NCBI GenBank assembly: GCA_944325635.1
Contig: CALVBD010000002.1
Coordinates: 124,001 to 188,000, forward strand
Reading direction: 5' to 3'
Source: Candidatus Gastranaerophilales bacterium
GTDB taxonomy: Bacteria > Cyanobacteriota > Vampirovibrionia > Gastranaerophilales > Gastranaerophilaceae
DNA: 64,000 bases
Notes under the pieces: generated by a model
Told to the model about the DNA's origin: nothing
Database searches by the model: none
What the model saw: the letters and a program-made list of their open reading frames with translations, nothing else
In this document: in pieces, positions 1 through 64,000 of the stretch
Layout of the letters: each line of letters opens with the position of its first letter
Numbering within the stretch: the first letter of the stretch is position 1
Program-made: the position numbers and the translations under genes

Positions 1-2
1 GT

Positions 3-335
3 ACAGGTATTACCGAAGCCGGTGCGCTTGCCGGAATGTTTGCCGGTGAAGGATTAATGAAGCTTCACCTTGATAAATTTATTAATGCGGAAAATGTTAC
101 AAAAGCGGCAGGGCTGGCAGACAAAGCAAAATGGCTGAAACCTCTTGCAAAATTTATGAATAAAGCAGGCAACAACTCAAAGATAGCTGCTGTCATTAAG
201 GGGATAGTGTTTGTCTGTGGTTCTATGGGCTCCTACTCTCTCGGACAACAATTGGCAGATCACTATTCAGATAAAGTCAAAGCCAGTTTAGGAATAGAAC
301 CTGAGCCACAGCCAAAAATCAATCAAAAGGTCTAA
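3..335 (+). CDS. Unknown protein, 5'-truncated by window edge
   Basis: The frame is open from position 3 to the stop at 335, so the gene starts upstream of the window; the internal ATG at 36 is probably not the start. The visible part has a small-residue (Gly/Ala) rich beginning, a basic amphipathic middle and a hydrophobic stretch (AAVIKGIVFVCGSMGS) that could cross a membrane, then a charged Pro/Gln/Lys tail. I do not recognise the family. It may be a lineage-specific membrane protein. The next gene has its own promoter, so the two are probably not in one operon. Confidence 0.6.
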   Translation, partial: TGITEAGALAGMFAGEGLMKLHLDKFINAENVTKAAGLADKAKWLKPLAKFMNKAGNNSKIAAVIKGIVFVCGSMGSYSLGQQLADHYSDKVKASLGIEPEPQPKINQKV

Positions 336-353
336 TCCCTTTTTCGCGTAATA

Positions 354-362
354 TGTTATAAT
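354..362 (+). promoter_or_regulatory. Extended -10 promoter (TGTTATAAT), near-leaderless
   Basis: TGTTATAAT ends 10 bases before the ATG at 373, which places transcription start within a few bases of the start codon. No Shine-Dalgarno sequence is present between them. The same arrangement is seen before the genes at 3885 and 20215. Confidence 0.6.
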
Positions 363-372
363 TTATATTGTA

Positions 373-1251
373 ATGCGAAAGATTAGTCTTGTATTTTTAA
401 TATTTATTTTAACTATATTTATACCTAATCCGGCAAATGCTATTAAAATAGGCTTGCAGACAGGTGTTGACCGAATTGGTGTAGGCTCCTCCAATGCAAC
501 CTCTCTCATAGATGCCAATACAAATAAAACTATTGTTAAAATTGATGCAATGAAAGGGTATGAGATAGTTCCTTACAAAAATACCATGGCCATTCGTCTT
601 GACGGGAAATTTTACCAGATTTATTCGGATAATATTGTCCTGAAACCTGCCGAAGGCGGTTTTATAAGTGCAAAAAATAAATGGTACCGCGGTCATTTAA
701 TTATTCAAAATAAAAATAAAAAATTAACAGTAATAAATGATGTCAGTTTAGAAGATTATATAAAAGGAGTGGTTCCCTCTGAAATGCCGTCAGGCTGGGA
801 GTTGGAAGCCTTAAAAGCTCAGGCAATTGCCGCAAGAAGTTATGCTCTTGCAAATCTCGGTAAACGTGCCTCATTAGGGTATGACTTAAAAGATACTCCT
901 GAAGACCAGGCGTACGGCGGAGCTTCTGCCGAAACCTCAAAAACAAACCGTGCGGTTGATGAAACAAGCGGCTTAGTCCTAACTTATAATTATAAAGTTG
1001 TATCAGCATTCTATTCTGCCTCTGCAGGCGGACAAACAGTTACGGCAAAAGAAGCCTGGGGAAATGATGTTCCTTATGTGCGTTCGGTTCCGTCTTTTGA
1101 TGACAATGTTAAAAAGAACGGGCACGGTATAGGTATGTCGCAGCATGGTGCAAATAACCTGGCAAAACAGGGATATAATGCTTATCAAATTTTAAATTAT
1201 TTCTATAAAAATATAAAATTTGCCCGTGCCAATAATACTTCTATAAATTAA
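373..1251 (+). CDS. SpoIID/LytB-domain cell wall protein
   Basis: 292 residues. An N-terminal signal peptide (about 1-23, ending ANA) sends it across the inner membrane. The SpoIID domain follows: YIKGVVPSEMP then AQAIAARSYAL at about 128-155, AFYSASAGG at about 215, and the terminal block GHGIGMSQHGA at about 249-259. SpoIID proteins are peptidoglycan lytic transglycosylases, and LytB relatives enhance amidases, so a role in wall remodelling is likely. The segment between PYVRSVPSFDD and GHGIGMSQ is shorter than in the family members I know, where tens of residues separate these blocks. It appears to be a single gene with its own near-leaderless promoter. Confidence 0.88.
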   Translation: MRKISLVFLIFILTIFIPNPANAIKIGLQTGVDRIGVGSSNATSLIDANTNKTIVKIDAMKGYEIVPYKNTMAIRLDGKFYQIYSDNIVLKPAEGGFISAKNKWYRGHLIIQNKNKKLTVINDVSLEDYIKGVVPSEMPSGWELEALKAQAIAARSYALANLGKRASLGYDLKDTPEDQAYGGASAETSKTNRAVDETSGLVLTYNYKVVSAFYSASAGGQTVTAKEAWGNDVPYVRSVPSFDDNVKKNGHGIGMSQHGANNLAKQGYNAYQILNYFYKNIKFARANNTSIN

Positions 1252-1351
1252 CATAAGCGCCGTGCCTGCTGTCACAACGCTTTTTGAGTATGTATAGTGC
1301 TAAATTCCTTGTATATTAAGAAATTTTTTCTTTAAAAACCCTAAAACCCTC

Positions 1352-1379
1352 TTGTCAAAAACAAATAACGTGCTATAAT
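1352..1379 (+). promoter_or_regulatory. Promoter of the HU gene
   Basis: TTGTCA at 1352-1357 and TATAAT at 1374-1379 with a 16-base spacer and a TGC extended -10. The implied 5' leader is about 70 bases. The gene has a strong ribosome site (AAGGAGG) just before the ATG at 1457. Confidence 0.7.
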
Positions 1380-1456
1380 AAATCTGTCGAATACATAAGC
1401 ATGCGGAGAAAATGGTTTCTCTATTTACCGTTTGCTAAAGGAAGAAGGAGGTTCAG

Positions 1457-1729
1457 ATGAACAAAGAAGAATTAGTAAAAGAAGTATCCAAAAAAGCAAA
1501 AGTTTCTCAAAAAGCAACTGCTGATGTTGTAGCTGCTGTTTTGGAAACAATTGAAAAAACAGTTTCAAAAGGTAAAAAAGTTACTTTGGTTGGCTTCGGT
1601 ACATTTGAAGCTAGAAAAAGAGCTGCTAGAACTGGCCGTAACCCACAAACAGGTGCAGAATTAAAAATCGCTGCAAAAACAGTTCCGGCATTTTCTGCAG
1701 GTAAAAAATTCAAAGAACTTGTAAAATAG
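1457..1729 (+). CDS. hup: HU family DNA-binding protein
   Basis: 90 residues, the normal length for HU. It matches throughout: MNKEELVKEVSKKAKVSQK at the start, VTLVGFGTFEARKRAARTGRNPQTG forming the beta arms that hold the DNA minor groove, and KIAAKTVPAFSAGKKFKELV at the end. HU is an abundant dimeric nucleoid protein that bends DNA. The gene is single, with a strong promoter, a consensus ribosome site and its own terminator, as expected for a highly expressed protein. HU cannot be told from IHF-type paralogues with certainty, but the conserved residues favour HU. Confidence 0.96.
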   Translation: MNKEELVKEVSKKAKVSQKATADVVAAVLETIEKTVSKGKKVTLVGFGTFEARKRAARTGRNPQTGAELKIAAKTVPAFSAGKKFKELVK

Positions 1730-1745
1730 TTTTGAAAAAACAATT

Positions 1746-1779
1746 AAAAAAGAGTCTGACAGTGTTCAGGCTCTTTTTT
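1746..1779 (+). terminator. Rho-independent terminator after HU
   Basis: AGAGTCTGA and TCAGGCTCT pair around a six-base loop (1751-1774) and run into a T tract, 17 bases after the HU stop. Confidence 0.85.
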
Positions 1780-1943
1780 GTTGGAATATTTTTGAAAAGC
1801 TGGTCCTACCAACTTTGTATATTATTAAGATATGTAAAAGATATATGATATATATGTTATATGAATAAGGCAAAGTGGAATAGATATAATATAACCATTT
1901 TCTTTATTTTCTCCTACACACTAACCTTTTACAAATTGAGATA

Positions 1944-1967
1944 AGCCGTCTTCGGATGGCTTTTTTT
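1944..1967 (+). terminator. UUCG-loop terminator without an obvious gene
   Basis: AGCCGTC, loop TTCG, GATGGCT, then seven T. The region 1780-2004 holds no recognisable protein gene. A TATAAT at 1885-1890 lies about 60 bases upstream, so a short untranslated RNA of roughly 70 bases is possible, but nothing else supports it. Confidence 0.6.
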
Positions 1968-1981
1968 CTGTTTTGTATTAC

Positions 1982-2010
1982 TTGAAAAAGTCTGAATAAT
2001 AGTATATAAT
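1982..2010 (+). promoter_or_regulatory. Promoter of the poly-G pseudopilin at 2030
   Basis: TTGAAA at 1982-1987 and TATAAT at 2005-2010 with a 17-base spacer. A GGAGG ribosome site lies before the ATG at 2030. The expression signals of this frameshifted gene are therefore intact. Confidence 0.7.
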
Positions 2011-2029
2011 TAATAAAAAGGAGGAATTT

Positions 2030-2758
2030 ATGAAAACTGTTGATATGACTGGATTTACGGGGGGGGGGGCAGCTTGAATTAAAGCTCCGGAATGGATTTA
2101 CGCTTGCAGAAACTCTTATTACCATTGGTATTATTGGGATAGTTGCTTCAATGACTTTGCCTGCAATAACGGCTAAAACCGAAAAACAACAAACGATTGC
2201 AAAGCTTCAAAAAGTATATAGCGTTCTTTCTCAGGGAATAAAACGTTCGGAAGTTGATAACGGAGAAATTTCCGAATGGCCTACAGGCTCTTCTATTACT
2301 GATGTAAACGCTTATTATAATAAATACTGGCGGCCTTATTATAAAAACCCAAAAATTTGTCAAACAGCTGTTTCTTGTGGGTATTCAAATAATAATGCGT
2401 GGGTAAATTTGAATGGTCAAAGGACTGGATGGTATGTTTCAACAAAGGAAAGCAGGGTTTTATTTATGCTTTCTGATGGTACATTGATTTTTAATCCGAG
2501 AAATACTACAGATTTGCAGGGGGAGCCGGCTTATGTTAATTATTTTTATGTTGACATAAACGGTCCAAAAATCCGAATGTATTAGGTAAGGATGTATTTA
2601 TTTTTACTATTTCAGACAAGAAACTTTTAAGACCTTACGGATATAACAAAGCATATAAAGATCTGAACTGCAGCAGGCAAAGTTCAGGGAATATGAATGA
2701 CTGTACGGCAAAGATAATAGCAGACGGCTGGAGGATAAAAGATGATTATCCGTGGTAA
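2030..2758 (+). pseudogene. Pseudopilin gene, out of frame at an 11-G tract and again at an A5 run
   Basis: As written, translation from ATG 2030 gives MKTVDMTGFTGGGAA and stops at 2075. Removing one G from the tract 2059-2069 joins this leader to QLELKLRNGFTLAETLITI, a type IV prepilin/pseudopilin N-terminus with Gly before Phe+1 and Glu+5. The frame then continues to an early TAG at 2583. Adding one A to the run at 2567-2571 restores the family C-terminus (GKDVFIFTISDKK and a DCTAKIIADGW block) to TAA 2758. With both corrections the gene is 243 codons. Such proteins insert in the inner membrane and build pilus or secretion fibres after prepilin peptidase cleavage. It could be a phase-variable gene now off, a decayed copy, or partly a sequencing error. 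Confidence 0.8.
2059..2069 (+). repeat. Homopolymer of 11 G in the pseudopilin leader
   Basis: Eleven consecutive G directly after GGATTTAC. The following frame needs 10 (or 7 or 13) G. An identical 11-G tract in the same codon context lies at 21705-21715. Confidence 0.97.
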
Positions 2759-2763
2759 TAATT

Positions 2764-2791
2764 AAAAAGCGGCTATAAACCGCTTTTTTTT
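2764..2791. terminator. Bidirectional terminator between the pseudopilin and trpS
   Basis: AAAAGCGG and CCGCTTTT pair around a seven-base loop, with A and T runs on either side, so it can end both converging genes. Confidence 0.8.
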
Positions 2792-3791
2792 AATACATTT
2801 TTACAAGTTCTCGTACGTGTGTGAGAATCTTTTGGGCTTCTGTTCTTGCTTTTTTAGAACCTTCGTTTAAGATGTCTTTTACTTCGTCAATGTGGGTTTC
2901 ATAGTAACGACGTTTTTCTCTGATAGCCGCAAGTTTTTCGTTTATTAAGGTACCAAGCTGGCGTTTGCAGTCAGCGCAGCCGCGTTCACCTTTTTCACAT
3001 TCAGTGCGAACTTTTGCAACCTGTTCTTCTGTTCCGAAAATCTTCCAGTATTTGAAGGCAACTTCGCATTCATCAGGATGTCCGAGGTCTGTTTTTCTCA
3101 TACGGCTTCTATCTGTGATTGCTGTCATAACTTTTTTTGCTGTTTCTTCTTCTGTGTCGGAAATTTTTATGTCGTTTTTGAAAGATTTACCCATTTTGTT
3201 TCCGTCAAGACCGCAGATTAATGAACAGTGGTTAAGAAGCGGTTTAGGCTCATTAAAGAATTCTTCTTTATAAACCTGGTTAAATCTTCTTGCGATATCG
3301 CGGGTAATCTCAATATGCGCTACTTGATCGATTCCCACAGGAACGTGAGTAGCATTCATCATCATAATATCAGCACTCATTAAAACAGGATAACCAAGAA
3401 GCCCGTAACTCATTTGAGAATTTTGCCCCTCTTTTGAGCGCAGGATTTTAACCATATCTTTAAGGCACGGGTCACGTTCAACCCAGTTTTGAGGAGTAAT
3501 CATTCCAAGATAAACATTTAATTCAGCGATTTCAGGTACAAGTGATTGCACGTAAACCGTTGAAATATCGGGGTCAATTCCTGATGCAAGCCAGTCAATA
3601 GCGACATCAAGCGTATTTTCTTTTAAGCTTTCCGTGCTGTCGTATTTTGTCGTAAGAGCGTGCCAATCAGCTACAAAGAAAAAGCTGTCATATTTATGCT
3701 GTAATTCAACCCAGTTTTGAATAACACCGAGGTAATGTCCAAGGTGTAACTTTCCTGTAGGCCGCATTCCCGAAACTATTCTTTCTCTCAT
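2790..3791 (-). CDS. trpS: Tryptophanyl-tRNA synthetase
   Basis: 333 residues, usual for bacterial TrpRS, a homodimeric class I enzyme that charges tRNA-Trp with tryptophan using ATP. The HIGH-type motif is KLHLGH at 14-19, in the typical start SGMRPTGKLHLGHY. The KMSKS-type loop is NKMGKS at about 197-202. VADWHALTTKY and SADIMMMNATHVPVGIDQVAH are family blocks of the Rossmann domain and tryptophan pocket. It converges on the pseudopilin and shares its terminator. It is encoded alone. Confidence 0.97.
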   Translation of the reverse strand: MRERIVSGMRPTGKLHLGHYLGVIQNWVELQHKYDSFFFVADWHALTTKYDSTESLKENTLDVAIDWLASGIDPDISTVYVQSLVPEIAELNVYLGMITPQNWVERDPCLKDMVKILRSKEGQNSQMSYGLLGYPVLMSADIMMMNATHVPVGIDQVAHIEITRDIARRFNQVYKEEFFNEPKPLLNHCSLICGLDGNKMGKSFKNDIKISDTEEETAKKVMTAITDRSRMRKTDLGHPDECEVAFKYWKIFGTEEQVAKVRTECEKGERGCADCKRQLGTLINEKLAAIREKRRYYETHIDEVKDILNEGSKKARTEAQKILTHVRELVKMY

Positions 3792-3849
3792 AACTTATTG
3801 TCCTCTCTGTATAACTGCCTTGTTAATTATACACGAAATATAAATTTTG

Positions 3850-3877
3850 TTGAATATTTCAGAAAAAATGTTATAAT
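3850..3877 (+). promoter_or_regulatory. Promoter of the envelope operon, near-leaderless
   Basis: TTGAAT at 3850-3855 and TATAAT at 3872-3877 with a 16-base spacer and extended TG. The TATAAT ends 8 bases before the ATG at 3885, so the first gene probably lacks a 5' leader. Confidence 0.65.
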
Positions 3878-3884
3878 AAAAACT

Positions 3885-4487
3885 ATGAAGAGGGTAGTAA
3901 TAATTCTGTTAATCGGAATGATGAGCTTATTTAATGTTTGTAAAGCAGCCGAAGAGCCGGTTATGGAAGATGTTAAACTTGATTTGCGCAGTTATGACGT
4001 AATAGAGGTGCCTGCCGGTACTTTTATTCCTGTTGTCAGTGCTCAGGAAATTTCAACGCAATACTGTCCTGTCGGGTACAAGGTGCGTTTTACTTCAACA
4101 AATGATTTATATATGCATGAAACTAATATAATCCCGCAGAACTCGGAATTTTACGGATATATAGAGCAAATTCACGAGCCTGTTGTCGGTACGAATGCTT
4201 CAATGATAATCAAGATAAATAAGGTTATCCTTCCTGACGGGTTTGAAATGCCTATAAGAGGATACATTTACACCGCAAATAATAATCTTATCGGAGGTGA
4301 AATGTCAGAACCTGCCTCATGGGTTAAAATGCCGCACTACCAGTCCGGAATAGGAAACAATACAACCCTCCAAATCCGTCCCGGACGTGATAGGAAGATG
4401 GGTAAGCATACGGTTATCACATCAGGTGAAAACAGGATTATTATTTTGTCGGATTCCGCCTGGATAACCCACACCTTAACAGATTGA
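3885..4487 (+). CDS. Secreted protein of unknown function, first gene of TonB/ExbBD cluster
   Basis: 200 residues from ATG 3885; a longer frame back to 3798 exists but runs through the promoter. The signal peptide is MKRVVIILLIGMMSLFNVCKA, and the protein is probably periplasmic. I do not recognise a named domain. A segment, VIEVPAGTFIPVVSAQEIST, resembles VVTVPAGQSMPAVVTMPLNS of the next gene, and both then describe a charged beta-rich region ending in a hydrophobic strand (ENRIIILSDSAWI here, NSNIELVLTQPI there). The two may therefore be distant paralogues. Their position ahead of tonB-exbB-exbD suggests an envelope role linked to that energised complex. Confidence 0.8.
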   Translation: MKRVVIILLIGMMSLFNVCKAAEEPVMEDVKLDLRSYDVIEVPAGTFIPVVSAQEISTQYCPVGYKVRFTSTNDLYMHETNIIPQNSEFYGYIEQIHEPVVGTNASMIIKINKVILPDGFEMPIRGYIYTANNNLIGGEMSEPASWVKMPHYQSGIGNNTTLQIRPGRDRKMGKHTVITSGENRIIILSDSAWITHTLTD

Positions 4488-4560
4488 CAAATCAAAAATC
4501 CGAAATAAAATGTTATTATTGAGTGATATGTGATTGTTTTTAAAGGAAGGGAACTTATTT

Positions 4561-5307
4561 ATGTTGAAAAGAAATATACTGATTGCGGCACTACTTGTGA
4601 GCGGCAGCGCGGCAATGGCAGCAGGAAATTATTCATATACTCAAAATACTCCTGCACCTCAATACCAGCAACAACCTACATATTACACACAGCCTAAAAT
4701 GACAGGAAATGAGACCCTGAGGGGGAGTGTTGTAACTGTTCCTGCAGGTCAATCAATGCCTGCTGTTGTTACAATGCCATTGAATTCAGCCAATTTAACT
4801 CTCGGACAGAATGTTACGCTGGCATTAGGGTCGGATTTTTATTATAATAATAATTTAATTGCTCCTGCAGGAAGTTCAATTACAGGAACAGTATTGGAAG
4901 TTTCCAAGGCCAAGCGCGGGAGTATGAACGGTAAATTAATGTTGAGATTTACTCAAATAGTTACGCCGTACGGAATACAAATTCCTATTTCCGCGATTGT
5001 CAAAACCAGCGACAATAGCGGTATGCTTATTGGCGGAACAAAAATGGACGTGGCTAAAGATTACGCAAAAGATTTAACGGTAGGCGCAGGTGCAGGAGCT
5101 GTATCAGGTGTAGTATTCGGTGCTCTTGCAGGTGGCGATATCGGTAAAGGCGCGGCTCTCGGTACTGCTGTTGGTGCCGGCGGCGGGCTTATTAAATCTG
5201 TATGGGATAAAGGAGATGATGTTGTCATCCCTGCAAATTCAAATATAGAATTGGTACTTACCCAGCCAATTACTGTTAACCCGGCAATATATAATTCAAA
5301 TTACTAG
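4561..5307 (+). CDS. Secreted glycine-zipper protein of unknown function
   Basis: 248 residues from ATG 4561, which has an AAGGAAGGG ribosome site; an upstream TTG at 4534 is unlikely. The signal peptide runs to about residue 21 (SAAMAA). A Gln/Pro/Tyr-rich spacer follows, then a beta-rich domain containing VVTVPAGQSMPAVV and TPYGIQIPISAIV, then a glycine-zipper stretch (GAGAGAVSGVVFGALAGG) at about 180-200 that could insert in a membrane, and the closing NSNIELVLTQPITV. This order recalls TrbI/VirB10-like or conjugation-type beta-barrel domains, but I cannot assign one. It lies in the probable operon with tonB. Confidence 0.8.
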   Translation: MLKRNILIAALLVSGSAAMAAGNYSYTQNTPAPQYQQQPTYYTQPKMTGNETLRGSVVTVPAGQSMPAVVTMPLNSANLTLGQNVTLALGSDFYYNNNLIAPAGSSITGTVLEVSKAKRGSMNGKLMLRFTQIVTPYGIQIPISAIVKTSDNSGMLIGGTKMDVAKDYAKDLTVGAGAGAVSGVVFGALAGGDIGKGAALGTAVGAGGGLIKSVWDKGDDVVIPANSNIELVLTQPITVNPAIYNSNY

Positions 5308-5389
5308 CCGGTCAGCCGATAATATTATTTTTTATTTCTGAATAATATTATAAAAGATTAGGGAAAAGGGTTGTAGATAGGTAAATAAA

Positions 5390-6640
5390 ATGTCAATCTT
5401 AGATAAATACAACAATAACTTATTAGAGGATGAGGAGTCTGAAGAAAATACAGGTTACACCACGCCTGCGGTTTTGCGCGAGGATAAAGAAGGCTTAACA
5501 CTGAAGAAATCCTTCTGGATTTCGGTTCTGCTTCACCCGTCGGCAGTGGGGGCGGTTTGGCTGATAACTTTAATTTTAATGCTTCTCGGCTTTAATTTGC
5601 ATCTGTTTGAAAAACCGAAACCTAAGATGAATGATATCGAATTCGTTCTTGTAGATAAGGAAGATACTCCGATAAATAAGAATACACCTTATCGTGCAGA
5701 TAGAAATTCGCGTGCGGGCGGACATCATGATCCTACAAGGAAAGTTTCAATGCCATCGACTCCGTCGGCGCCTGCTGCAAAGACAAGTACTCCGGCACCT
5801 GCGGCTCAGGCAAAACCAACTCCGGCGCCAAAACAAACTCCAAAACCTGCGGCTAAGCCTGCACCAAAACAGGTTCAAAAACCTGCTCCTGCAAAAAATC
5901 CTTTGCAGAATTTGCTCCAGAAACCTGTTGAAAAACCAACTCCGAAGCCGACACCACCGGCTCCAAAGGCTGTTGCTCCGGCAAAACCTAACCCGCCGAC
6001 AGCAAAACCTTCCATAAAGCCGCCTAATACACCAAAACCTGTTGCAAAGCCTTCCTCGGCATTTCAGGTTCCTGTACCTAAAGGCGGTACAACAGGCGGT
6101 CATTATGCTACAGGCCCAATAAGCGGCTCTGGAAAACTTGCAAAAGGCGGTGCCTCTCCTGCGATGGGAGGTTCAAGTGGCTCTTCGTCTGCTCATAAAT
6201 ATACACCGGCTCCTGTTCTTGCTCCGACCGGAGGTTCATCTGCCGGATCAAAACTCGCAAAAGGCGGTGGCGGAGGTTCCGGCTCCTACGGTAATCCGGG
6301 ACCGGGAAATCCAAACGGCAGACCGGGTATTGATGCAATCAGAGAACCTGATTTCGGGCCTTATATGAGAGAACTCCAGCGCCGTATTAAGATGAATTGG
6401 AACCCGCCTAAAGGAAACGAAAGCAAGCGTGTGGTTCTGTTATTTAAAATCGCTAAAGACGGCCGACTGCTTTCCTGCAGCGTATTTAAATCATCAGGGC
6501 TACCGAGCGCTGACAGTGCAGCTATAAACGCAGTTAAGCTTACTGCTCCGTTTAAACCGCTTCCGGCTGAGTTTAAAGGTCAAAGTATTGATATCCAATT
6601 TACTTTTGACTATAACGTATTCGGAGCGTCAGGATATTAA
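5390..6640 (+). CDS. tonB: TonB-like energy transducer
   Basis: 416 residues with TonB architecture: a short cytoplasmic start, one membrane helix at about 48-68 (SVLLHPSAVGAVWLITLIL), a long Pro/Lys/Ala-rich spacer at about 120-230, a Gly/Ser-rich linker, and a C-terminal TonB/TolA fold (about 320-416: YMRELQRRIKMNWNPPKG, then VVLLFKIAKDGRLLSCSVFKSSG). TonB proteins carry proton-motive-force energy from ExbBD to the outer membrane; TolA does so for envelope constriction. No TonB-dependent receptor is encoded in the window, so the partner is unknown and a TolA-like role is possible. The genes for ExbB and two ExbD follow directly. Confidence 0.88.
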   Translation: MSILDKYNNNLLEDEESEENTGYTTPAVLREDKEGLTLKKSFWISVLLHPSAVGAVWLITLILMLLGFNLHLFEKPKPKMNDIEFVLVDKEDTPINKNTPYRADRNSRAGGHHDPTRKVSMPSTPSAPAAKTSTPAPAAQAKPTPAPKQTPKPAAKPAPKQVQKPAPAKNPLQNLLQKPVEKPTPKPTPPAPKAVAPAKPNPPTAKPSIKPPNTPKPVAKPSSAFQVPVPKGGTTGGHYATGPISGSGKLAKGGASPAMGGSSGSSSAHKYTPAPVLAPTGGSSAGSKLAKGGGGGSGSYGNPGPGNPNGRPGIDAIREPDFGPYMRELQRRIKMNWNPPKGNESKRVVLLFKIAKDGRLLSCSVFKSSGLPSADSAAINAVKLTAPFKPLPAEFKGQSIDIQFTFDYNVFGASGY

Positions 6641-6736
6641 AAATTTTCCGCGTAAGCGGTCAATCCGCCGGCCGGAATTATACAGGCCGCGGCAAAATAA
6701 AAACAATGTAACTACTTAATAAAGAGGATTAAAACT

Positions 6737-7384
6737 ATGGAACTTTTACTTAACTCAATTAAATTGGACTGGCCGGTATTATTGCCGATACTGGTTTGTT
6801 CTATCCTTGTTGTTATGGTTGTGTTGAACAGAGTCTCTGTTTACAAGAGAAACAAAAGAGATGTTGTTCTTTTTATACCGAAACTTCAAAAGGAACTTGC
6901 AAAAAACAATCTTCAAGGCGCGCAAAATTTAGCTGTTCAATGCGGCGGCGTCATCGGTGAAGTTACAGAAGAGGCTGTCAGAATTTTTTCAGAACAGAGA
7001 AACGGTTTTTCACGTTCATTTGATATTGCGGCAGCACTTGCTACAAGAAAACTCGAAAGCCACTTAACAATCTTAGGTACAATCGGCGGTGTAGCACCAT
7101 TTTTAGGTTTGTTTGGAACAGTTGTTCGTATTCTTTATACATTCCAGGATCTCGCAACTCAGGGTAACCAATCAGCTGCTGTTGCAATGGGTATCGGCTC
7201 TGCATTGATTGCTACTGCTTTCGGTCTTGGGGTTGCGATTGTTGCGGTTGTTTTCTACAACTCTTTCCAATCCATTGTTAAACGTTATGAGGATGATTTC
7301 CAGTTGATTAAGCTTTTATTCTTAAGCTTTGTTGACTCAGAAAACGATAAATCAACAAAAACTTCGACAAACATTTCTATGTAG
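6737..7384 (+). CDS. exbB: MotA/TolQ/ExbB proton channel protein
   Basis: 215 residues with three membrane helices: about 13-31, about 108-131 (ILGTIGGVAPFLGLFGTVV) and about 147-172 (AVAMGIGSALIATAFGLGVA), the last two carrying the family signature. ExbB/TolQ forms a pentameric channel around ExbD/TolR in the inner membrane and uses the proton gradient to move TonB/TolA. It sits after tonB and before two exbD genes, and has a GAGG ribosome site. Confidence 0.93.
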   Translation: MELLLNSIKLDWPVLLPILVCSILVVMVVLNRVSVYKRNKRDVVLFIPKLQKELAKNNLQGAQNLAVQCGGVIGEVTEEAVRIFSEQRNGFSRSFDIAAALATRKLESHLTILGTIGGVAPFLGLFGTVVRILYTFQDLATQGNQSAAVAMGIGSALIATAFGLGVAIVAVVFYNSFQSIVKRYEDDFQLIKLLFLSFVDSENDKSTKTSTNISM

Positions 7385-7421
7385 TCCGTCAAGAGCGGAA
7401 AATTTTAAAGGAAAATCAAAA

Positions 7422-7874
7422 ATGGCAATGAGTTCAAAAAAAGGTAAAATGTTTACCGAAATAAATATCACACCTTTAACAGATATCTTTCTGGTATTGT
7501 TAATCATAATGATGGTAGTGGCACCAACATTTCAATCTATGGATAATGCAATTTCAGTTCCTGAAATCAACAGCGGTATCGCAATTGAACAGAAGAACGC
7601 TACTGTATCTATCACGAAAGAAGGTTTGATGTATATCAATGGCCGTGAAATTCAACCTGAGACGCTGACGGATGAACTTATTGCTTTAAAATCCTCTTTA
7701 GAAAAGCCTGAAGTTGTTGTAAAGGCTGATGAGCAGGTAAAAAGTTCCGAGATTATGAAGGTAATGAATGCGGCTCAGGATGCTGAGTATAAAAAACTTA
7801 TCGTGGCAGGTGAGCCGCTTACTAAAAAAGAACAAAAAGATTTACAAAAGCAGAATGAAAATCAGGGAGCATAA
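7422..7874 (+). CDS. exbD: ExbD/TolR family protein, copy 1
   Basis: 150 residues from ATG 7422, which follows an AAAGGA ribosome site; the frame is open further back, but into exbB. A single membrane helix carries the channel Asp at residue 21 (TEINITPLTDIFLVLLIIM). A periplasmic domain follows (VSITKEGLMYINGREIQPE, VVVKADEQVKSSEIMKVMNAA). The C-terminus has an unusual charged tail rich in Lys and Gln. Its neighbour at 7877 is a second ExbD; the two start blocks are nearly identical, which suggests an ancient duplication. Confidence 0.92.
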   Translation: MAMSSKKGKMFTEINITPLTDIFLVLLIIMMVVAPTFQSMDNAISVPEINSGIAIEQKNATVSITKEGLMYINGREIQPETLTDELIALKSSLEKPEVVVKADEQVKSSEIMKVMNAAQDAEYKKLIVAGEPLTKKEQKDLQKQNENQGA

Positions 7875-7876
7875 AT

Positions 7877-8266
7877 ATGGGACGCGAACGTGACACTTTT
7901 AATGAAATAAACATTACACCGCTGACGGATATTTTTCTGGTGCTTCTGATTATAATGATGGTAATTGCACCGCTTCTGGATCAGCAGGGATTGAATTTAA
8001 CGGTTCCTGAAAATGTTGCGGAAGAACAGGTGCAAAAAGATACAAAAATTTTGACTGTGGATGTATCTTCTGATAACAGATATTTTATAAATGGCGAAGA
8101 AATTTCAGCTGAGTCTTTGGAAAGTACTTTGAAAGCTCAGGCAAAAGATTTTCCGGACGGCTTAATGATTCAAACTGACGGGAATGCAACTCATGGTGCT
8201 GTTGTTAAGGTGATGGATTCAGCCAGAAATTCTGGTATTACAAGTATTTCTGTTTCGGAAATTTAA
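7877..8266 (+). CDS. exbD: ExbD/TolR family protein, copy 2
   Basis: 129 residues, starting 2 bases after the previous stop, so translation is probably coupled. The membrane helix again carries the channel Asp (residue 18 in NEINITPLTDIFLVLLIIM), followed by a periplasmic domain (ILTVDVSSDNRYFINGEEI and DGNATHGAVVKVMDSAR). Tandem exbD genes behind one exbB occur in several phyla and allow a heterodimeric ExbD inside the channel. This is the last gene of the operon and converges on the gene at 8271. Confidence 0.92.
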   Translation: MGRERDTFNEINITPLTDIFLVLLIIMMVIAPLLDQQGLNLTVPENVAEEQVQKDTKILTVDVSSDNRYFINGEEISAESLESTLKAQAKDFPDGLMIQTDGNATHGAVVKVMDSARNSGITSISVSEI

Positions 8267-8270
8267 AATA

Positions 8271-9935
8271 TTACAAATCCATGCCGTAAGGATTCATTCT
8301 TATAGGGTGACCGGGTTTCCAGTTTTTGTATATATAGTCATAGGCTTTGTCCATATGTTTTTCAAAGATTTTGGCAAGTTTAGTGTTATGTATTTCAAGA
8401 CAACTGCCCCTTAAAAGTCCAAAGATACTTTGCACCTCATTTGCTTCAAGTTGCTTGAAATTATTTTGTTCAAACGGTTTATCAGGATATTGAAAGATGG
8501 ATTCTTTTATTATTTTTTGTATTGCCTGACATGTAAGTGCGGTTTCCTTATCAATTTTTGTTAAATCCATTTTGGATAATTCACGGTTTACGTTTAAGAG
8601 AGCGAGAAAATATGTATTTGCCATCATTGTGCTTCCGCCCGGAATACTATCGACAAATGTCCTTGTGTATTTATCCAGAAGCGGATTTTTGTAATTTTTT
8701 TCTCCGCCATTCGGGTCAAATTTACTGATAAAGTCACTTTCTTGAAGATCTATGCCTCTTTCCTGCGCCCAGTTAACAAATCTTTTTATAAATGCTTTTG
8801 GGGCTACTCTAAAATCATAGACTATTGTTTGTTCTTCTTTAACTTTTTTCCAGGCGTAAGTCATATTTCTGGAGAATGCTTTTCTTGCCCATTCGTTTTC
8901 TGCCCAGAATTTTTTCATTACAGAATTTTCTTCTTTTGTTAATGATAGTGGCGTTTCAAGTTTCGATGTGTCGAATGTTTTTACGTTATGCCTTTTCATA
9001 AAGGCTGACATTGCGGCTTTGATTTTATCGGCACCGAAGATGTACCAGGCTTTCGTAGCAACTCGGCTTAGTATTCTGGCTTTATCAGGATTCTCTTCAT
9101 AAAATTTTCGCTGGCGTTCTGAAAGGCTATAAACAGCTTCCGGATTTTCTTCATAATATCTTATTAACCCTTCTGATATATGTTTTTTGTGTTCCTCAGA
9201 TAATGGCCCGCGTTTTATAAAAACTGGTTCGCCGTCATTTTCCTGAGCTTTTCTATCCAGTGTGGCAAGGCGTTTTTGGGTCATTTCTTTTGTTAAACGT
9301 TCATTGTATTCCGGATCCGAAAGCTTCAATATGTGTCCGTAGGTTCTATCTACTGTCGGAATATTCAGTTTATTCAAGGTGTGGCTTAAGCTTTTTCCAT
9401 CGGAATATTTACGCAAATCGTTCAGAGAAAATCCTTCGCCCCAGTATAACTTTAAAAGCTGAAGCGATAAATCTTCATCTGTATCAAAGTATTCAAGTTT
9501 GCCTTTTTGAAAATCGTCAATGAAACTCCCTTCGTGGGTATTTACTGTGCCTGCAGGAATGACGTCTTTAAATTCAGGAAATTTCTGTTTGGCTTCTTCA
9601 AGAGTGAAGCAGTCTTTCAGGCTTTCGTAGAATTTTTTATGAATACTTATGAGGGTTTCTTTTGTTTTGTTGCCTTGTTCGAGGATAAGTCCTGCCCATT
9701 CACGGATTTGAGGCGGATAGACATCGGATTTTTTCTCGGCGAGTTTGTCGAGGTTTTTAATTGTGCTTGCCAGATCAAGGCTGTAGCCGCCAGTGAATGC
9801 CAGATACTGTGCTGTTGTCGGAAGCCGGCTTTTGGTGTTTTCTATCCTGTTATCAGACGGGTCTGTATTTTTCGGCTGATTATTTTGTGTAAAACGGGGT
9901 TGTATATTTATAAATGAAATCTTGTTTACGTGCAT
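8271..9935 (-). CDS. Large hypothetical protein with NUMOD3-like repeats
   Basis: 554 residues, no signal peptide and no membrane helix. The short N-terminus (MHVNKISFINIQPRFTQ) has an I-x-F pattern also seen at the start of the 24142 protein. The middle (about 240-300) carries two tandem segments, PLSEEHKKHISEGLIRYYEENPE and SLSERQRKFYEENPDKARIL, that resemble NUMOD3-type helical DNA-binding repeats found next to homing endonuclease domains. I see no HNH or GIY-YIG nuclease motif. The C-terminal part is helical and charged. The function is unknown; DNA binding is only a suggestion. The gene appears single and has a ribosome site (GGAAGG) before ATG 9935. Confidence 0.75.
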   Translation of the reverse strand: MHVNKISFINIQPRFTQNNQPKNTDPSDNRIENTKSRLPTTAQYLAFTGGYSLDLASTIKNLDKLAEKKSDVYPPQIREWAGLILEQGNKTKETLISIHKKFYESLKDCFTLEEAKQKFPEFKDVIPAGTVNTHEGSFIDDFQKGKLEYFDTDEDLSLQLLKLYWGEGFSLNDLRKYSDGKSLSHTLNKLNIPTVDRTYGHILKLSDPEYNERLTKEMTQKRLATLDRKAQENDGEPVFIKRGPLSEEHKKHISEGLIRYYEENPEAVYSLSERQRKFYEENPDKARILSRVATKAWYIFGADKIKAAMSAFMKRHNVKTFDTSKLETPLSLTKEENSVMKKFWAENEWARKAFSRNMTYAWKKVKEEQTIVYDFRVAPKAFIKRFVNWAQERGIDLQESDFISKFDPNGGEKNYKNPLLDKYTRTFVDSIPGGSTMMANTYFLALLNVNRELSKMDLTKIDKETALTCQAIQKIIKESIFQYPDKPFEQNNFKQLEANEVQSIFGLLRGSCLEIHNTKLAKIFEKHMDKAYDYIYKNWKPGHPIRMNPYGMDL

Positions 9936-9984
9936 ACGAAAATTCCTTCCGATTATACAAAACAGATGAAGAAAAAAAGTTGCT

Positions 9985-10015
9985 AAAAAGCTCCCGATTT
10001 TTCGGGAGCTTTTTA
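9985..10015 (-). terminator. Terminator after lpxD-lpxC-fabZ
   Basis: AGCTCCCGA and TCGGGAGCT pair perfectly around TTTT, with A and T runs on both sides. It lies just past the fabZ stop. Confidence 0.88.
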
Positions 10016-10031
10016 GATAATGTTACGTTTT

Positions 10032-10481
10032 TTATTTAAGGGCGAAAGTCATATCAGCTTCAACGCAGAGTTTGCCGTCAACTAAACCTCTACCGTGTGC
10101 TTTACAGACAGGGCCTTTTACTTTTGTCAGTTCAATTTCCATATCAAATCTGTCGCCAGGTCTTACGATATTTTTAAATCTTACACCGTCAACGCCTGCA
10201 TATAATGTTAATTTACCTTTGAATTCCGGCATTGTCATTAACACAGGAGCGGAACACTGTGCCATAGCTTCCAATTGAAGCACTCCTGGCATAATCGGGT
10301 TCCCCGGAAAATGCCCCTGAAAGAATTGTTCGTTCATTGTAAGATTTTTGTATCCTTTTGCGTATTTCCCCGGAACACATTCCGTAATTCTATCAACAAG
10401 AAGAAACGGAAAACGGTGTGGAATCATTTCCATAATCTCTGTGGTATCAAACTTTAGAATTTCTTGTTCTTCACTCATCAT
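10032..10481 (-). CDS. fabZ: 3-hydroxyacyl-ACP dehydratase FabZ
   Basis: 149 residues, the usual FabZ length. The hot-dog fold carries the catalytic His in PHRFPFLLVDRI (His about 22) and the catalytic Glu in GNPIMPGVLQLEAMAQ (about 72). FabZ removes water from 3-hydroxyacyl-ACP in fatty acid elongation, and competes with lipid A synthesis for hydroxyacyl-ACP. It follows lpxC by a few bases on the same strand, the common lpxD-lpxC-fabZ arrangement. Either of the two first ATG codons could be the start. Confidence 0.96.
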   Translation of the reverse strand: MMSEEQEILKFDTTEIMEMIPHRFPFLLVDRITECVPGKYAKGYKNLTMNEQFFQGHFPGNPIMPGVLQLEAMAQCSAPVLMTMPEFKGKLTLYAGVDGVRFKNIVRPGDRFDMEIELTKVKGPVCKAHGRGLVDGKLCVEADMTFALK

Positions 10482-10488
10482 TCTCTCC

Positions 10489-11304
10489 TTATATTTTTAT
10501 TAACTTATCTTTCAATATTTTTGCAGTCTTAATATGAACAGCATGTCCGGCTTCTTTTGCAAGAATCTGGCATTTTAAATTCAGCGGGTTAACGCCTGTC
10601 AGGTACAAATCTCCGATTAAATCAAGCATTTTATGTTTTATCGGTTCATATTCGCTTCTGAGTTCTGTTGTGTAGCCTTCATCTTTTAAACCGACTGTAT
10701 TTTCGTATGTAACACCTTGCGCAAATCCGAACATCTGGAATTTTTTCAGGTCTTTGTAGAAACCGAAAGTTCTTGCCTCAATTATTTCCTCCTGATTTTT
10801 CGGGTTGTAATTCACAAACCTGCGAGTTAAATCAGGGTGATTGTAATTCACGGCATAAGAGATGAATAATTCATCATCCGGCAGAATTACAAGGCTTGTT
10901 TTCCCGTTTAGGTAATAAACCGGTTCTGATACAGTGTATTGTTGAGGTTTATAAAACAAAGGCTTATCAATCCCAGCGGATTTGAAAAGTTCTACCCAGC
11001 TTTTTGAACTTCCGTCGAGCGCAGGAACTTCGCCTTCATCCATACAGATATCGAGTGAATCTATTCCGCAGAAGGCAAGAGCCGCTGTCAGGTGTTCGGT
11101 CAGCATCGCCTGCGCTTTTTTATTTCCCAGAACCACACAGTGTTCGGTTGATACAACGTTGTCCACAGTTGCTTCAAAGGGCTCATGTCCTTTTACAAAG
11201 TATCTGATTTTACCGCTGTCTGACGGGAAGAATTTTACCGTGCAGGGTTTGTTTTTCATCAACCCGTTGCCCGTAATTTCTGTTTCTTTCTTTAGTGTTA
11301 CCAT
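10489..11304 (-). CDS. lpxC: UDP-3-O-acyl-N-acetylglucosamine deacetylase LpxC
   Basis: 271 residues. LpxC is the zinc deacetylase that commits the cell to lipid A synthesis. The zinc and catalytic motifs are present: LTEHLTAAL (His 71), IKHKMLDLIGDLYLTG near residue 225 (His and Asp ligands) and GHAVHIKTAKIL near 253. ARTFGFYKDLKKFQMFGFAQG is the family block at the passage lining the active site. It starts 5 bases after lpxD ends. This is direct evidence for an LPS-type outer membrane. Confidence 0.96.
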   Translation of the reverse strand: MVTLKKETEITGNGLMKNKPCTVKFFPSDSGKIRYFVKGHEPFEATVDNVVSTEHCVVLGNKKAQAMLTEHLTAALAFCGIDSLDICMDEGEVPALDGSSKSWVELFKSAGIDKPLFYKPQQYTVSEPVYYLNGKTSLVILPDDELFISYAVNYNHPDLTRRFVNYNPKNQEEIIEARTFGFYKDLKKFQMFGFAQGVTYENTVGLKDEGYTTELRSEYEPIKHKMLDLIGDLYLTGVNPLNLKCQILAKEAGHAVHIKTAKILKDKLIKI

Positions 11305-11309
11305 TAATT

Positions 11310-12404
11310 TTAATCTTCCTTATGAGCTTCTTCAAATGCGTTAAGCATCGGTTCGTATTTTCTGAATTTTGCAAAGATTTCCTGTGCATCTTTCATTGTT
11401 TTCAGCTGTTTGATGAATTCTTTTCTCGGAACAGCCGGAATACCGACAACGATAGATTTTTCAGGGAAGGATTTTGTAACCCCTGCTTTTGCTGTGATAA
11501 TTGTGTCAGAGCCGATGTTGATATGGTCTGCAAGACCTGCCTGACCTGCAATAACTACTCTGTCGCCGATGACGCAGCTTCCAGCAATCCCGACTTGAGA
11601 TACAATTAAGCAGCCTTTGCCTATTTTACAGTTGTGACCAATCATAACAAGGTCATCAATTTTTGTATTGTCGCCAATTGTAGTGTTTTCAATTGTGCCG
11701 CGGTCGATTGTTGTGTTTGCGCCAATTTCGACGTTGTTTCCGATTTCGACGGCTCCGATTGAAGGAATTTTGAAAATAACCTGTTTAATATTTTCTTCTT
11801 TAATAGCGCCTTCTTTTCTTGCCTGTTCGATGTTGTCAGGATTTTCTGTTACAAAGCTGAAGCCGTCGGCACCTAGTGATACGCCGTGGTGAAGGATTAC
11901 ATCATCACCGATTTTAACTCTGTCGCCGATATTAACGCCCGGGTGGAAGAAACAGTTTTTACCGATTTTAACCCCGCCGCCGATATAGGAATTTGCGAGA
12001 ATTTTTGTATTGTCACCGATTACTGCATCGTGGGAGATTACAACATTCGGTCCGATTTGAACATTTTCACCCAATTTAGCTGTTTCATGAACGGTTGCTG
12101 TCGGGTGAACACCTTTATTTACAACAGGCGGTACGTAGAAGAGGTTTAACAATTTCATCATTGCCAGACGCGGTCTTTCGACTTCAATGGTTGTAAATCC
12201 GTCGATTTGTACACCTAGTGGTACAAGAGCTGCCTTTGCTTTTGACTTGGCAAGGTTTGCAATTTCGTCTTCCCCTAATGCAAGAGCCAAAGTGTTTTCA
12301 TCAGCAAGAAGCGGGGGTGCAATATGTTCAATTTTTGCATCCTGCGCCTTTGTCAGCATACCGCCGACGATTTGCGAAATTTCTTCTACTGTAAATGTTT
12401 TCAT
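11310..12404 (-). CDS. lpxD: UDP-3-O-acylglucosamine N-acyltransferase LpxD
   Basis: 364 residues from ATG 12404, which follows an AGGAG ribosome site. The frame runs 16 codons further upstream, but that part is flanking repeat sequence. An N-terminal uridine-binding domain is followed by a left-handed beta helix of hexapeptide repeats (for example IGPNVVISHDAVIGDNTKIL), the catalytic-His region HHGVSLGADGFSFV and a C-terminal helix. LpxD adds the second hydroxyacyl chain in lipid A assembly. It is the first gene of lpxD-lpxC-fabZ and lies directly downstream of the IVS-like element. Confidence 0.95.
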   Translation of the reverse strand: MKTFTVEEISQIVGGMLTKAQDAKIEHIAPPLLADENTLALALGEDEIANLAKSKAKAALVPLGVQIDGFTTIEVERPRLAMMKLLNLFYVPPVVNKGVHPTATVHETAKLGENVQIGPNVVISHDAVIGDNTKILANSYIGGGVKIGKNCFFHPGVNIGDRVKIGDDVILHHGVSLGADGFSFVTENPDNIEQARKEGAIKEENIKQVIFKIPSIGAVEIGNNVEIGANTTIDRGTIENTTIGDNTKIDDLVMIGHNCKIGKGCLIVSQVGIAGSCVIGDRVVIAGQAGLADHINIGSDTIITAKAGVTKSFPEKSIVVGIPAVPRKEFIKQLKTMKDAQEIFAKFRKYEPMLNAFEEAHKED

Positions 12405-12422
12405 ATATATTTCTCCTTGTAT

Positions 12423-12892
12423 TTGGTGAATAGTGAGTGGTGAGTAGTTCAATATAAATTGTTACTACTTATGTTCACAATCAGTTTTATTGTTTAAATA
12501 TTTAACTAAACCCAATATAAGTTTTTTTACGGTTTCTACTTGTTTAATTAAATCTTCGTTTTCTTCATACATCTTAAGATTTTTTGCTATTATTAGTTGT
12601 GTTTCTAATTCTGCTGCCGAGCCGATAGCAATACTCAAAAAATTTAATGTCTCTTTGTCGGAGAATCTTGCGCATCCCTCTGCAATATTGGAAGGAATTG
12701 ACACTGCACTTCGTCTCATCTGATTAACAATGCCATACAGCTCCTCTTTTGGAAATTGACTTGTTATGTTATAAATATTTGTTACAAGTTCTATAGATTT
12801 GTTCCAAACTTCTAAATCTTGGTGTTTCATTAATTTATATAAAACCTTTCATAAAAATTATGTTGAACCATTCACTACTTACTATTCACCAT
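12423..12892. mobile_element. IVS-like element: inverted repeats around a four-helix-bundle gene
   Basis: Arms at 12423-12452 and 12863-12892 are inverted copies, 25 of 30 positions identical, built from TTCAC-type units (TTGAAC at the inner end, ACTATTCACCA at the outer end). Between them lies one gene for a 23S intervening-sequence-type protein. The right arm covers the last codons and the stop of rfaE2. Transposase is absent. The layout is like the 23S rRNA intervening sequences, but here it sits between rfaE2 and lpxD. A related pair of arms without the gene lies at 16750-16918. Confidence 0.6.
12465..12830 (-). CDS. Four-helix-bundle protein (23S rRNA intervening sequence type, S23/bIVP)
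   Basis: 121 residues, the normal length of this family. It matches well: the start KHQDLEVWNKSIELVTNIY, the central block QMRRSAVSIPSNIAEGCAR, and FLSIAIGSAAELETQLIIA before the last helix. These proteins fold as four helices and assemble into pentamers with a basic channel; the Avd protein of diversity-generating retroelements is a relative. No reverse transcriptase or template repeat is nearby, so a DGR role is unlikely. The natural function of the family is not settled. It lies inside inverted repeats. Confidence 0.9.
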   Translation of the reverse strand: MKHQDLEVWNKSIELVTNIYNITSQFPKEELYGIVNQMRRSAVSIPSNIAEGCARFSDKETLNFLSIAIGSAAELETQLIIAKNLKMYEENEDLIKQVETVKKLILGLVKYLNNKTDCEHK

Positions 12893-13346
12893 TCACTTTA
12901 TTAATAATACCGGTAGTTGATTTTCCCTGAACGAATTGGATAAACTCGACTCTCGTGCCGTTTTTCTTCATAATATCGGCTTCCGGGAGTGTATCCATAT
13001 TGTAGTCTGCGCCTTTTGTGTAGACATCGGGTTTTATTTCATCCAGAAGATTACGCGGGCTGTCCTCGTCAAACAAAACAACATAATCCACACATCTTAA
13101 CGCACTTAAAATTTCTGCGCGATCGTTTTCATTGTTGATGGGACGGGTCGGGCCTTTTATTGAGCGGACGGATTTGTCGGAATTTAAAAGTACAATACAA
13201 TAATCCGCAAAGGATTTCGTTTTTTCAAGATATCTTACGTGTCCGACATGCAGAATATCAAAACAGCCGTTTGTGCAGACAACGGTTTTTCCTTCTCTGT
13301 GGATTTTGTCGACTAAATCTTTTACCTCATCTCTTTTGATTAACAT
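12882..13346 (-). CDS. rfaE2: D-glycero-beta-D-manno-heptose 1-phosphate adenylyltransferase-type protein
   Basis: 154 residues, the stand-alone cytidylyltransferase-fold domain of HldE/RfaE. The nucleotide-binding motif is NGCFDILHVGHVRYL (about 26-40) with its HxGH signature, followed by LNSDKSVRSIKGPTRPIN and QGKSTTGIINKV. The enzyme adenylylates heptose 1-phosphate to make ADP-heptose for the LPS core. The last codons and the TAG stop lie inside the inverted-repeat arm of the adjoining element, so the final residues (VNGE) are probably repeat-derived. The kinase half (HldE N-domain) is not in the window. Confidence 0.92.
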   Translation of the reverse strand: MLIKRDEVKDLVDKIHREGKTVVCTNGCFDILHVGHVRYLEKTKSFADYCIVLLNSDKSVRSIKGPTRPINNENDRAEILSALRCVDYVVLFDEDSPRNLLDEIKPDVYTKGADYNMDTLPEADIMKKNGTRVEFIQFVQGKSTTGIINKVNGE

Positions 13347-13436
13347 ATCCTTAACCCTTTATTTTCGGTGTCGTTTTATCCTGCGAAGCCTGAAAAGTAT
13401 AAGCTTATTTTACCAGAAACTTATTATAAAATCAAT

Positions 13437-13467
13437 AAAAAAAGCCCTTTATAAAAGGGCTTTTTCC
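13437..13467 (-). terminator. Terminator hairpin after the small gene at 13472
   Basis: AAAGCCCTTT, loop, AAAGGGCTTTTT: perfect arms with T runs in both directions, between the rfaE2 start and the stop of the small gene. Confidence 0.8.
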
Positions 13468-13471
13468 TTTT

Positions 13472-13663
13472 TTATATAATTTTATTTAATTTTTCTCCGA
13501 TAACATCCCCGAGCTTGTATGTTGTTCCGTCTGATAGAATTTCATTATATTTTTTGTACTCCTTTATAGCGACACTAAGCCTTTCTTTCATTATGTCTTT
13601 CATAATGTCGTCATATCTCGTCTGGATGCGATAGGGGTTATTTTTTACAATTTTTAAACTCAT
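13472..13663 (-). CDS. Small hypothetical protein
   Basis: 63 residues from ATG 13663, which has GAAGG a few bases upstream; an in-frame ATG at 13678 lacks a ribosome site. The product is basic and helical (IMKDIMKERLSVAIKEYKKYNEI), with no signal peptide or recognised domain. It has its own terminator. It is the last of three small genes in a row on this strand (13933, 13737, 13472), which may form one transcript. Function unknown. Confidence 0.55.
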   Translation of the reverse strand: MSLKIVKNNPYRIQTRYDDIMKDIMKERLSVAIKEYKKYNEILSDGTTYKLGDVIGEKLNKII

Positions 13664-13736
13664 AATGCCTTCTTTCATTTACAAGAAGTCATCTAAAAAT
13701 AAAAATTGCTGTAAAAAGGGTAAATGTATATTTTTG

Positions 13737-13886
13737 TTAAGCTATCTGGAATGTTTGTTCTAACATTTCAATTGTTGTTCTCGGAATTTCGAAATCTTCC
13801 GGTTTTACTTTAACTCCGTTAAGTTCTGCAGTTTCTTTTTTTATATCTTTTTCCAGTACAGAAACCTTTGATTTTTTGTCTTTCAT
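13737..13886 (-). CDS. Very small hypothetical protein
   Basis: 49 residues, reading MKDKKSKVSVLEKDIKKE at the start and TIEMLEQTFQIA at the end. An AAAGGA ribosome site lies 7-8 bases before ATG 13886, which supports a real gene. The sequence is charged, without a membrane segment. It lies between two other small genes on the same strand. No family is recognised. Confidence 0.5.
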   Translation of the reverse strand: MKDKKSKVSVLEKDIKKETAELNGVKVKPEDFEIPRTTIEMLEQTFQIA

Positions 13887-13932
13887 AATTAAGTCCTTTT
13901 CTTTTAAGTCCGGTGGGGTAAATTTTCCGGTA

Positions 13933-14157
13933 TTAACCTTTTTTTATAAATGAATCAAATTGTGTATTTAAAGTTTCCTGAATTTGATTTTTTGCGTTAT
14001 AAAATGGTGTTCCGGGGTGAAGCATATTTATAAGATCTTGTTCTCTTCTATCTGTCAGGGGTAACTCCCGCGGGAGTCCGTTTTTTGTCTTTTCCGTAAT
14101 TTTGGAGACAACTTTACCGGCAGTGACAGAACTGCCTATCGGGGGTATTCTTGTCAT
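13933..14157 (-). CDS. Small hypothetical protein
   Basis: 74 residues with a GAGGAGAAAG ribosome site before ATG 14157. It starts MTRIPPIGSSVTAGKVVSKI and has a charged middle (LPLTDRREQDLINMLHPGTPF). There is no signal peptide, membrane segment or domain I recognise. It is the first of three small genes in a row, and the asd terminator lies just upstream of its own promoter region. Confidence 0.55.
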   Translation of the reverse strand: MTRIPPIGSSVTAGKVVSKITEKTKNGLPRELPLTDRREQDLINMLHPGTPFYNAKNQIQETLNTQFDSFIKKG

Positions 14158-14202
14158 AACTTTCTCCTCAATCTGATATATTCAGTATATGTATTATACA
14201 TT

Positions 14203-14240
14203 AAAAATGCCATTTGGCTATAACCCGAATGGCTATTTTT
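14203..14240 (-). terminator. Terminator after asd
   Basis: On the minus strand GCCATTCGG and CCAAATGGC pair and are followed by a T run. It lies within 10-45 bases of the asd stop. Confidence 0.75.
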
Positions 14241-14247
14241 ACTTTTT

Positions 14248-15264
14248 TTAATATAAATTCATTTCAATAACTTTTTTGCAGAGTCTGACTGTATTTAGGG
14301 CTGCTCCTATTCTTAAATTATCTGCAACACACCACAAAGTGATGCCGTTTTTGAATGCAAGATTTTTTCTTATTCTGCCTACAAAAACAGGATCTACTCC
14401 CGACGCGTCGCGCGTTGTCGGATATTCATAATTTTCAGGATTATCTATTACTTTTATCCCGAAAGAATTTTTTAATATGTCTCTCACCTCATCCGGTGTA
14501 ATTTCTTCTTCAAATTCAATATCGACGGCTTCCGAGTGTCCGTTGTAGACAGGAACTCTTGCGGCTGTGCAGGATATCGGCAAATCCTCCGGCAGGTGAA
14601 GAATTTTTTTAGTTTCCTTTACAACCTTCATTTCTTCTTTGGTGTAACCGTTTTCGCAAAATACGTCAATTTGCGGGATTACGTTGAAGGAAATCGGTTT
14701 TTTGAAACATTTGTTTTCAAAATCTTTACCTTCGAGGGTCGCTTTAGTGTTTTCGGTGAGTTCGTTAATCGCAGCAAGCCCCGCGCCTGAAACCGCCTGA
14801 TAGGTAGATACTATTAATCTTTTTATTTTTGCTTTTTCATGCAAAGGTTTGAGGACAAGCATTAACTGGGAAGTTGAGCAATTCGGGTTTGCTATGATGC
14901 CTTTATGTTTTCTCAAATCTTCGTCGTTAACGTAAGCGATTACAAGCGGAACGTCAGGCTCCATTCTGAAAGCGCTTGAGTTATCAATGAGAACGCCGCC
15001 GCGTTTCACAATTTCCGGTGCAAATTTTTGGGAGGTTGAGCCGCCTGCCGAGGCAAGAACAATATTTACATTGTCAAAACTTTCAGGTTTTGCTTCTTCA
15101 ACTGTATATTCTTTGCCTTGAAATTCAATTTTACTTCCGGCAGATTTTGCACTCGAAAGGAATTTTATTTCGTTGAAATCAATGTTTAATTCATCAACGA
15201 TTTTTGTAATTTCTCTCCCTACGACCCCTGTTGCACCTAAAATTGCTATGTTTGGTTTTCTCAT
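14248..15264 (-). CDS. asd: Aspartate-semialdehyde dehydrogenase
   Basis: 338 residues. The NADP-binding start is IAILGATGVVGREITKIV (about 6-23), the catalytic Cys lies in IIANPNCSTSQLML (about 128-141), and STYQAVSGAGLAAINEL is the family block after it. The enzyme reduces aspartyl phosphate to aspartate semialdehyde, the branch point to lysine/diaminopimelate, threonine and methionine. dapB, the second enzyme after the branch, lies upstream on the same strand, separated by a repeat-containing 304-base gap. A GAGG ribosome site lies before ATG 15264. Confidence 0.96.
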   Translation of the reverse strand: MRKPNIAILGATGVVGREITKIVDELNIDFNEIKFLSSAKSAGSKIEFQGKEYTVEEAKPESFDNVNIVLASAGGSTSQKFAPEIVKRGGVLIDNSSAFRMEPDVPLVIAYVNDEDLRKHKGIIANPNCSTSQLMLVLKPLHEKAKIKRLIVSTYQAVSGAGLAAINELTENTKATLEGKDFENKCFKKPISFNVIPQIDVFCENGYTKEEMKVVKETKKILHLPEDLPISCTAARVPVYNGHSEAVDIEFEEEITPDEVRDILKNSFGIKVIDNPENYEYPTTRDASGVDPVFVGRIRKNLAFKNGITLWCVADNLRIGAALNTVRLCKKVIEMNLY

Positions 15265-15568
15265 TATCTCTCCTCAATTATTTTGTGTTCTTTTATTATA
15301 CCAGTAAAAAATTTTTTGGGAGATAATTTTGTAAAGAATATTAACTATCATCTGTTTTTGGGGAAAAGTTACTAAGGTAAAATTTCAAGCCATTCTGAAG
15401 GCTTTTGCCCGAAAGGATTCAGCTTTTGGGAAATTATTAAATTGAGAATATTATGAGTATTTTCAAAGGCTGGATTGCTTCGGCTAAAGCCTCGCAATGA
15501 CGTCACAGCTCCTCGCCCCTTGGTGGATACAAAGGGAATGTCGGTCGCGTATGCCCGACCAAAAAGAC
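15265..15568. repeat. Intergenic gap with a dispersed GATTGCTTCG/CAATGACG repeat
   Basis: No gene is seen. A repeat at 15465-15502 reads GGCTGGATTGCTTCGG, then CTCGCAATGACG. Related copies lie in reverse at 62039-62074 and, shortened, inside priA at 17577-17607. The rest of the gap is AT-rich without clear signals. Confidence 0.75.
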
Positions 15569-16318
15569 TTATAAAATTTTTTCAAGCCCGTAGGTGAAGT
15601 CGTTTTTCTCAAAAACGTGTTTTACAGCGAGCATGACACCTTGCATGTAGCAATTTCTATCCATAGTGTCGTGGCGGATTGTCATAATTTGTCCTGCGGA
15701 GCCGAAGATTACCTCCTGTGATGCGATATAACCCGGCATTCTGACGGAGTGGATATGAATATCCGAATAAGAAATTCCGCCTCTGGCACCTTTTATGGTT
15801 TCCGTTTCTGGACAATTGTTTTTTGTGAAGGTTTCTTTTTCTTCTGACATCATAAGGGCTGTTTTAATTGATGTTCCTGACGGCGCATCTTTTTTCTGAT
15901 TGTGGTGAAGTTCGATGATCTCCGCATTGTCAAAGTATCTGGAAGCCTGTTTGGCAAACATCATCATAAGAACAGCGCCTGTTGAAAAGTTCGGTGCAAT
16001 AAGACATCCTGTGTTATTTTTTTCTGATAATTCTTTTAATTCCGCAATCTGGTCATCAGAAAGTCCTGTTGTACCGATTACGATTTTTATTCCGTTGGTT
16101 AAGCAGTATTTTGCGTTTTCAAAGATGGATTTCGGCTGGGTAAAATCTATCAGCAGGTCAAATTTTACAGCCTTATGCGCTTCTTCTATAGATTTATAAG
16201 TGTCATCGCCTGCAATGTCAATTTTTGCAGCAAGTTCAGTTTCCGGACATTCCTCAACCGTTTTTACAACTTCTTTTCCCATTTTTCCTAATGCGCCGCA
16301 TACTGCAACTTTTATCAT
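15569..16318 (-). CDS. dapB: 4-hydroxy-tetrahydrodipicolinate reductase
   Basis: 249 residues. The nucleotide-binding start is IKVAVCGALGKMGKEVVKTV, and the substrate-site motif is ELHHNQKKDAPSGTSIKTA (about 136-154), with the catalytic His-His and Lys. DFTQPKSIFENAKYCL and IGTTGLSDDQI are further family blocks. The enzyme makes tetrahydrodipicolinate for diaminopimelate (peptidoglycan) and lysine. Its ribosome site is AGGAG before ATG 16318. asd follows on the same strand. Confidence 0.96.
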   Translation of the reverse strand: MIKVAVCGALGKMGKEVVKTVEECPETELAAKIDIAGDDTYKSIEEAHKAVKFDLLIDFTQPKSIFENAKYCLTNGIKIVIGTTGLSDDQIAELKELSEKNNTGCLIAPNFSTGAVLMMMFAKQASRYFDNAEIIELHHNQKKDAPSGTSIKTALMMSEEKETFTKNNCPETETIKGARGGISYSDIHIHSVRMPGYIASQEVIFGSAGQIMTIRHDTMDRNCYMQGVMLAVKHVFEKNDFTYGLEKIL

Positions 16319-16345
16319 AATTAAACTCTCCTTTTTCGTTTAAAT

Positions 16346-16419
16346 CGTGTGAATATTTGTTTTCGAAACGATAGCGAGAGCGGAGCGGAAGCGTGTTTGA
16401 GAAAATAAATATTCATACG
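16346..16419. repeat. Imperfect palindrome upstream of dapB
   Basis: Arms beginning CGTGTGAATATTT and ending AAATATTCATACG pair imperfectly over about 24 bases, around a purine-rich centre (GATAGCGAGAGCGGAGCGG). It may be a dispersed palindromic element or an upstream regulatory structure for dapB; a second copy was not found. Confidence 0.55.
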
Positions 16420-16507
16420 ATAAATTACATTCGCATAAAGTAATTTTATCAAAAAAATATTTTCCGTGGTATTATTATTTAGTAATTAGTTTAAAAGGAG
16501 AGAAAGA

Positions 16508-16741
16508 ATGGCAGACGCAAAAATTTTGGCTACAATAGAAAGAAGCGATACAGAACAATTGCAGATTTCTGTTAGTGAATACAAGGGAAGAAGTTACTTC
16601 AATTTAAGAATTTATTATACAACAGATGAAGGTGCAACATGGCTTCCGACAAAGAAGGGCGTAACTTTTGCACCTGACCAGCTTGATATTTTATCCGACG
16701 CAATTGAAGAAGCTAAAAAAGAATTCATGGCGGAAGAGTAA
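16508..16741 (+). CDS. PC4/p15-like single-stranded DNA-binding protein
   Basis: 77 residues. The beta-sheet region YKGRSYFNLRIYYTTDEG and the following KKGVTFAPDQLDILSDAI, ending in an amphipathic helix, match the transcriptional coactivator p15/PC4 family. In bacteria these small dimeric proteins bind single-stranded DNA and have been linked to transcription or phage-like functions; the exact role here is unknown. It has a strong ribosome site (AAAGGAG) before ATG 16508 and is probably a single gene. Its stop is 8 bases before a dispersed repeat. Confidence 0.8.
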   Translation: MADAKILATIERSDTEQLQISVSEYKGRSYFNLRIYYTTDEGATWLPTKKGVTFAPDQLDILSDAIEEAKKEFMAEE

Positions 16742-16749
16742 GATCCCGT

Positions 16750-16918
16750 GTGAGAAGTGAGTTGTGAATAGTGAATGGTCGTTCAATGTGCTTTGCACGA
16801 AATAAAGATAGTAAAAGGAGCAAAAGTTGACAAATTTAACAAATAATAGTTCCGGTAAAAACGGAAATAACAACTTGTTTTTGTCGAACCATTCACCACT
16901 CACCACTCACTTTTCACC
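16750..16918. repeat. Empty copy of the TTCAC inverted-repeat element, overlapping the priA start
   Basis: Arms at 16750-16786 and 16881-16918 are inverted copies of the same TTCAC-type sequence that brackets the four-helix-bundle gene at 12423-12892. Inside are only about 95 bases, including the priA ribosome site and TTG start, and no four-helix-bundle gene. The right arm is translated as NHSPLTTHFSP in PriA. Confidence 0.65.
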
Positions 16919-19220
16919 AAAGTACGCTCTTGCCTTAGTAAATATTAAGGGACTGGGGGTAAAGACTTTCAGTTATTTAATCCCCGATGAGATGAAGGAC
17001 AAAATTCAAATCGGGCAGGCGATACTGGTGCCGTTTGGGAGGCAGGGGCTTATAAATGCTTTTTGTGTGGGGTTTTCGGATTACTTGCCTGAGGAGATTA
17101 AGGCGAAGAAAATCAATAAGATTTTAGATGAAACCCCGCTTTTTTCAATCGATTATTTAAAACTTCTCGAGTGGGTCGGAAATTATTACTGCTGTGATTT
17201 GGTAACGGTTTTAAATGCGGCGATACCTTTAAAGCTTATTGAAAAAGTGTCAAAAACCGAACAGACCGTTGAATTTGTAAGTTTTGAGGGCGCGACAAAA
17301 CGACAGCTTGAAGTGCTTGAAAAACTTAAATCAAGCGGAAAAATGCCGGTTGTAATGTTTGAAAAATACGCGAAAACAACACGCCAGACAATTAAAAAAC
17401 TTGAAGCCGCAGGATGTCTGAAACTTTCGACAGAGGAAATTTACAGGAATCCGCTGGATATTTTGAGAATTGAAACGACAGAGCCTCTTGCAGCGCTTGA
17501 AGGCGAGCAGCTTTCTGCATACGATGGGATAAAGAAGAAGATAGAGGAATTCCATACATCCCTCGCGCAAGAAAGTCCTGATTGCTTCGCTGACACTCAC
17601 AATGACGTGTCTATTGATGGGACGGAGTCTCGGGTGAGGGGTCAAAAAGAAACTCCGCCTGTAATGCTTCTCCACGGCGTGACGGCAAGCGGCAAAACTG
17701 AGGTTTATTTTAAGCTTATTGATGACACAATTAAATCAGGGAAAAATGTTCTTTTTCTTGCGCCGGAAATCGCACTTGCGTCGCAATTAACCAAGAGGCT
17801 TGCGAAAAAATTCGGAACAAAAGACGTTGCAATCTGGCACAGCAGTATTTCTGACGGTGAGCGGTATGACGTCTGGCAAAGACTTTACAAAAACGATATA
17901 AAAATTCTGGCAGGGGCACGGTCTGCTGTTTTCGCGCCGCTAAAAAATATCGGGCTTATCATAATTGACGAGGAGCATGAGGGGGCTTATAAGCAGACAA
18001 GTCCTGCACCGAGGTATGATGCGAAAGTCGTTGCACAAAAGCTTGCAGAATTCCATAACTGCCCGCTGCTTTTAGGATCTGCGACTCCTGATATTTCTGT
18101 TTACTATCGCGCAATTAATTCCGGAAACCTCTTTGAAATGAAACACCGCTATCGTAACGCGCCCATTGCACCGGTTTCGGTTATTAATATGCAGGAACAT
18201 TCAAAAGCCGCCTATAGAAGTGTTATTTCAAAACCCCTGCAGACCGCTATAAACGAAACTTTAGAGAAAAAACAACAGGTAATTTTACTTATAAACCGCC
18301 GCGGGTTTTCAACGTTTACGCAGTGTCAGGCATGCGGGCATGTAATTGAATGCCCGAATTGCGCGATTCCTATGATATGGCATGCTAAAGACCAGCGGCT
18401 TAAGTGCCACTACTGTAATCAGGTGGAACGCTTCCCCGATGTCTGTCCTGAATGCGGGTCGGATGCCTTGAAAAACAGCGGCACGGGAACGCAGAAAATT
18501 GAACAATATGTAAAAGAACTTTATCCGGATTACAATGTCGAGCGCGTTGATAGCGACGTTATGGTGCGCAAGGGCGAACACGTAAGGCTTCTGGAGCGGT
18601 TTCAAAAGGGCGATATTGATATTTTAGTCGGCACCCAGATGATTGCAAAAGGACTTGATAACCCGAACGTTACTCTTGTAGGCGTAATTTCAGCCGACGC
18701 AAGCTTCAATCTGCCGGATTTTAGAGCCTCCGAGCGGGGTTTTCAATTGCTTACACAGGTTGCAGGGCGCGCAGGAAGAGGTGAATTCACAGGGCGCGTG
18801 TTTTTCCAAACCTATAACCCTGATTTTTATGCCCTTGAAAGCGCTAAATCCCAGAATTATCCTGAGTTCTACAAGACTGAAATCGCTGCGCGTGAGGAAT
18901 TCGACTATCCGCCGTTCAGTCAGATGATAAGGCTTATTATAAGTTCAATTAATAACTTCCGCGCGGAAAAATCCGCTCAGGAAATTGCAATGAGATTGTG
19001 CCTGATGATTGAAAAATACGGCATTTCTGAACGCCTTGAAGTCCTCGGTCCGACCCCATGTGTAATCGAGAGGATTAACGGATATTACAGGTTCCAGATT
19101 ATCATCAAAAATAAGCTTGAAGAAAAAGGCCACAATTTTATCTCAAGTTTTCTCAACAAAATAACCATGCCAAAAGATATTAAACTCGCAATTGACGTAG
19201 ATCCTCTGGATATTCTGTAA
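16827..19220 (+). CDS. priA: Primosomal protein N' (PriA helicase)
   Basis: 797 residues from TTG 16827, 6 bases after AAAAGGAG. PriA is the 3'-5' helicase that reloads the replisome at stalled forks. The DNA-binding domain begins YALALVNIKGLGVKTFSYL (about 32-50). Walker A is GVTASGKTE (about 286-294), the DEEH box is near 381, the zinc site is the Cys-rich stretch about 500-550 (CQACGHVIECPNC, CHYCN, CPECG), and motifs GTQMIAKGLD and QVAGRAGRG follow. Two regions look added: residues 1-31, encoded in a dispersed repeat, and about 250-275 before Walker A, which contains another repeat. No nearby native start before residue 32 is visible. Confidence 0.95.
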   Translation: MTNLTNNSSGKNGNNNLFLSNHSPLTTHFSPKYALALVNIKGLGVKTFSYLIPDEMKDKIQIGQAILVPFGRQGLINAFCVGFSDYLPEEIKAKKINKILDETPLFSIDYLKLLEWVGNYYCCDLVTVLNAAIPLKLIEKVSKTEQTVEFVSFEGATKRQLEVLEKLKSSGKMPVVMFEKYAKTTRQTIKKLEAAGCLKLSTEEIYRNPLDILRIETTEPLAALEGEQLSAYDGIKKKIEEFHTSLAQESPDCFADTHNDVSIDGTESRVRGQKETPPVMLLHGVTASGKTEVYFKLIDDTIKSGKNVLFLAPEIALASQLTKRLAKKFGTKDVAIWHSSISDGERYDVWQRLYKNDIKILAGARSAVFAPLKNIGLIIIDEEHEGAYKQTSPAPRYDAKVVAQKLAEFHNCPLLLGSATPDISVYYRAINSGNLFEMKHRYRNAPIAPVSVINMQEHSKAAYRSVISKPLQTAINETLEKKQQVILLINRRGFSTFTQCQACGHVIECPNCAIPMIWHAKDQRLKCHYCNQVERFPDVCPECGSDALKNSGTGTQKIEQYVKELYPDYNVERVDSDVMVRKGEHVRLLERFQKGDIDILVGTQMIAKGLDNPNVTLVGVISADASFNLPDFRASERGFQLLTQVAGRAGRGEFTGRVFFQTYNPDFYALESAKSQNYPEFYKTEIAAREEFDYPPFSQMIRLIISSINNFRAEKSAQEIAMRLCLMIEKYGISERLEVLGPTPCVIERINGYYRFQIIIKNKLEEKGHNFISSFLNKITMPKDIKLAIDVDPLDIL
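17577..17607. repeat. Dispersed repeat inside priA
   Basis: CCTGATTGCTTCGCTGACAC followed by TCACAATGACG resembles the noncoding repeats at 15465-15502 and 62039-62074. It encodes PDCFADTHND of PriA in frame, in the linker before the helicase core. About 100 flanking bases are also atypical for PriA. Confidence 0.65.
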
Positions 19221-19226
19221 GTGTTT

Positions 19227-19259
19227 GGGCGCGGGGCGGCTTTCAGCCGCCCCGCGCCC
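19227..19259. terminator. Very GC-rich perfect hairpin after priA
   Basis: Two 15-base arms (GGGCGCGGGGCGGCT and its complement) around a TTC loop, 6 bases after the priA stop. There is no T run, so it could end transcription poorly or be a dispersed palindrome. The gap 19260-19418 contains short CCTCCCTCACTAAGGGAGG-type repeats. Confidence 0.55.
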
Positions 19260-19418
19260 GCTTGATGTCCCTGTATCTTAGTAGCTGCTCCCTTTGAAAA
19301 AGAGGACAGTGGGAATTTATAATAGAACCCTCCGTCGCTTACGCGCCACCTCCCTCACTAAGGGAGGTTTAGCATCCACTCACCCGCTGCTCTCCTTGCA
19401 AATGGGAGAATGCTTTAA

Positions 19419-20102
19419 TTATTTCGGAAGATTTTTGAAATAGTCTTTTTCCGTAAGTGCTTTGTATGTGCAGGCAATACCATTATACTGGTTATTAGAA
19501 TTTATAGAACAATAGGAGTCTTCATCAAAGGTTGTCCCCTCAGCTCCCATTGGAAGCAGCTTCCCGTTATCCATAACCTGAAATGTAAATAAATCGTGTC
19601 CCCAGCGGTTAGGTTTCTTGTTGTAACCATTTACATCTACTGTGATAAAAAGTATATTACGTCCATCTGCTGCATTATTTTCTGCAAAAAAGAACATCCC
19701 ATCTGTAATCATTATTTGTCCGTCATCTAAGAAACTCGTCATTAAAGGTCTATTGTTGTAAGTTTTATAATGGGAAGAAACCTTTGCACCAAGATCTTCA
19801 TTATCGGTGTCTGCTAGTTCACAGTCTGATTTATTACAGTCTTTTGCAAGTTTGAAATATTTTTTAAATTTTTTCATAAAAGAGGTGGTTTCACGATAAT
19901 TTGTGGAGTTAATAATTTGTCCTTCATCATAGGTCATTTGATTGTATGCTGCTTGAATTACTGAATAAGCTTTTTTAAGTCCTGTTTCTAATTCTTGCCC
20001 TTGAGTTTGATTAACAAGCGTCGGCAGTGTCATTGCTGCAACAACTCCTATTATGCCGAGAGTAATAAGAACCTCTGCCAAAGTAAATCCTTTATTTCTC
20101 AT
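19419..20102 (-). CDS. Type II secretion/type IV pilin-like protein (pseudopilin)
   Basis: 227 residues. The prepilin signal is MRNKG before FTLAEVLITLGIIGVVAAM, with Gly-1, Phe+1 and Glu+5, followed by one hydrophobic helix that anchors it in the membrane and packs the fibre core. The soluble domain has Cys residues (CNKSDC, CSINSN...IACTYKAL) and the family block DVNGYKKPNRWGHDLFTF. It uses a normal five-residue leader, unlike the poly-G genes at 2030 and 21676. It has its own promoter region and is encoded alone, far from assembly genes. The exact fibre is unknown. Confidence 0.88.
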   Translation of the reverse strand: MRNKGFTLAEVLITLGIIGVVAAMTLPTLVNQTQGQELETGLKKAYSVIQAAYNQMTYDEGQIINSTNYRETTSFMKKFKKYFKLAKDCNKSDCELADTDNEDLGAKVSSHYKTYNNRPLMTSFLDDGQIMITDGMFFFAENNAADGRNILFITVDVNGYNKKPNRWGHDLFTFQVMDNGKLLPMGAEGTTFDEDSYCSINSNNQYNGIACTYKALTEKDYFKNLPK

Positions 20103-20199
20103 TAATTATCCTCTGTATGAATTAATATTACCAAGTAATACATCTATGCATGTAATTACAACATGTATAGATGTATTTTTCAACCCTTAACTTATATGC

Positions 20200-20208
20200 T
20201 GTTAAAAT
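20200..20208 (+). promoter_or_regulatory. Extended -10 promoter (TGTTAAAAT), near-leaderless
   Basis: TGTTAAAAT ends 7 bases before ATG 20215, with no Shine-Dalgarno sequence between them. Confidence 0.5.
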
Positions 20209-20214
20209 AACATT

Positions 20215-20418
20215 ATGATTAAAAACAGACTATCAATCATTCTCGGGGAACAGAGGATGCGTGTTTCTGAATTATCAAATCTGACAGGTATCAGCCAGAA
20301 TGCTTTGAATAAAATTTACCACAACAAAACAAAGGGTATTGATTTTGATACCCTAAATAAACTATGTAATGCGCTCCAGCGTAATTCTCAGGAAATTTTT
20401 GAATTTACGCCTGATTAA
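20215..20418 (+). CDS. Small XRE-family helix-turn-helix regulator
   Basis: 67 residues, consisting of one Cro/C1-type domain: MRVSELSNLTGISQNALNKIYHNK is the helix-turn-helix, and DFDTLNKLCNALQRNSQEIFEF completes the five-helix fold. Such stand-alone domains repress or activate nearby promoters as dimers. It overlaps the end of dxr tail to tail by 14 bases. A related regulator of similar size lies at 50200. Its target is unknown. Confidence 0.88.
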   Translation: MIKNRLSIILGEQRMRVSELSNLTGISQNALNKIYHNKTKGIDFDTLNKLCNALQRNSQEIFEFTPD

Positions 20419-21598
20419 GTTTTTCTATATAATTTTTAGTTTTTTCTCTTATTTTGCTGTCAACGTCAAATATTTCATCAATAGTCGGATTTTTTATGAC
20501 TTCGTGTTCATCAAAGATTTTTTTCGTGATTTCGTAAATCTGATATAATTTGATTTTTCCATCGAGGAATGCGAATACGGCTTCTTCGTTAGCTGCATTA
20601 AGGCAGGCTGTTGCCGTGCCGCCGAGTTTGCCGGCTTTGTAGGCTAATTTTACTGTCGGGAATTTTTCAAAATCCGGCGCCTCAAAATCAAGCCGTGCAA
20701 TTTCCGCAAAACTAAAACTTTTTGATTTAATCCCTTCATAGCGTTCAGGATAAGTTATCGCGTATTGAATAGGAATGTGCATACTAGGTAAACCTAATTG
20801 CGCAATGACACTTCCGTCCTTGTATTCAATTGCGGAATGCACGATGCTTTGCGGATGAACAACAACTTCAATGTCATCATAGTCAAATCCGAAAAGATGG
20901 TGGGCTTCTATGATTTCCAAGCCTTTATTCATTAGGGTTGCGCTGTCTACAGTAATTTTTTTACCCATATTCCAGCGCGGGTGCGCAAGAGCTTCTTTTA
21001 CAGTTGCATTTTTCATTTCCTCAATTGATTTATGAAGGAAAGGTCCGCCGCTTGCTGTGATAATCAATTTATCAACCTGATTAATATCTTTTATGCACTG
21101 GTGGATGGCGCAGTGCTCGCTGTCAACAGGAATAATTTTAACCCCGTGTTTTTTAGCGGCTTCCATCACAATATCGCCTGCCATAACAAGGGTTTCTTTG
21201 TTGGCAAGTGCGATATCAATTCCGTTTTCAATAGCTTTTAAAGTTGGCTTAAGCCCGATTTTGCCCGAACATGCAACAAGAATAATATCGTTTTCTTTAT
21301 TTGAACAAATTTCTTCAAGGCCTTCTGTGCCTGTAAGGATTTTATACCCCTCACCCGAATTTCTGACACTCGTTCCTCGTGTTGAAATTCTTCCCTCTCC
21401 CTCAAGTGGCAAGGGTGAATTATGACAAATAAATTTCGGTTTAAATTTTTCTGCCTGTTGTTTTAAAAGTTCAACGTTTTTCCCGCCTGCAAGTGCGATA
21501 ATCTCAAATTTGTCCTGAAGTTTTTCAATAACTTCCAGCGCCTGGGTTCCGATAGAGCCTGTGGAACCTATTATGCTTATTTTTCTCTTCTTTTCCAT
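20405..21598 (-). CDS. dxr: 1-deoxy-D-xylulose 5-phosphate reductoisomerase
   Basis: 397 residues. DXR is the second enzyme of the MEP isoprenoid pathway, an NADPH- and metal-dependent reductoisomerase. The NADPH site is ISIIGSTGSIGTQALEVI (about 7-24). LANKETLVMAG, PVDSEHCAIHQC and ITASGGPFLHKS carry the metal ligands and substrate loop, and HPRWNMGKKITVDSATLMNK follows. About residues 62-84 (HNSPLPLEGEG to VRNSGEG) are not like DXR. They are encoded by a dispersed CCCTCTCCC-type repeat placed in frame in a surface region between the second strand and ILTGTEGLEE. Confidence 0.95.
   Translation of the reverse strand: MEKKRKISIIGSTGSIGTQALEVIEKLQDKFEIIALAGGKNVELLKQQAEKFKPKFICHNSPLPLEGEGRISTRGTSVRNSGEGYKILTGTEGLEEICSNKENDIILVACSGKIGLKPTLKAIENGIDIALANKETLVMAGDIVMEAAKKHGVKIIPVDSEHCAIHQCIKDINQVDKLIITASGGPFLHKSIEEMKNATVKEALAHPRWNMGKKITVDSATLMNKGLEIIEAHHLFGFDYDDIEVVVHPQSIVHSAIEYKDGSVIAQLGLPSMHIPIQYAITYPERYEGIKSKSFSFAEIARLDFEAPDFEKFPTVKLAYKAGKLGGTATACLNAANEEAVFAFLDGKIKLYQIYEITKKIFDEHEVIKNPTIDEIFDVDSKIREKTKNYIEKLNQA
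21347..21415. repeat. Dispersed repeat inserted in frame in dxr
   Basis: The stretch from CCCCTCACCC to GGCAAGGG contains TTCCCTCTCCCTC and CCTCACCC blocks that recur in the noncoding field at 61760-61890 (TTCCCTCTCCCT, GGGTGAGGGG). It encodes about 23 residues absent from ordinary DXR. Confidence 0.7.
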
Positions 21599-21631
21599 AA
21601 GATAATTATATTACAAAAAAGATTTAAAATA

Positions 21632-21640
21632 TGTTATAAT
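21632..21640 (+). promoter_or_regulatory. Extended -10 promoter of the poly-G pseudopilin at 21676
   Basis: TGTTATAAT at 21632-21640, 36 bases before ATG 21676, with AAAGGAAA as ribosome site. It diverges from dxr. Confidence 0.55.
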
Positions 21641-21675
21641 TAAAATGTAGGCATATTAAATAAAAGGAAAAATGT

Positions 21676-22477
21676 ATGAAAGCTATTGATATGACTGGAT
21701 TTACGGGGGGGGGGGCACCTTAATTTAAAGCTAAAGTGTGCGTTTACTCTTGCAGAAGTATTAATTACTTTAGGTATTATAGGCATTGTGGCAGCTATGA
21801 CTTTACCGGCCTTGATACAGAAACAACATGAAAAAGTTACTGTAAATAAAGTAAAAACTGCTTATTCATTATTAAATCAGGCCTATACTTTGGCAAAAGC
21901 CAAAAACGGTGATATTAACTACTGGTTTCAAGAAAATTCAACATTTGAAACTGATGAAGATGGTTCTGTATCACAAAATGATTCTGGTCGAAAAAATCAA
22001 GATATTTTTTGGGATAAATTAGTCCCATATTTAAAGATTACATCAAGGTGCAAAGCAAGCGAAAACACATGTAAAAAGCCTGCCAATTTATATACACTTA
22101 CAGGCAATATCCGAAATATTGATATAAAATCCTATTCAATTATTAATCTTGTCAATGGAATGTCGGTATTTGGGGGCTGAATTGGTAACATAAATTGTAA
22201 AAACAAAGATTCTTGTGGAGATTTTGCAGTTGATATTAATGGAATTGAAAATCCACCAAATGCTACAGGAAAAGATGTTTTCTATTTTTCAATACTGCAA
22301 AGTTCTATTTCATCTTATTTTGAGGGGCAGGATATGGAAACCTATTGTAGTATTAAAAATACTTCAGAGAATAAAAATAACGGTTATGCCTGTACTAGAT
22401 GGATTCTTTTAAATGAGAATATGGACTATCTTCACTGTGATGATTTAAGTTGGGACGGCAACTCAAAATGTAAATAA
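21676..22477 (+). pseudogene. Pseudopilin gene, out of frame at an 11-G tract, with an in-frame TGA
   Basis: From ATG 21676 the written frame gives MKAIDMTGFTGGGAP and stops at TAA 21721. Removing one G from 21705-21715 joins it to HLNLKLKCAFTLAEVLITL, a prepilin N-terminus with Ala rather than Gly before Phe+1. The frame then runs to TGA at 22178-22180 (after NGMSVFGG) and continues open in the same frame to TAA 22475, with the usual pilin blocks DFAVDINGIENPPNATGKDV and a Cys-rich end (YACTRWILLNENMDYLHC). Corrected length is 267 codons. TGA is an ordinary stop in neighbouring genes, so recoding is unlikely. It may be phase-variable and off, or decaying. Confidence 0.8.
21705..21715 (+). 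repeat. Homopolymer of 11 G in the second pseudopilin leader
   Basis: Eleven G in the context GATATGACTGGATTTAC-G-run-CA, identical to the tract at 2059-2069 in a diverged gene. The downstream frame requires one G fewer. Confidence 0.97.
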
Positions 22478-22481
22478 GTAT

Positions 22482-22513
22482 AAAAAAGCCCCGAATTATT
22501 CGGGGCTTTAATT
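22482..22513. terminator. Bidirectional terminator
   Basis: AAAGCCCCGAA, short loop, TTCGGGGCTTT, with A and T runs either side, between the pseudopilin at 21676 and the converging hydrogenase gene. Confidence 0.88.
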
Positions 22514-23986
22514 TTATTTTTCAATTTTCGGCATATCTTTTATTGATTCGCTTTCGTTTACGTATGCCGTAACCTGTTTTAATGCCGGTTTAAATGCATT
22601 AACCGTTGCGTTTCCGCCTAAGCAGCCGCCCTGACATGCCATTACTTCTATCAGGTTTCCTAAATCGCACATACCGTTTTTAGCATATTTTTTAAGATCT
22701 CTTATTGATTGCTTTGTAAGTCCGTCAATGATAACAGGATGTGCAGGAATTTCTTCAGGCAGCATTGTTTGAACTGCTTTTGCAACCCCGCCTGTTACAC
22801 AGTAATTTCTGCCTTCTGCGGACGCTTCGGCTTTAAATTCGCTTTCTCCGCATTCTGCAACCTGAATGTTCAGTGCAATAAACCAGGCACCTACTTCTTC
22901 GTAATTTAATACATAATCTACATTAGGGTTCTGGAGCGCTTCACGTCTTTTTGCAACACAAGGGCTGAAAAATACCGTTACTGCATCTGGATTTTCTTTT
23001 TTAACAATTTCGGCTGTATAGTAAAGCGGTGTCTTTGTATCTGAACGGAAAGGTTTCATCTCAGGGATATGTTTTTCAACAAGTTCGTTGTATCCCGCAC
23101 AGCAAGATGTTGTCATAAATTCAGCACCGTGTTCAAGTCGTTCCGTGAATTCAGCGGCTTCTGTTTTTGTTGTTACATCTGCACCTTGCGCAACTTCATA
23201 AACATCAGCAAATCCAAGCTTTTGAATAGCTTCTTTAAGCTGTGCAGGGGAGCAAGGTAATTGTCCCATCATTGCAGGTGCAAGCATGGCGATTACCTTT
23301 TTGCCTTCTTTGATTGCTTTTAGAACATCTATGATTTGGCTTTTTTCGTGAACAGCACCGAATGGGCATGCAGAAACACATTTTCCGCAGGAAATACATT
23401 TTGAAAAATCAATCTGCGCGTGACCATCTTCATCTTTTGCAATCGCACCTACAGGGCATGCGTTTTCGCAAGGAACTATAATTTTTTGAATTGCCTGATA
23501 AGGACAAACCTGTGCACACATCCCACAGTTTTTGCATTTTTCAGGGTCAATAACGGATTTTCCGTTCTGGATACTGATTGCACCGAATTTACAAGTATTT
23601 ACGCAAGGTCTTGCAACGCAGCCCTGGCACAAATCAGTTACGTAAATTCTTGCCGGAACACAGCCTTTGCAGGCAGTTGTCAAAACTGTCAACGGGTGTT
23701 CATCAGGAACTTTTCTATCAAGTGCTTTGTGTGCAATATCCGAAAGCAATTCACTGTCGTCGGTTTCTTCTATTGAAAAGCCTAATCCTGCAATTGCTCG
23801 GTCGCGTAATATTGCACGCTCTTTATAAATGCAGCATCTATATGGGACTTCGTGTCCTTTCGGGCGCATATCATACGGTATTAAACGCGCCTGTTCTTCA
23901 AAATTATCACTCAGGAAGGATTTGATAAGTCTTACCAGAATCTCTCTTTTTAAATGTGATGTCTGTTTTGGGGTGTTTATTGCCAT
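22514..23986 (-). CDS. [FeFe] hydrogenase, monomeric group B type
   Basis: 490 residues. The N-terminal part has cysteine-rich [4Fe-4S] sites (CKGC, CQGCVARPCVNTC, CKNCGMCAQVCPY, CENACPVGAI, CISCGKCVSACPF). The H-cluster domain follows with L1 TSCCAGY (about 294), L2 FFSPCVAKR (about 342) and L3 EVMACQGGCLGGN (about 449). All H-cluster cysteines are present. The Tyr in L1 and the extended ferredoxin region match group B enzymes of anaerobes. It would oxidise reduced ferredoxin and release H2, in the cytoplasm. It is encoded alone, with maturation gene hydF and a sensor hydrogenase 4-7 kb away. Confidence 0.9.
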   Translation of the reverse strand: MAINTPKQTSHLKREILVRLIKSFLSDNFEEQARLIPYDMRPKGHEVPYRCCIYKERAILRDRAIAGLGFSIEETDDSELLSDIAHKALDRKVPDEHPLTVLTTACKGCVPARIYVTDLCQGCVARPCVNTCKFGAISIQNGKSVIDPEKCKNCGMCAQVCPYQAIQKIIVPCENACPVGAIAKDEDGHAQIDFSKCISCGKCVSACPFGAVHEKSQIIDVLKAIKEGKKVIAMLAPAMMGQLPCSPAQLKEAIQKLGFADVYEVAQGADVTTKTEAAEFTERLEHGAEFMTTSCCAGYNELVEKHIPEMKPFRSDTKTPLYYTAEIVKKENPDAVTVFFSPCVAKRREALQNPNVDYVLNYEEVGAWFIALNIQVAECGESEFKAEASAEGRNYCVTGGVAKAVQTMLPEEIPAHPVIIDGLTKQSIRDLKKYAKNGMCDLGNLIEVMACQGGCLGGNATVNAFKPALKQVTAYVNESESIKDMPKIEK

Positions 23987-24141
23987 ATTCTTAACTTCCT
24001 CATTTAATATTCCACTATAATGCCATTATCGCATAAAAATAAAATTTTTCAAAAAATAACCATATTATTGCCTTTGTAAATTTTAATTAAGCTCTGCGCA
24101 AAAATTTTTTTCTTTAGTTTTATTGTATTCAGGAGGTACGT

Positions 24142-24651
24142 ATGTTAGCAGTAAATAATAATAACATAAATTTTACGGCACATCTTGATCTTACAAAGGT
24201 AAAACTGGAAAGAAACAGATGGAAGAATGTTGCAAAAATATTTGAGGAAAAAACTCAAAAAACTCCTTATACATTGGAACTCACTGACAGCGGAAAACAA
24301 CTTGATATTTATGCATTCCCGGAAGATTTTGATGATGTGGAGCATAGCTGCACACTGACAAAAGAAGCTACCAAAAAGCTTATGGAAACTTCCGATGAAA
24401 AAATTTCGCAAAAACTTATTAAATTGCTGAACATATTCAATCATCAGGACACAACAAGAAAAACTGCTATTGAATTTTTAAATAAGTTACAAAAAGATGA
24501 TAAATACGGAACTTTGACTTTCCCTAATTACAAAAACGGGGATTCAATTTATGATAGAATATTTATCCCTGTAATGGATAAAATGAAAGCTGATAGAATT
24601 GCCGCAACGGAAAAAGACACAATACTTAAAGATGCTCAGTTTATAGATTAA
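24142..24651 (+). CDS. Hypothetical protein
   Basis: 169 residues with a strong ribosome site (CAGGAGG) before ATG 24142. The start MLAVNNNNINFTAHLDLTK has an I-x-F pattern reminiscent of the 8271-9935 protein. The rest is charged and mixed alpha/beta (TPYTLELTDSGKQLDIYAF), with no signal peptide or membrane helix. I recognise no domain. It stands alone between two hydrogenase loci and ends at a terminator shared with the gene at 24749. Confidence 0.7.
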   Translation: MLAVNNNNINFTAHLDLTKVKLERNRWKNVAKIFEEKTQKTPYTLELTDSGKQLDIYAFPEDFDDVEHSCTLTKEATKKLMETSDEKISQKLIKLLNIFNHQDTTRKTAIEFLNKLQKDDKYGTLTFPNYKNGDSIYDRIFIPVMDKMKADRIAATEKDTILKDAQFID

Positions 24652-24697
24652 AAAATGAGCCGCTTGAGTGCGATAGAAAATTGTGACACTAGATTAG

Positions 24698-24732
24698 AAA
24701 AAATCCCTCACATGTAGCGTGAGGGATTTTTT
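24698..24732. terminator. Bidirectional terminator
   Basis: AAAAAATCCCTCAC, loop, GTGAGGGATTTTTT: perfect 14-base arms between the converging genes at 24142 and 24749. Confidence 0.9.
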
Positions 24733-24748
24733 GATTAAATTTATTTAG

Positions 24749-25012
24749 TTATTTAGCAGCGAGTTTTTCATCGATTGCTTTTAAAACTTTTTCAACAGTT
24801 GCTTCTTTGATTACGTCTTCATCAACTTTTACATAAGGAGCTTTTGAAAATTCCCAGTCGATTGAGCATAATCCTAAGCAAGGTACGCCAGAAACTTCAA
24901 CTTTGTCGCCGTATTTTGCAGGAACTGTTTCGATTAATTCCTGTAAATTTGCAGAACCCATCACAAAACATGTTGTTCCTAAACAAACTTTAACACTAAC
25001 TTTTTCACTCAT
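24749..25012 (-). CDS. Thioredoxin-like [2Fe-2S] ferredoxin (NuoE/HydA-subunit type)
   Basis: 87 residues. The start VKVCLGTTCFVMGSANL and the later GVPCLGLCSIDW give four cysteines in the spacing of the thioredoxin-like [2Fe-2S] fold of NuoE and of small hydrogenase subunits. It would carry electrons to or from a partner flavoprotein or hydrogenase. It is the last gene of the run hydF, 27990, 26227, 25063, 24749 on the minus strand, so it probably serves the sensor hydrogenase module. A second, distinct member is at 27990. Confidence 0.82.
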   Translation of the reverse strand: MSEKVSVKVCLGTTCFVMGSANLQELIETVPAKYGDKVEVSGVPCLGLCSIDWEFSKAPYVKVDEDVIKEATVEKVLKAIDEKLAAK

Positions 25013-25062
25013 TTTTATACCCTTTCTGCCGACCGAAGTCAGGCTTTACCTATTGTTTACCC

Positions 25063-26226
25063 TTACATATACTGTACTGTTACTTTTTTAAAATATTTAT
25101 CCTGCAAAACTTTTGCAATTTTTTTGATAATATTTTTTCGAATTTCAATCTCAATCGGCAGTGCCGGATCGTAATGCGCCTGATTTAACTTTGCTCCAAC
25201 CATAAAGTTAATACAGTCGCTATCTAATAAGAATTTTACCAACTTCCCTGCCGCATTGTCAATATCGGGATTGCCGTTTTCTAAGTATTCTAAAGTTTTT
25301 GTCAAAGTCAAAATCCCTTCCGTCACTAAATCAACGCCTTCCATATAGGAGCAGGCCGGGAGTTTGCCGATACTTATTGTTGTATCCATTGTGATAGGGC
25401 GGTTAAGTTCTCTTGATATAAGGTTTGCAGTTGTACCGCCGGCAATAGCTTTTTTGCCTTTGAAGTTTGCAAACATCTCGGCATATTCTTTGTCTTTTTG
25501 CTGGTGGTATGGAGGGCCTGTGAAAACTAAAGATTCTCTCGGTTCTCTGAAATACAGAACACAGGCGGATATATCATCTTTCGGCTGGCGGTCTGTTTCA
25601 ATGTTTCTTGCCTGATTTACTATGTATTGGGAAAGTTCGGAACTTGAAATATCAGGATGTTCTTCCAGTTTGTCTTTTACAAGAACGATTAACCCTTCAC
25701 GCCGTAAACCGAGTTTTAATCTTCCGCCTCCAAGTCCAGCCTGGGTGACGCCGTCGGAGCAGAAGATTAATCTGTCGCCTAGTCGCAGTTGTATTTTATA
25801 AACTTTTAATTTTCTGTTTTTAAAGGTTTTTGATTGAATTGTTTCAAAGGGCGGCTCCATAATCTCATTGTCCCGAATCCACAAAAATTGCGGATTGCCT
25901 TCTTCCACTATTTTGGCGTGTCCGTCATCATTTACGTCTATTGCCGAAAACGTTGAATAACTGATACGGCGGATTTTGCAGACAGGAAGCGAATTCATAA
26001 TGATTTCCGCAGCTTTACGTATAGGAATCTGCTGATTTTCAATAAACTGTAAAAGCATTGTTGCGGTCATACAGGAGAGAATATTTGCCTTTATCCCGCT
26101 GCCAAGACCGTCTGATAATACAGCAATCAGACGAGCCTCATCAGGATACCTTTTGGATATAAAGTAATCCCCGTAGGCATTCTGGTTATATTTTTTCATC
26201 TGACTGCAATCTATATCAATGAACAT
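25063..26226 (-). CDS. SpoIIE-type PP2C serine/threonine phosphatase
   Basis: 387 residues. The PP2C/SpoIIE domain fills the first two thirds: IAVLSDGLGSGIKANILS holds the metal-binding Asp and Gly, DRLIFCSDGVTQAGLGG the second, and KDDISACVLYFRE the third. These enzymes dephosphorylate anti-sigma-factor antagonists or signalling proteins. The last third (about 260-387) is less clear. The gene begins directly after the PAS-hydrogenase stop, so the pair is translationally coupled; phosphatases paired with group C hydrogenases are known as putative hydrogen-sensing systems. Confidence 0.88.
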   Translation of the reverse strand: MFIDIDCSQMKKYNQNAYGDYFISKRYPDEARLIAVLSDGLGSGIKANILSCMTATMLLQFIENQQIPIRKAAEIIMNSLPVCKIRRISYSTFSAIDVNDDGHAKIVEEGNPQFLWIRDNEIMEPPFETIQSKTFKNRKLKVYKIQLRLGDRLIFCSDGVTQAGLGGGRLKLGLRREGLIVLVKDKLEEHPDISSSELSQYIVNQARNIETDRQPKDDISACVLYFREPRESLVFTGPPYHQQKDKEYAEMFANFKGKKAIAGGTTANLISRELNRPITMDTTISIGKLPACSYMEGVDLVTEGILTLTKTLEYLENGNPDIDNAAGKLVKFLLDSDCINFMVGAKLNQAHYDPALPIEIEIRKNIIKKIAKVLQDKYFKKVTVQYM

Positions 26227-27945
26227 TTATTTTGCCTCATCTTCGTCTTTATCGTCAAAGTCATTGGCAATCGAACTCAAAAGAGTCTCTGTTTCTACCA
26301 TGTGTTCACCGAGCAGACAGGCGATTTCCTGAACGATTGAAATGTTTTTGGAGATAACTTCATGCGCTTTTTGTGAAATCTTTTCTCTGTTTGTTTCGGA
26401 TTGGGTTACGTCTGTAATTACGCTGCCCACGATTTCGTTTTCTTCAATTGTAAATATGCTTATGTCATAGAGTCGATTTTTGACCGCGTAACGTTCTTTA
26501 TGCAATTCTTTTCCTGAATGAAGAATTGTTTTAAAAAGATCCGCAAAGTCGACAATTCTGTCTATTGCCGCGCCTGCAAGCCCTTCTGGGCGAGCTTTGA
26601 ATACTTCATACATATCACCCGTGAACATTCTCATAAAGCTGTCGTTGGCTTCTATAATATTCATATTGCTGTCGACCATAACGACAGCTGCCGGCATGCA
26701 CCGCACAAGTGCGGCAGCTTTTCTCATTGCCGTTTTTCTCATATACGATACGCACATTGAAGCTTCGGCATCCCCATCTAAGAGGGCTTTTGCTAAATCA
26801 CGGCAGGTTGCGTATCCGCAGCCGCCGCAGTTTAATTCATCGTCAACCGTGTGTTTGCCGATTTTTTTGAGTGTTTTTAAGATTTCTTCAATGCTGTGAG
26901 GCGTTGAAACTACTTTCTTTTCCTGAATTGCATAAGGTACCACAACCGACGGCGCTTTTGGAATAATTTCCCTGTCTTTTACGTTGTTTAAAACATTTGA
27001 TATTATGGAAAGTCCGGCTTTGGAGGTTGAAATACAAGGTCCTCCGACACATCCCCCTTCACATGAAAGTGCCTCTACAAACACAACACGTTCTAATTTG
27101 TCAGGATTTAAATTCTTAAGAGCGTTTTCAAAAGAATGAAGCCCTGATATGTCAATTAACTGTACTTCTTTTTTTATGCCTATACGACGTATGGTTTCGT
27201 TCATACCTCCGTCTACGGGGTAGAGGGAGCCTTCATAGGCACTGTTAGGTATAAATTTGTTATTGTTATCTTCCGGGATTGCGGATTTTTCCGGAATTTG
27301 GTCGTTCATCCAGACCTTTAATTCTTCAAATGTAAGCGCAACATCATATAGTCCGCTGTCTCGGGCTTCATTTTTTTTGCCGATACAAGGGCCTATAAAT
27401 ACTATTGAAATATCTTCGCCGTATTTATCTTTAAGCATTCTGGCATGAGTCATTGCGGGAGAACCAATTGGCGTTATATTTTTGATAAATTCCGGATGAT
27501 AATGTCTTATAAAATCAACGATTACAGGACAGGCGCTGGATATGAACAGTCCTTTTTCAGCTTCATTGAGCATTTGTGTAGTTTTTATTGAAACTTCCTG
27601 AGCACCCAGTGCGGTTTCCGAAACTCCTTTAAACCCGAGAGTTTTCAGTAGTCCAATCATTTTTTCCGGCGAGTATTCAAATACTCCGCTCCAGGACGGT
27701 GCAAGCGATACATATACATCTTTTTGCGCTAAAATCAAATTTTTTGCCTTATCAATATCAACTCTGACGCGTTTTGCGTTAGAAGGGCAGGCTTTTACGC
27801 AGTTTCCGCAGGCAATGCACTTTTCAGGAATAACGGAAGCGTGTCCGTTTTCTATTTTAATTGCTTTGACGGGGCATTCTCTTATGCAGCGATAGCAGTC
27901 ATGACATTCGTTAGATAATGTATACACCGCATTTTGACTATTCAT
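26227..27945 (-). CDS. hydS: Putative sensory [FeFe] hydrogenase with PAS domain (group C type)
   Basis: 572 residues. Two [4Fe-4S] motifs open the protein (CHDCYRCIRECPV, CIACGNCVKACPS). A hydrogenase-like H-cluster domain follows, with L1 changed to SSACPV (about 135; one Cys instead of the usual Cys-Cys), L2 GPCIGKK (about 184) and L3 SCEGGCVGGPC (about 292). Then come a CGGCGYATC cluster motif (about 370) and a PAS domain (about 405-510; MVDSNMNIIEANDSFMRMF). This order is that of group C enzymes, proposed to sense H2 and signal rather than catalyse. The coupled phosphatase downstream supports a signalling role. Confidence 0.88.
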   Translation of the reverse strand: MNSQNAVYTLSNECHDCYRCIRECPVKAIKIENGHASVIPEKCIACGNCVKACPSNAKRVRVDIDKAKNLILAQKDVYVSLAPSWSGVFEYSPEKMIGLLKTLGFKGVSETALGAQEVSIKTTQMLNEAEKGLFISSACPVIVDFIRHYHPEFIKNITPIGSPAMTHARMLKDKYGEDISIVFIGPCIGKKNEARDSGLYDVALTFEELKVWMNDQIPEKSAIPEDNNNKFIPNSAYEGSLYPVDGGMNETIRRIGIKKEVQLIDISGLHSFENALKNLNPDKLERVVFVEALSCEGGCVGGPCISTSKAGLSIISNVLNNVKDREIIPKAPSVVVPYAIQEKKVVSTPHSIEEILKTLKKIGKHTVDDELNCGGCGYATCRDLAKALLDGDAEASMCVSYMRKTAMRKAAALVRCMPAAVVMVDSNMNIIEANDSFMRMFTGDMYEVFKARPEGLAGAAIDRIVDFADLFKTILHSGKELHKERYAVKNRLYDISIFTIEENEIVGSVITDVTQSETNREKISQKAHEVISKNISIVQEIACLLGEHMVETETLLSSIANDFDDKDEDEAK

Positions 27946-27989
27946 TGAAAACTCCTTTTATATTATAAACACTATTGATTGTAAAATTT

Positions 27990-28229
27990 TTATTTGTAAG
28001 AGGCGAGAATTTCCTGTAATTTATCTTCGTCAACCTCATGGTATTCCTTGCCGTTGATGGTTATATTTGGCCCTGTCGCGCATTTGCCTTCACATCTGGC
28101 GCCTGCAAGGTCGATTTCTGCTTCCAGCCCGTTATCTTTAATATAATTTTCTATAAATTCAAGGTTGCGGTCATTTCCGCGTGCAAAGCACGAACTTCCC
28201 ATACATACGGTTATATTTAACTTGCTCAT
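27990..28229 (-). CDS. Thioredoxin-like [2Fe-2S] ferredoxin
   Basis: 79 residues. ITVCMGSSCFARGNDRNL and ARCEGKCATGPNITI supply the four cysteines of the NuoE-like [2Fe-2S] fold; the second block lies close to HydD/HoxE-type small subunits. It lies between hydF and the sensor hydrogenase on the same strand, so it probably passes electrons to that protein. Its sequence is clearly different from the related gene at 24749, so the operon has two such carriers. Confidence 0.82.
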   Translation of the reverse strand: MSKLNITVCMGSSCFARGNDRNLEFIENYIKDNGLEAEIDLAGARCEGKCATGPNITINGKEYHEVDEDKLQEILASYK

Positions 28230-28293
28230 ACTATCCTCTTTTGTTTTATATTTTTATTTTAGCCTACGAAACCAAATTTATCAAGAGGACGTT

Positions 28294-29520
28294 TTAAAAA
28301 GGCTGTTTGAAAATCTTAATAGCACGCGGAAGAATACCAAGGCAATACGAAATCGTTATCCCGTAATTTGTAATAGGAACACCTTTTTCTGACGCTTTTA
28401 AAATCCTCGACAAAACTTCGCGGCGGTTTGTCATACAGGCGCCGCAGTGGATTATCAAGTTATAATCCATTATTTCCGGAAAATCGTGTCCTGCATAATT
28501 TTCTATAATAAGATTTTTCCCTGTCTTTTTCCTTAAAAGGTTTGGAATTTTAACACGGCCTATGTCATCTTCTATTGCGTGGTGCGTGCAGCTTTCAAGG
28601 ATAAGAACTTTGTCGCCGTCTTTCAGGTTTTCTATTGCTGAGGCTCCTTCTTCAAACGCTTTCAAATCTCCCTTAAGTCTTGCGAAAAGAATTGAAAACG
28701 AGGTCAAAGGAATGCTTTCAGGCACAATTTCCGCTACGGTTTTAAACGCCTGCGAATCAGTTATTACAAGTGCAGGAGGTTCTTTAAGGTTGTCAAGCGC
28801 CTGCTTTAGTTCGCTTTCTTTCACCACATAACTCAAACAATCGCTATCGAGTAAATCTCTCAAGGTCTGAACCTGCGGCAGGATAATTCTCCCCTTCGGT
28901 GCTTCTTTATCAATCGGGATTACAAGGATTACCGTGCTTTTAGGCGGAATTAAATCCCCTGCGATTTTCGGCGAATTCACAAAATCCTCAGGAAGCATTC
29001 TGACAAGTTTCTCTTTGAATTTAAATACAATATTTTCATCATTTAACGCAGAGGTTTTTAAAATTTTGTCCTCCGGTTTTGAACTGTCATTCTGAACTTG
29101 TTTCAGAATCTCTTCATATTTTTCAGTAGGAATTTCTTTTTCATCCTGTTTATTAATCACAATCAGATAAGGAATTTTCAGTTCATCAAATTTTTGGATT
29201 AAATTTCTTTCGTAATCGTCAATCCCGTTGTAATCACATACAATAACCGCGATATCCGTACGGTTTATGATTTTCATTGTTTTTTCAATACGTTCTGCTC
29301 CAAGTGCCGTGGTATCGTTTATTCCTGCTGTGTCGAGGAAATTAACAGGACCTACAGGCAAAAGCTCCATTGATTTTTCGACAACATCCGTTGTTGTCCC
29401 AGCAACATTAGAAACAATAGAAACCTCCTGATTGGTAATTCTGTTTAAAAACGCGGATTTCCCGACATTGGTTTTCCCGAAAATTCCTATGTGCAGACGC
29501 ATTGATTTTAATGTTTTCAT
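28294..29520 (-). CDS. hydF: [FeFe] hydrogenase H-cluster maturation GTPase HydF
   Basis: 408 residues. The N-terminal GTPase domain has G1 GKTNVGKS (15-22), G3 DTAG and G4 NKQD. The C-terminal cluster-binding part has ESCTHH near 310 and IIHCGACMTNR near 358, the His and CxxC ligands of HydF. HydF is the scaffold that receives the [2Fe] subcluster from HydE and HydG and hands it to the hydrogenase; hydE and hydG are not in the window. About residues 137-145 (EILKQVQND) are encoded by a dispersed palindrome identical to one inside ileS, placed between the G domain strands. Confidence 0.95.
   Translation of the reverse strand: MKTLKSMRLHIGIFGKTNVGKSAFLNRITNQEVSIVSNVAGTTTDVVEKSMELLPVGPVNFLDTAGINDTTALGAERIEKTMKIINRTDIAVIVCDYNGIDDYERNLIQKFDELKIPYLIVINKQDEKEIPTEKYEEILKQVQNDSSKPEDKILKTSALNDENIVFKFKEKLVRMLPEDFVNSPKIAGDLIPPKSTVILVIPIDKEAPKGRIILPQVQTLRDLLDSDCLSYVVKESELKQALDNLKEPPALVITDSQAFKTVAEIVPESIPLTSFSILFARLKGDLKAFEEGASAIENLKDGDKVLILESCTHHAIEDDIGRVKIPNLLRKKTGKNLIIENYAGHDFPEIMDYNLIIHCGACMTNRREVLSRILKASEKGVPITNYGITISYCLGILPRAIKIFKQPF
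29087..29112. repeat. 26-bp palindromic repeat inside hydF
   Basis: Arms ATTCTGAA and TTCAGAAT around a five-base loop. All 26 bases equal, in reverse complement, the stretch 47783-47808 inside ileS. It is in frame and encodes EILKQVQN in both proteins. Confidence 0.92.
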
Positions 29521-29670
29521 TTTTTTACCCTCTTTGATAAATTTTGTAAGCCTTCAGCGATTAATGCCAGTCACGTCGCTATTTGTAATCTTTACGCATT
29601 TGCCACCTCAAATGCCGAACGCTCGTTCCCGTTTTTACCCTCTTTGACAAATCTGTGCCCCCTCTTACTA

Positions 29671-29706
29671 AAAAAGGCACCCGTTAAGCGGATGCCTGAT
29701 TTTTTT
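29671..29706 (-). terminator. Terminator after rpsO
   Basis: GGCATCCG and CGGGTGCC pair on the minus strand with one mismatch, followed by a T run, just past the rpsO stop. Confidence 0.8.
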
Positions 29707-29717
29707 CATCTTGTAAA

Positions 29718-29987
29718 TTAACCTCTGATACCGAGTTTTTTGATTAATTCTCTGTATCCGTCAAGATCTCTTGATTTCATATAAGAGAGTAATCTTTTTC
29801 TTCTGCCTACCATCATTAAAAGACCTCTTTTTGTTGCGAAATCTTTCTGGTTGGTTTTCAAATGTTCTGTTAATTCAGAAATTTTCTGGCTTAATAAAGC
29901 TATTTGAACTTCTACAGAACCGGTATCTTTTTCGTTTGCACCATATTCTTTAATGATGTCTTGTTTGTTTTTTAAGTTAATTGACAT
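29718..29987 (-). CDS. rpsO: 30S ribosomal protein S15
   Basis: 89 residues from ATG 29987, which follows AAAGGAAA; the frame runs 20 codons further but without a ribosome site. The family blocks are [40 protein letters not shown] and [22 protein letters not shown]15 binds 16S rRNA early in 30S assembly. It is encoded alone with its own terminator. In many bacteria S15 represses its own translation through its leader; the leader here was not analysed for that. Confidence 0.97.
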
Positions 29988-30082
29988 ATTGTTTCCTTTA
30001 CGTTGTTGAGTGACTATTTGGCGTAAGCACTCTACAATGCTCATCATAATATATCAAAGAAAAAAATCAACCATGATGTTAA

Positions 30083-30115
30083 AAACCCTTTACAAATCAG
30101 CTTTGTAAAGGGTTT
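30083..30115 (-). terminator. Strong terminator hairpin
   Basis: Perfect 14-base arms (AAACCCTTTACAAA and its complement) around TCAGC, 5 bases beyond the stop of the gene at 30121. Confidence 0.88.
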
Positions 30116-30120
30116 GAATT

Positions 30121-30573
30121 TTATGCTAAAAATTGAGTTGCGCTGTGCGTGTGATAGAGAGCGGTTTTTAACGCTGCATCATAATTGAATTCGGCTTCTG
30201 ATGATGCGTTTTTCAATCTGTTCAATTTTGCTTCCTGCGTAAGAGAAGGGTCGCCGTTTTGAGCGTTGATTTTTGTTGCATAAGCTGTATATTCGGCTTT
30301 TGCCTGACTTGCGAGAGGTGCAAGAGCCTGATATCTGGCTATTAATTCTTCTGATTTCGCATTGAAGGCTTCGTGGCGCTTGTTGAAGTATTCTCTGATT
30401 AAATCAGACGGATTTCCTGATGATTTTAATTTTGATATGTCAAAATTATGAATTGAAGTCGATTTCAACTGTGCTGCAATATAGTTGTCATAAGAGCCGT
30501 ACTTCGTTTTCAGGCTGTTATCTTTTTCAAATTCATTACTGGTTAAAATATTTGAATTAATTGCGTCAACCAT
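30121..30573 (-). CDS. Hypothetical helical protein
   Basis: 150 residues, mostly helical, without signal peptide or membrane segment. The start is MVDAINSNILTSNEFEKD, and the middle has long charged helices rich in Ala, Lys and Glu (ELIARYQALAPLASQAKAEY). I do not recognise the family. It is encoded alone, between the rpsO region and the repeat element at 30689-31305, and has its own terminator. Weak AAGGGA before ATG 30573 may be the ribosome site. Confidence 0.65.
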   Translation of the reverse strand: MVDAINSNILTSNEFEKDNSLKTKYGSYDNYIAAQLKSTSIHNFDISKLKSSGNPSDLIREYFNKRHEAFNAKSEELIARYQALAPLASQAKAEYTAYATKINAQNGDPSLTQEAKLNRLKNASSEAEFNYDAALKTALYHTHSATQFLA

Positions 30574-30786
30574 ATACCAATCCCTTATATTGATTCCTTA
30601 TATATATAAAGTATTTATTTTGCAGAAAATTGCCTGTTTAATATAAAATTGTAACGAAATGTAAATTTTATATTTTCACATAAGTGAATAGTCTAGTCTG
30701 CAAAAGGCACTAGACTGTTCTTATTATATGGGGCTTATGCAGCCCCAACACCAGCACTGACAGTCCTTTAGTTAACATCCTTATAC

Positions 30787-30831
30787 GTTCACTTTTTCTT
30801 TTTGATTGCGACGCAAAAAGAAAAAGTGAAC
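30787..30831. repeat. Perfect 18-bp-arm palindrome
   Basis: GTTCACTTTTTCTTTTTG, nine-base loop, and its exact complement. The arms are pyrimidine/purine tracts. Confidence 0.9.
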
Positions 30832-31210
30832 AGAAAAAGAAAAACACGCAAAAATAACAGCGTCGCTGCGCGCCGCGAAATCAAACGGAAGTAGTTGAAG
30901 GCGTTGCCTTCAACCTTTTATGCTCGCTATCGCGGCAGAGCCGCACGCTCGCATGAAAACCCTCCGGCGCTTCGCGCCACCTCCTGCTTGGTTGCTCGCG
31001 TTAAACGGGTCTGCAACGCCGCCGCCTTCGCGTCGCCGTTTCGCCCTCTGCTCGCAATCCGCCTTTACAAGGGAGGCTTTGACTTTACCCCCTTTGTAAA
31101 GGGGGGTAGGGGGGATTTATTTAGACCGACCTGCGGTCGGTCGAAGGAAGGTGCGGAAACCTTGGTTTCTGCTGACTCGTTTCTTTTGGTCGCGTGTTTT
31201 CTTTTCTTTC

Positions 31211-31256
31211 GTCTATTTCTTTTCTTTTGCTTCGCAACAAAAGAAAAGAAATAGAC
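31211..31256. repeat. Perfect 19-bp-arm palindrome
   Basis: GTCTATTTCTTTTCTTTTG, loop CTTCGCAA, and its exact complement. It is similar in composition to the palindrome at 30787-30831 and closes the other end of the same field. Confidence 0.9.
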
Positions 31257-31321
31257 TTAATAAGGAAATCTGATAGTGCCTTTTAGGTACTGGTCTGTTT
31301 CCTTATCCGTGTAAAATAAAA

Positions 31322-31341
31322 AGGATGGCTTTTGCCATCCT
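31322..31341 (-). terminator. Terminator after the small gene at 31381
   Basis: AGGATGGC, TTTT loop, GCCATCCT; on the minus strand it is followed by a T-rich run. Confidence 0.8.
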
Positions 31342-31380
31342 GTTATCCTTTATAAAACTTTTTTCCTTTTTTCCTATTAA

Positions 31381-31668
31381 TTAAGCAACGACTGTTGATA
31401 CAAAATTTATTATATCTTTGAATGAATCTTTTACGAATTCTTTTGCAAGAGTTGAAATCGGTCTGTTTTCGACACAATCAAAAACATAATAGATTGGATC
31501 TCTTGCGTTATTGAAGCGCATTCTTCTGTCTCTTTTATCAAGGTAGCAGTAATCTTCTATGCTAAAGCCTTTTGTACTTCTTTTATTGCCTTTTCTTTTA
31601 CGAGTCAAAGCGCCAAACTGACCGTTTCCGCTTGTTTCATTTTGTGTGCTGCCTGCCATTGGTAACAT
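31381..31668 (-). CDS. Small hypothetical protein
   Basis: 95 residues with a basic segment (LTRKRKGNKRSTKG), a charged central part (YCYLDKRDRRMRFNNARDP) and a hydrophobic C-terminal end (IINFVSTVVA). No signal peptide or recognised domain. The start could be ATG 31668 or the in-frame ATG at 31659. It has its own terminator. A stretch of 361 bases between this gene and the TolC gene (31669-32029) holds no feature I can support beyond AT-rich sequence and a short CCCTACCCCCC block. Confidence 0.55.
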   Translation of the reverse strand: MLPMAGSTQNETSGNGQFGALTRKRKGNKRSTKGFSIEDYCYLDKRDRRMRFNNARDPIYYVFDCVENRPISTLAKEFVKDSFKDIINFVSTVVA

Positions 31669-32029
31669 TTTTTTTGCTCTCTTTCTTCTCTCTTAAATCT
31701 TCTTATATCTTACATATATATAAAGTATGTAAGTTTAGAAAAATTGCCTTTTTGTAAATCGTTTTGTAAAGACATGTTAAGAAGATGGATAGCTGTAAAT
31801 TTGATAGTACGATAAGACGAGTGCAATTAAGTGAAGGGTGAATTGCCAAGCAATGGTTAATTATTGTCTCCCTGACAAATGAATTGAAATCTGCAAAAAT
31901 CCCACCGACCATCCTTTACTAAGTGGCAAGTCATTATTCACTTTTCCGCATGGAGAGGGAAGGAAGATAACTCTTCAACTAAAATACCCTACCCCCCTTA
32001 AATCTTTACTCTTGACATCTCCCTGAATT

Positions 32030-33451
32030 TTATCCTTTTTTAAGCGTTACAACTTCTTCTTCGGAGACGAGATTTCTGCCGATAGCTTTTTCAAGCGCGG
32101 CTTTGGAAGAATTATACTGGTATAGGGTGTTGTAATATTTGAGTTGAGCTTCCTGATAAAGAATTTGTGCATCTTTTAATTCTGTAGGGCTGGCTTCTCC
32201 GACACGGTATCGTCCGTAAGAAAGTTCATAGTTTTCTTTTGCCTGTTTTACCTGAAGCATTGCAACCGGTATCTGGTTCTTTTTCTCTTCGAGGGTTAGG
32301 AATGCATTTTGGATTTCGAGGTAGATTGAGTTCTGGGTATTCTGGGCGTTAGCAATTTCTTTGTCGTAAAGATATCTTGCTTCTTTGATTTCGTTACGTA
32401 TTAACATCCCGTTGACAGTCGGAAAGTTTAAATAACCACCTATGTTATAACCGTAATTCGACGTCCAGTGCTTACCGCCGACCTGAACCTGTCCTTCTAC
32501 CGAAAGTGTTGGGAAATAAGATTTTTTAACAAGTTTCAGAGTTTGTTTGGCGCTTTCAAGCTTTATCTCTGCAAGCTTAAGTTCCGGACGGGAATCTTTT
32601 GCAATTTCTATGGCTTTGTTAAGTGTCAGATCAACAGGATTATAGGATAATCGGTCTTGAATTTGATAGGAGTCAATAAAAGGCACACCCATAATGTTAT
32701 TTAATTGTGCAATTGCGAGTTTTACTGCATTATCTGCTTGAATAAGCTGTAGCTTTGAATTACTCAGATTTGCTTCTGCAATTGTGACATCAACTTTCGG
32801 ATTCATGCCGATTTCATAGAAGGCTTTTGCCTGATCGTAGAACATTTTAAATTTATCTACAGTGTCTTCTGCAACGCGTCGGTTTTCAATTGCGTATTGA
32901 AGGTTGTAGTAGGCGTCTTTAGTTTTGTAGACAACGTCATTGATTACACCGGTCAGGGTTGTTTTATATCCTTCGTAATCTAATCTTTGGATTGTTGCCT
33001 GATTTTGGGTTACACCGAAGTCGTAAAGCATCTGTTGCAGCGTAATTTGTCCGAGAACGTAGTAGTTGAATTTAAGGTTTCTGCCTAAGGCATCAGATAA
33101 TTGTAACTGTTTAATTCTGGTATATCCTGTCTGCCAGCTTACCTGAGGAAAATAATTTGACCAGACCTGCTTAATTCTGGCATCTGAGGCTAAAATATCC
33201 TGAAATGCCGCGTTAATCTGCGGGTTATTGCCGAGCGCAAGTTCAATACAGCGTTCAAGATTAAGATCCATATTTTTTTGAACAGAACCTTCGATTACAA
33301 TACTTTCTTCTTGCTTTTCAGGTTTTTTAGGCAGAACAGCGTCAGAGTGCGGGTATTCTTTCGGGTTAATTTTGTTCCCGATATCCTTTGCGGTTGCCGT
33401 TATACCTGTCAGCATAAGTATTATTGTCATTATAAATATTTTTTTATACAT
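32030..33451 (-). CDS. tolC: TolC-family outer membrane efflux protein
   Basis: 473 residues. A signal peptide (MYKKIFIMTIILMLTGITATA) precedes two repeats of the outer membrane efflux protein family, with typical helical stretches such as LELALGNNPQINAAFQDILA-like (about 70-90), YNLQYAIENRRVAEDTVDKF and LKDAQILYQEAQLKYYNTL. TolC trimers form a channel spanning the outer membrane and periplasm. It is the last gene of an MFP-RND-TolC operon, starting 2 bases after the RND gene, so the three should form one tripartite pump. Confidence 0.93.
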   Translation of the reverse strand: MYKKIFIMTIILMLTGITATAKDIGNKINPKEYPHSDAVLPKKPEKQEESIVIEGSVQKNMDLNLERCIELALGNNPQINAAFQDILASDARIKQVWSNYFPQVSWQTGYTRIKQLQLSDALGRNLKFNYYVLGQITLQQMLYDFGVTQNQATIQRLDYEGYKTTLTGVINDVVYKTKDAYYNLQYAIENRRVAEDTVDKFKMFYDQAKAFYEIGMNPKVDVTIAEANLSNSKLQLIQADNAVKLAIAQLNNIMGVPFIDSYQIQDRLSYNPVDLTLNKAIEIAKDSRPELKLAEIKLESAKQTLKLVKKSYFPTLSVEGQVQVGGKHWTSNYGYNIGGYLNFPTVNGMLIRNEIKEARYLYDKEIANAQNTQNSIYLEIQNAFLTLEEKKNQIPVAMLQVKQAKENYELSYGRYRVGEASPTELKDAQILYQEAQLKYYNTLYQYNSSKAALEKAIGRNLVSEEEVVTLKKG

Positions 33452-33453
33452 AT

Positions 33454-36400
33454 TTATTTATTTTTCCTTTTTTTAATTGTTCTGGCAGTAAAGACTTTGA
33501 ATTCTTCAACCATTACATAGAACGCCGGAACAAGGAAGGTTCCGATGAATGCAACGGCAATCATACCGCCAAATACTGTCATTCCGACGGAGTGACGGCT
33601 TGCGGCGCCTGCACCATGCGCGAATACAAGAGGCAGAAGCCCTAAGATAAACGCGATATTCGTCATCATAACCGCCCTGAACCTCAGTTTTGCTGCCTGA
33701 AGCGCTGCATCTTTAATCGGCATACCTTCCTGATGTGCGTCTTTTGCAAATTCTATTATCAGAATTGCCTGTTTTGTACTAAGACCGATTAACATAACAA
33801 GTCCGATTTGTGCGTAAATATCAAGCGAGTATCCTGCAACGTACTGGAAGAAGAGGGCGCCTATCAGGGCAACAGGCGAGATGAGCATTACGGCAAGCGG
33901 AAGCATCCAGCTTTCATATAATGCCACAAGGAATAAGTATACGAAAACAAGTGACATTGCAAGGATTGGACCTATTTGTCCGCTTGATTCCAATTCCTGC
34001 AGAGCGCTTCCTGACCAGGTGTAGCCCATATCATCAGGCAGAATTTCGTCTGAAATTTTTATCATTTCGTTCATTGCCTGACCGGAACTTACTCCGTTTC
34101 GAGCCATTCCGTTTATCAGGATTGAAGGATACATGTTGAACCTTGTCAGGCTGTATGGCCCTACAATGTTGCTTATTTTGACAACTGATGACAGCGGAAC
34201 CATTTTCCCTAACTGGTTTTTGACAAATATTTTATTTATGTCGGAAGGTTTTTCCCTGTAATTTGAATCTGCCTGCAAATATACACGGTAAACACGCCCG
34301 TATTTGTTAAAGTCGTTGACGTAAGATTTTCCGAAATAGCCTGCAAGCGCATTATAGATTTCACTGACATCTACATTTTGCGCCATAGCTTTTGAGGCGT
34401 CTACATCAAGCAGCAATTGCGGCAGGTTTGCAGTATATGATGTGTAAACCATAGAAAAGGCAGGGTTTTTGTTTGCTGCCGCAATTAATTTCATAGCTTC
34501 GTCGTAGAGTTCTTGCGGAGTTCTGTTGCCTTTGTCAAGAAGTTGATATTCAAAACCTCCGAACATACCTAAACCTGAAATTGAAGGCGGTGCAAATGAC
34601 GCAATCGTTGCCGAAGGGTAAGTTGCAAATTCTTTTTGTACCCGCGCAAGAATATTTTCCATCTGGAGTTCTTTTGATTTACGTTTTGACCAGTCATCAA
34701 GTCTGGATACGATAAGGGCTGTGTTTTCACCGGAGAACCCTACAAGGGTGATTGTTTTGCTAACCCCCGGAATTTGAAGAAGTCTGTTTTCAATTTCCGT
34801 TGCCACAATATCTGTTCTGGAAGCGGATGAGCCGTCCGGGAGCTGTATTTGTGTAAAGATTGCGCCCTTATCTTCCGATGGCAGGAACCCTGTCGGGATT
34901 AATTTAAATAACCCGATAATAAATCCGATAATTATGAGGAATGTAATGATTGTTTTGGAAGGCGAATTAATAAATACTTTTGCGCCTTCAAGATATTTGT
35001 CTCTTACGTTATTGAACCAGTCGTCAAACTTCTGGATGAATTTAAAATCGCTGTGCTCAGCGCCCGGTTTCAAAATCATGGCACAGAGTGCAGGAGCAAG
35101 CGTCAGCGCAACAACCGTGGATAAACCGATTGAAGATGCGATACAGAGCGCGAATTGACGGAACATCTGTCCCGTAATTCCTGCCATAAATGATACAGGA
35201 ACAAATACTGCCATCAATACAAGTGATGTTGCAAGAACCGCACCGAATACTTCTTTCATCGTAACTTCAGTGGCGTCTTTCGGGGTTTTTCCTTCCTGAA
35301 TATGGCGCTGGGTGTTTTCAAGGACAACAATGGCGTCATCTACTACCAGACCAACAGCAAGTACCAGCGCAAAGAGTATCAGCAGGTTTATGGAGAACCC
35401 GAGAAGGTTCATAAATATAAATACGCCGATAAGTGATACCGGAATTGCACAGAAAGGAATGAGCGCAGCCCTGCCGCTTCCTAAAAACATATAGGTTACG
35501 ATACTTACAAGGACAATCGCAAGCCCGATTGCGTTTATAACCTCTTTAATTGATTCTCTTACGAAGTCGGTTTCATCTCGTTCGATTTTGTATTCAATAC
35601 CCTGCGGGAAGCCTTTGCTTAATTCTTCCATTTTTTTCGTAATTTTATTTGAAAGGTCAATAGCGTTTGCTTCCGGCAATTGACTTACTGAAATGATTGC
35701 GGAATTTCTGCCTCCGATACGGGAGAAGTAGGAGTAGCTTTCAGCACCGAGTTCAACCCTTGCGATATCTTTTAATCTTATCTGAGAGCCGTCGGGTTTT
35801 GAACGGACGATAATATTTTCAAACTCCTCCGGATCCTCAAGACGTCCCTGAGTCCGCATTGTGAGTTTAATCATCTGTTTGTTTTTCATCGGTTCAACAC
35901 CCAGATCGCCCGCCGGCGCCTGAATGTTTTGTGCCTGAATTGCCGCGTTAACCTCGCTTACTGAAACTCCTAAGTTTGCCATTTTAGCGGCATCAAGCCA
36001 TATTCTCATCGAATAATCCGCAGAACCGAATACTGAAACTTTACCTACACCTTTGATACGTGCAAGTTCATCTTTAATATATATAGAAGCATAGTTTGCA
36101 ACGTACAGGGAATCATATGTTCCGCTCGGTGAATTTATCGCAATCATCATTAAACCGGGACCGCCAGTGGTTTTTCTAACCGTTAGACCGTATCTTTTAA
36201 CTTCTTCCGGAAGTCTCGGGGTAACAAGCTGCAGGTTATTTTGTACGTTTACAACAGCCATATCAGGGTCAGAGCCGATATTAAAATAAAGAGTTAATTC
36301 GTAAGAGCCGTTTCTGGAAGTTGATGACATATAAATCATATCTTCAACACCGTTCAACTGAGCCTCAATAGGGGCTGCAATCGTTGATTCGATTACGTCA

Positions 36401-36579
36401 GAACTCGCACCTGAATACGTAGCACTTACAACTACCTGCGGCGGCGTAATTGACGGATATTCTTCAAGCGGAAGCATCGTTATCATAAGCATTCCGGCTA
36501 GCATTATTACAAGCGAAATTACTATCGCAAGTTTCGGTCGTTTTATGAAAATATTTCCTTGATTTTCCGCCATATTCAC
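33454..36579 (-). CDS. RND-family multidrug efflux transporter (HAE-1, AcrB-like)
   Basis: 1041 residues, the usual AcrB size. It starts with FIKRPKLAIVISLVIMLAGM, the first membrane helix, followed by large periplasmic domains and a second set of helices. The motifs GLVVDDAIVVLEN (about 400-412, with paired Asp of the proton relay) and SFMAGITGQMFRQFAL are typical, as is LIGLSTKQAILIIEFAKDAHQEG in the C-terminal half. It exports hydrophobic compounds from the inner membrane or periplasm using the proton gradient. It is in one operon with the adaptor before it and TolC after it. Substrates cannot be read from sequence. Confidence 0.95.
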   Translation of the reverse strand: MNMAENQGNIFIKRPKLAIVISLVIMLAGMLMITMLPLEEYPSITPPQVVVSATYSGASSDVIESTIAAPIEAQLNGVEDMIYMSSTSRNGSYELTLYFNIGSDPDMAVVNVQNNLQLVTPRLPEEVKRYGLTVRKTTGGPGLMMIAINSPSGTYDSLYVANYASIYIKDELARIKGVGKVSVFGSADYSMRIWLDAAKMANLGVSVSEVNAAIQAQNIQAPAGDLGVEPMKNKQMIKLTMRTQGRLEDPEEFENIIVRSKPDGSQIRLKDIARVELGAESYSYFSRIGGRNSAIISVSQLPEANAIDLSNKITKKMEELSKGFPQGIEYKIERDETDFVRESIKEVINAIGLAIVLVSIVTYMFLGSGRAALIPFCAIPVSLIGVFIFMNLLGFSINLLILFALVLAVGLVVDDAIVVLENTQRHIQEGKTPKDATEVTMKEVFGAVLATSLVLMAVFVPVSFMAGITGQMFRQFALCIASSIGLSTVVALTLAPALCAMILKPGAEHSDFKFIQKFDDWFNNVRDKYLEGAKVFINSPSKTIITFLIIIGFIIGLFKLIPTGFLPSEDKGAIFTQIQLPDGSSASRTDIVATEIENRLLQIPGVSKTITLVGFSGENTALIVSRLDDWSKRKSKELQMENILARVQKEFATYPSATIASFAPPSISGLGMFGGFEYQLLDKGNRTPQELYDEAMKLIAAANKNPAFSMVYTSYTANLPQLLLDVDASKAMAQNVDVSEIYNALAGYFGKSYVNDFNKYGRVYRVYLQADSNYREKPSDINKIFVKNQLGKMVPLSSVVKISNIVGPYSLTRFNMYPSILINGMARNGVSSGQAMNEMIKISDEILPDDMGYTWSGSALQELESSGQIGPILAMSLVFVYLFLVALYESWMLPLAVMLISPVALIGALFFQYVAGYSLDIYAQIGLVMLIGLSTKQAILIIEFAKDAHQEGMPIKDAALQAAKLRFRAVMMTNIAFILGLLPLVFAHGAGAASRHSVGMTVFGGMIAVAFIGTFLVPAFYVMVEEFKVFTARTIKKRKNK

Positions 36580-36621
36580 ATGTCCCTTTGTTGTTTTTAG
36601 AGTAAAATGTATCTGTTTTTA

Positions 36622-37794
36622 TTATTTTTTCTTATCAGGTATGATATTTGAACTTTTTTCTTTAGCCATTTCTTCTTTGGAAACGATTTTTACAGGTTTT
36701 GCCGGAACGACTTTTTGAATACCGTCAGTAATAAGTCTGTCGCCTGCTTTGACCCCTTTGGTTACAATCCAGTTGTCGCCCTGCTGACCGTTAACTTTTA
36801 TATAAGTCAAGACAGGCAAATCGTTTTCATCCAGAATATAAACGAATTTCCCTTCCTGATTTTCCTGAACCGCAATCTGCGGAACTATCGGAGTTTTTAC
36901 AGGTTTATTTGAATATAATTTTACGGTTACAAATTCTCCGTGGAGAAGCTGGTTATTAGGGTTCTGGAAGGTTGCCCTCATTGTAACTGTGCCTGTTGAC
37001 TGGTCAATTTTGTTGTCGTGAAAATCCTGAACTCCCGTGAGCGGATATTTTTGACCGTTTGAGAAAATTAAATCAACTTTTCTGTTTGTATCGTTTGAAC
37101 CGTCTGCGAGCGAGAGAGAGGTAAAATCTTCCGAATCAATAGGGAAGGTTACATAAATCGGGTTTGTGCTGTTAATCGTGGTGAGCGCACCTGATGACGG
37201 AGTTACGTAGTTTCCGACAGTAACCGCAATTATACCGATTCTTCCGTCTACAGGGGCTTTTACATGAGTATAGCTCAGGTTTCTCATACTGTCATTGTAT
37301 CTTGCCTGTGCTGATGCAAGCTGCGCCCTTAAAGAATCCCTTTGAGAAAGCATATTATCATATTGCGATTTTGCTATGTAATCTTTTTTGACAAGTTCTG
37401 ACGCTCTTATTAACTGCTTTTCTGCGTATTCAAGCTGGGCTTTTGTGTTTGCAACTTCAGCTTTTGCAACGTTTGCGGCGTTTGAAAATTCTGTCGGCTC
37501 TATAAGAAACAGAGTTTGACCCGCTTTTACAAAATCGCCTTCTTTAAAGTAGCTTTTTTGCAAATACCCTGAAATACGCGCAAGGACATTGACCTGATAC
37601 TTTGAGGTTACTCGCCCCGGGGCTTCAAAACTTCTTATAATATCCGCGTCCTGAACAGGGTCAACCGTGACAGAAGGCGCCGAGCGCTGTGACTGGCGTA
37701 ATCCTGTTTTGTAGTTATTATATGCGCTTATCCCGAACCTTATTGCTATTGCGGCAATAATTACCGCAACAATTATTATTATAGTTTTTTTCAT
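36622..37794 (-). CDS. RND efflux periplasmic adaptor (membrane fusion protein)
   Basis: 390 residues. The N-terminal hydrophobic helix (about 4-20, TIIIIVAVIIAAIAIRFG) anchors it in the inner membrane or serves as signal. The lipoyl halves surround a helical hairpin (AKAEVANTKAQLEYAEKQLI and further), followed by the beta-barrel block FPIDSEDFTSLSLADG and the membrane-proximal domain. It links the RND pump to TolC. It is the first gene of the operon; ATG 37794 has a GAGAGG ribosome site. Confidence 0.94.
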   Translation of the reverse strand: MKKTIIIIVAVIIAAIAIRFGISAYNNYKTGLRQSQRSAPSVTVDPVQDADIIRSFEAPGRVTSKYQVNVLARISGYLQKSYFKEGDFVKAGQTLFLIEPTEFSNAANVAKAEVANTKAQLEYAEKQLIRASELVKKDYIAKSQYDNMLSQRDSLRAQLASAQARYNDSMRNLSYTHVKAPVDGRIGIIAVTVGNYVTPSSGALTTINSTNPIYVTFPIDSEDFTSLSLADGSNDTNRKVDLIFSNGQKYPLTGVQDFHDNKIDQSTGTVTMRATFQNPNNQLLHGEFVTVKLYSNKPVKTPIVPQIAVQENQEGKFVYILDENDLPVLTYIKVNGQQGDNWIVTKGVKAGDRLITDGIQKVVPAKPVKIVSKEEMAKEKSSNIIPDKKK

Positions 37795-37867
37795 TCCTCT
37801 CCCCTGTAGTTAATGTATTTTATAAGAGTCTGTTGCATTTGCAACAATAATTATATACTAAAAAGAT

Positions 37868-38431
37868 TTACCGGGTCAATAGTGCCAGCATTTTTCTTAA
37901 TGCCCTGCCCCGGTGGGATATTTCGTTCTTTTGGCTATCAGACAACTCGGCCATAGTCTTATTAGTACCTTCGACAATAAATATCGGGTCATACCCGAAG
38001 CCGCCTTGTCCTGCCTGAGTTCTGGCGATTTCACCTTTGCAAATTCCAAGGGTCGAGTGGAGAAGGTTGCCGTTTTCATCAACGAGGGTCATTGAGCATA
38101 CAAATTCGGCTTTTCTGTTGGTATAAGGGGCAATTGCTTTTAAAAGTTTGTCAATTCTTGCCTGTGCTGTTTCTGCATATCTTGCGGAATGAATGCCCGG
38201 TGCGCCGTTCAGCGCTTCCACGCATAATCCGGAATCGTCCGCTAAGGCAGGCAGCTTTGAAACCCGAGCCGCTTCTTTTGCTTTTATTAGAGAATTTTCT
38301 TCAAAAGTTTTGCCGTTTTCAACAGGGTTAAACCCTTCTGCAGGCAAGATAAATTCAATACCCGAGCCTTCGGCTATTTCCTGTATCTCTTTTAATTTAT
38401 GCGGGTTTCCCGTTGCAAATACTATTTTCAT
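37868..38431 (-). CDS. rdgB: XTP/dITP diphosphatase
   Basis: 187 residues. The start KIVFATGNPHKLKEIQEI and the blocks ADDSGLCVEALNGAPGIHSARY, GYDPIFIVEG and ISHRGRALRKM are the signature of the RdgB/HAM1 family. It hydrolyses dITP and XTP to keep deaminated purines out of DNA and RNA. It follows uppS by 5 bases on the same strand, probably one transcript. Confidence 0.96.
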   Translation of the reverse strand: MKIVFATGNPHKLKEIQEIAEGSGIEFILPAEGFNPVENGKTFEENSLIKAKEAARVSKLPALADDSGLCVEALNGAPGIHSARYAETAQARIDKLLKAIAPYTNRKAEFVCSMTLVDENGNLLHSTLGICKGEIARTQAGQGGFGYDPIFIVEGTNKTMAELSDSQKNEISHRGRALRKMLALLTR

Positions 38432-38436
38432 TAATT

Positions 38437-39177
38437 CTACGCCCCGTATCTTCTCTGACGGTGGTTGAATTCCTTTATCGCATCAGCCAGCGCTTCTTTA
38501 TCAAATTCAGGCCAGTATTTTTTCGTTACAAGAAATTCCGAATACGCTATCTGCCATAAAAGATAATTGGAAACCCTCATCTCGCCGCCTGTTCTGATGA
38601 GTAAATCAGGATCCGGTATATTTTTTGTGTAGAGGTTTTCGGAAATCATATCTTCCGAGATTTCGTCGATTTCAATTTCGCCTGATTTAACTTTTTGTGC
38701 AATCGCCTTTGCTGCGTGAACTATTTCATCTCTTGACCCATAGTTAAATGCGATTTGAAGTCTTACGCCGTCATTGTTTTTTGTAACCTCAACCGCGTGT
38801 GCCAGAATTTCCTGCAATTTCGGGCTTAATTTTGTTAAATCCCCGATGAAATTTATTACAACACCGTTTTCGTGCATTTCTTTAAGTTCGTTTTTGATGG
38901 TTTCACCAAGTAAATTCATCAAAAAATCTACTTCTTCCTTTTTGCGGTTCCAGTTCTCCGTAGAAAATGCGTAAACAGTCAAATATTTAACTCCAAAATC
39001 GTCGCACGCACGCATTGCAGCTTTCAGCGCATCTACGCCTTTTTTATGTCCGAATGCGGACGGCAGATTTTTTTCTTTTGCCCAGCGGCGGTTCCCGTCC
39101 ATAATTATCGCTATATGCTTTAATCCGGTATTTTTTACTATATCTTTTATCTCTTCTTCTCTTATTTCTGTTTTCAT
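38437..39177 (-). CDS. uppS: Undecaprenyl diphosphate synthase
   Basis: 246 residues. IMDGNRRWAKEKNLPSAFGH (about 25-44) contains the catalytic Asp, and YLTVYAFSTENWNRKKEEVD and DPDLLIRTGGEMRVSNYLLW are further cis-prenyltransferase signatures. It makes the C55 lipid carrier for peptidoglycan and O-antigen from isoprenyl units; dxr in this window feeds the same isoprenoid pathway. A minus-strand extended -10 (TGTTATAAT at 39197-39205) lies about 20 bases before ATG 39177. Confidence 0.96.
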   Translation of the reverse strand: MKTEIREEEIKDIVKNTGLKHIAIIMDGNRRWAKEKNLPSAFGHKKGVDALKAAMRACDDFGVKYLTVYAFSTENWNRKKEEVDFLMNLLGETIKNELKEMHENGVVINFIGDLTKLSPKLQEILAHAVEVTKNNDGVRLQIAFNYGSRDEIVHAAKAIAQKVKSGEIEIDEISEDMISENLYTKNIPDPDLLIRTGGEMRVSNYLLWQIAYSEFLVTKKYWPEFDKEALADAIKEFNHRQRRYGA

Positions 39178-39196
39178 ATTTCCACCTGTGCCCTTT

Positions 39197-39234
39197 ATTA
39201 TAACATAAAAATATGATATAATACCTCCGGAGGT
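39197..39234. promoter_or_regulatory. Divergent promoters with a palindromic ribosome site
   Basis: Minus strand: TATAAT at 39197-39202, extended with TGT, for uppS. Plus strand: TATAAT at 39217-39222 with TGA, for the glycosyltransferase at 39239. The plus-strand ribosome site lies in the palindrome ACCTCCGGAGGT (39223-39234), which can pair with itself. Confidence 0.6.
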
Positions 39235-39238
39235 AAAA

Positions 39239-40162
39239 ATGAGAAGAGCGGCAGTTTTCGCGCATTACGATAAGGATAATATCATTGACGATTATGTAAT
39301 TTATTATTTGAAAGCTTTGAAAGAATTGGCACACGAAATTGTTTTTGTTTCTTGTAAAAATCTTTCCGATACCGAAAAAGAAAAACTCGGCGGAATTGCT
39401 GATTTTATAATTGCCGAAAACCACGACGAATACGACTTCGGCTCCTATAAACGCGGGTATCTCTACCTGAAAGACAGGCTTAATGATTTTGATGAATTAA
39501 TTTTTGCAAACGACAGCTGCTATGGTCCATTATATCCTCTACACGGAATTTTTGATGAAATGGAGAGGGATGAACACTGTGACTTCTGGGGAATTACAAA
39601 AAACAGGTTCGGTTTGCTAAAAGATGGAGAAGGTTATCGAATAGCCGAGAGACCTCATATACAAAGTTATTTCTTAGTTTTTTCAAAAAAAGTTTTTACT
39701 TCAAATATTTTTGATGAATTTATGCATTCTATTAGGCCTTTAGATAATAAAAATGAGGTTATAATAAATTATGAAATAGGATTAACCGAGAGGCTTATTA
39801 GTGCTGGATTTAAAGCAAATACTTATATAAAAGCTCTTTACAGATTTAATCATGTTATACTCTCGTTCTGGCGCTTACTTATTGAACGTTATAATATGCC
39901 GTTTGTAAAGTGCAGTATTCTCAGGCATCAAAACGACGATTTAACAACTACAGTATTTTGGCAGGAATGTATCTCTTCAAATACAGATTATCCCGTGTCT
40001 CTTATTGAAGAAAATTTATCAAGAACTTCTCTTGAATATAAACCCGTAAAATTTGTTCCGCCTCTGCTGAAAATTTTCTACTTTTACTTTATCGGTATTT
40101 TGCCATCTTTTCTTAAGCATATTTTTCGACGAATTAATCATATATTTGAACATTTATCTTAA
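39239..40162 (+). CDS. Rhamnan synthesis F family glycosyltransferase-like protein
   Basis: 307 residues. The start RAAVFAHYDKDNIIDDYVIYY and the central blocks ENHDEYDFGSYKRGYLYL and ELIFANDSCYGPLYPLHGIF match the RgpF (rhamnan synthesis F) family, found in operons for cell-surface polysaccharides. It is probably a glycosyltransferase acting on surface sugars; the exact sugar is unknown. Its stop overlaps by 4 bases the stop of the converging GT2 gene. The palindromic ribosome site before it may limit translation. uppS, making the lipid carrier, is divergent. Confidence 0.82.
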   Translation: MRRAAVFAHYDKDNIIDDYVIYYLKALKELAHEIVFVSCKNLSDTEKEKLGGIADFIIAENHDEYDFGSYKRGYLYLKDRLNDFDELIFANDSCYGPLYPLHGIFDEMERDEHCDFWGITKNRFGLLKDGEGYRIAERPHIQSYFLVFSKKVFTSNIFDEFMHSIRPLDNKNEVIINYEIGLTERLISAGFKANTYIKALYRFNHVILSFWRLLIERYNMPFVKCSILRHQNDDLTTTVFWQECISSNTDYPVSLIEENLSRTSLEYKPVKFVPPLLKIFYFYFIGILPSFLKHIFRRINHIFEHLS

Positions 40163-41010
40163 GAACCGCTTCCGCGCAAAGGAATTCCGAGTACTACTTT
40201 TATATGCTGGCATATTGCAACTCTCAGCCGATAAAGCGAACTGATAATTACAGGTATGATATAAAAAGCTAATTTTATATTTTTTTCTTTTTTTACAATA
40301 TCAATAAATGCAAGCAGGTTAACAGGATATGAGTATGTTTTGTCCTTTTTATATATATAGCTGTCATTATGAATTCTCCACTTTGTTAGCTTTTCAGGAA
40401 TGTAGAAGAAGTCATTTCGTCTTGCAAAATGCAGAAAAAGCCACCAATCCAAAAGTTTGTCCGTAGGAGTGTTAAAGTCACAATTTAAAAATTTTTGTCT
40501 GTTTACGAATGTCGAGGAAAATGTTAATATACGGTTAAAATAAAGCAACTCTTTAAATAAATTACACGGATATTTTTTGCGTTTTAAAATTTCACTTGAC
40601 TTAGAGAATGTTTTTTCAAGTTCTTTTATGCGGGTTTCATCTCCAAACAATTCTACATCATTAAAGATGAGTCCGATATCCGGATATTGTGCAGCTATTG
40701 CAGCTTTTTTTTCAAGATAATCCTCCCGGAGCCTGTCGTCGCTTTCAAGAATTGCAACCCACTCTCCTGAAGCGGCTTCCAGCCCTTTTTTTAGCGTTTG
40801 TGTGAGTCCGAGATTAGTTTCATTTTCTATTAATTTTATGCGTGCATCTTTTTTTGCAAATTCTTTTATAATATCGACTGAGGAATCAGTTGAAGCATCG
40901 TCTATGACTATCATTTCCCAATCTGAATATGTTTGTGACAGGACAGAATTGATAGTATCTTTCAGATACTTTTCGTAATTATAGCTTGTTATGACAACAG
41001 AAATAAACAT
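40159..41010 (-). CDS. Family 2 glycosyltransferase
   Basis: 283 residues. The GT-A fold opens with ISVVITSYNYEKYLKDTINSV, followed by WEMIVIDDASTDSSVDIIKE, LIENETNLGLTQTLKKGLEA and GEWVAILESDDRLREDYLEK, where the DxD-type metal motif (ESDD) sits. The C-terminal half has hydrophobic helices (IKLAFYIIPVIISSLYRL) that may associate it with the membrane. It transfers a sugar from a nucleotide donor to a lipid or polysaccharide. It converges on the RgpF-like gene. Confidence 0.9.
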   Translation of the reverse strand: MFISVVITSYNYEKYLKDTINSVLSQTYSDWEMIVIDDASTDSSVDIIKEFAKKDARIKLIENETNLGLTQTLKKGLEAASGEWVAILESDDRLREDYLEKKAAIAAQYPDIGLIFNDVELFGDETRIKELEKTFSKSSEILKRKKYPCNLFKELLYFNRILTFSSTFVNRQKFLNCDFNTPTDKLLDWWLFLHFARRNDFFYIPEKLTKWRIHNDSYIYKKDKTYSYPVNLLAFIDIVKKEKNIKLAFYIIPVIISSLYRLRVAICQHIKVVLGIPLRGSGS

Positions 41011-41027
41011 AAATCAATTGTATAAAA

Positions 41028-41056
41028 AAAACACCTCCTATTCAAGAAGGTGTTTT
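41028..41056 (-). terminator. Terminator after the gene at 41094
   Basis: AAAACACCT and AGGTGTTTT pair around an 11-base loop; on the minus strand it is followed by a T run. Confidence 0.78.
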
Positions 41057-41093
41057 ATAATAACATAGAAATTATGCTTATTTGTTTAAAGGT

Positions 41094-41966
41094 TTATTTT
41101 TTATCTTCGGTTTTGGTTTCCGGTTTAACTTCCGGTTCTGTTTTTGGCGCTTTTGGATTATTTAATTCTGCCAGTCGTTTGTTGTAGTTTGCTTCATAGG
41201 TATTTAAGTATCTCTGGCATGATTCTTTGTCTCTCAGATATGCCGGAAGATTTTCCGGAATATCTTTTACTTTAGGATCTGCATAGAGTTTTACAGCGTC
41301 AAGTTCAGCTTTGTTCTGGAGGCCGGCTTTTTTGAGTGCTGTATTCATTGCATCTAATTCTTTATTTGCAACTTTTTCTGCAGAGGATGTCATTTTAGTA
41401 AATTCAGCTTTTTTAGCCGCATATTCAAGTGCTTTATCAGGGTCATAGTTTTTGAATACAGATTCGGCATCTGCTCTCATTGCTGCTAATTCTGCTGATC
41501 TTGTTTTTTGTGCTGCTTCAATTGCTTCGTTGCTGAATTCTTCTACATGATTTTTTGCAAGGTTTAATTGATTTTTTTCTGCTGCTGTTAAAGTATCATT
41601 ATAGCGTTTTGCATTTGTACCTTTGCCTTTTACTTTGTCTGCAAGTTTTGTTGTTGCTTCTGTAACTTTTTCGCCTGCAGATTTAAATAATTTAGCAAGG
41701 TCTTTTCTGTAAACAACAGCGCCGACAACTGCTGCAGCTGCTGCGATTAAACCTGTAATTTTAAGACCTTTGTTGTCTTTTTTGATTTCAAAATCTTTTC
41801 CATCTTTAATGTTTTGCTCATTCTTTTTGATTTGTTTAATAAATTGATCTTGACTTAAAACTTTTACTTTTCCTTTTGCAGTAGTAACCTTAATTTTACC
41901 TTCCGGTGTAGGTTGAACGATGTTTCCACCGATGTTTACTGCAGGGATTGCCATGTTTGAAGACAT
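41094..41966 (-). CDS. Membrane-anchored hypothetical protein with coiled-coil
   Basis: 290 residues. The N-terminal 65 residues are polar. One hydrophobic helix (about 69-86, ITGLIAAAAAVVGAVVYR) probably crosses the membrane. The rest is a long charged helical region rich in Ala, Lys and Glu (for example SNEAIEAAQKTRSAELAAMR) and a Pro/Glu/Lys tail. A similar layout (Lys-rich, single hydrophobic segment, Pro/Glu tail) is seen in the truncated gene at the left window edge, but sequence similarity is not clear. Function unknown. Confidence 0.72.
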   Translation of the reverse strand: MSSNMAIPAVNIGGNIVQPTPEGKIKVTTAKGKVKVLSQDQFIKQIKKNEQNIKDGKDFEIKKDNKGLKITGLIAAAAAVVGAVVYRKDLAKLFKSAGEKVTEATTKLADKVKGKGTNAKRYNDTLTAAEKNQLNLAKNHVEEFSNEAIEAAQKTRSAELAAMRADAESVFKNYDPDKALEYAAKKAEFTKMTSSAEKVANKELDAMNTALKKAGLQNKAELDAVKLYADPKVKDIPENLPAYLRDKESCQRYLNTYEANYNKRLAELNNPKAPKTEPEVKPETKTEDKK

Positions 41967-42746
41967 AATTTCTACCTCTATTTTATTACACTATACCTTT
42001 TTATACATTCATGAAAACACGTAAAAGAATAAATGTGCTATTATTCTTGTAATATATTAACAAATATTTACAAAAAGGAGTAACCCTTTTGTCGGAGTAC
42101 TCCTTTTTAAACTCATTCTCTTTGCTGGATAAGCCTTTTTAGTTTTCAATGTTATCGTGTCAAGAGCGGGTGTTTGGGATTTATATTTTAGTTTACACGG
42201 AATAAACTAAATAATGTCTGCTATTTTTGAGTGTGCCTGCCCTTACGAAGTGCAGCATTTCTTAACTAATTAGACAGGGTTCCATTCACTCGCCCTCAGC
42301 TCACTCGTGCGTCTTGGATTATTCGGCTATCCGGCTCCTTATTTCGCTTTGAAGTTTTATCAAACTTCAACCGCTCAATCGGAGCATTGGATGTTACGGG
42401 TTCCGCTCCGCTCCACCCTGCCGAAAATCCGCCTCTTGGATTTGCTTCATGCTCGCGGGGTATCACCTACGAGTTATCGCTCTGTCGGCTCGACCCGCTC
42501 GCAAACCGGACTTCACTTCGTTCCGTCCGTCCGTAAATCCGCCTCTTGCTCGTTCGCGTTTAACGGGACTCATTTGCCGTTCCCTCTCACAAAAACAATT
42601 CACTGGATTGTTTTTGTTCGGCAGAGTGCCCTCAGCTCACTCGCGCCTCTTGGATTTGCTTCATGCTCGCGGGGTATCGCCTACGAGCTATCGCTCTGCC
42701 GGCTCAACCCGCTCGCAATCCGGACTATCGTCCGTCCGCAAATCCG
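41967..42746. repeat. Intergenic repeat field with an 82-bp direct repeat
   Basis: No believable gene. Copies at 42430-42511 and 42644-42725 differ at 5 of 82 positions (start CGCCTCTTGGATTTGCTTCA, end CGGAC). Around them are related shorter blocks such as CCCTCAGCTCACTCG. The field is more GC-rich than its surroundings. Open frames of 152 and 111 codons cross it but follow the repeats and lack ribosome sites. The first 100 bases after 41966 are AT-rich leader. Confidence 0.75.
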
Positions 42747-44735
42747 CTACGAACAACCTGAGTAGCCGCAGTTCAGACAGATAAAGCAGCCTTCTGCCAT
42801 CTCTATCGTATTGCCGCATTCAGGACAGATTACTGTCTTAATTTCGCCTGAAGGGTTGTATTCTTCTGAACTGTCTTCCTTAACTGAGTTTTCAGCTTCC
42901 GCCTGTTTTGCCTCTTCCGTTTTCTTTTTATCGTCAAGGTTCATCGGCTGGAACTGGCGGGAGTTGTTTCTGTAAACAGTGATACCTTTCAGGTTGTTTT
43001 CGTAAGCAAGAACGTATGCTTCTTCAATGTCTTTTCTTGTTGCGTTTTCTTCAAAGTTTACTGTTTTTGAAACAGCATTATCAGTATGAAGCTGGAATGC
43101 TGCCTGCATTTTTACGTGCCAGTAAGGGGATACGTCATGTGCGGTTACGAAGATTTTCTTAACTTCTTCAGGAACCCCTGCTACGTGTGCAACCGAACCT
43201 GTTTTGGCAATTTCTTTCATCAAATCTTCCGAATAGAAACCGTGTTTTACTGCGTAATCCTTGAATATCGGATTGATTTCAAGCATTTCGGTTCCGTCCA
43301 TAATTAATCTTGAAAATACAAGCCCGAATAATGGCTCAACGCCGCCTGATGCGCCTGCAATCATTGAAATTGTTCCTGTCGGTGCAATACAAGTTGTAGT
43401 TGCGTTTCTGATACCGTATTTTTCGATTTGTGAATCAAGTTCTTTCCACTGCTCGTCTGAAATGATACCGGAAGATTTTCCTTTATATTTATTATAAAGG
43501 AAGTTTTTGCCGTCATATACACTGCCTTTGAAGTTGTTAAATCTTCCGCGTTCTTTTGAAAGTTCAATTGATTCGCATTTTGATTCGTAATCAATGAATT
43601 CCATTACCTGACCGGCAAGTTTTGTACCTTCTGCTGACGCATAGGAAATTCCCATTTTCATAAGCATATCAGCCCAGCCCATTACACCGAGTCCGATTTT
43701 TCTGTTATTCTGAACCATTTCGGAAATTTGCGGAAGCGGGTAATTGTTTACGGCAATTACGTTATCAAGGAAGCGGATTGCTGTTCTTGTGGTTTTACCG
43801 AGCAAATCCCAGTCAACCGTTCCGTCGGATTTAACCATTTTACCTAAGTTGATTGAACCGAGGTTGCACGCTTCATAAGCAAGAAGCGGAACTTCACCGC
43901 ATGGGTTTGTTGATTCAATTTGTCCTACAAGCGGTGTCGGGTTATCGGAGTTCATTTTGTCAATGAAGATAATTCCCGGCTCGCCGTTTCTCCAGGCACC
44001 GTCAACAATCATATCAAATACTTTTTTAGCGCTTAATTTTCCTGCAACTGTATTATTTTGCGGATTGATTAATTCATAATCAGTTCCGTTTTTGTAGGCT
44101 TCCATAAATTTATCTGTAATTGCCACGGAAATATTAAAGTTATTTAATCTGTTGTTATCAGCTTTACAGTTGATGAAGTCTAAAATATCAGGGTGATCAA
44201 CTCTTAAGATACCCATATTAGCGCCGCGTCTTGTGCCGCCCTGTTTAACAGCTTCGGTTGCTGCGTTAAATACTTCCATAAAGGAAACAGGACCAGATGA
44301 GACGCCCATAGTTGAACGTACAACACTGTTTTTCGGTCTTAGTCTTGAGAAAGAAAAACCTGTGCCGCCGCCTGATTTATGAATAAGTGCGGTATTTTTA
44401 ACGGTTTCAAAAATACCTTCAAGTGAATCTTCTACAGGAAGAACAAAGCAAGCTGCAAGTTGACCGAGTTCTCTGCCTGCATTCATCAATGTCGGTGAAT
44501 TCGGCATAAAGTAGCAGTTTGTAATAGCCTCATAAAATCTTTCTGTCAATTTATCCACATCAGCCTGAGTTTTGCCGAATTTCAAATCGCCTTCCGCAAT
44601 TGTTTTTGCAACACGTCTGAACATGTCAGCCGGTGTTTCTGTGCATTTTCCCTCTTTATCCCTTTTTAAGTATCTTTTTTCAAGAACTTTTATCGCGTTT
44701 TCCGATAAATTTAATTTGTCTTCCACTAAGTTCAC
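42747..44735 (-). CDS. nrdJ: B12-dependent (class II) ribonucleotide reductase
   Basis: 662 residues. The blocks [37 protein letters not shown] and [20 protein letters not shown] are typical of NrdJ, as is the active-site region [20 protein letters not shown] (about 278-297). A C-terminal zinc-ribbon ([20 protein letters not shown]) is present. The enzyme reduces ribonucleotides to deoxyribonucleotides using adenosylcobalamin, without oxygen, so the cell must obtain B12. No cobalamin riboswitch is evident upstream; a TATAAT followed by GGAGG lies directly before the start. Confidence 0.96.
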
Positions 44736-44860
44736 ACTAACCTCCGATTATAAAATAATTACAATAAAAAATCATGTCTGGTAAAAAGAAGCATGTTTTA
44801 TTTACTTATTATACATCAATAAAAATGGGCATGGCAAGGAAAGCGAAAAACTTTATTACA

Positions 44861-44989
44861 AAATGTAATCAGGACGGATATCGTTTAAAAAATTGAGATA
44901 TAAATTTTAATGGTGAGCGTAGTGCTTTAGCAAATTATAAAGATTGTACCGTAAAAATAGTGGACGGCTTGCAGATAGAGTCGAATTAA
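44861..44989 (+). pseudogene. Remnant of a pseudopilin C-terminus
   Basis: The frame reads KCNQDGYRLKN, TGA at 44894, DINFNGERSALANYKDCTVK and ends IVDGLQIESN at TAA 44987. It resembles the end of the pseudopilin at 2030 (NMNDCTAKIIADGWRI). No start, hydrophobic helix or remaining 5' part is seen. An intact pseudopilin gene follows at 45073, so this may be the residue of a tandem copy. Confidence 0.6.
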
Positions 44990-45015
44990 CATAATATTTT
45001 ACTGTTTTTCTACTA

Positions 45016-45044
45016 TTGATTGTTGTTTAAAAAGGTGGTATAAT
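45016..45044 (+). promoter_or_regulatory. Promoter of the pseudopilin at 45073
   Basis: TTGATT at 45016-45021 and TATAAT at 45039-45044, with a 17-base spacer and extended TGG. A CGGAGG ribosome site follows. Confidence 0.7.
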
Positions 45045-45072
45045 ATTATATAAATAATCTCGGAGGATATTT

Positions 45073-45612
45073 ATGAATAATAATAAAGGTTATACGTTGG
45101 CGGAAACTCTTTTAACAATTTTAATAATCGGTATCCTTGCCGCAGTAACGTTACCTACAATTCAAAAATCAATGGGGAACAAGCTGGAGACTATGAGAAT
45201 TAAGACGATGTACATTATTGAGCAAACGGTTACGCAAATGCTTGATGATGATACAATGTATCCTCAGAGTAATATGGAAGCATCTATAGGACTTGCAAAT
45301 ACAAATGCCGTAAAAATAAACGGTATCACTTATCAGGGAAATACAAAATTCTGTGAGCTTTTTGCCAGCAGAATTACAAAAGCCCCGAGTTCTCCAACTA
45401 ACTGTACTGCTAATGCAAAGACTTTTACATCTGCTGATGGTGTAGACTGGTATCTTCCTGTTTCAAATTTTTCGACAAAACAAATGATTAAATTTGATGT
45501 AAACGGTGCTGAAGAAGATCCAAATTGTACTTATAACGCTGACAATTGTCCTAAGCCTGATATTTTTGAATATTATATCTCTCCAATGGGTAAGATTACT
45601 GAAGAGGAATAG
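45073..45612 (+). CDS. Type IV pilin-like protein (pseudopilin)
   Basis: 179 residues. MNNNKG precedes YTLAETLLTILIIGILAAV, so a prepilin peptidase could cut after Gly6, leaving Tyr+1 and Glu+5. The hydrophobic helix is followed by a soluble domain with four or more Cys (CELFASRITK, NCTANAK, CTYNADNC) and the block IKFDVNGAEEDPNC. It lacks the long poly-G leader. It is encoded alone, downstream of a remnant of another copy, with a well-formed promoter. Function within a fibre is unknown. Confidence 0.87.
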   Translation: MNNNKGYTLAETLLTILIIGILAAVTLPTIQKSMGNKLETMRIKTMYIIEQTVTQMLDDDTMYPQSNMEASIGLANTNAVKINGITYQGNTKFCELFASRITKAPSSPTNCTANAKTFTSADGVDWYLPVSNFSTKQMIKFDVNGAEEDPNCTYNADNCPKPDIFEYYISPMGKITEEE

Positions 45613-45697
45613 TTTTTTTTTAAATTTTATTAAATTACAAAAGCCTTGAGGATAATATTTCTATGTTTGGTATATAATGTTTATCGAGGTACCAAAC

Positions 45698-47074
45698 TTG
45701 AAACATTCTAAACTTACAGCCCTGATATTTATAGCACTTATATTAGGTGTCCTGGTCGGACATTTTGCCCCGAATTTTGCAGTAAAGATGAGGCCTTTTG
45801 CAGAAATTTTCCTGCGGATGGTCAAGATGATTATTGCCCCTTTATTGTTTGCAACTCTTGTTGTCGGAATTTCCGGGCATGATGATGCAAAAAGTCTCGG
45901 GAAAATCGGGCTTAAAACAATAATTTATTTTGAAATTGTAACGACTTTAGCTCTTATTATCGGCTTAACAATGGCAAATATTTTTAAGCCGGGAGTAGGG
46001 TTTGTCTCTGGAACCTCACCTCATGCAATCCAGATGCAGGAGGCGGGGCTTATGGCAGCGACAAAGGCTCATACCTCTATCGGACAGATGGTGACGGATA
46101 TCTTCCCGACGAGCATTGTTGATGCGATGGCAAACGGAAACTTGCTGCAGATTGTTGTATTTTCCATTTTCTTTGCACTCGCTATATGTGCTGTAGGGAA
46201 AAAGGCACAGCCTGTTCTGGATGTATTGAATTCCGTGTCGCAGATAATGTTTAAATTTACGGAATACGTGATGTATTTTGCGCCTCTGGGGATTTTTGGT
46301 GCAATTGCCGCAACTGTCGGCGCTAACGGTTTAACTGTTTTGAAAAGTTACTTCAAAGTTATCGGAGCACTTTATGTTGCGCTTGCAGTTTTCGTACTGC
46401 TTGTTTTGATAATTGCTTGTAAAATAGTTAAAATTTCATTTAGAAGTTTGATAAGTGCTTTGCAGGAGCCGGCGCTGCTTGCGTTCACAACGGCAAGTTC
46501 CGAGGCGGCTTTCCCGAAAGCCATGGATATTATGGAACGCTTCGGAGTTCCGAAAAAAATTGTCGGGTTTGTTATGCCGACAGGCTACACTTTTAACCTT
46601 GACGGAAGTACGCTTTACCTTGCAATGGGAGTAATTTTCTCCTCGCAGATTGTCGGTATCCACCTTGATTTGAACCAGCAGATTATAATAATGCTTGCAC
46701 TGATGCTGACAAGTAAAGGGGTTGCGGGTGTTCCTCGTGTGTCGCTGATTGTTCTTGCAGGAACTCTTGCAAGCTTTAATATCCCTATCCTCGGCGTTGC
46801 AATTTTACTCGGGATTGATCAAATTCTCGATATGGGAAGAACGACGGTTAACCTTGTAGGCAACTGTGTTGCAACTGTTGTTATTGCCCGCTGGGAAAAT
46901 GAATTTGACTATAACAAAATGAAAGAATTTGTGCGCCAATCAAAAGAAGAAAGTCTTGGCGCTGATATTGAAAAATTTACGCATGAACTTAGCCATAAAA
47001 AGCTGCACGGCTGTGTTGAACCGTCGAAAGGCAGTGAAACAGGATTAGAAACAATTGAAGTAAAAGAAGGATAA
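45698..47074 (+). CDS. Dicarboxylate/amino acid:cation symporter (DAACS family)
   Basis: 458 residues from TTG 45698, which has GAGG 8 bases upstream. An ATG at 45677 in the same frame overlaps the TATAAT at 45673-45678, so it is not the likely start. Eight or so membrane helices are visible, with the family blocks FAEIFLRMVKMIIAPLLFATLV, TASSEAAFPKAMDIMERFGV and MPTGYTFNLDGSTLYLAMGV. It imports C4-dicarboxylates or glutamate/aspartate with protons or sodium. The ileS gene follows after 6 bases, so the two may be co-transcribed. Confidence 0.92.
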   Translation: MKHSKLTALIFIALILGVLVGHFAPNFAVKMRPFAEIFLRMVKMIIAPLLFATLVVGISGHDDAKSLGKIGLKTIIYFEIVTTLALIIGLTMANIFKPGVGFVSGTSPHAIQMQEAGLMAATKAHTSIGQMVTDIFPTSIVDAMANGNLLQIVVFSIFFALAICAVGKKAQPVLDVLNSVSQIMFKFTEYVMYFAPLGIFGAIAATVGANGLTVLKSYFKVIGALYVALAVFVLLVLIIACKIVKISFRSLISALQEPALLAFTTASSEAAFPKAMDIMERFGVPKKIVGFVMPTGYTFNLDGSTLYLAMGVIFSSQIVGIHLDLNQQIIIMLALMLTSKGVAGVPRVSLIVLAGTLASFNIPILGVAILLGIDQILDMGRTTVNLVGNCVATVVIARWENEFDYNKMKEFVRQSKEESLGADIEKFTHELSHKKLHGCVEPSKGSETGLETIEVKEG

Positions 47075-47080
47075 TAGAAG

Positions 47081-49903
47081 ATGAGTAACGAAACCGGTAC
47101 AAAAGTTGAATTTAAAGAAACTCTTAATCTGCCTCAAACGAGCCTTGCAATGAGGGCTAATGCGGCTGTGAGAGAACTCGAAATCCAGAAATTCTGGGAA
47201 GAAAATAATATTTATGAAAAAATTATCTCTCAAAGAGATAAGGCAAATAAATTTATCCTCCATGACGGCCCGCCGTATTTGAGTTCTGAGAAAATTCACG
47301 TTGGAACGGCTTTGAACAAAATCTTAAAAGATATTCTTTTAAAATATAAAGCGCAGGCGGGGTATTACACTCCTTATGTTCCGGGTTACGACGGTCACGG
47401 GCTGCCTATTGAAAATAAAGTTGTAAAAAATATTAAAGGCGGCAGAAGCGCGCTTACACCTTACGAATTGCGCCAGAAATGCCGTGAATTTGCTCATACA
47501 AGCCTTAAAGGTCAGGAGAGCGAATTTAAGCGCCTTGGAGTTCTCGGTGACTGGGAACATCCGTATTTGACAATTGACCCTGAATATGAAGCCGAACAGG
47601 TCAGAGTTTTCGGTGAAATGTATAAAAAAGGTTACATTGAAAAAGGGCTGAAACCTGTTTACTGGTGTGCTTCCTGCGAAACAGCGTTAGCAGAAGCCGA
47701 AGTTGAATATGCTGACCATACCTCAACATCAATTTACGTAAGATTCAAATTTGACGAAGAGAGTAATGCGAAAATAAACAAAGAGATTCTGAAACAAGTT
47801 CAGAATGATAAAGACATTTACGCCGTTATCTGGACGACAACTCCGTGGACAATTCCTTCGAATATGGCAATCAGCATGCACCCGAAATTTGAATATACCT
47901 TCTTTGAATATAAGGGAGATGTTTATGTTGCGGCGCAGGAATTACTCGGCGCCTTCCTTGCTGATGTCGGCTGGGAAGAAAAAGATATTAAAGTCCTAGG
48001 CTCATGCGTTGGTGCGGATTTGGAACTTTTGAATACAAAACATCCGCTTTATGACAGAAAATCGCCTATTATCTTAGGCGAACACGTTACGCTGGATGCA
48101 GGTACCGGTTCTGTTCATACTGCACCGGGTCACGGGCTTGAGGACTATGAAGTCGGCTGCAGATACGGTATAGACGTATTCTCTCCTCTCGATAGCCGCG
48201 GCGTCTGGACTGATGCGGTTAACGATAAAGATTTGGAAGGTGTTCCGTATTACAAGGGCAACGCAATCGTTATCGAAAAACTTAAAAACTGCGGAGCACT
48301 GCTTTCGCAGGCTGATATAAACCACAGCTATCCGCACTGCTGGAGATGTAAAAATCCTGTAATCTACAGGGCAACTCCTCAGTGGTTTGTTAAAGTTGAC
48401 AGATTCAGAGATGAAACTTTAAATGCAATTAAGGATGTGAAATGGATTCCTGCAAGCGGAGAAGCCAGAATTTCAAACATGGTTGCAGGTCGTACGGACT
48501 GGTGTATTTCCCGCCAGCGTGCTTGGGGGGTTCCTATCCCTGTTTTCTATTGCGAAGATTGCGGAGAAGTTATTGTAACCGACGAAACTGTAGAAAATGT
48601 TGCGAAAATTTTTGAAAAAGAAAGCTCTGATGCGTGGGTTAAATATTCCGCAGAAGAATTACTTCCGCAAGGTTTCAAATGCCCGAAATGCGGCAAAACA
48701 CACTTTAAAAAAGAAAATGATATTATGGATGTCTGGTTTGACTCAGGAATTTCATGGCGCGCTGTTGTAGAAAAACGCTCAGATGTTCTCGGGCATACCC
48801 CTGTTGAGATGTATCTTGAAGGTTCCGACCAGCACAGAGGCTGGTTCCAGTCATCTCTTCTGACATCAATCGCAACTCAGGGTAAGGCGCCTTATAAATC
48901 AGTTCTTACTCACGGGTTTGTATTCGGCGAGGACGGAAGAAAAATGTCAAAATCTCTCGGAAATTACATCAGACCGGATGAAATTATCAAAACCTACGGC
49001 GCTGATATTTTAAGACTCTGGGCAGCTTCCGTTGACTACAGAAATGATACCAAAATCGGTAACAACATAATTAAGCAGCTTGCTGAAATCTTTAAGAAAA
49101 CCAGAAATACTTCAAGATTTTTACTCGGCAACCTGTTCGATTTTGACCCTGAAAAAGATTACGTAAAATATGAAGATTTAACTGCACTCGATAAATTTGC
49201 ACTGCATAAATTGAACCAGTTAATCGAAAGTGTAACCGAAGCATTTGAACATTACGAATTCTACAAATACTTCCAGCAGCTTCAAAACTTTGCGGCGGTT
49301 GATTTGAGTTCATTCTACCTTGATATTGTAAAAGACAGATTATACACAGCAGGCAAAAAATCCCTTTCACGCCGTGCCTGCCAGACAGTTCTTTATGAAA
49401 TTCTGCAGACATTAGTCAGAATTCTCGTTCCGGTAATGCCTCATCAGGCAGAAGATATCTGGATGAGTGTTCCTGAATGCCAGAAGGGCGGATTAATCAG
49501 CATACTTCTTTCTGACTGGCCGGCTGCAAAACCTCAGTGGCACAACGAAAAACTTGAAGAAGATTTTGCAAAAATCTTAAAAGCAAGAGAAGTTGTAACC
49601 CGCGCAATCGAACCTCTCCGCGCAGATAAAAAAGTCGGAAGTTCTTTAGAGGTTGCGGTTTACGTGAGCGTTAAAGATAATGAAGTTTTGAAGGCAAACG
49701 AAAGCGAACTTTGCAACATCTTCATAACCTCACAGGCTTACGTAACAGATGAAAAACCGTCAGGCGTATTGAACGAATACAAAGAGGACGATTACACCGT
49801 ATGGGTTACGGCAGCAGAAGGCGAAAAATGCGCCCGCTGCTGGAAATACAGAAAGTTAAATTCCGACGGTATATGTGAAGATTGTTCGGATGCAATTAAA
49901 TAA
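47081..49903 (+). CDS. ileS: Isoleucyl-tRNA synthetase
   Basis: 940 residues, normal for IleRS. The HIGH-type motif lies in the block LHDGPPYLSSEKIHVGTALN (about 60-80), the KMSKS motif is GRKMSKSLGNY near 620, and the editing domain contains WTTTPWTIPSNMAI and GTGSVHTAPGHG. A C-terminal zinc site (CARCWKYRKL, CEDC) closes the protein. About residues 235-243 (EILKQVQND), in the early editing domain just before AVIWTTTPW, are encoded by a dispersed palindrome identical to one in hydF. It ends at a clear terminator. Confidence 0.97.
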   Translation: MSNETGTKVEFKETLNLPQTSLAMRANAAVRELEIQKFWEENNIYEKIISQRDKANKFILHDGPPYLSSEKIHVGTALNKILKDILLKYKAQAGYYTPYVPGYDGHGLPIENKVVKNIKGGRSALTPYELRQKCREFAHTSLKGQESEFKRLGVLGDWEHPYLTIDPEYEAEQVRVFGEMYKKGYIEKGLKPVYWCASCETALAEAEVEYADHTSTSIYVRFKFDEESNAKINKEILKQVQNDKDIYAVIWTTTPWTIPSNMAISMHPKFEYTFFEYKGDVYVAAQELLGAFLADVGWEEKDIKVLGSCVGADLELLNTKHPLYDRKSPIILGEHVTLDAGTGSVHTAPGHGLEDYEVGCRYGIDVFSPLDSRGVWTDAVNDKDLEGVPYYKGNAIVIEKLKNCGALLSQADINHSYPHCWRCKNPVIYRATPQWFVKVDRFRDETLNAIKDVKWIPASGEARISNMVAGRTDWCISRQRAWGVPIPVFYCEDCGEVIVTDETVENVAKIFEKESSDAWVKYSAEELLPQGFKCPKCGKTHFKKENDIMDVWFDSGISWRAVVEKRSDVLGHTPVEMYLEGSDQHRGWFQSSLLTSIATQGKAPYKSVLTHGFVFGEDGRKMSKSLGNYIRPDEIIKTYGADILRLWAASVDYRNDTKIGNNIIKQLAEIFKKTRNTSRFLLGNLFDFDPEKDYVKYEDLTALDKFALHKLNQLIESVTEAFEHYEFYKYFQQLQNFAAVDLSSFYLDIVKDRLYTAGKKSLSRRACQTVLYEILQTLVRILVPVMPHQAEDIWMSVPECQKGGLISILLSDWPAAKPQWHNEKLEEDFAKILKAREVVTRAIEPLRADKKVGSSLEVAVYVSVKDNEVLKANESELCNIFITSQAYVTDEKPSGVLNEYKEDDYTVWVTAAEGEKCARCWKYRKLNSDGICEDCSDAIK
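47783..47808. repeat. 26-bp palindromic repeat inside ileS
   Basis: Arms ATTCTGAA and TTCAGAAT around ACAAG. Identical over 26 bases to the reverse complement of 29087-29112 in hydF, and translated in the same frame. Confidence 0.92.
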
Positions 49904-49909
49904 GATTAA

Positions 49910-49936
49910 AGGCGGTTTGTAAAAACCGCCTTTTTT
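49910..49936. terminator. Terminator after ileS, shared with the AbrB-like gene
   Basis: AGGCGGTTT, GTAA loop, AAACCGCCT, then a T run; it begins 7 bases after the ileS stop and touches the stop of the converging small gene. Confidence 0.88.
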
Positions 49937-50099
49937 ATTCTTCATCCTCTTTTTTGTATTTTTTTATCACTATTGAATCATTCTCAATATAGAGAGAAAC
50001 CTCATCCAGAACAGGATTAATTCTCAAACCTTCGAGAATTGCTTTGGGTAGAATTATGCCCCAACTATTACCAAGTTGTCGTAATTTCTTGTGTAGCAT
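49935..50099 (-). CDS. AbrB/MazE-type DNA-binding protein, very small
   Basis: 54 residues. RQLGNSWGIILPKAILEGL (about 6-24) is the signature of the swapped-hairpin AbrB/MazE fold, where the GNSWGI-LP segment binds DNA as a dimer. MazE-type proteins are usually paired with a MazF toxin, but no toxin is next to it. The divergent neighbour at 50200 is an XRE regulator. It has a ribosome site (AAAGGAAA) before ATG 50099. It could be a stand-alone regulator or an orphan antitoxin. Confidence 0.82.
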   Translation of the reverse strand: MLHKKLRQLGNSWGIILPKAILEGLRINPVLDEVSLYIENDSIVIKKYKKEDEE

Positions 50100-50106
50100 T
50101 TTTCCT

Positions 50107-50178
50107 TTGTGTCAATTTTAATGTTAACTATTATAGTAACATTATTCTATTGATAATTGTGTCAGTTTATATGTCAAT
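50107..50178. promoter_or_regulatory. Direct repeats between two divergent regulators
   Basis: TTGTGTCAATTTTAATGTTA at 50107-50126 and TTGTGTCAGTTTATATGTCA at 50157-50176 are 50 bases apart. They lie between the AbrB-like and XRE genes, and a minus-strand TATAAT (50130-50135) lies between the copies. They may be operators for one of the two proteins. Confidence 0.5.
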
Positions 50179-50199
50179 TAAAAATGATACGTAGATAAT

Positions 50200-50415
50200 A
50201 TGAAAAATGTTAAAGATTTTTATAGAATAGTTCTGGAAAAACTCGAATGTATCTGCAAGCAAAAAAATATTACGCTTGATGATCTTGCTCTTGCATCCGG
50301 ACTTAAAAAAGATAAGTTTCAAAAAATCTATTCAGGAAAATCCGGGATTTATATGGAGGAGGTTATTGATATTTGGGAATATTTAGGGGGTACTCCTGAT
50401 GATATTGTTCATTAA
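50200..50415 (+). CDS. Small XRE-family helix-turn-helix protein
   Basis: 71 residues, a single Cro/C1-like domain with ITLDDLALASGLKKDKFQKIYSG as helix-turn-helix, and EVIDIWEYLGGTPDDIV as the last helices. It is comparable in length and layout to the gene at 20215, though not closely similar. It diverges from the AbrB-like gene and its stop lies 3 bases from that of the converging GNAT-like gene. No clear ribosome site is visible before ATG 50200. Confidence 0.8.
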   Translation: MKNVKDFYRIVLEKLECICKQKNITLDDLALASGLKKDKFQKIYSGKSGIYMEEVIDIWEYLGGTPDDIVH

Positions 50416-50418
50416 TTT

Positions 50419-51048
50419 TTAATAATGCAGAAGATGTTTAATATTTTCTTTCGGTAAATACATTTTCGTTCCGATATCCAGCGGAAATTCTTCTCCCGTA
50501 TAAATACACTTTGCTGCAAGTTCGTTAATATCAGGGTTGACCGAACGGAAGCCGAGTTTAAAGTAGAAAGGTATTGGTGAATGCAAATTATCCATGCATT
50601 CGGCATCCAGTAAAATCCTTCCTCCAGCACCGCTTCGGATACTGTCATGGAGTGCCAGCTTCATTAGTTTTGTTCCTGTTTTTACGCCTTTTTGCTTTGC
50701 CTCTAAATCACTCACGTGAATATACGGCTTCAGGTTAATTTTTTTTCCGCGTTGCGTTTCTTTTAAATAGTAGTCAGGAAGTTTTCCTGTTTCCTCTAAA
50801 AATTCTATTCCCTCTTTTTTCCCGAAATTTATTGTTCCCAGAATAGTGGAATTTTTTTGAAGTTCGTAATATTTGTGCCCCGTCAGAGAAACCCTTTTTA
50901 AAATAATTTTTTCTGCATTTGGAAATTCTGCTGTATCAATAGAAATTGACTGTATGTGCAATTTTTCCATGAGTTTAAAATGACTGCGACGCGCGTAGTT
51001 TTCTGCAAAAGTTGCAATATGGACTTTTCTTACTGGCATTAAATTCAT
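50419..51048 (-). CDS. GNAT-like acetyltransferase fold protein, function unknown
   Basis: 209 residues. The C-terminal part has GNAT-type blocks: HVSDLEAKQKGVKTGTKLMKLA (about 113-134), where the acetyl-CoA loop and helix would lie, then GGRILLDAECMDN, and PFYFKLGFRSVNPD as the last strands. The N-terminal 90 residues are less typical. No substrate can be predicted. An AAGGAGAA site precedes the start region. It converges on the XRE gene and lies upstream of nothing obvious in a pathway. Confidence 0.6.
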   Translation of the reverse strand: MNLMPVRKVHIATFAENYARRSHFKLMEKLHIQSISIDTAEFPNAEKIILKRVSLTGHKYYELQKNSTILGTINFGKKEGIEFLEETGKLPDYYLKETQRGKKINLKPYIHVSDLEAKQKGVKTGTKLMKLALHDSIRSGAGGRILLDAECMDNLHSPIPFYFKLGFRSVNPDINELAAKCIYTGEEFPLDIGTKMYLPKENIKHLLHY

Positions 51049-51095
51049 TTTATTCTCCTTGCGTGGTATATAAAGTCAGGAGAATAAAAAATTTG

Positions 51096-52481
51096 CTAGA
51101 AAATTTTATAAGGGTTTAGAATATTATCCGGGTCAAGAGTTTTCTTTATTTGCCGCATATAATCAAGCGCAACACCGTTTATGACTTTATGAATATGTTC
51201 GCGTTTTTCTGCGCCAATCCCGTGTTCGCCCGATAAAATTCCGTCGAGTTTTGCTGTCAGGTCATATATTTCCGATTTTGCTTTTTTGAACCTTTTATAT
51301 TCATCTTCATCACGGTAATCAATCGGAATTTGCGGATGGACGCTTCCGTCTCCCACATGTCCTACCATACAGACGGTTAAATTATATTTTTTGCAGATTT
51401 CGTTTATCCCTCTGACAAGCGCTGCCAGATTTTTTCGAGGAACTATTACATCATCAGTCGTTACATTGGGTTTAAGTTTTGCACATGAGCCCATTGAAGA
51501 ATGACGCGCCATCCAGATTTTTTTGTATTCTTCTTCGTTTGTTGAATATTGAATTTTGCTTGCATTGCAGCTTTCCAGAATAGAAACGATTATATTTTGT
51601 TGATAATCCATTGAATTTTTAAATCCGTCAATTTCAATGACAAGTGCGGCTTCTTTATCGCACAAGAGTCCAGCGGGATAAAATTTTTCGACTGTTTGAA
51701 TTGCATTTTTATCCATAAAGTCAAGTGTTGCAGGATAAATCCTCTGTTCGATTATTGCATTCACAGCGTTTACCGAATCTTCTACCGTATCAAAATAAGC
51801 CATTAAAACTTTTTTTGCTTCTGGCTGCGGAATGAGTTTCATTGTAGCTTCAACTACAATCCCGAGAGTTCCTTCAGAACCTACAAACAGGCTGTTTAAA
51901 TTGTATCCAGTTGCATTCTTAATGGTACTCGAGCCTGTTCTTAAAATTTCGCCTTTTGCAGTCACTACTTTTAAATCAAGTACATAATCCTTTGTGGAGC
52001 CGTATTTGAAAGTTTTTGCTCCCGCAGATGCCTGCGCGATACTGCCGCCTATTGTTGAAACCGCAAGATTTCCGGGATCCGGAGGATAATATAATCCGAT
52101 TTTCTCTGCTTCTTTTTGCAAATCTCCGACAACAACTCCTGGCTGAACCGTTGCTGTCATATTTTTACGGCTTAGTTCAATGATTTTATTCATTTTAGAA
52201 AAATTCAAAACAATTCCGCCATGATCTGTCCTGCATGCACCTACAACGTTAGTGCCTGCTCCGCGGCAGATTATGGGAGTTTTATGTTTGCGTGCAAGCT
52301 GAACAACCTTTTGAACCTGCTCTGTATTTTCCACAAATACTACCGCATCAGGCAAATGCTCTATATGTTTTGCATTTGTCGCATCCTGGGCGTAAACATA
52401 TCTTTCCTCAATTGTCGATAATACATTTTCGGAATTGAGGTTCTTTTGTAAATCTTTTATTAATTTGTTATTCGTCAACAT
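51096..52481 (-). CDS. glcD: FAD-linked oxidase, GlcD type (glycolate/D-lactate dehydrogenase)
   Basis: 461 residues. The FAD-binding half starts with ERYVYAQDATNAKHIEHLPD and CRGAGTNVVGACRTDHGG, with DPGNLAVSTIGGSIAQ and GYNLNSLFVGSEGTLGIVVE as further blocks. The C-terminal cap holds HVGDGSVHPQIPIDYRDEDE and GILSGEHGIGAEKREH, the His-rich active-site part. The family oxidises 2-hydroxyacids such as glycolate or D-lactate. GlcE and GlcF partners are not in the window. It starts 14 bases inside the end of the giant coiled-coil gene, so translation is likely coupled. Confidence 0.93.
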   Translation of the reverse strand: MLTNNKLIKDLQKNLNSENVLSTIEERYVYAQDATNAKHIEHLPDAVVFVENTEQVQKVVQLARKHKTPIICRGAGTNVVGACRTDHGGIVLNFSKMNKIIELSRKNMTATVQPGVVVGDLQKEAEKIGLYYPPDPGNLAVSTIGGSIAQASAGAKTFKYGSTKDYVLDLKVVTAKGEILRTGSSTIKNATGYNLNSLFVGSEGTLGIVVEATMKLIPQPEAKKVLMAYFDTVEDSVNAVNAIIEQRIYPATLDFMDKNAIQTVEKFYPAGLLCDKEAALVIEIDGFKNSMDYQQNIIVSILESCNASKIQYSTNEEEYKKIWMARHSSMGSCAKLKPNVTTDDVIVPRKNLAALVRGINEICKKYNLTVCMVGHVGDGSVHPQIPIDYRDEDEYKRFKKAKSEIYDLTAKLDGILSGEHGIGAEKREHIHKVINGVALDYMRQIKKTLDPDNILNPYKIF

Positions 52482-55400
52482 ACGATGTTAATTTTTCTAT
52501 ATTGCTGCTTAATTTTGCTAATTGTTTTTCTATTTTATCTATTTTGTTCTGAACTGTGTCGGCCTCACGTTCTTCCAACATTGTAACAGCTTTTTCAAGT
52601 TTTTTCTCAAGTCTGTCAATTCGAGCCTGCTGTTCATTGAATTTATTTTCTATGATACTCACAAGTTCTTCTTTTTCAGGAAGATTTTCTTTCAGTTCCG
52701 TAATTGCTTGTTGGATACTTCCGCTTTTTGCTGTTTTGTCATAAATGCTGTTGACCACATCGGTTGTTCCATCCATCCATTCCCCGAGATACATCATTAC
52801 GTTTTCGAGGACTTTACTTGAACTCATTGTTGCATTAACTTTTTTGTCAATTGTGTATAACTGTTGTTGAAGATTTTGCGAATTAATCGCATCAAGCTGT
52901 GCCTGTAAATATTCTGTTCTGCGATTGAATTCGTCCATGCTGTCGCAAATCATCCTGTATGATTCGTCAGAATTCATTAACAGTTTGTTTGTTCTGGCAC
53001 TTATGCTCACAATATCTTCGTTTAATTTTTCTAAACTTCCGAGTCCTTCTTCATTTTGTGCCATCGTGAAAGTTATTTTTAAATCGTCAATTGATTTTGC
53101 AATTCTGTTAATATTTGTTGAAATAACTGCAACTTCATCAGAAGGGCTTGAGGATGAGATTTCGTTAATTGCAATTCTAAGTTTTGCAATATCGCTTTCA
53201 ACATCCTGAAGCGTATATGAATATAAATCCATATCGCTTCCGTTACTTGCAATACTGTTTAATTGTTTTTTTACATCAAGCAGTGTTGCATTAATTGCGT
53301 TTGTTTTTTCTTCAACAAAGTCTTTGATTTCTTCTGTTTCTTCTACAAAAGTTATCTGATCAGCCACAGAAATTATTGCAGACATAATGGAGTCTTTAAG
53401 TTCCTGTGTATTTTTGTCTAAATCAAGATTATTCAGTTCATTTAATAGTTTTTGCAGACATTCATCTACTTCCTGAGCTTTTTTAGTACTGTCAAATGAT
53501 TCAATTAACTTCCTTTGTCCGATAACTAAATCTTTTACATCCTCTATTTCGTCTCGTAAATCAGAGTCATCGCTCATTGCAAGGATATCAACTTTGCTGT
53601 TAAGAGTTTCTAACATATCGGAGACTTTTTTATCAAATTCCGATGTTTTTGCTATGGTTTCATCCTTTTCGTTAGTTTCGACGGTTGTAAGATTATCTAT
53701 TTTGTTGTGTAAGTTTTCAAGTATGTCTGAAATCTTTTTATCATTTTCGGCTGTTTTATTGAGTTTTTCCGAAATATCCGAGATATCTTCTCTTAGATCT
53801 TCATCATCACTCATTGCGAGGATGTCAACTTTGCTGTTAAGCGTTTCTAGCATGTCAGAAACTTTTTTATCAAATTCTGATGTTTTTTCGAAATTTTTAT
53901 TAATTTGTAATAAGTTTTCTTCATTCTCGTTTGTTCCGAGGAAAGTTAGATTTTCGAGTTTTTTGTGTAAGTTCTCGAGCATATCTGAGATTTTACTATC
54001 AAGCTCATTATTTTTATTGAGTTTTTCCGTAATATCAAGAATATCTTCTTGCAGATTATCATCATTATTTAGTGCAAGTATATCGACTTTACTGTGCAAT
54101 TCTTTTAATGAATTGTTCAAACCTGTCAAATCTTCTTTTGATAAGGTATTGTTTCCTGAAGAAAGTAATTCAAATTTTGACATTACAGAATTGTGTAATT
54201 CTTGCAATGCAGCTTTTAACAGATTTGCGAATTTTGTAAGCTGTTCCTCTTCATCTGGTTTGTCCATTAGTTCAAGACTAATTTCATTCAATTTATCGTT
54301 TATATTTTTACCGATTGTTGAAATTGAATCTTCCACTTCTTTGTTTTTATTTTCGAGAGAATTTTTGAAAAGATTAATTTCATTTATGACATCGCCGTTC
54401 AGGCTCTCTATTGTGAGCATCAAATCTTCGTTATTAAGCATAACCGCAAGGAAGTCTTTTAATTCGGAGCTTCCGGCTTTTACTTTTTCGTCGATTGTTT
54501 TCTGGAGTTCTTCCAGGACATTAAGCATTGAATGTTCAAGGTCTTTATTATTTTCTGAAAGTGTCTTTTCAAGGTTTGCTGCATATTCTTTCCATTCACT
54601 TAGAAAATTATCTGTTTTTTCCAGATTTGAGCGAACATTCAAATCTAAACCGGCAATCGTCGAGTTGATTAATTCAAGGTTATTCTTTGAAAAATCATCA
54701 ACACAATTTTGAAGTGCAGTACACTTTGAGACCACATCTTTATATGTTTTTTCAATATTAATGTATGTATCATGATTTTCAATCAGATTATTATTCAATT
54801 CCTGTAAAAGGTTGAGATATGAAAGTTCTATCTGATTTTTCATTTCATTTATAATGACGTTAAAATCAAAGCTTGTAAAATCAAGAATTGCTGTCTTGAG
54901 CGGTTCAAATTCTTTTATTATAGCGTCGGATTTTTGTTGATATGCTTCATTTACATCTGTATTAAGCAGTTCTATTTCCTGTTTTATATCTGTAAGTTTT
55001 GAAGCAACTGTATTGACAATTTCATCTGCATTGTCTGATTGTCTTGTTTTGATTTCATCCAATGTCATCGTAAGGTATTCAAGTCCCTTATCGACAAACA
55101 TTATATTTTCTTTTACAACTTCTTTTATGTCAAGTTTAATTTCTTCTCTGTGTGCTGTAAGATTGTTTGTTAAATCTTCAATTTTATCAACAATAGAGAC
55201 GAGGTTTTCTTCAAAAAAGCTTTTTTGATCCGTATTAAGATAAGTTATTTTATCCTGAATTTCAGCAAGATTATTTTTTATATCGACAAATTCTGCTGCG
55301 GCATCATTAAGTTTTGAATGAGTTTCTTCTGAAATTAGTTCTACATTATTTGCATAATCATTAATTTTTGATTGCAATTGGTCAAGATTTTGAGTGTAAT

Positions 55401-58365
55401 TTTCAGTACTGTCATATAATTTTGATTCAATTGCAAAAAGTTTTTCTACGATTTTATCGCCGGTTTCGGTATGTAAATCCGCAATGGCTGTTTTAACGTA
55501 AGAAATATGTTCTTTAATATCTTCGATTCTTGCAAAAACTTCTTCTTTCCCTTTTGCGGTATGCACAATTGAATCTGAAATATTTCCCTGAGTTTTTTCG
55601 ATTTCGTCAGATATATAATTTAATAGTGATTTTATTTCTGTTGTATCATTTTTTTGTTCATCATCTCTGTTATATATTTCCTCAAATTTTTCAACAAAAG
55701 TACTTCCTAGTTCATTAATTTTATCTGAAACCATTGTTGAATTTTCAGAAATTTCACTCAATGATGTTTTAACATCAGCAATTTCTGTACATATTTCTTC
55801 TGTTTCTGATTTGTTTTCTGTTGACAGATTTGTTATTAATTCTTTGATTTCATCAACATTAGTTACCTGTTCTTCGTGTTTATTTCCGATTTCATTAAAT
55901 TTTTCGACGAAGAATGTACCGATTTCATTAATTTTTTCAGAAAGGTTTTCTGTAGAAGTGCTGAGTTCATCAAGAACTGATTTTAAATCAATAAGTCCTG
56001 TATTAAGTTCTTCATTATCCGGAATTTTTATGGCGTCTATCTGTGATTTTGCTTCCTTTATCTCGTAATCCAGATTGGTTATTAAATCTTTTATCTCTTC
56101 AGTATTGTTTGTTTGTTCTTCATTTTTGTGTCCGATTTCGTTAAATTTTTCAACAAAAAAAGCACCGGTTTCGTTTAATTTATCTGAAAAATTTTCGGAA
56201 GTTTCGGTTAATTTTTCTAAGACCGAATGTATATTTTCAAGGGCTTCTCCATTTAAATTTTCACCGGTTATTGCTTTTAAATTATCAAGCTGTTCGCGTG
56301 ATTGTTGAACTTCTGTCGCGAGTGAATTTATTAAATCAATTATTTCATTTGCATTTGTATTTTGTTCTTCATTAAATTTTGATAATTCGTCAAATTTTTC
56401 ACTGATTGTATTTTCGAAATTTTCAAAATTTTCACTAATATTTGTTGTCGATTGTGAGATATTAGCACGCAGACATTCGACAATTGTTTTAAGTTCATTA
56501 ATATTATTATTTACTTCAATAGTTGCATCATCTTTTGTTTGTTCAAATTCCGAGATTTTTCCGGAAATTTCTTGGGTTAGATTGTCTTCCATTGTAAATA
56601 ATTTTGAGGCAATGGAATCCAGACGCGGTGTAACTATACCTTTAAACTCATCAAAATTTTCACGGCTTTCGGTTATATTTTCAATAATATTAGTACCGAT
56701 ATCATCAAGTTTTAATGAGGTATTTGCGATATATTCTTTAATATCCGTAATTTCTGCTAAAGAATTATCAAGATTCAAGTTGGTTGAAGATATTACATTT
56801 TCAAGACCTGTGAGAAACTCATGAATTTCAGTAAGCTTTTTGTCAGTTAAATCTTTAATTTCTTCTGACAGCTGCGGACTGATTTGTGAAAATTTTTCTG
56901 ATAGATTTCCGGAATACTGCGGGATATTTGTTCTTAAAAATTCCAGAATTGATTTTATCTCATCAAAATTTTCATTTACAACATTGCCGATATTATCCTG
57001 AACCGCTCCAAGTTTCATTCCGACATCAGAAAAGTTTTTAGATACAATATCTTTTAATTCATCGAGTTTTTCCGAACCTGAATTTATGTCTGAAGAAAGT
57101 TTAGAATGAATTTCATCAAGTCTTATTGCAGTATTCGTTATATATTTTTTTATTTCAGAAGCTTCAGCGAGCGAGTTTCCTACACCTAAATTTACAGAAT
57201 TAACGGCATCTTCAAGAGTTTTTATGTAATCATACAATTCAAGAATTTTGCTGTTTAAAAGTACTTTATAACTTTCTTCTGTAACGTTGATATTATCTGA
57301 GAGGCTGCTTATATCTTTTGATAAAACATCAAGTTCCTGCAATTTTTTTTCAAAAATATCAGAAGTCAGAGTCTGGTGATGCTCTTGCATTTCTTCGGAA
57401 AAAGAAGCAAACATGTCTTTTATTGAATTGAGGTATGTTGTAAGATTTTCCGCAATATTTTCTTTAAATTGGACAATACTGTCATCTGTATTTTGAATTT
57501 TTTGTATAACTGTACCGATATTTGTATCAAGATCCTCTCTAAGGTTATTGATGTTTGTTTCGTTTTTATTAATATTTTCAATTATTACGGCTAAATTTCC
57601 GCCGGCGGATTGTTTTAGTTCATCACGAATTTCAAGAAGTCTTGTTTCATTATTTTTAATATTTTCTATTACGGATGAAATATTTCCGGAGGCAATTTGT
57701 TTTAATTCGGCGCTTATTGCATTGATTACCTGTTCGCTTTGGGCAATATTTTCAATAATAACGTCAAGATGTGCATCAGAACGCTGTTTTAATTCATCAT
57801 AAATATTGGCAATTTTGTTCTGGCTTACGTTTAAGCTGTCAATTATTGTATTTAAATTTTGTCCGAGAGACTGGTTTATAACCTCGCGAATTTCCATCAT
57901 CCGATTACCGATTTGATTGATGTCGCTTCTGACAGTTTCAAGTTCTTGTTTGTTTTCAACGCTGTTTTTTAAAATCTCAATACGAGAATATAAAGCGCCA
58001 ATTCCTTGGGCAACCTGATTAAAATCCTGTTTTATTGTATCCGCAAGGTCACTGTGTACTTTTGAAAGATTTGCAGTAATAGTATTTTCAACGCTTTGAA
58101 ATTTAGCGTTATCTTCTTGAGGAAATAAATCTTTTAGAATAGCAGATTTTTCTATTATAGAGGTAATTTCTTTTTGAATATTTTCAAACACGGTTTCTTT
58201 TTCGAAATTAAAGTTCAGTATCTGTTCGTTGAAATTTTTTTCCAGATTTCCAATCTGTGTTTTAAGTTCATCAATAGCCTGTCTGTCGTTATGGGACGAT
58301 ATATAATCAATTTTTGCATTAATTTCATTTAAGATACTGTTGAATTCATCTGCATTCGGAGTCAT
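52468..58365 (-). CDS. Giant coiled-coil protein, 1965 residues
   Basis: No signal peptide or membrane helix. Almost the whole length is helical and charged, rich in Glu, Asn, Lys, Ile and Leu in heptad spacing. Internal repeats are clear: three units with (T/S)FVEKF or FFVEKF at about residues 735, 817 and 888, and three with KVDILA(L/M) at about 1428, 1512 and 1592, followed by DxxL(Q/R)(E/D). The C-terminus ends LEKKLEKAVTMLEER. Such proteins can be cytoskeletal, scaffold or adhesion-related; no homologue can be named. It is the largest gene in the window and overlaps glcD by 14 bases. Confidence 0.85.
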   Translation of the reverse strand: MTPNADEFNSILNEINAKIDYISSHNDRQAIDELKTQIGNLEKNFNEQILNFNFEKETVFENIQKEITSIIEKSAILKDLFPQEDNAKFQSVENTITANLSKVHSDLADTIKQDFNQVAQGIGALYSRIEILKNSVENKQELETVRSDINQIGNRMMEIREVINQSLGQNLNTIIDSLNVSQNKIANIYDELKQRSDAHLDVIIENIAQSEQVINAISAELKQIASGNISSVIENIKNNETRLLEIRDELKQSAGGNLAVIIENINKNETNINNLREDLDTNIGTVIQKIQNTDDSIVQFKENIAENLTTYLNSIKDMFASFSEEMQEHHQTLTSDIFEKKLQELDVLSKDISSLSDNINVTEESYKVLLNSKILELYDYIKTLEDAVNSVNLGVGNSLAEASEIKKYITNTAIRLDEIHSKLSSDINSGSEKLDELKDIVSKNFSDVGMKLGAVQDNIGNVVNENFDEIKSILEFLRTNIPQYSGNLSEKFSQISPQLSEEIKDLTDKKLTEIHEFLTGLENVISSTNLNLDNSLAEITDIKEYIANTSLKLDDIGTNIIENITESRENFDEFKGIVTPRLDSIASKLFTMEDNLTQEISGKISEFEQTKDDATIEVNNNINELKTIVECLRANISQSTTNISENFENFENTISEKFDELSKFNEEQNTNANEIIDLINSLATEVQQSREQLDNLKAITGENLNGEALENIHSVLEKLTETSENFSDKLNETGAFFVEKFNEIGHKNEEQTNNTEEIKDLITNLDYEIKEAKSQIDAIKIPDNEELNTGLIDLKSVLDELSTSTENLSEKINEIGTFFVEKFNEIGNKHEEQVTNVDEIKELITNLSTENKSETEEICTEIADVKTSLSEISENSTMVSDKINELGSTFVEKFEEIYNRDDEQKNDTTEIKSLLNYISDEIEKTQGNISDSIVHTAKGKEEVFARIEDIKEHISYVKTAIADLHTETGDKIVEKLFAIESKLYDSTENYTQNLDQLQSKINDYANNVELISEETHSKLNDAAAEFVDIKNNLAEIQDKITYLNTDQKSFFEENLVSIVDKIEDLTNNLTAHREEIKLDIKEVVKENIMFVDKGLEYLTMTLDEIKTRQSDNADEIVNTVASKLTDIKQEIELLNTDVNEAYQQKSDAIIKEFEPLKTAILDFTSFDFNVIINEMKNQIELSYLNLLQELNNNLIENHDTYINIEKTYKDVVSKCTALQNCVDDFSKNNLELINSTIAGLDLNVRSNLEKTDNFLSEWKEYAANLEKTLSENNKDLEHSMLNVLEELQKTIDEKVKAGSSELKDFLAVMLNNEDLMLTIESLNGDVINEINLFKNSLENKNKEVEDSISTIGKNINDKLNEISLELMDKPDEEEQLTKFANLLKAALQELHNSVMSKFELLSSGNNTLSKEDLTGLNNSLKELHSKVDILALNNDDNLQEDILDITEKLNKNNELDSKISDMLENLHKKLENLTFLGTNENEENLLQINKNFEKTSEFDKKVSDMLETLNSKVDILAMSDDEDLREDISDISEKLNKTAENDKKISDILENLHNKIDNLTTVETNEKDETIAKTSEFDKKVSDMLETLNSKVDILAMSDDSDLRDEIEDVKDLVIGQRKLIESFDSTKKAQEVDECLQKLLNELNNLDLDKNTQELKDSIMSAIISVADQITFVEETEEIKDFVEEKTNAINATLLDVKKQLNSIASNGSDMDLYSYTLQDVESDIAKLRIAINEISSSSPSDEVAVISTNINRIAKSIDDLKITFTMAQNEEGLGSLEKLNEDIVSISARTNKLLMNSDESYRMICDSMDEFNRRTEYLQAQLDAINSQNLQQQLYTIDKKVNATMSSSKVLENVMMYLGEWMDGTTDVVNSIYDKTAKSGSIQQAITELKENLPEKEELVSIIENKFNEQQARIDRLEKKLEKAVTMLEEREADTVQNKIDKIEKQLAKLSSNIEKLTSYVDE

Positions 58366-58490
58366 TAATTTCTACTTTCTTTTTCAATACACATACCTAT
58401 TTGGTATTTTACCAGACTAATAATATTAACGCAAAATATTAACTAAATTTATTACAATTGTAAAGATAAAAGGATTTTTTTGTATTAAAG

Positions 58491-58499
58491 TGTTATAAT
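58491..58499 (+). promoter_or_regulatory. Extended -10 promoter of korDABC
   Basis: TGTTATAAT at 58491-58499, about 35 bases before the korD ATG; a -35 box is not clear. Confidence 0.55.
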
Positions 58500-58533
58500 A
58501 TTGCCCAGACATGGTGAAAGGAAATTTTTAAAA

Positions 58534-58746
58534 ATGAGTCACATTGTAATAGATTCGGACAAATGCAAGGCATGCTATCTATGTATTGATGAATGTCCGA
58601 AGAAATTAATAAAAATTAGTGAAAAGACAAATAAGTTAGGTGATCACTTTGTTGAATTTTGTGATCCGGAGCATCAGTGTATAGGTTGTGCGATGTGTGC
58701 AACGCGTTGTCCTGATTTGGCAATTACGGAAGTTTACAGAGGTTAA
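58534..58746 (+). CDS. korD: 2-oxoacid:ferredoxin oxidoreductase, ferredoxin (delta) subunit
   Basis: 70 residues from ATG 58534; the frame extends 11 codons back to the promoter region. Two [4Fe-4S] motifs are present: CKACYLCIDECPKK and CIGCAMCATRCPDL. It moves electrons from the catalytic subunits to ferredoxin. The first gene of a four-gene run, it ends one base before korA. The name follows the KOR/VOR complexes, which share this subunit order. Confidence 0.9.
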   Translation: MSHIVIDSDKCKACYLCIDECPKKLIKISEKTNKLGDHFVEFCDPEHQCIGCAMCATRCPDLAITEVYRG

Positions 58747-58747
58747 T

Positions 58748-59821
58748 ATGACAGAATGTTTAGTAAAACCAAATAAAAAAGTTTTGATGAAGGGTAATTA
58801 TGCAATAGCTAATGCTGCTGTTATTGCCGGTTGTGAATGCTATTTCGGGTATCCAATTACTCCACAGAGCGAAATCGGGGAATTTATGAGCGGAAAGATG
58901 CAGGAGCTCAACCGCGGATATGTTTCTGCAGAAAGTGAACTTGCCGCAATAAATATGGTTATCGGAGCATGTTCAACAGGTGCAAAAGCAATGACATCTT
59001 CTTCTTCATGTGCCGTATCATTGATGCAGGAAGCGCTTTCTTATGCAACATCGGATCAGCTTCCTGTAGTTCTGGTGAGCGTAATGAGAGGTGGTCCGGG
59101 GCTTGGTAATATTTATCCTTCGCAAGGGGATTATAATCAGGCAACCGTAGGCGGCGGGAACGGCGACTATCATTTAATAGTACTTGCACCTTCAACTGTT
59201 CAGGAATGTGTTGATTTAACTTATAAAGCTTTTTATCTTGCTCATAAGTATCGCAATCCTACCGTGCTTCTGGCTGACGGTTTGTTAGGGCAGATGATGG
59301 AGCCTGTGGAATTCGGTGAATATCCTTATCCTGAAATTGACAATTCCGATTGGGCATTGACAGGTGCGAAAGACCGTCCCGGCAGAATTATCCGTTCTTA
59401 CGCTCCGCTTGCTGATAATCAATGTGTTTTCCTGAACAAATTATTTGAAAAGTACAAACAAATTGAGGAAAACGAAGTCGATTGGGAAGAATTTGAAACT
59501 GACGATGCTGATTTAATTGTAACATGTTTCGGAAGTCCTGCAAGAAATGTTCGTTCTGCTGTTAAGGCTTGCAGAAAAGAAGGCTTAAAGGTAGGAATGT
59601 TCAGACCGATTACATTATATCCGTTCCCGTCAAAGAGAATTTCCGAACTGGCATTAAGAGCGAAGATATTCCTTGATATTGAAGTTAATATGGGACAAAT
59701 GCTGAAAGATGTGAAACTTGCAGTGAACGGAAAAGTCCCTGTTGAATTTTTCAACAGACCGGTCGGCAACCCGCCTGAAGTTGATGATATTATCAGTGAA
59801 ATAAAGAGATTAATAAAATAA
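58748..59821 (+). CDS. korA: 2-oxoacid:ferredoxin oxidoreductase, alpha subunit
   Basis: 357 residues from ATG 58748, with GAGG upstream. The start VLMKGNYAIANAAVIAGCEC and the blocks YPITPQSEIGEFM and SSCAVSLMQEALSYA are typical of VorB/KorA. MRGGPGLGNIYPSQGDYNQAT lies in the substrate region. With KorB, KorC and KorD it decarboxylates a 2-oxoacid to acyl-CoA and reduces ferredoxin; 2-oxoglutarate and branched-chain 2-oxoacids are both possible. The reduced ferredoxin could feed the [FeFe] hydrogenase. Confidence 0.93.
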   Translation: MTECLVKPNKKVLMKGNYAIANAAVIAGCECYFGYPITPQSEIGEFMSGKMQELNRGYVSAESELAAINMVIGACSTGAKAMTSSSSCAVSLMQEALSYATSDQLPVVLVSVMRGGPGLGNIYPSQGDYNQATVGGGNGDYHLIVLAPSTVQECVDLTYKAFYLAHKYRNPTVLLADGLLGQMMEPVEFGEYPYPEIDNSDWALTGAKDRPGRIIRSYAPLADNQCVFLNKLFEKYKQIEENEVDWEEFETDDADLIVTCFGSPARNVRSAVKACRKEGLKVGMFRPITLYPFPSKRISELALRAKIFLDIEVNMGQMLKDVKLAVNGKVPVEFFNRPVGNPPEVDDIISEIKRLIK

Positions 59822-59840
59822 ATTTATAAAAAGGAAAACG

Positions 59841-60599
59841 ATGACAACAACACTTACACAAACTTTTAAAATTGCAGATTCATTCCGTGAGGGTGTAAAA
59901 TATTCATTTTGCCCCGGATGTGATCATGGCGTTGCAATCAGACTTGTTGCAGAATGTCTGGATGAACTTGGCGTACGTGAAAAGACTATTCTTGCGGCAT
60001 CTATCGGATGTTCAGTTACTGCTTATGACTTTTTGAACATTGATTCAATTGAGGCGCCGCATGGAAGAGCGCTTGCGGAAGCTACAGGTGTTAAAAGAGC
60101 AAGACCTGATAAATTTGTCTTTACTTATCAGGGAGACGGTGATTTTGCCTCAATTGGGCTTGCTGAAAGCTTACATGCGGCTTTGCGCGGTGAAAATTTA
60201 AGTGCAATTTGTATAAATAATACAACTTACGGTATGACAGGCGGACAGCTCGGCCCTACAACTTTGCTGGGGCAGGTAACGACGACTTCTCCGACAGGAA
60301 GAAATGTTGAATACTACGGATATCCGATAAAAATTGCGGAACATGTGGCGCTTTGCGACGGAACCGCATTTTCTGCAAGAGTTTCGCTTGATACTGTACA
60401 AAATATCCGTAAAGCTAAACAGGCTATTAAAAAGGCTTTTGAGGTACAGTTGAACGGTTTGGGTTTCGGATTTGTTGAAATCCTCAGCACTTGCCCGACC
60501 AACTGGAAAATGACCCCTCAGCAGGCTCATGTAAGAGTCAGAGAAGAAATGATGAAGGTCTTTAAGCCTGGAATATATAAAGATATAACGGCTGAATAA
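59841..60599 (+). CDS. korB: 2-oxoacid:ferredoxin oxidoreductase, beta subunit (thiamine pyrophosphate)
   Basis: 252 residues. The thiamine pyrophosphate-binding block is TYQGDGDFASIGLAESLHAA (about 95-114) with GDG and the Asn-rich continuation ICINNTTYGMTGGQLGPTTL. FCPGCDHGVAIRLVAECLDE near the start is a family marker. It forms the catalytic pair with KorA. It follows korA by 19 bases with an AAGGAAAA ribosome site. A 120-base gap before korC contains a hairpin. Confidence 0.93.
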   Translation: MTTTLTQTFKIADSFREGVKYSFCPGCDHGVAIRLVAECLDELGVREKTILAASIGCSVTAYDFLNIDSIEAPHGRALAEATGVKRARPDKFVFTYQGDGDFASIGLAESLHAALRGENLSAICINNTTYGMTGGQLGPTTLLGQVTTTSPTGRNVEYYGYPIKIAEHVALCDGTAFSARVSLDTVQNIRKAKQAIKKAFEVQLNGLGFGFVEILSTCPTNWKMTPQQAHVRVREEMMKVFKPGIYKDITAE

Positions 60600-60608
60600 G
60601 TTAAACCG

Positions 60609-60642
60609 ATGTCAAGCCCTACTATTGCTGGTAGGTTCGTTG
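60609..60642 (+). other. Two-step hairpin between korB and korC
   Basis: CCTAC and GTAGG form an inner stem, flanked by GTCAA and GTTGAC-type ends. There is no T run, so it is not a plain terminator; it may be a processing or regulatory structure in the operon leader of korC. Confidence 0.4.
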
Positions 60643-60721
60643 ACAAATCAGGGTCGGTTACATTAAAATAGACACATAGGGAAATTTTAGAAAGGCGGTT
60701 TTACGAAACTCGTAAACTGTA

Positions 60722-61282
60722 ATGGAAAAGGTGATGGAAAAGAATTTTATAATTGCAGGTTTTGGCGGACAGGGTGTATTGCTCGCGGGTGAAGTTCTCG
60801 CAAATGCCTTTATGATTAACGGAAATCAGGTTACCTGGTATCCTTGCTATGGTGCTGAAATGCGCGGCGGAACTGTTAACTGTGAAATTGTTATGAATAC
60901 GGAAGAAGAAGTCAGCGCGGTAAATAAAAAGGAAGCAGATTTTGTTGTGGCTTTAAATCAGGCATCAGTTGACCGATTTGTATCTAAAATTAAAAAAGGC
61001 GGCTGGATGATTGCAAATTCTACCCTGGCAAAAGAAATTAGAACCAGAGCAGATATCAATTATCTTTTTGCGCCGGTTACAAAACTTGCGGAAAGTGTCG
61101 GCAATATTAAAATGGCAAATATTTTGGCGCTTGGAATTCTTGCAAAGGTGAGTAAACTGGTTTCCGTTGAAACATTAGCAGAAGCGCTTGATAATGTCAT
61201 TCCCGCTCATAGAAAGCATTTATTGCCTTTAAATCTTAAAGCCTTAAAAATAGGCTATGAGTATGATTTATTGCCGGTGTAA
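60722..61282 (+). CDS. korC: 2-oxoacid:ferredoxin oxidoreductase, gamma subunit
   Basis: 186 residues if the ATG at 60722 is used, or 182 from ATG 60734, which has AAGGTG upstream. The start NFIIAGFGGQGVLLAGEVLA, then YGAEMRGGTVNCEIVMN and VVALNQASVDRFVSKI, match the gamma domain of the pyruvate/2-oxoacid oxidoreductase superfamily. It completes the four-subunit enzyme with korD, korA and korB. The 122-base gap after korB suggests possible separate control. Confidence 0.92.
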   Translation: MEKVMEKNFIIAGFGGQGVLLAGEVLANAFMINGNQVTWYPCYGAEMRGGTVNCEIVMNTEEEVSAVNKKEADFVVALNQASVDRFVSKIKKGGWMIANSTLAKEIRTRADINYLFAPVTKLAESVGNIKMANILALGILAKVSKLVSVETLAEALDNVIPAHRKHLLPLNLKALKIGYEYDLLPV

Positions 61283-61454
61283 TTTCAAAATCACCTAAAA
61301 AAATGATTTAAAACTTTATAATTGCGTTTATTCTTATATTGAAAACGGCACAATAAAAGAAAGTCATTATTTACGGCTTTTCAATAAAACCGTTTGAGTA
61401 ATATCAAATAAGGATTTATTTTAACAGTAATTATTTTAAAGAGGTTTTTTTGAC

Positions 61455-61685
61455 GTGAAGAAAGAACTGGTTAAATCAATAAAAGAGAAAGAAGAACAGC
61501 TTGCAAAGCTGAAAGAACACGTTGACAGAAGTGTTATCTGCTCCGAATTATACAATAAGGTCGTTTTGGAAAAAGCTATATTAAAGAAACAATTGGATGA
61601 TTTAGAAAAAAGTAAACTTGCTGATAAAGTGAGATATCTGTTCCCGTTTAAAAAGACGCGTATATGCGACTATTTTAGAAAGTAA
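61455..61685 (+). CDS. Small coiled-coil hypothetical protein
   Basis: 76 residues from GTG 61455, with GAGG 10 bases upstream. It consists of one long charged helix (KEKEEQLAKLKEHVDRSVIC) followed by VLEKAILKKQLDDLEKSKL and a basic, hydrophobic tail (YLFPFKKTRICDYF). There is no signal peptide or membrane segment. No family is recognised. It lies between korC and a repeat field and may be a single gene. Confidence 0.55.
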   Translation: MKKELVKSIKEKEEQLAKLKEHVDRSVICSELYNKVVLEKAILKKQLDDLEKSKLADKVRYLFPFKKTRICDYFRK

Positions 61686-62278
61686 GAATGTTACTGAGGT
61701 ACTAAATGTGCCTTTAATGGTACTATAGCGAAGGTTTGAACGGATAAAATTTTTTTATTCCCTCTCCCTCTGGGAGAGGGTGTCCGAAGGACATGAGAGG
61801 GTGACCCCGGAAATCCTCCCTTAATCCCCGGAGGATTCTTCTTCCCTCTCCCTGCGGGAGAGGGTGGCACGTAGTGTCGGGTGAGGGGGCTGCGAAAAAA
61901 GTGTAGCGTGTAAAAAGGCTTGAAATCCACCCTTAATCCACCCTTTACAAGAGGGGATTTCTTCTACTCATCTCCCTGCTGGTAAGGAGTAGGGGGTGAG
62001 GAGGCGATCTTGTCCTCCGCAATGGACGAGAACGCATACGTCATTGTGCGCGATAGCGAAGCAATCCAGCCTTTGGGACTTAGTAAACACAGATGAGGAA
62101 ATGGCTATTTTTGTTTAGAGAACCTTTCACTTCTCACTTTAAAAAATCTTGAACAAGTCATGCCTGAATTGTCATCCTTTCAACGGCGGATTGTAAAAAA
62201 AATTTTCTTTATGCTAAAATTTAGTCAGAAGAATAATTCATTATTCGTTTAATTCTGTAAGAAAAAGGAGAAAAAACT
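61686..62278. repeat. Intergenic repeat field before ppdK
   Basis: No gene. Two copies of a CCCTCTCCCT/GGGAGAGGGTG element lie at about 61760-61800 and 61841-61890, and the second ends GTGTCGGGTGAGGGG. Related sequence is inside dxr. A GGATTGCTTCG-type repeat lies in reverse at 62039-62074. A partial TTCAC-type block is at about 62121-62140. The ppdK ribosome site AAAGGAG is at 62265-62271. Confidence 0.7.
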
Positions 62279-64000
62279 ATGACAGAAAAACGTGTTTGGT
62301 TATTTAGAGAGGGTAATGCCAATATGCGCAACCTGTTGGGCGGTAAAGGTGCTAACCTTGCTGAAATGACCAATTTAGGACTGCCTGTTCCTCCTGGTTT
62401 GACCATTACAACTGAAACTTGTATGGACTACATCAACCACGGGAACAAGATGCCGGAAGGGTTAATGGATGAAGTAAAAGAAGCTTTGAAAGATGTTGAG
62501 AAACAAAAAGGACAAAAATTCGGAGATTCCGAAAATCCGCTCCTCGTTTCAGTTCGTTCAGGTGCAAGAGTTTCTATGCCTGGTATGATGGAAACTATTT
62601 TGAACCTTGGTCTTAACGATGAAACTGTTGAAGCTATGGTTAAATTAACAAATAACCCTAGATTCTGCTATGATTCATACAGAAGATTTTTGACTATGTT
62701 CGGTTCTGTAGCTTGGGAAATGGACAGACAAAAATACTTTGAATCAGAAGTTGAAAAAGTTAAAGCTCGCGAAGGCGTTTCTTCAGATACGGAAGTTTCC
62801 GCAGAAGGCTGGAAATCTTTAATTCCTATCTACAAACAAACTATTAAAGAAGTTACCGGAAAAGAATTCCCGCAGGATCCGTACGTTCAATTGCAGGAAG
62901 CAATCGAAGCTGTATTCAGATCATGGAATATCCCTCGTGCTGTTGCATACAGAAACATGAACAAAATCGATCATAATTTCGGTACCGCTGTAAACGTTCA
63001 ATCAATGGTATTCGGTAATATGGGCGACGATTGCGCAACCGGTGTTTCATTCACACGTAATCCTGCTACAGGTGAAAACAAATTCTACGGTGAATATTTG
63101 ACAAATGCTCAGGGCGAAGACGTTGTTGCAGGTATCAGAACTCCAAAACCAATCGCTGAACTTGAACACGAAATGCCTGATTTGTACAAACAATATGTTG
63201 ATATTGCTAAAAAACTTGAACTCGGTTACAAAGATGTTCAGGATATGGAATTCACTATTGAAAAAGGTAAATTGTATATCCTTCAAACACGTAACGGTAA
63301 AAGAACCGCAGCAGCAGCTGTTAAAATTGCCGTTGATATGCACGAAGAAGGTATTATTTCAAAAGAAAGAGCAATTCAATTGGTTGATCCATATACAGTT
63401 AACCAGATATTGCTTCCTTGCTTTGATGCAAAAGCTCTTGAAGAAGCACACAAGATTTGTCACGGTGTAAACGCATCTCCTGGTGCTGCTGTCGGTAAAA
63501 TTGTATTTGATACTGAAGAAGCTGCAACCCGCGGTGCTGCCGGTGAAAAAGTTATCCTCGTACGTGTTGAAACATGTCCGGATGATATTCACGGTATGGC
63601 AGTTTCTCAGGGTGTATTAACCCTCAGAGGCGGCGCTACTTCCCACGCAGCAGTTGTTGCTAAAGGTATGGGTAAACCATGCGTTTCAGGCTGTGAAGAT
63701 TTAAAAATCGATATGGATAAAGAAATCTTAATCGGTGCTGACGGTACTGTTTACCATAAAGACGATGTAATTTCACTTGACGGCGGTAAAGGTCTTGTTA
63801 TGCAGGGTGCCGTTAAACTTGTTGACGCAAGAATTGACGACAACTGGAACAAATTCTTTACATGGGTAGATGAAATTAAACAAATGAAAGTTGAAGCTAA
63901 CGCTGATACTCCGAAAGACATTGAAAATGCATTGAAATTCGGTGCTGAAGGTGTAGGTCTCTGCCGTACGGAACACATGTTTATGGATCCGGACAGACTC
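62279..64000 (+). CDS. ppdK: Pyruvate, phosphate dikinase, 3' end beyond the window
   Basis: 574 residues are visible from ATG 62279, with no stop before the edge. The nucleotide-binding part has GGKGANLAEMTNLGLPVPPG (about 22-41) and SVRSGARVSMPGMMETILNLG (about 90-110). The phosphohistidine domain has GGATSHAAVVAKGMG with catalytic His 456. The beginning of the PEP-binding barrel (LCRTEHMF) is visible near the end. PPDK interconverts pyruvate, ATP and phosphate with PEP, AMP and pyrophosphate, and in anaerobes often replaces pyruvate kinase or PEP synthase. Confidence 0.95.
   Translation, partial: MTEKRVWLFREGNANMRNLLGGKGANLAEMTNLGLPVPPGLTITTETCMDYINHGNKMPEGLMDEVKEALKDVEKQKGQKFGDSENPLLVSVRSGARVSMPGMMETILNLGLNDETVEAMVKLTNNPRFCYDSYRRFLTMFGSVAWEMDRQKYFESEVEKVKAREGVSSDTEVSAEGWKSLIPIYKQTIKEVTGKEFPQDPYVQLQEAIEAVFRSWNIPRAVAYRNMNKIDHNFGTAVNVQSMVFGNMGDDCATGVSFTRNPATGENKFYGEYLTNAQGEDVVAGIRTPKPIAELEHEMPDLYKQYVDIAKKLELGYKDVQDMEFTIEKGKLYILQTRNGKRTAAAAVKIAVDMHEEGIISKERAIQLVDPYTVNQILLPCFDAKALEEAHKICHGVNASPGAAVGKIVFDTEEAATRGAAGEKVILVRVETCPDDIHGMAVSQGVLTLRGGATSHAAVVAKGMGKPCVSGCEDLKIDMDKEILIGADGTVYHKDDVISLDGGKGLVMQGAVKLVDARIDDNWNKFFTWVDEIKQMKVEANADTPKDIENALKFGAEGVGLCRTEHMFMDPDRL

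Follow-up and report, generated by a model that had tools for sequence, protein, structure and literature searches.

A pilin gene that is separated from its leader by a run of G residues, and lies out of frame with it, raises the question of whether the run acts as a switch, is overcome by recoding or marks a decaying gene. Such a gene is found in the window analysed here, a stretch of 64,000 nucleotides from a Gastranaerophilales bacterium; all features are on the forward strand. The pilin cassette lies downstream of a hupB-type HU gene (1457-1729, a 90-aa ORF), which marks the orthologous site in relatives. It begins with a candidate sigma-70-like promoter, TTGAAA-17-TATAAT (1982-2010), assigned by consensus match only (11 of 12 positions), followed by the Shine-Dalgarno sequence GGAGG (2020-2024), located 5 nt 5′ of an ATG at 2030 with a spacing similar to that in paralogous leaders. 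In the 11-G (OFF) phase the leader ORF (2030-2077) reads MKTVDMTGFTGGGAA and ends after 15 codons with a TGA at 2075-2077. The G11 tract, the proposed slippage switch, occupies 2059-2069, and the same element recurs at about 40 places in the genome. With 10, 7 or 13 G the leader is joined to the prepilin frame (2070-2585). The first-pass annotation had claimed exactly this arrangement, i.e. a tract of 11 G, the frame arithmetic that follows from it, an intact promoter and ribosome site and a normal prepilin helix in the next frame, and these claims were borne out, the one on the promoter within the limits of a consensus match. Runs of at least 9 G gave six overlapping matches in the window versus 0.11 expected.

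Translation of the 10-G version of the gene yields MKTVDMTGFTGGGQLELKLRNGFTLAETLITIGIIG..., a product of 184 aa, and this reading enters FTLAETLITIGIIG, the prepilin motif. In profile searches positions 2088-2159 matched TIGR02532 with 26.1 bits and the window prepilin matched PF07963 with an E-value of 4.5e-5, both above cut-off, confirming a type IV prepilin-like N-terminus (G/A-F-T-L-x-E plus hydrophobic helix). Further downstream the gene carries a second lesion, as it has one base fewer at 2565-2571 than its orthologues (L202-L205). The pilin frame therefore ends at 2585, with GPKIRMY-stop versus GPKNPNxxGKDVF in the four related proteins compared, and the remaining pilin C-terminus lies in the shifted frame (2586-2758, ..IIADGWRIKDDYPW, compared with the orthologue C-termini). 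Because of this second frame break, correction of the tract alone does not restore the full pilin. The frameshift is either real decay or an assembly error, and the window pilin gene may thus be decaying.

The feature is not unique, since the same window holds a second copy of the cassette (L003). Here the leader ORF (21676-21723) reads MKAIDMTGFTGGGAP-stop, its tract (21705-21715) has the same 11 G as the first copy, and the prepilin that follows (21716-22477) is in frame at 10 G, its translation containing an in-frame TGA at 22178-22180. Searching the whole genome, which is of Candidatus Scatousia type (Gastranaerophilales; 2.0 Mb in 13 contigs, 99.75% complete), and reading the stretches around the tracts, we collected 50 tracts of at least 9 G versus about 0.4 expected; runs of at least 8 G numbered 56, and a similarity search returned 45 places resembling the window leader or pilin start. 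About 40 of these sequences are copies of one cassette, in which a Shine-Dalgarno sequence and an ATG precede a leader (for example MKTIDMTGFT), the leader runs into G11 and a stop comes after two to three codons; each copy is then followed, out of frame, by a different prepilin. As a profile search detected 83 prepilin motifs in this genome, roughly half of them carry the tract.

Tracts also occur in non-pilin genes, some of capsule/LPS type, namely genes matching RgpF and the Stealth capsule protein, genes with GT-D-like domains (a weak match) and a gene for an adhesin-like repeat protein. In one leader copy (L049:1501-1569, on contig C3 of G000) the tract is interrupted by a T (GGGGTGGGGGG), possibly representing a locked switch. 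In a subset of the direct-fusion pilins, i.e. those in which the leader continues into the prepilin, 69 of 74 are at least 220 aa long in the ON phase, indicating that the out-of-frame genes are kept intact, and a few family members are short in every phase. The hallmark of a contingency locus, a surface gene that is intact apart from a long homopolymer near the 5′ end of its coding sequence, is thus found in the family, and is lacking in the window gene itself owing to its second lesion.

Six genomes of the genus contain 37, 53, 34, 29, 16 and 7 runs of exactly 11 G, and such runs are mostly fewer in the rest of the family and almost absent outside it; related species have up to about 90 G-runs of the cassette kind per genome. 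A search of viral contigs for the leader-tract element gave no match. In another Gastranaerophilales genome (L223) a prepilin leader carries a run of C in place of G. At the window site itself, a hupB best match of at least 90% identity was obtained in 12 of 13 congeneric genomes. The pilin unit 3′ of hupB is present in G000, G003 and G012, G004 has a different leader-tract pilin cassette with 10 G at this site, and G001, G002, G006-G009 and G011 have no cassette within 1.4 kb behind hupB, so that whole cassette units seem to come and go here. All four copies found of the window locus, three behind hupB in G000, G003 and G012 and a related pilin in L204, have 11 G, and no variation in tract length was seen among them.

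Tract length does differ between relatives elsewhere. We compared G003 and G012, whose flanks are about 90% identical, at 30 orthologous loci whose upstream DNA matches over 1 kb or more: the number of G was the same in 23 pairs, differed with the frame kept in two and differed in phase in five. The Stealth gene has 12 G and is ON in G000, and has 11 G and is OFF in G003 and G012. Three copies of the GT-D-like gene (L009, L136) have 11, 10 and 9 G within the codons of a conserved HGGGATQLLFG. Intact genes thus do undergo changes of tract length that alter the frame. The first-pass annotation had proposed switching by slippage of the tract, to be supported by different lengths in related genomes and refuted by a fixed length of 11 G or by absence of leader and tract from intact orthologues. 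Leader and tract are present in intact orthologues, as phase variation requires. As for length, differences at the same locus were found for the family and not for the window locus, where 11 G is likewise the length in all three orthologues from relatives, so that the observation named as refuting is in part made at this locus. The proposal as a whole is thus favoured by the approximately 40 cassettes, their occurrence in relatives and the differences between orthologues, whereas the constancy of the frame, the 11 G throughout at the window locus and its second frameshift speak against it.

The constancy of the frame is most evident from phase statistics, for which cassettes were typed by script with few ambiguous cases, all tract lengths being those of the assembly consensus with one genome per species and most genomes being metagenome bins. 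Pooling 89 direct-fusion pilins from four congeneric genomes (G000, G003, G012 and part of G010), we found that 72 need the loss of one G, 12 need the gain of one and five are ON, a bias corresponding to p = 3e-10 against one third for observations that are partly non-independent, as paralogues share ancestry. In the majority frame an early stop lies within 9 nt of the tract in 49 of 68 paralogues, with TAG, TAA and TGA all in use, compared with 11 of 68 for the other OFF frame. That the stop is kept by means of different stop codons suggests that the frame is probably under selection. Measured from the ATG to the end of the tract, leader length is mainly 40 or 45 nt, and in the 45-nt class all 19 loci need the loss of one G with tracts of 9, 10, 11, 12 or 13 G. 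The frame is constant in spite of this range because substitutions at the tract border alter the number of G and not the frame. With this and with 23 of the 30 orthologous pairs identical, the majority frame varies far less than would be expected under free switching. That a mutational equilibrium at 11 G alone produces the OFF bias was rejected, since leaders with 9 to 13 G hold the same frame.

A second design of the cassette occurs mostly in G003 and G012. In these elements stops come after the leader and G11, then a hairpin (CCGTG-loop-CACGG) with a T-rich but variable tail, and finally a prepilin with its own Shine-Dalgarno sequence and ATG. Of 75 canonical elements, all stop early when read with 11 G, 53-65 nt 5′ of the hairpin, and 69 also stop early with 10 G (36 TAG, 22 TAA and 11 TGA), whereas with 12 G the reading extends to the hairpin in 73. 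Counting all 89 terminator-type elements, 72 need the gain of one G, six need the loss of one, four reach the hairpin as they are and seven are ambiguous. With moderate confidence the hairpin may be taken as a terminator: its stem, at about -8 kcal/mol, is weak, and it is nearly invariant, five of six pairs never varying, so that covariation provides little signal. The features of a Pil1-type attenuator, i.e. a leader ORF with a repeat, a terminator and an ON stop at or past the hairpin, are thus found in the second design of G003 and G012; at the window locus they are missing, as no terminator lies between the G tract and the pilin. Terminator-type leaders also contain a conserved CCTCCG (columns 98-103 of alignment A1; L114 and others), which could pair with the pilin Shine-Dalgarno sequence CGGAGG and might form a second layer of control.

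One explanation of the out-of-frame genes is that they are pseudogenes or products of homopolymer errors in assembly. The second frameshift of the window gene, the nonsense codon of the second copy and the few family members without a long reading frame would fit decay or artefact, but most paralogues are intact past the tract (the 69 of 74 mentioned above), the stops are maintained through exchange of one stop codon for another, and G003 and G012, whose records (NODE names, idba) indicate other assembly pipelines, likewise have their mode at 11 G. Intact paralogues contradict this explanation genome-wide, where we consider it very improbable; for the window gene alone it is possible. In G010 many contigs (e.g. 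C1, C4, C40, C52, C84 and C88) start within 100 bases of a G tract, as if the assembly broke there, and mixtures of lengths as well as the shared leader or other repeats could cause this. Translation of the pilins from an internal start was rejected as a general solution, 52 of 76 pilins having no in-frame ATG, GTG or TTG between tract and motif, though it may apply to some of them.

The gene products might also be obtained from an unchanged DNA sequence. If RNA polymerase stuttered on a fixed tract, a share of the transcripts of every cassette would be in frame and the DNA would not be a switch. Such transcriptional slippage would agree with a frame offset that is constant across loci, leaders, species and tracts of 9 to 13 G, with the presence of MutS1 and with both designs, as -1 and +1 products would both be available. 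It requires, however, that dozens of pilins be expressed steadily at a low level, for which a weaker promoter would suffice, and tracts of 9 G should slip much less, yet they keep the same design. Moreover, DNA-level phase differences exist at orthologous loci, ON alleles included, and we regard this explanation as unlikely. Programmed ribosomal frameshifting on the G run (+1, as at prfB) would yield pilin from the 11-G mRNA, and the constant offset, combined with an early stop in the 0 frame directly behind the tract, resembles known recoding sites. At prfB-like sites a single shift direction is conserved at a conserved site; here, opposite shifts would be needed within one genome, as direct fusions require the 10-G frame and terminator-type elements the 12-G frame. 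The codon before the stop varies, and terminator-type elements keep stops in two frames rather than one. Frameshifting by the ribosome therefore fits poorly, and we consider it very improbable.

We therefore favour, with a probability of roughly 0.74, a reading in which the tract would switch a phase-variable pilin cassette that is OFF by default and belongs to a genome-wide repertoire. As the sequence shows, the promoter-like site, Shine-Dalgarno sequence and short leader lead into the G tract, the leader stops a few codons past it in the majority phase, and loss of one G joins the leader to the prepilin. In the ON product the tract would encode Gly-Gly-Gly ahead of the prepilin cleavage motif. 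From prepilin peptidase biology this part is likely to be removed at cleavage, making the mature pilin independent of tract length beyond the frame. In rare cells DNA-polymerase slippage would add or remove a single G, so that out of roughly 40 to 90 such genes in a genome one or a few may be turned on at random and the majority would be silent. For some congeneric species, this leader and tract would instead act on a terminator located upstream of a pilin that has a start of its own; there, only the 12-G phase would bring ribosomes to the terminator and would presumably be the ON phase.

Default-OFF slippage would explain which classes of genes are involved, why genes out of frame are intact and stops are maintained, and why ON alleles and both designs occur. 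As a class, phase variation is well supported by these sequence patterns, with an unusually fixed default-OFF frame. Slippage alone leaves the constancy of the default frame unexplained; selection against many pilins at once combined with rare switching would explain it, and RNA-level slippage would account for it equally. More tentatively, and with clear doubt on our part, the one-base offset held across 9 to 13 G may be a selected default, such that dozens of pilins would be expressed only via tract slippage, through rare DNA variants in a population kept OFF or through RNA-level recoding, one module having been put to use in direct fusion as well as with a terminator. All 13 congeneric genomes contain MutS1 (12 above cut-off in the profile search), and slippage of short tracts may consequently be repaired. 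Judged by MutS1, missing mismatch repair as the cause of the long tracts is thus unsupported. Mismatch repair made a difference to short G tracts in Neisseria meningitidis but not to G10-G13 (PMC4085013), rendering the presence of MutS1 compatible with slippage at 11 G.

If this reading is correct, an uncultured gut lineage related to cyanobacteria has a very large phase-variable repertoire of surface fibres, mostly held off by the same cassette. Existing metagenome reads could then show how a commensal uses dozens of switches in its host, and one could ask whether selection keeps the default-OFF state. One G-tract module would have two wirings, direct fusion and attenuation, the latter having so far been described, to our knowledge, only for the GCAGA repeat in Streptococcus gallolyticus. 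A search of the open literature found no publication naming both Gastranaerophilales and phase variation.

The functional classes found here (pilins, RgpF, Stealth and adhesin-like proteins) are those of known contingency loci. In Neisseria, the opa family and pilC are surface genes whose signal-peptide region at the 5′ end contains a repeat. Like the cassettes described here, they form a dispersed surface gene family whose members each carry a 5′ repeat and switch independently, but opa comprises about 11 genes with CTCTT repeats, in contrast to about 40 pilins sharing an N-terminal leader and a G tract. The opa family is summarised in PMC3745409. Campylobacter jejuni NCTC11168 has 29 polyG/polyC tracts (PMC4965091); for tract lengths affected by PCR slippage, this paper warns that values may come out 20-35-fold too high. 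As here, its poly-G contingency loci have tracts of about 8-12 G in coding regions for surface structures, with frame switching by one base, and glycosyltransferase-type genes are tract-bearing in both. Unlike in C. jejuni, a single promoter-Shine-Dalgarno-leader-tract-stop cassette is shared by dozens of pilins in a fixed default-OFF frame, and mutS1 is present. The second design of G003 and G012 resembles the attenuator of S. gallolyticus Pil1/Pil3, in which a repeat-bearing leader ORF and a terminator precede the pilus genes. In Pil1 a stop 39 nt before the hairpin gives low expression and a stop in or past it high expression (PMC3894217), and the second design matches this layout, with the OFF stop tens of nucleotides before the hairpin and the ON stop within or past it. 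S. gallolyticus, however, uses GCAGA pentamers at two loci for Gram-positive pili, whereas here a G tract precedes prepilins at 35 to 54 loci per genome.

Follow-up and report, generated by a model that had tools for sequence, protein, structure and literature searches.

An intervening-sequence-type gene between inverted heptamer arms at the rfaE2-lpxD junction of a Candidatus Gastranaerophilales genome, and similar elements in many phyla

A gene of the type found in 23S rRNA intervening sequences (IVSs) lies between rfaE2 and lpxD in the 64,000-nucleotide stretch of a Candidatus Gastranaerophilales genome analysed here (the window), which raises the question of what such a gene belongs to when it stands outside rRNA, and how it came to be there. 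Intervening-sequence elements are known mainly from inside rRNA genes, and to our knowledge there is no agreed origin or function for those of 23S rRNA, nor for their protein family (IVP).

The gene order on the minus strand is an rfaE2-like cytidylyltransferase gene (12882-13346, PF01467), the IVP gene (12465-12830, 121 amino acids, identified as an open reading frame with profile matches), and lpxD (11310-12404). The element is a DNA insertion of about 470 nt in sense, extending from the last codons of rfaE2 to the ribosome-binding site of lpxD, and its ends are inverted arms of 37 nt each, 84% complementary and spaced 394 nt apart: in gene sense, the 5' arm TGGTGAATAGTAAGTAGTGAATGGTTCAACATAATTT (12855-12891, minus strand) and the 3' arm AATTTATATTGAACTACTCACCACTCACTATTCACCA (12424-12460, minus strand). 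Both are built of imperfect ATTCACT-type heptamers (TGGTGAA TAGTAAG TAGTGAA TGGTTCA), a motif that occurs 11 times in the window versus 0.10 times expected from dinucleotide shuffles. The rfaE2 stop codon TAG (12882-12884, minus strand) is located inside the first units of the 5' arm, and the lpxD start codon (ATG at 12404) is preceded by AAGGAG just beyond the 3' arm. The predicted RNA fold of the unit closes on its arms (-93.3 kcal/mol, z -3.1, equalled by none of 100 shuffles). An Rfam search of the window gave no match, and the flanks are rfaE2 and lpxD, not a 23S rRNA gene. The sequence-only reading from which this work started, that an IVS-type gene lies here outside rRNA, that inverted repeats enclose it as part of one unit, and that one of them supplies the stop codon of rfaE2, is thus upheld in all three respects.

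The family assignment is clear: the protein matches PF05635 (23S_rRNA_IVP) at 129.3 bits (cut-off 33.8, E 8.6e-38) and TIGR02436 (four helix bundle protein) at 128.3 bits (cut-off 24), and its gene is the only PF05635 gene of this genome. IVP is a pentamer-forming four-helix bundle, and structures of its relatives have been solved (2gsc, XCC0516; 2rld). PF05635 proteins resemble Avd, the accessory protein of diversity-generating retroelements (DGRs) (PMC10053308), and the window protein is a distant homologue with the same fold as Avd/bAvd (PF22296), but scores below the cut-off of the bAvd model (20.1 versus 40 bits). This kinship suggests that IVP may bind nucleic acid.

Comparison of 13 genomes of the genus indicates that the junction is polymorphic. 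It is empty (22-26 nt) in eight of them, and the IVP element is present only in this genome (G000) and in its sister G006, at the same junction in both, which makes an assembly artefact unlikely. At the same junction, G004 and G005 have a GIY-YIG gene that begins within the same heptamers, and G008 has a different arm pair with no gene; the site has therefore been hit or re-used more than once. In the element-bearing site, the ancestral end of rfaE2 (AATAAAATGAAAAATAATTAAATAAGGAG in G009) is replaced from the last codons onward; no target-site duplication is visible at rfaE2-lpxD, where the nearest empty sites have already diverged. The expectation that relatives would have empty sites is therefore borne out, and the position of the gene beside lpxD is not conserved. 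The small GIY-YIG nuclease gene of G005 (L063, contig C21) and G004 (L064, contig C20) starts within the heptamer array and is followed by REP-like GTCATTGCGAGCG repeats; GIY-YIG was considered as a mobiliser and rejected, being found in all 13 genomes whether these are rich in heptamer arrays or not.

The inverted arms are not peculiar to this locus. Among the PF05635 genes of the class that score above the cut-off, nearly all lie between inverted arms of 7-8-nt units, and the unit differs in most genomes (e.g., GGAATAA, AAGTGATT, GTGAAGG, GATGCGTA, AAGGCGAT), whereas the genes below the cut-off in class relatives have no inverted arms. A scan of named genomes yielded 80 loci from many phyla, two archaeal records among them, and in 56 of the 79 testable loci the arms score above the 99th percentile of controls, for which 281 windows were taken from these loci; the set, made up of the 80 best among more than 587 matches to a class-specific alignment and later enlarged with further genes from the same genomes, is neither unbiased nor independent. 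After enlargement with multi-copy genomes, inverted arms are found in 106 of 149 distinct genes with readable flanks. The best period among these 106 armed elements is 7 in 44, 8 in 24, 9 in two and 12 in one; 35 have no clear period, and none has a period of 5, 6, 10 or 11. G exceeds C in the 5' arm of 99 elements and falls short of it in four (54 and 1 before the set was enlarged, versus 41 and 38 in the control), and the median element length across phyla is 485 nt. One named genome, of a rumen Candidatus Gastranaerophilales (L143), has an arm unit nearly identical to that of the window (GTGAGTAGTGAATTGTGAATAG). The 23S motif AGTACGAGAGGACC is present in none of the loci searched, and no paper linking PF05635 genes to inverted heptamer arms was found in the open-access literature of PubMed Central.

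Up to 17 PF05635 genes are present per genome, at separate places. Near-identical copies within one genome are absent from the sampled multi-copy genomes, the copies being approximately 65-80% identical in their aligned parts, and therefore the gene itself gives no sign of a recent burst of copying. The tree of 51 IVPs is too poorly resolved to prove transfer.

The elements are placed in a consistent manner with respect to transcription. At co-directional junctions 65 are in sense and 5 antisense (p 2e-14), PF05635 elements with no clear arms being 27 in sense and 1 antisense; 85 of 93 elements have a co-directional gene upstream, versus 74% of control pairs; and in 55 of 96 (57%) the 5' arm contains the end of an upstream frame of 100 codons or more, versus 4.6% at control positions, orientation and stop-in-arm figures being taken from slightly different subsets of 93, 96 and 101 elements. 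The stop supplied by an arm at rfaE2 is thus an instance of a rule that holds beyond this site. The upstream stop lies a median of 5.5 nt from the outer end of the arm. The upstream genes are diverse as judged by sequence, the flanking genes being mechanically called open reading frames, with names that come from reading the sequences or, in some cases, from Pfam. Stops in all three frames occur in 57% of 5' arms, versus 30% of dinucleotide shuffles, an excess that is partly explained by the periodicity of the arms: because neither 7 nor 8 is divisible by three, one stop per unit spreads over all frames, and this may be the reason why these two periods predominate.

The consistent sense orientation would suit an RNA intermediate, and together with the resemblance of PF05635 proteins to Avd, which extends to the faint match of the window protein to the bAvd model, it would fit a DGR-like retroelement in which IVP acts like Avd and a reverse transcriptase in trans copies the element RNA. 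The six genomes of the genus that are rich in heptamer arrays, this one included, have no match to the reverse transcriptase profile RVT_1, and such a retroelement is very improbable here.

The arms of each element are matched to one another and to their gene. Similarity between the two arms of one element is 0.69, versus 0.13 to the arms of other elements, and the more alike two proteins are, the more alike are their arms (Mantel r 0.18, reached in none of 2000 permutations), whereas the DNA just outside the arms, taken as a flank control, does not follow protein identity (r -0.02). Five class relatives (L041, L045, L037, L032 and L043) have an IVP element at rimP-nusA, with proteins 45-61% identical and with differing arms; each arm scores 24-45 against its own partner, clearly above foreign arms in most, but not all, pairings. 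As far as sequence comparison goes, the correlation shows that arms and IVP gene are inherited together. We infer in addition that the protein recognizes the arms; co-inheritance alone would also produce the correlation.

Arms are also abundant in this genome apart from the gene. The arm pattern has 140 matches, versus 20 for a reversed control pattern, and 842 kb of the genome contain 89 heptamer arrays, most with one terminal sequence (TTGTTGAACCATTCACTACTCACCAYTCACTATTCAC), of which many form short gene-free hairpins. The sequence-only reading was therefore right to expect further copies of the arms, and the genome has dozens of these to one four-helix-bundle gene. Within the genus, the pattern is found 200 times in G006, 140 in this genome, 86 in G005, 80 in G004, 30 in G009 and 18 in G008, and 0-1 times in the others. 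PF05635 genes above the cut-off are present in five of the six array-rich and none of the seven array-poor genomes (the p value of 0.005 assumes independent genomes, which they are not). Elsewhere in the class, samples of 80-120 kb contain few or no arm-only copies, and a genome-wide arm family is therefore claimed for this clade only: it is a trait of the clade and not of every genome with an IVP gene.

This abundance invites the explanation that the arms are the ends of miniature repeats, a family mobilized in trans by a Y1 (RAYT-like) transposase, with the IVP gene a passenger caught between two copies. The arm-only copies do far outnumber the single IVP gene, the arrays often adjoin REP-like hairpin repeats, and Y1_Tnp has almost the same distribution as IVP (four of six array-rich and none of seven array-poor genomes of the genus); yet the array-rich G005 and G009 have no Y1_Tnp match, heptamers are absent from the flanks of the RAYT gene of this genome (contig C8, 1-900), which carry the different repeat GTAGGTTGGGGTTTCTACCCCAAC, and a passenger would not be expected to have inverted 7/8-mer arms as a rule across phyla. 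A transposase-borne passenger is accordingly judged unlikely. The RAYT-like gene itself (200-725 of L101, on contig C8) is the sole Y1 transposase gene of the genome and lies between GTAGGTTGGGGTTTCTACCCCAAC-type copies, a repeat family of its own.

REP-like hairpin repeats of two kinds (GTCATTCTGAGGGC...GAATCCAGCTTTT and GGCTGGATTGCTTCGG...GCAATGACG) often adjoin heptamer arrays at many sites of this genome (e.g., L090 and L086). REP hairpin loops were considered as an insertion target, many arm-only copies being next to such repeats, and this idea was dropped because the IVP unit at rfaE2 does not adjoin them. Several arm-only regions differ greatly in length between this genome and G006 (396 versus 21 nt, 569 versus 43, 782 versus 35, and 528 versus 45), and the intergenic regions of the two genomes differ by mosaics of several REP-like families. 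The presence or absence of arm-only copies was rejected as proof of arm movement: what was inserted is a patchwork of several repeat families, and movement therefore cannot be credited to the arms in particular.

A second matched pair of the same arms (16750-16917) was correctly noticed at priA, where it had been taken for an empty copy of the IVP unit. That interpretation fails because the enclosed stretch is host sequence: the arms flank the ribosome-binding site, start codon and N-terminal linker of priA, with no IVP gene, and translation runs through the right arm, which encodes a piece of the PriA linker. Other genomes of the genus differ at this position: arms of the GGTTGAAA type occur in G004 and G009 and a plain inverted repeat (GGGACAAAGA/TCTTTGTCCC) in G001 and G011, while no inverted pair is present in G002 and G010. 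A simple insertion unit does not account for matched arms around priA sequence. They would be accommodated if arms were local regulatory hairpins that owed their growth and symmetry to replication slippage and hairpin-templated correction, and IVP were an ordinary, immobile operon gene with a regulatory role at the RNA level; the unlike inverted pairs or missing pairs of related species at priA, and the five rimP-nusA elements with their different but matched arms, point in the same direction. Against this stand the presence and absence of the element at rfaE2-lpxD within one genus, the diversity of upstream genes and the up to 17 copies at different places in one genome, and the dispersal of the same terminal sequence dozens of times in this genome, so that we regard purely local hairpins as improbable.

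The reading that we favor, and consider probable though by no means secure, is that the unit is a transcript-borne element of the 23S-IVS type, carried in mRNA instead of rRNA, with an IVP that helps it to spread. The transcript of the operon would read through the unit, whose arms mark the element in DNA. Heptamers of the first arm supply the stop of the gene upstream, and a stop in each unit is available whatever the frame. Once transcribed, the arms would pair into a predicted stem of about 30 bp around the IVP reading frame, with the layout that is cut by RNase III in rRNA IVSs, and the unit is probably processed there. Most likely IVP, a relative of Avd, acts by binding the arms between which its gene lies, and it would help the element to spread, as well as, in this clade, arm-only copies in trans.

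Among known systems, the closest likeness is to the 23S rRNA IVSs of Coxiella burnetii and Leptospira with an S23p/IVP reading frame, which encode a protein of the same family and are likewise short units with inverted ends around a reading frame, within the transcript of a host gene. The Coxiella IVS is cut by RNase III in vitro and has a 28-bp terminal stem and, as here, tandem heptamers before its reading frame (PMC4990558). Unlike the 23S IVSs, the present element has a protein-coding operon as its host transcript, contains the stop codon of the upstream gene in its arm, and has heptamer arrays on both sides. The STRR repeats of cyanobacteria and the TAACTGA repeats of Beggiatoaceae are also dispersed intergenic arrays of a 7-nt unit, for whose spread in the latter case "no mechanism is evident" (PMC4679880); compared with these as described, the arrays here are paired in inverted orientation, and a PF05635 gene can lie between them. 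REPIN/RAYT systems and MITEs share with this genome the many short gene-free inverted-repeat copies and one genomic gene with matching ends, but the gene here encodes a four-helix bundle instead of a Y1 transposase, and the ends consist of tandem 7/8-mers whose sequence varies from genome to genome.

A wider interpretation, which we offer tentatively and hold to be somewhat doubtful, is that PF05635 genes mark out one class of autonomous mobile elements that are carried in transcripts and occur across phyla. Such elements would have a terminal code of their own, in which the cognate four-helix-bundle protein recognizes inverted arms of 7/8-nt units, and would insert in sense at stop codons within operons; rRNA IVSs and some genomic heptamer repeats would be special cases or relics of them. 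If this were true, their movement would depend on no transposase or reverse transcriptase known so far.

The layout links two puzzles, that of the 23S intervening sequences with their IVP family and that of the genome-wide heptamer repeats described without a mechanism, and it yields a simple rule: sense orientation, an operon junction, a stop in the first arm, and inverted 7/8-mer arms. The way in which these elements persist and spread thereby becomes directly testable, through binding of the arms, cutting from mRNA, and movement.
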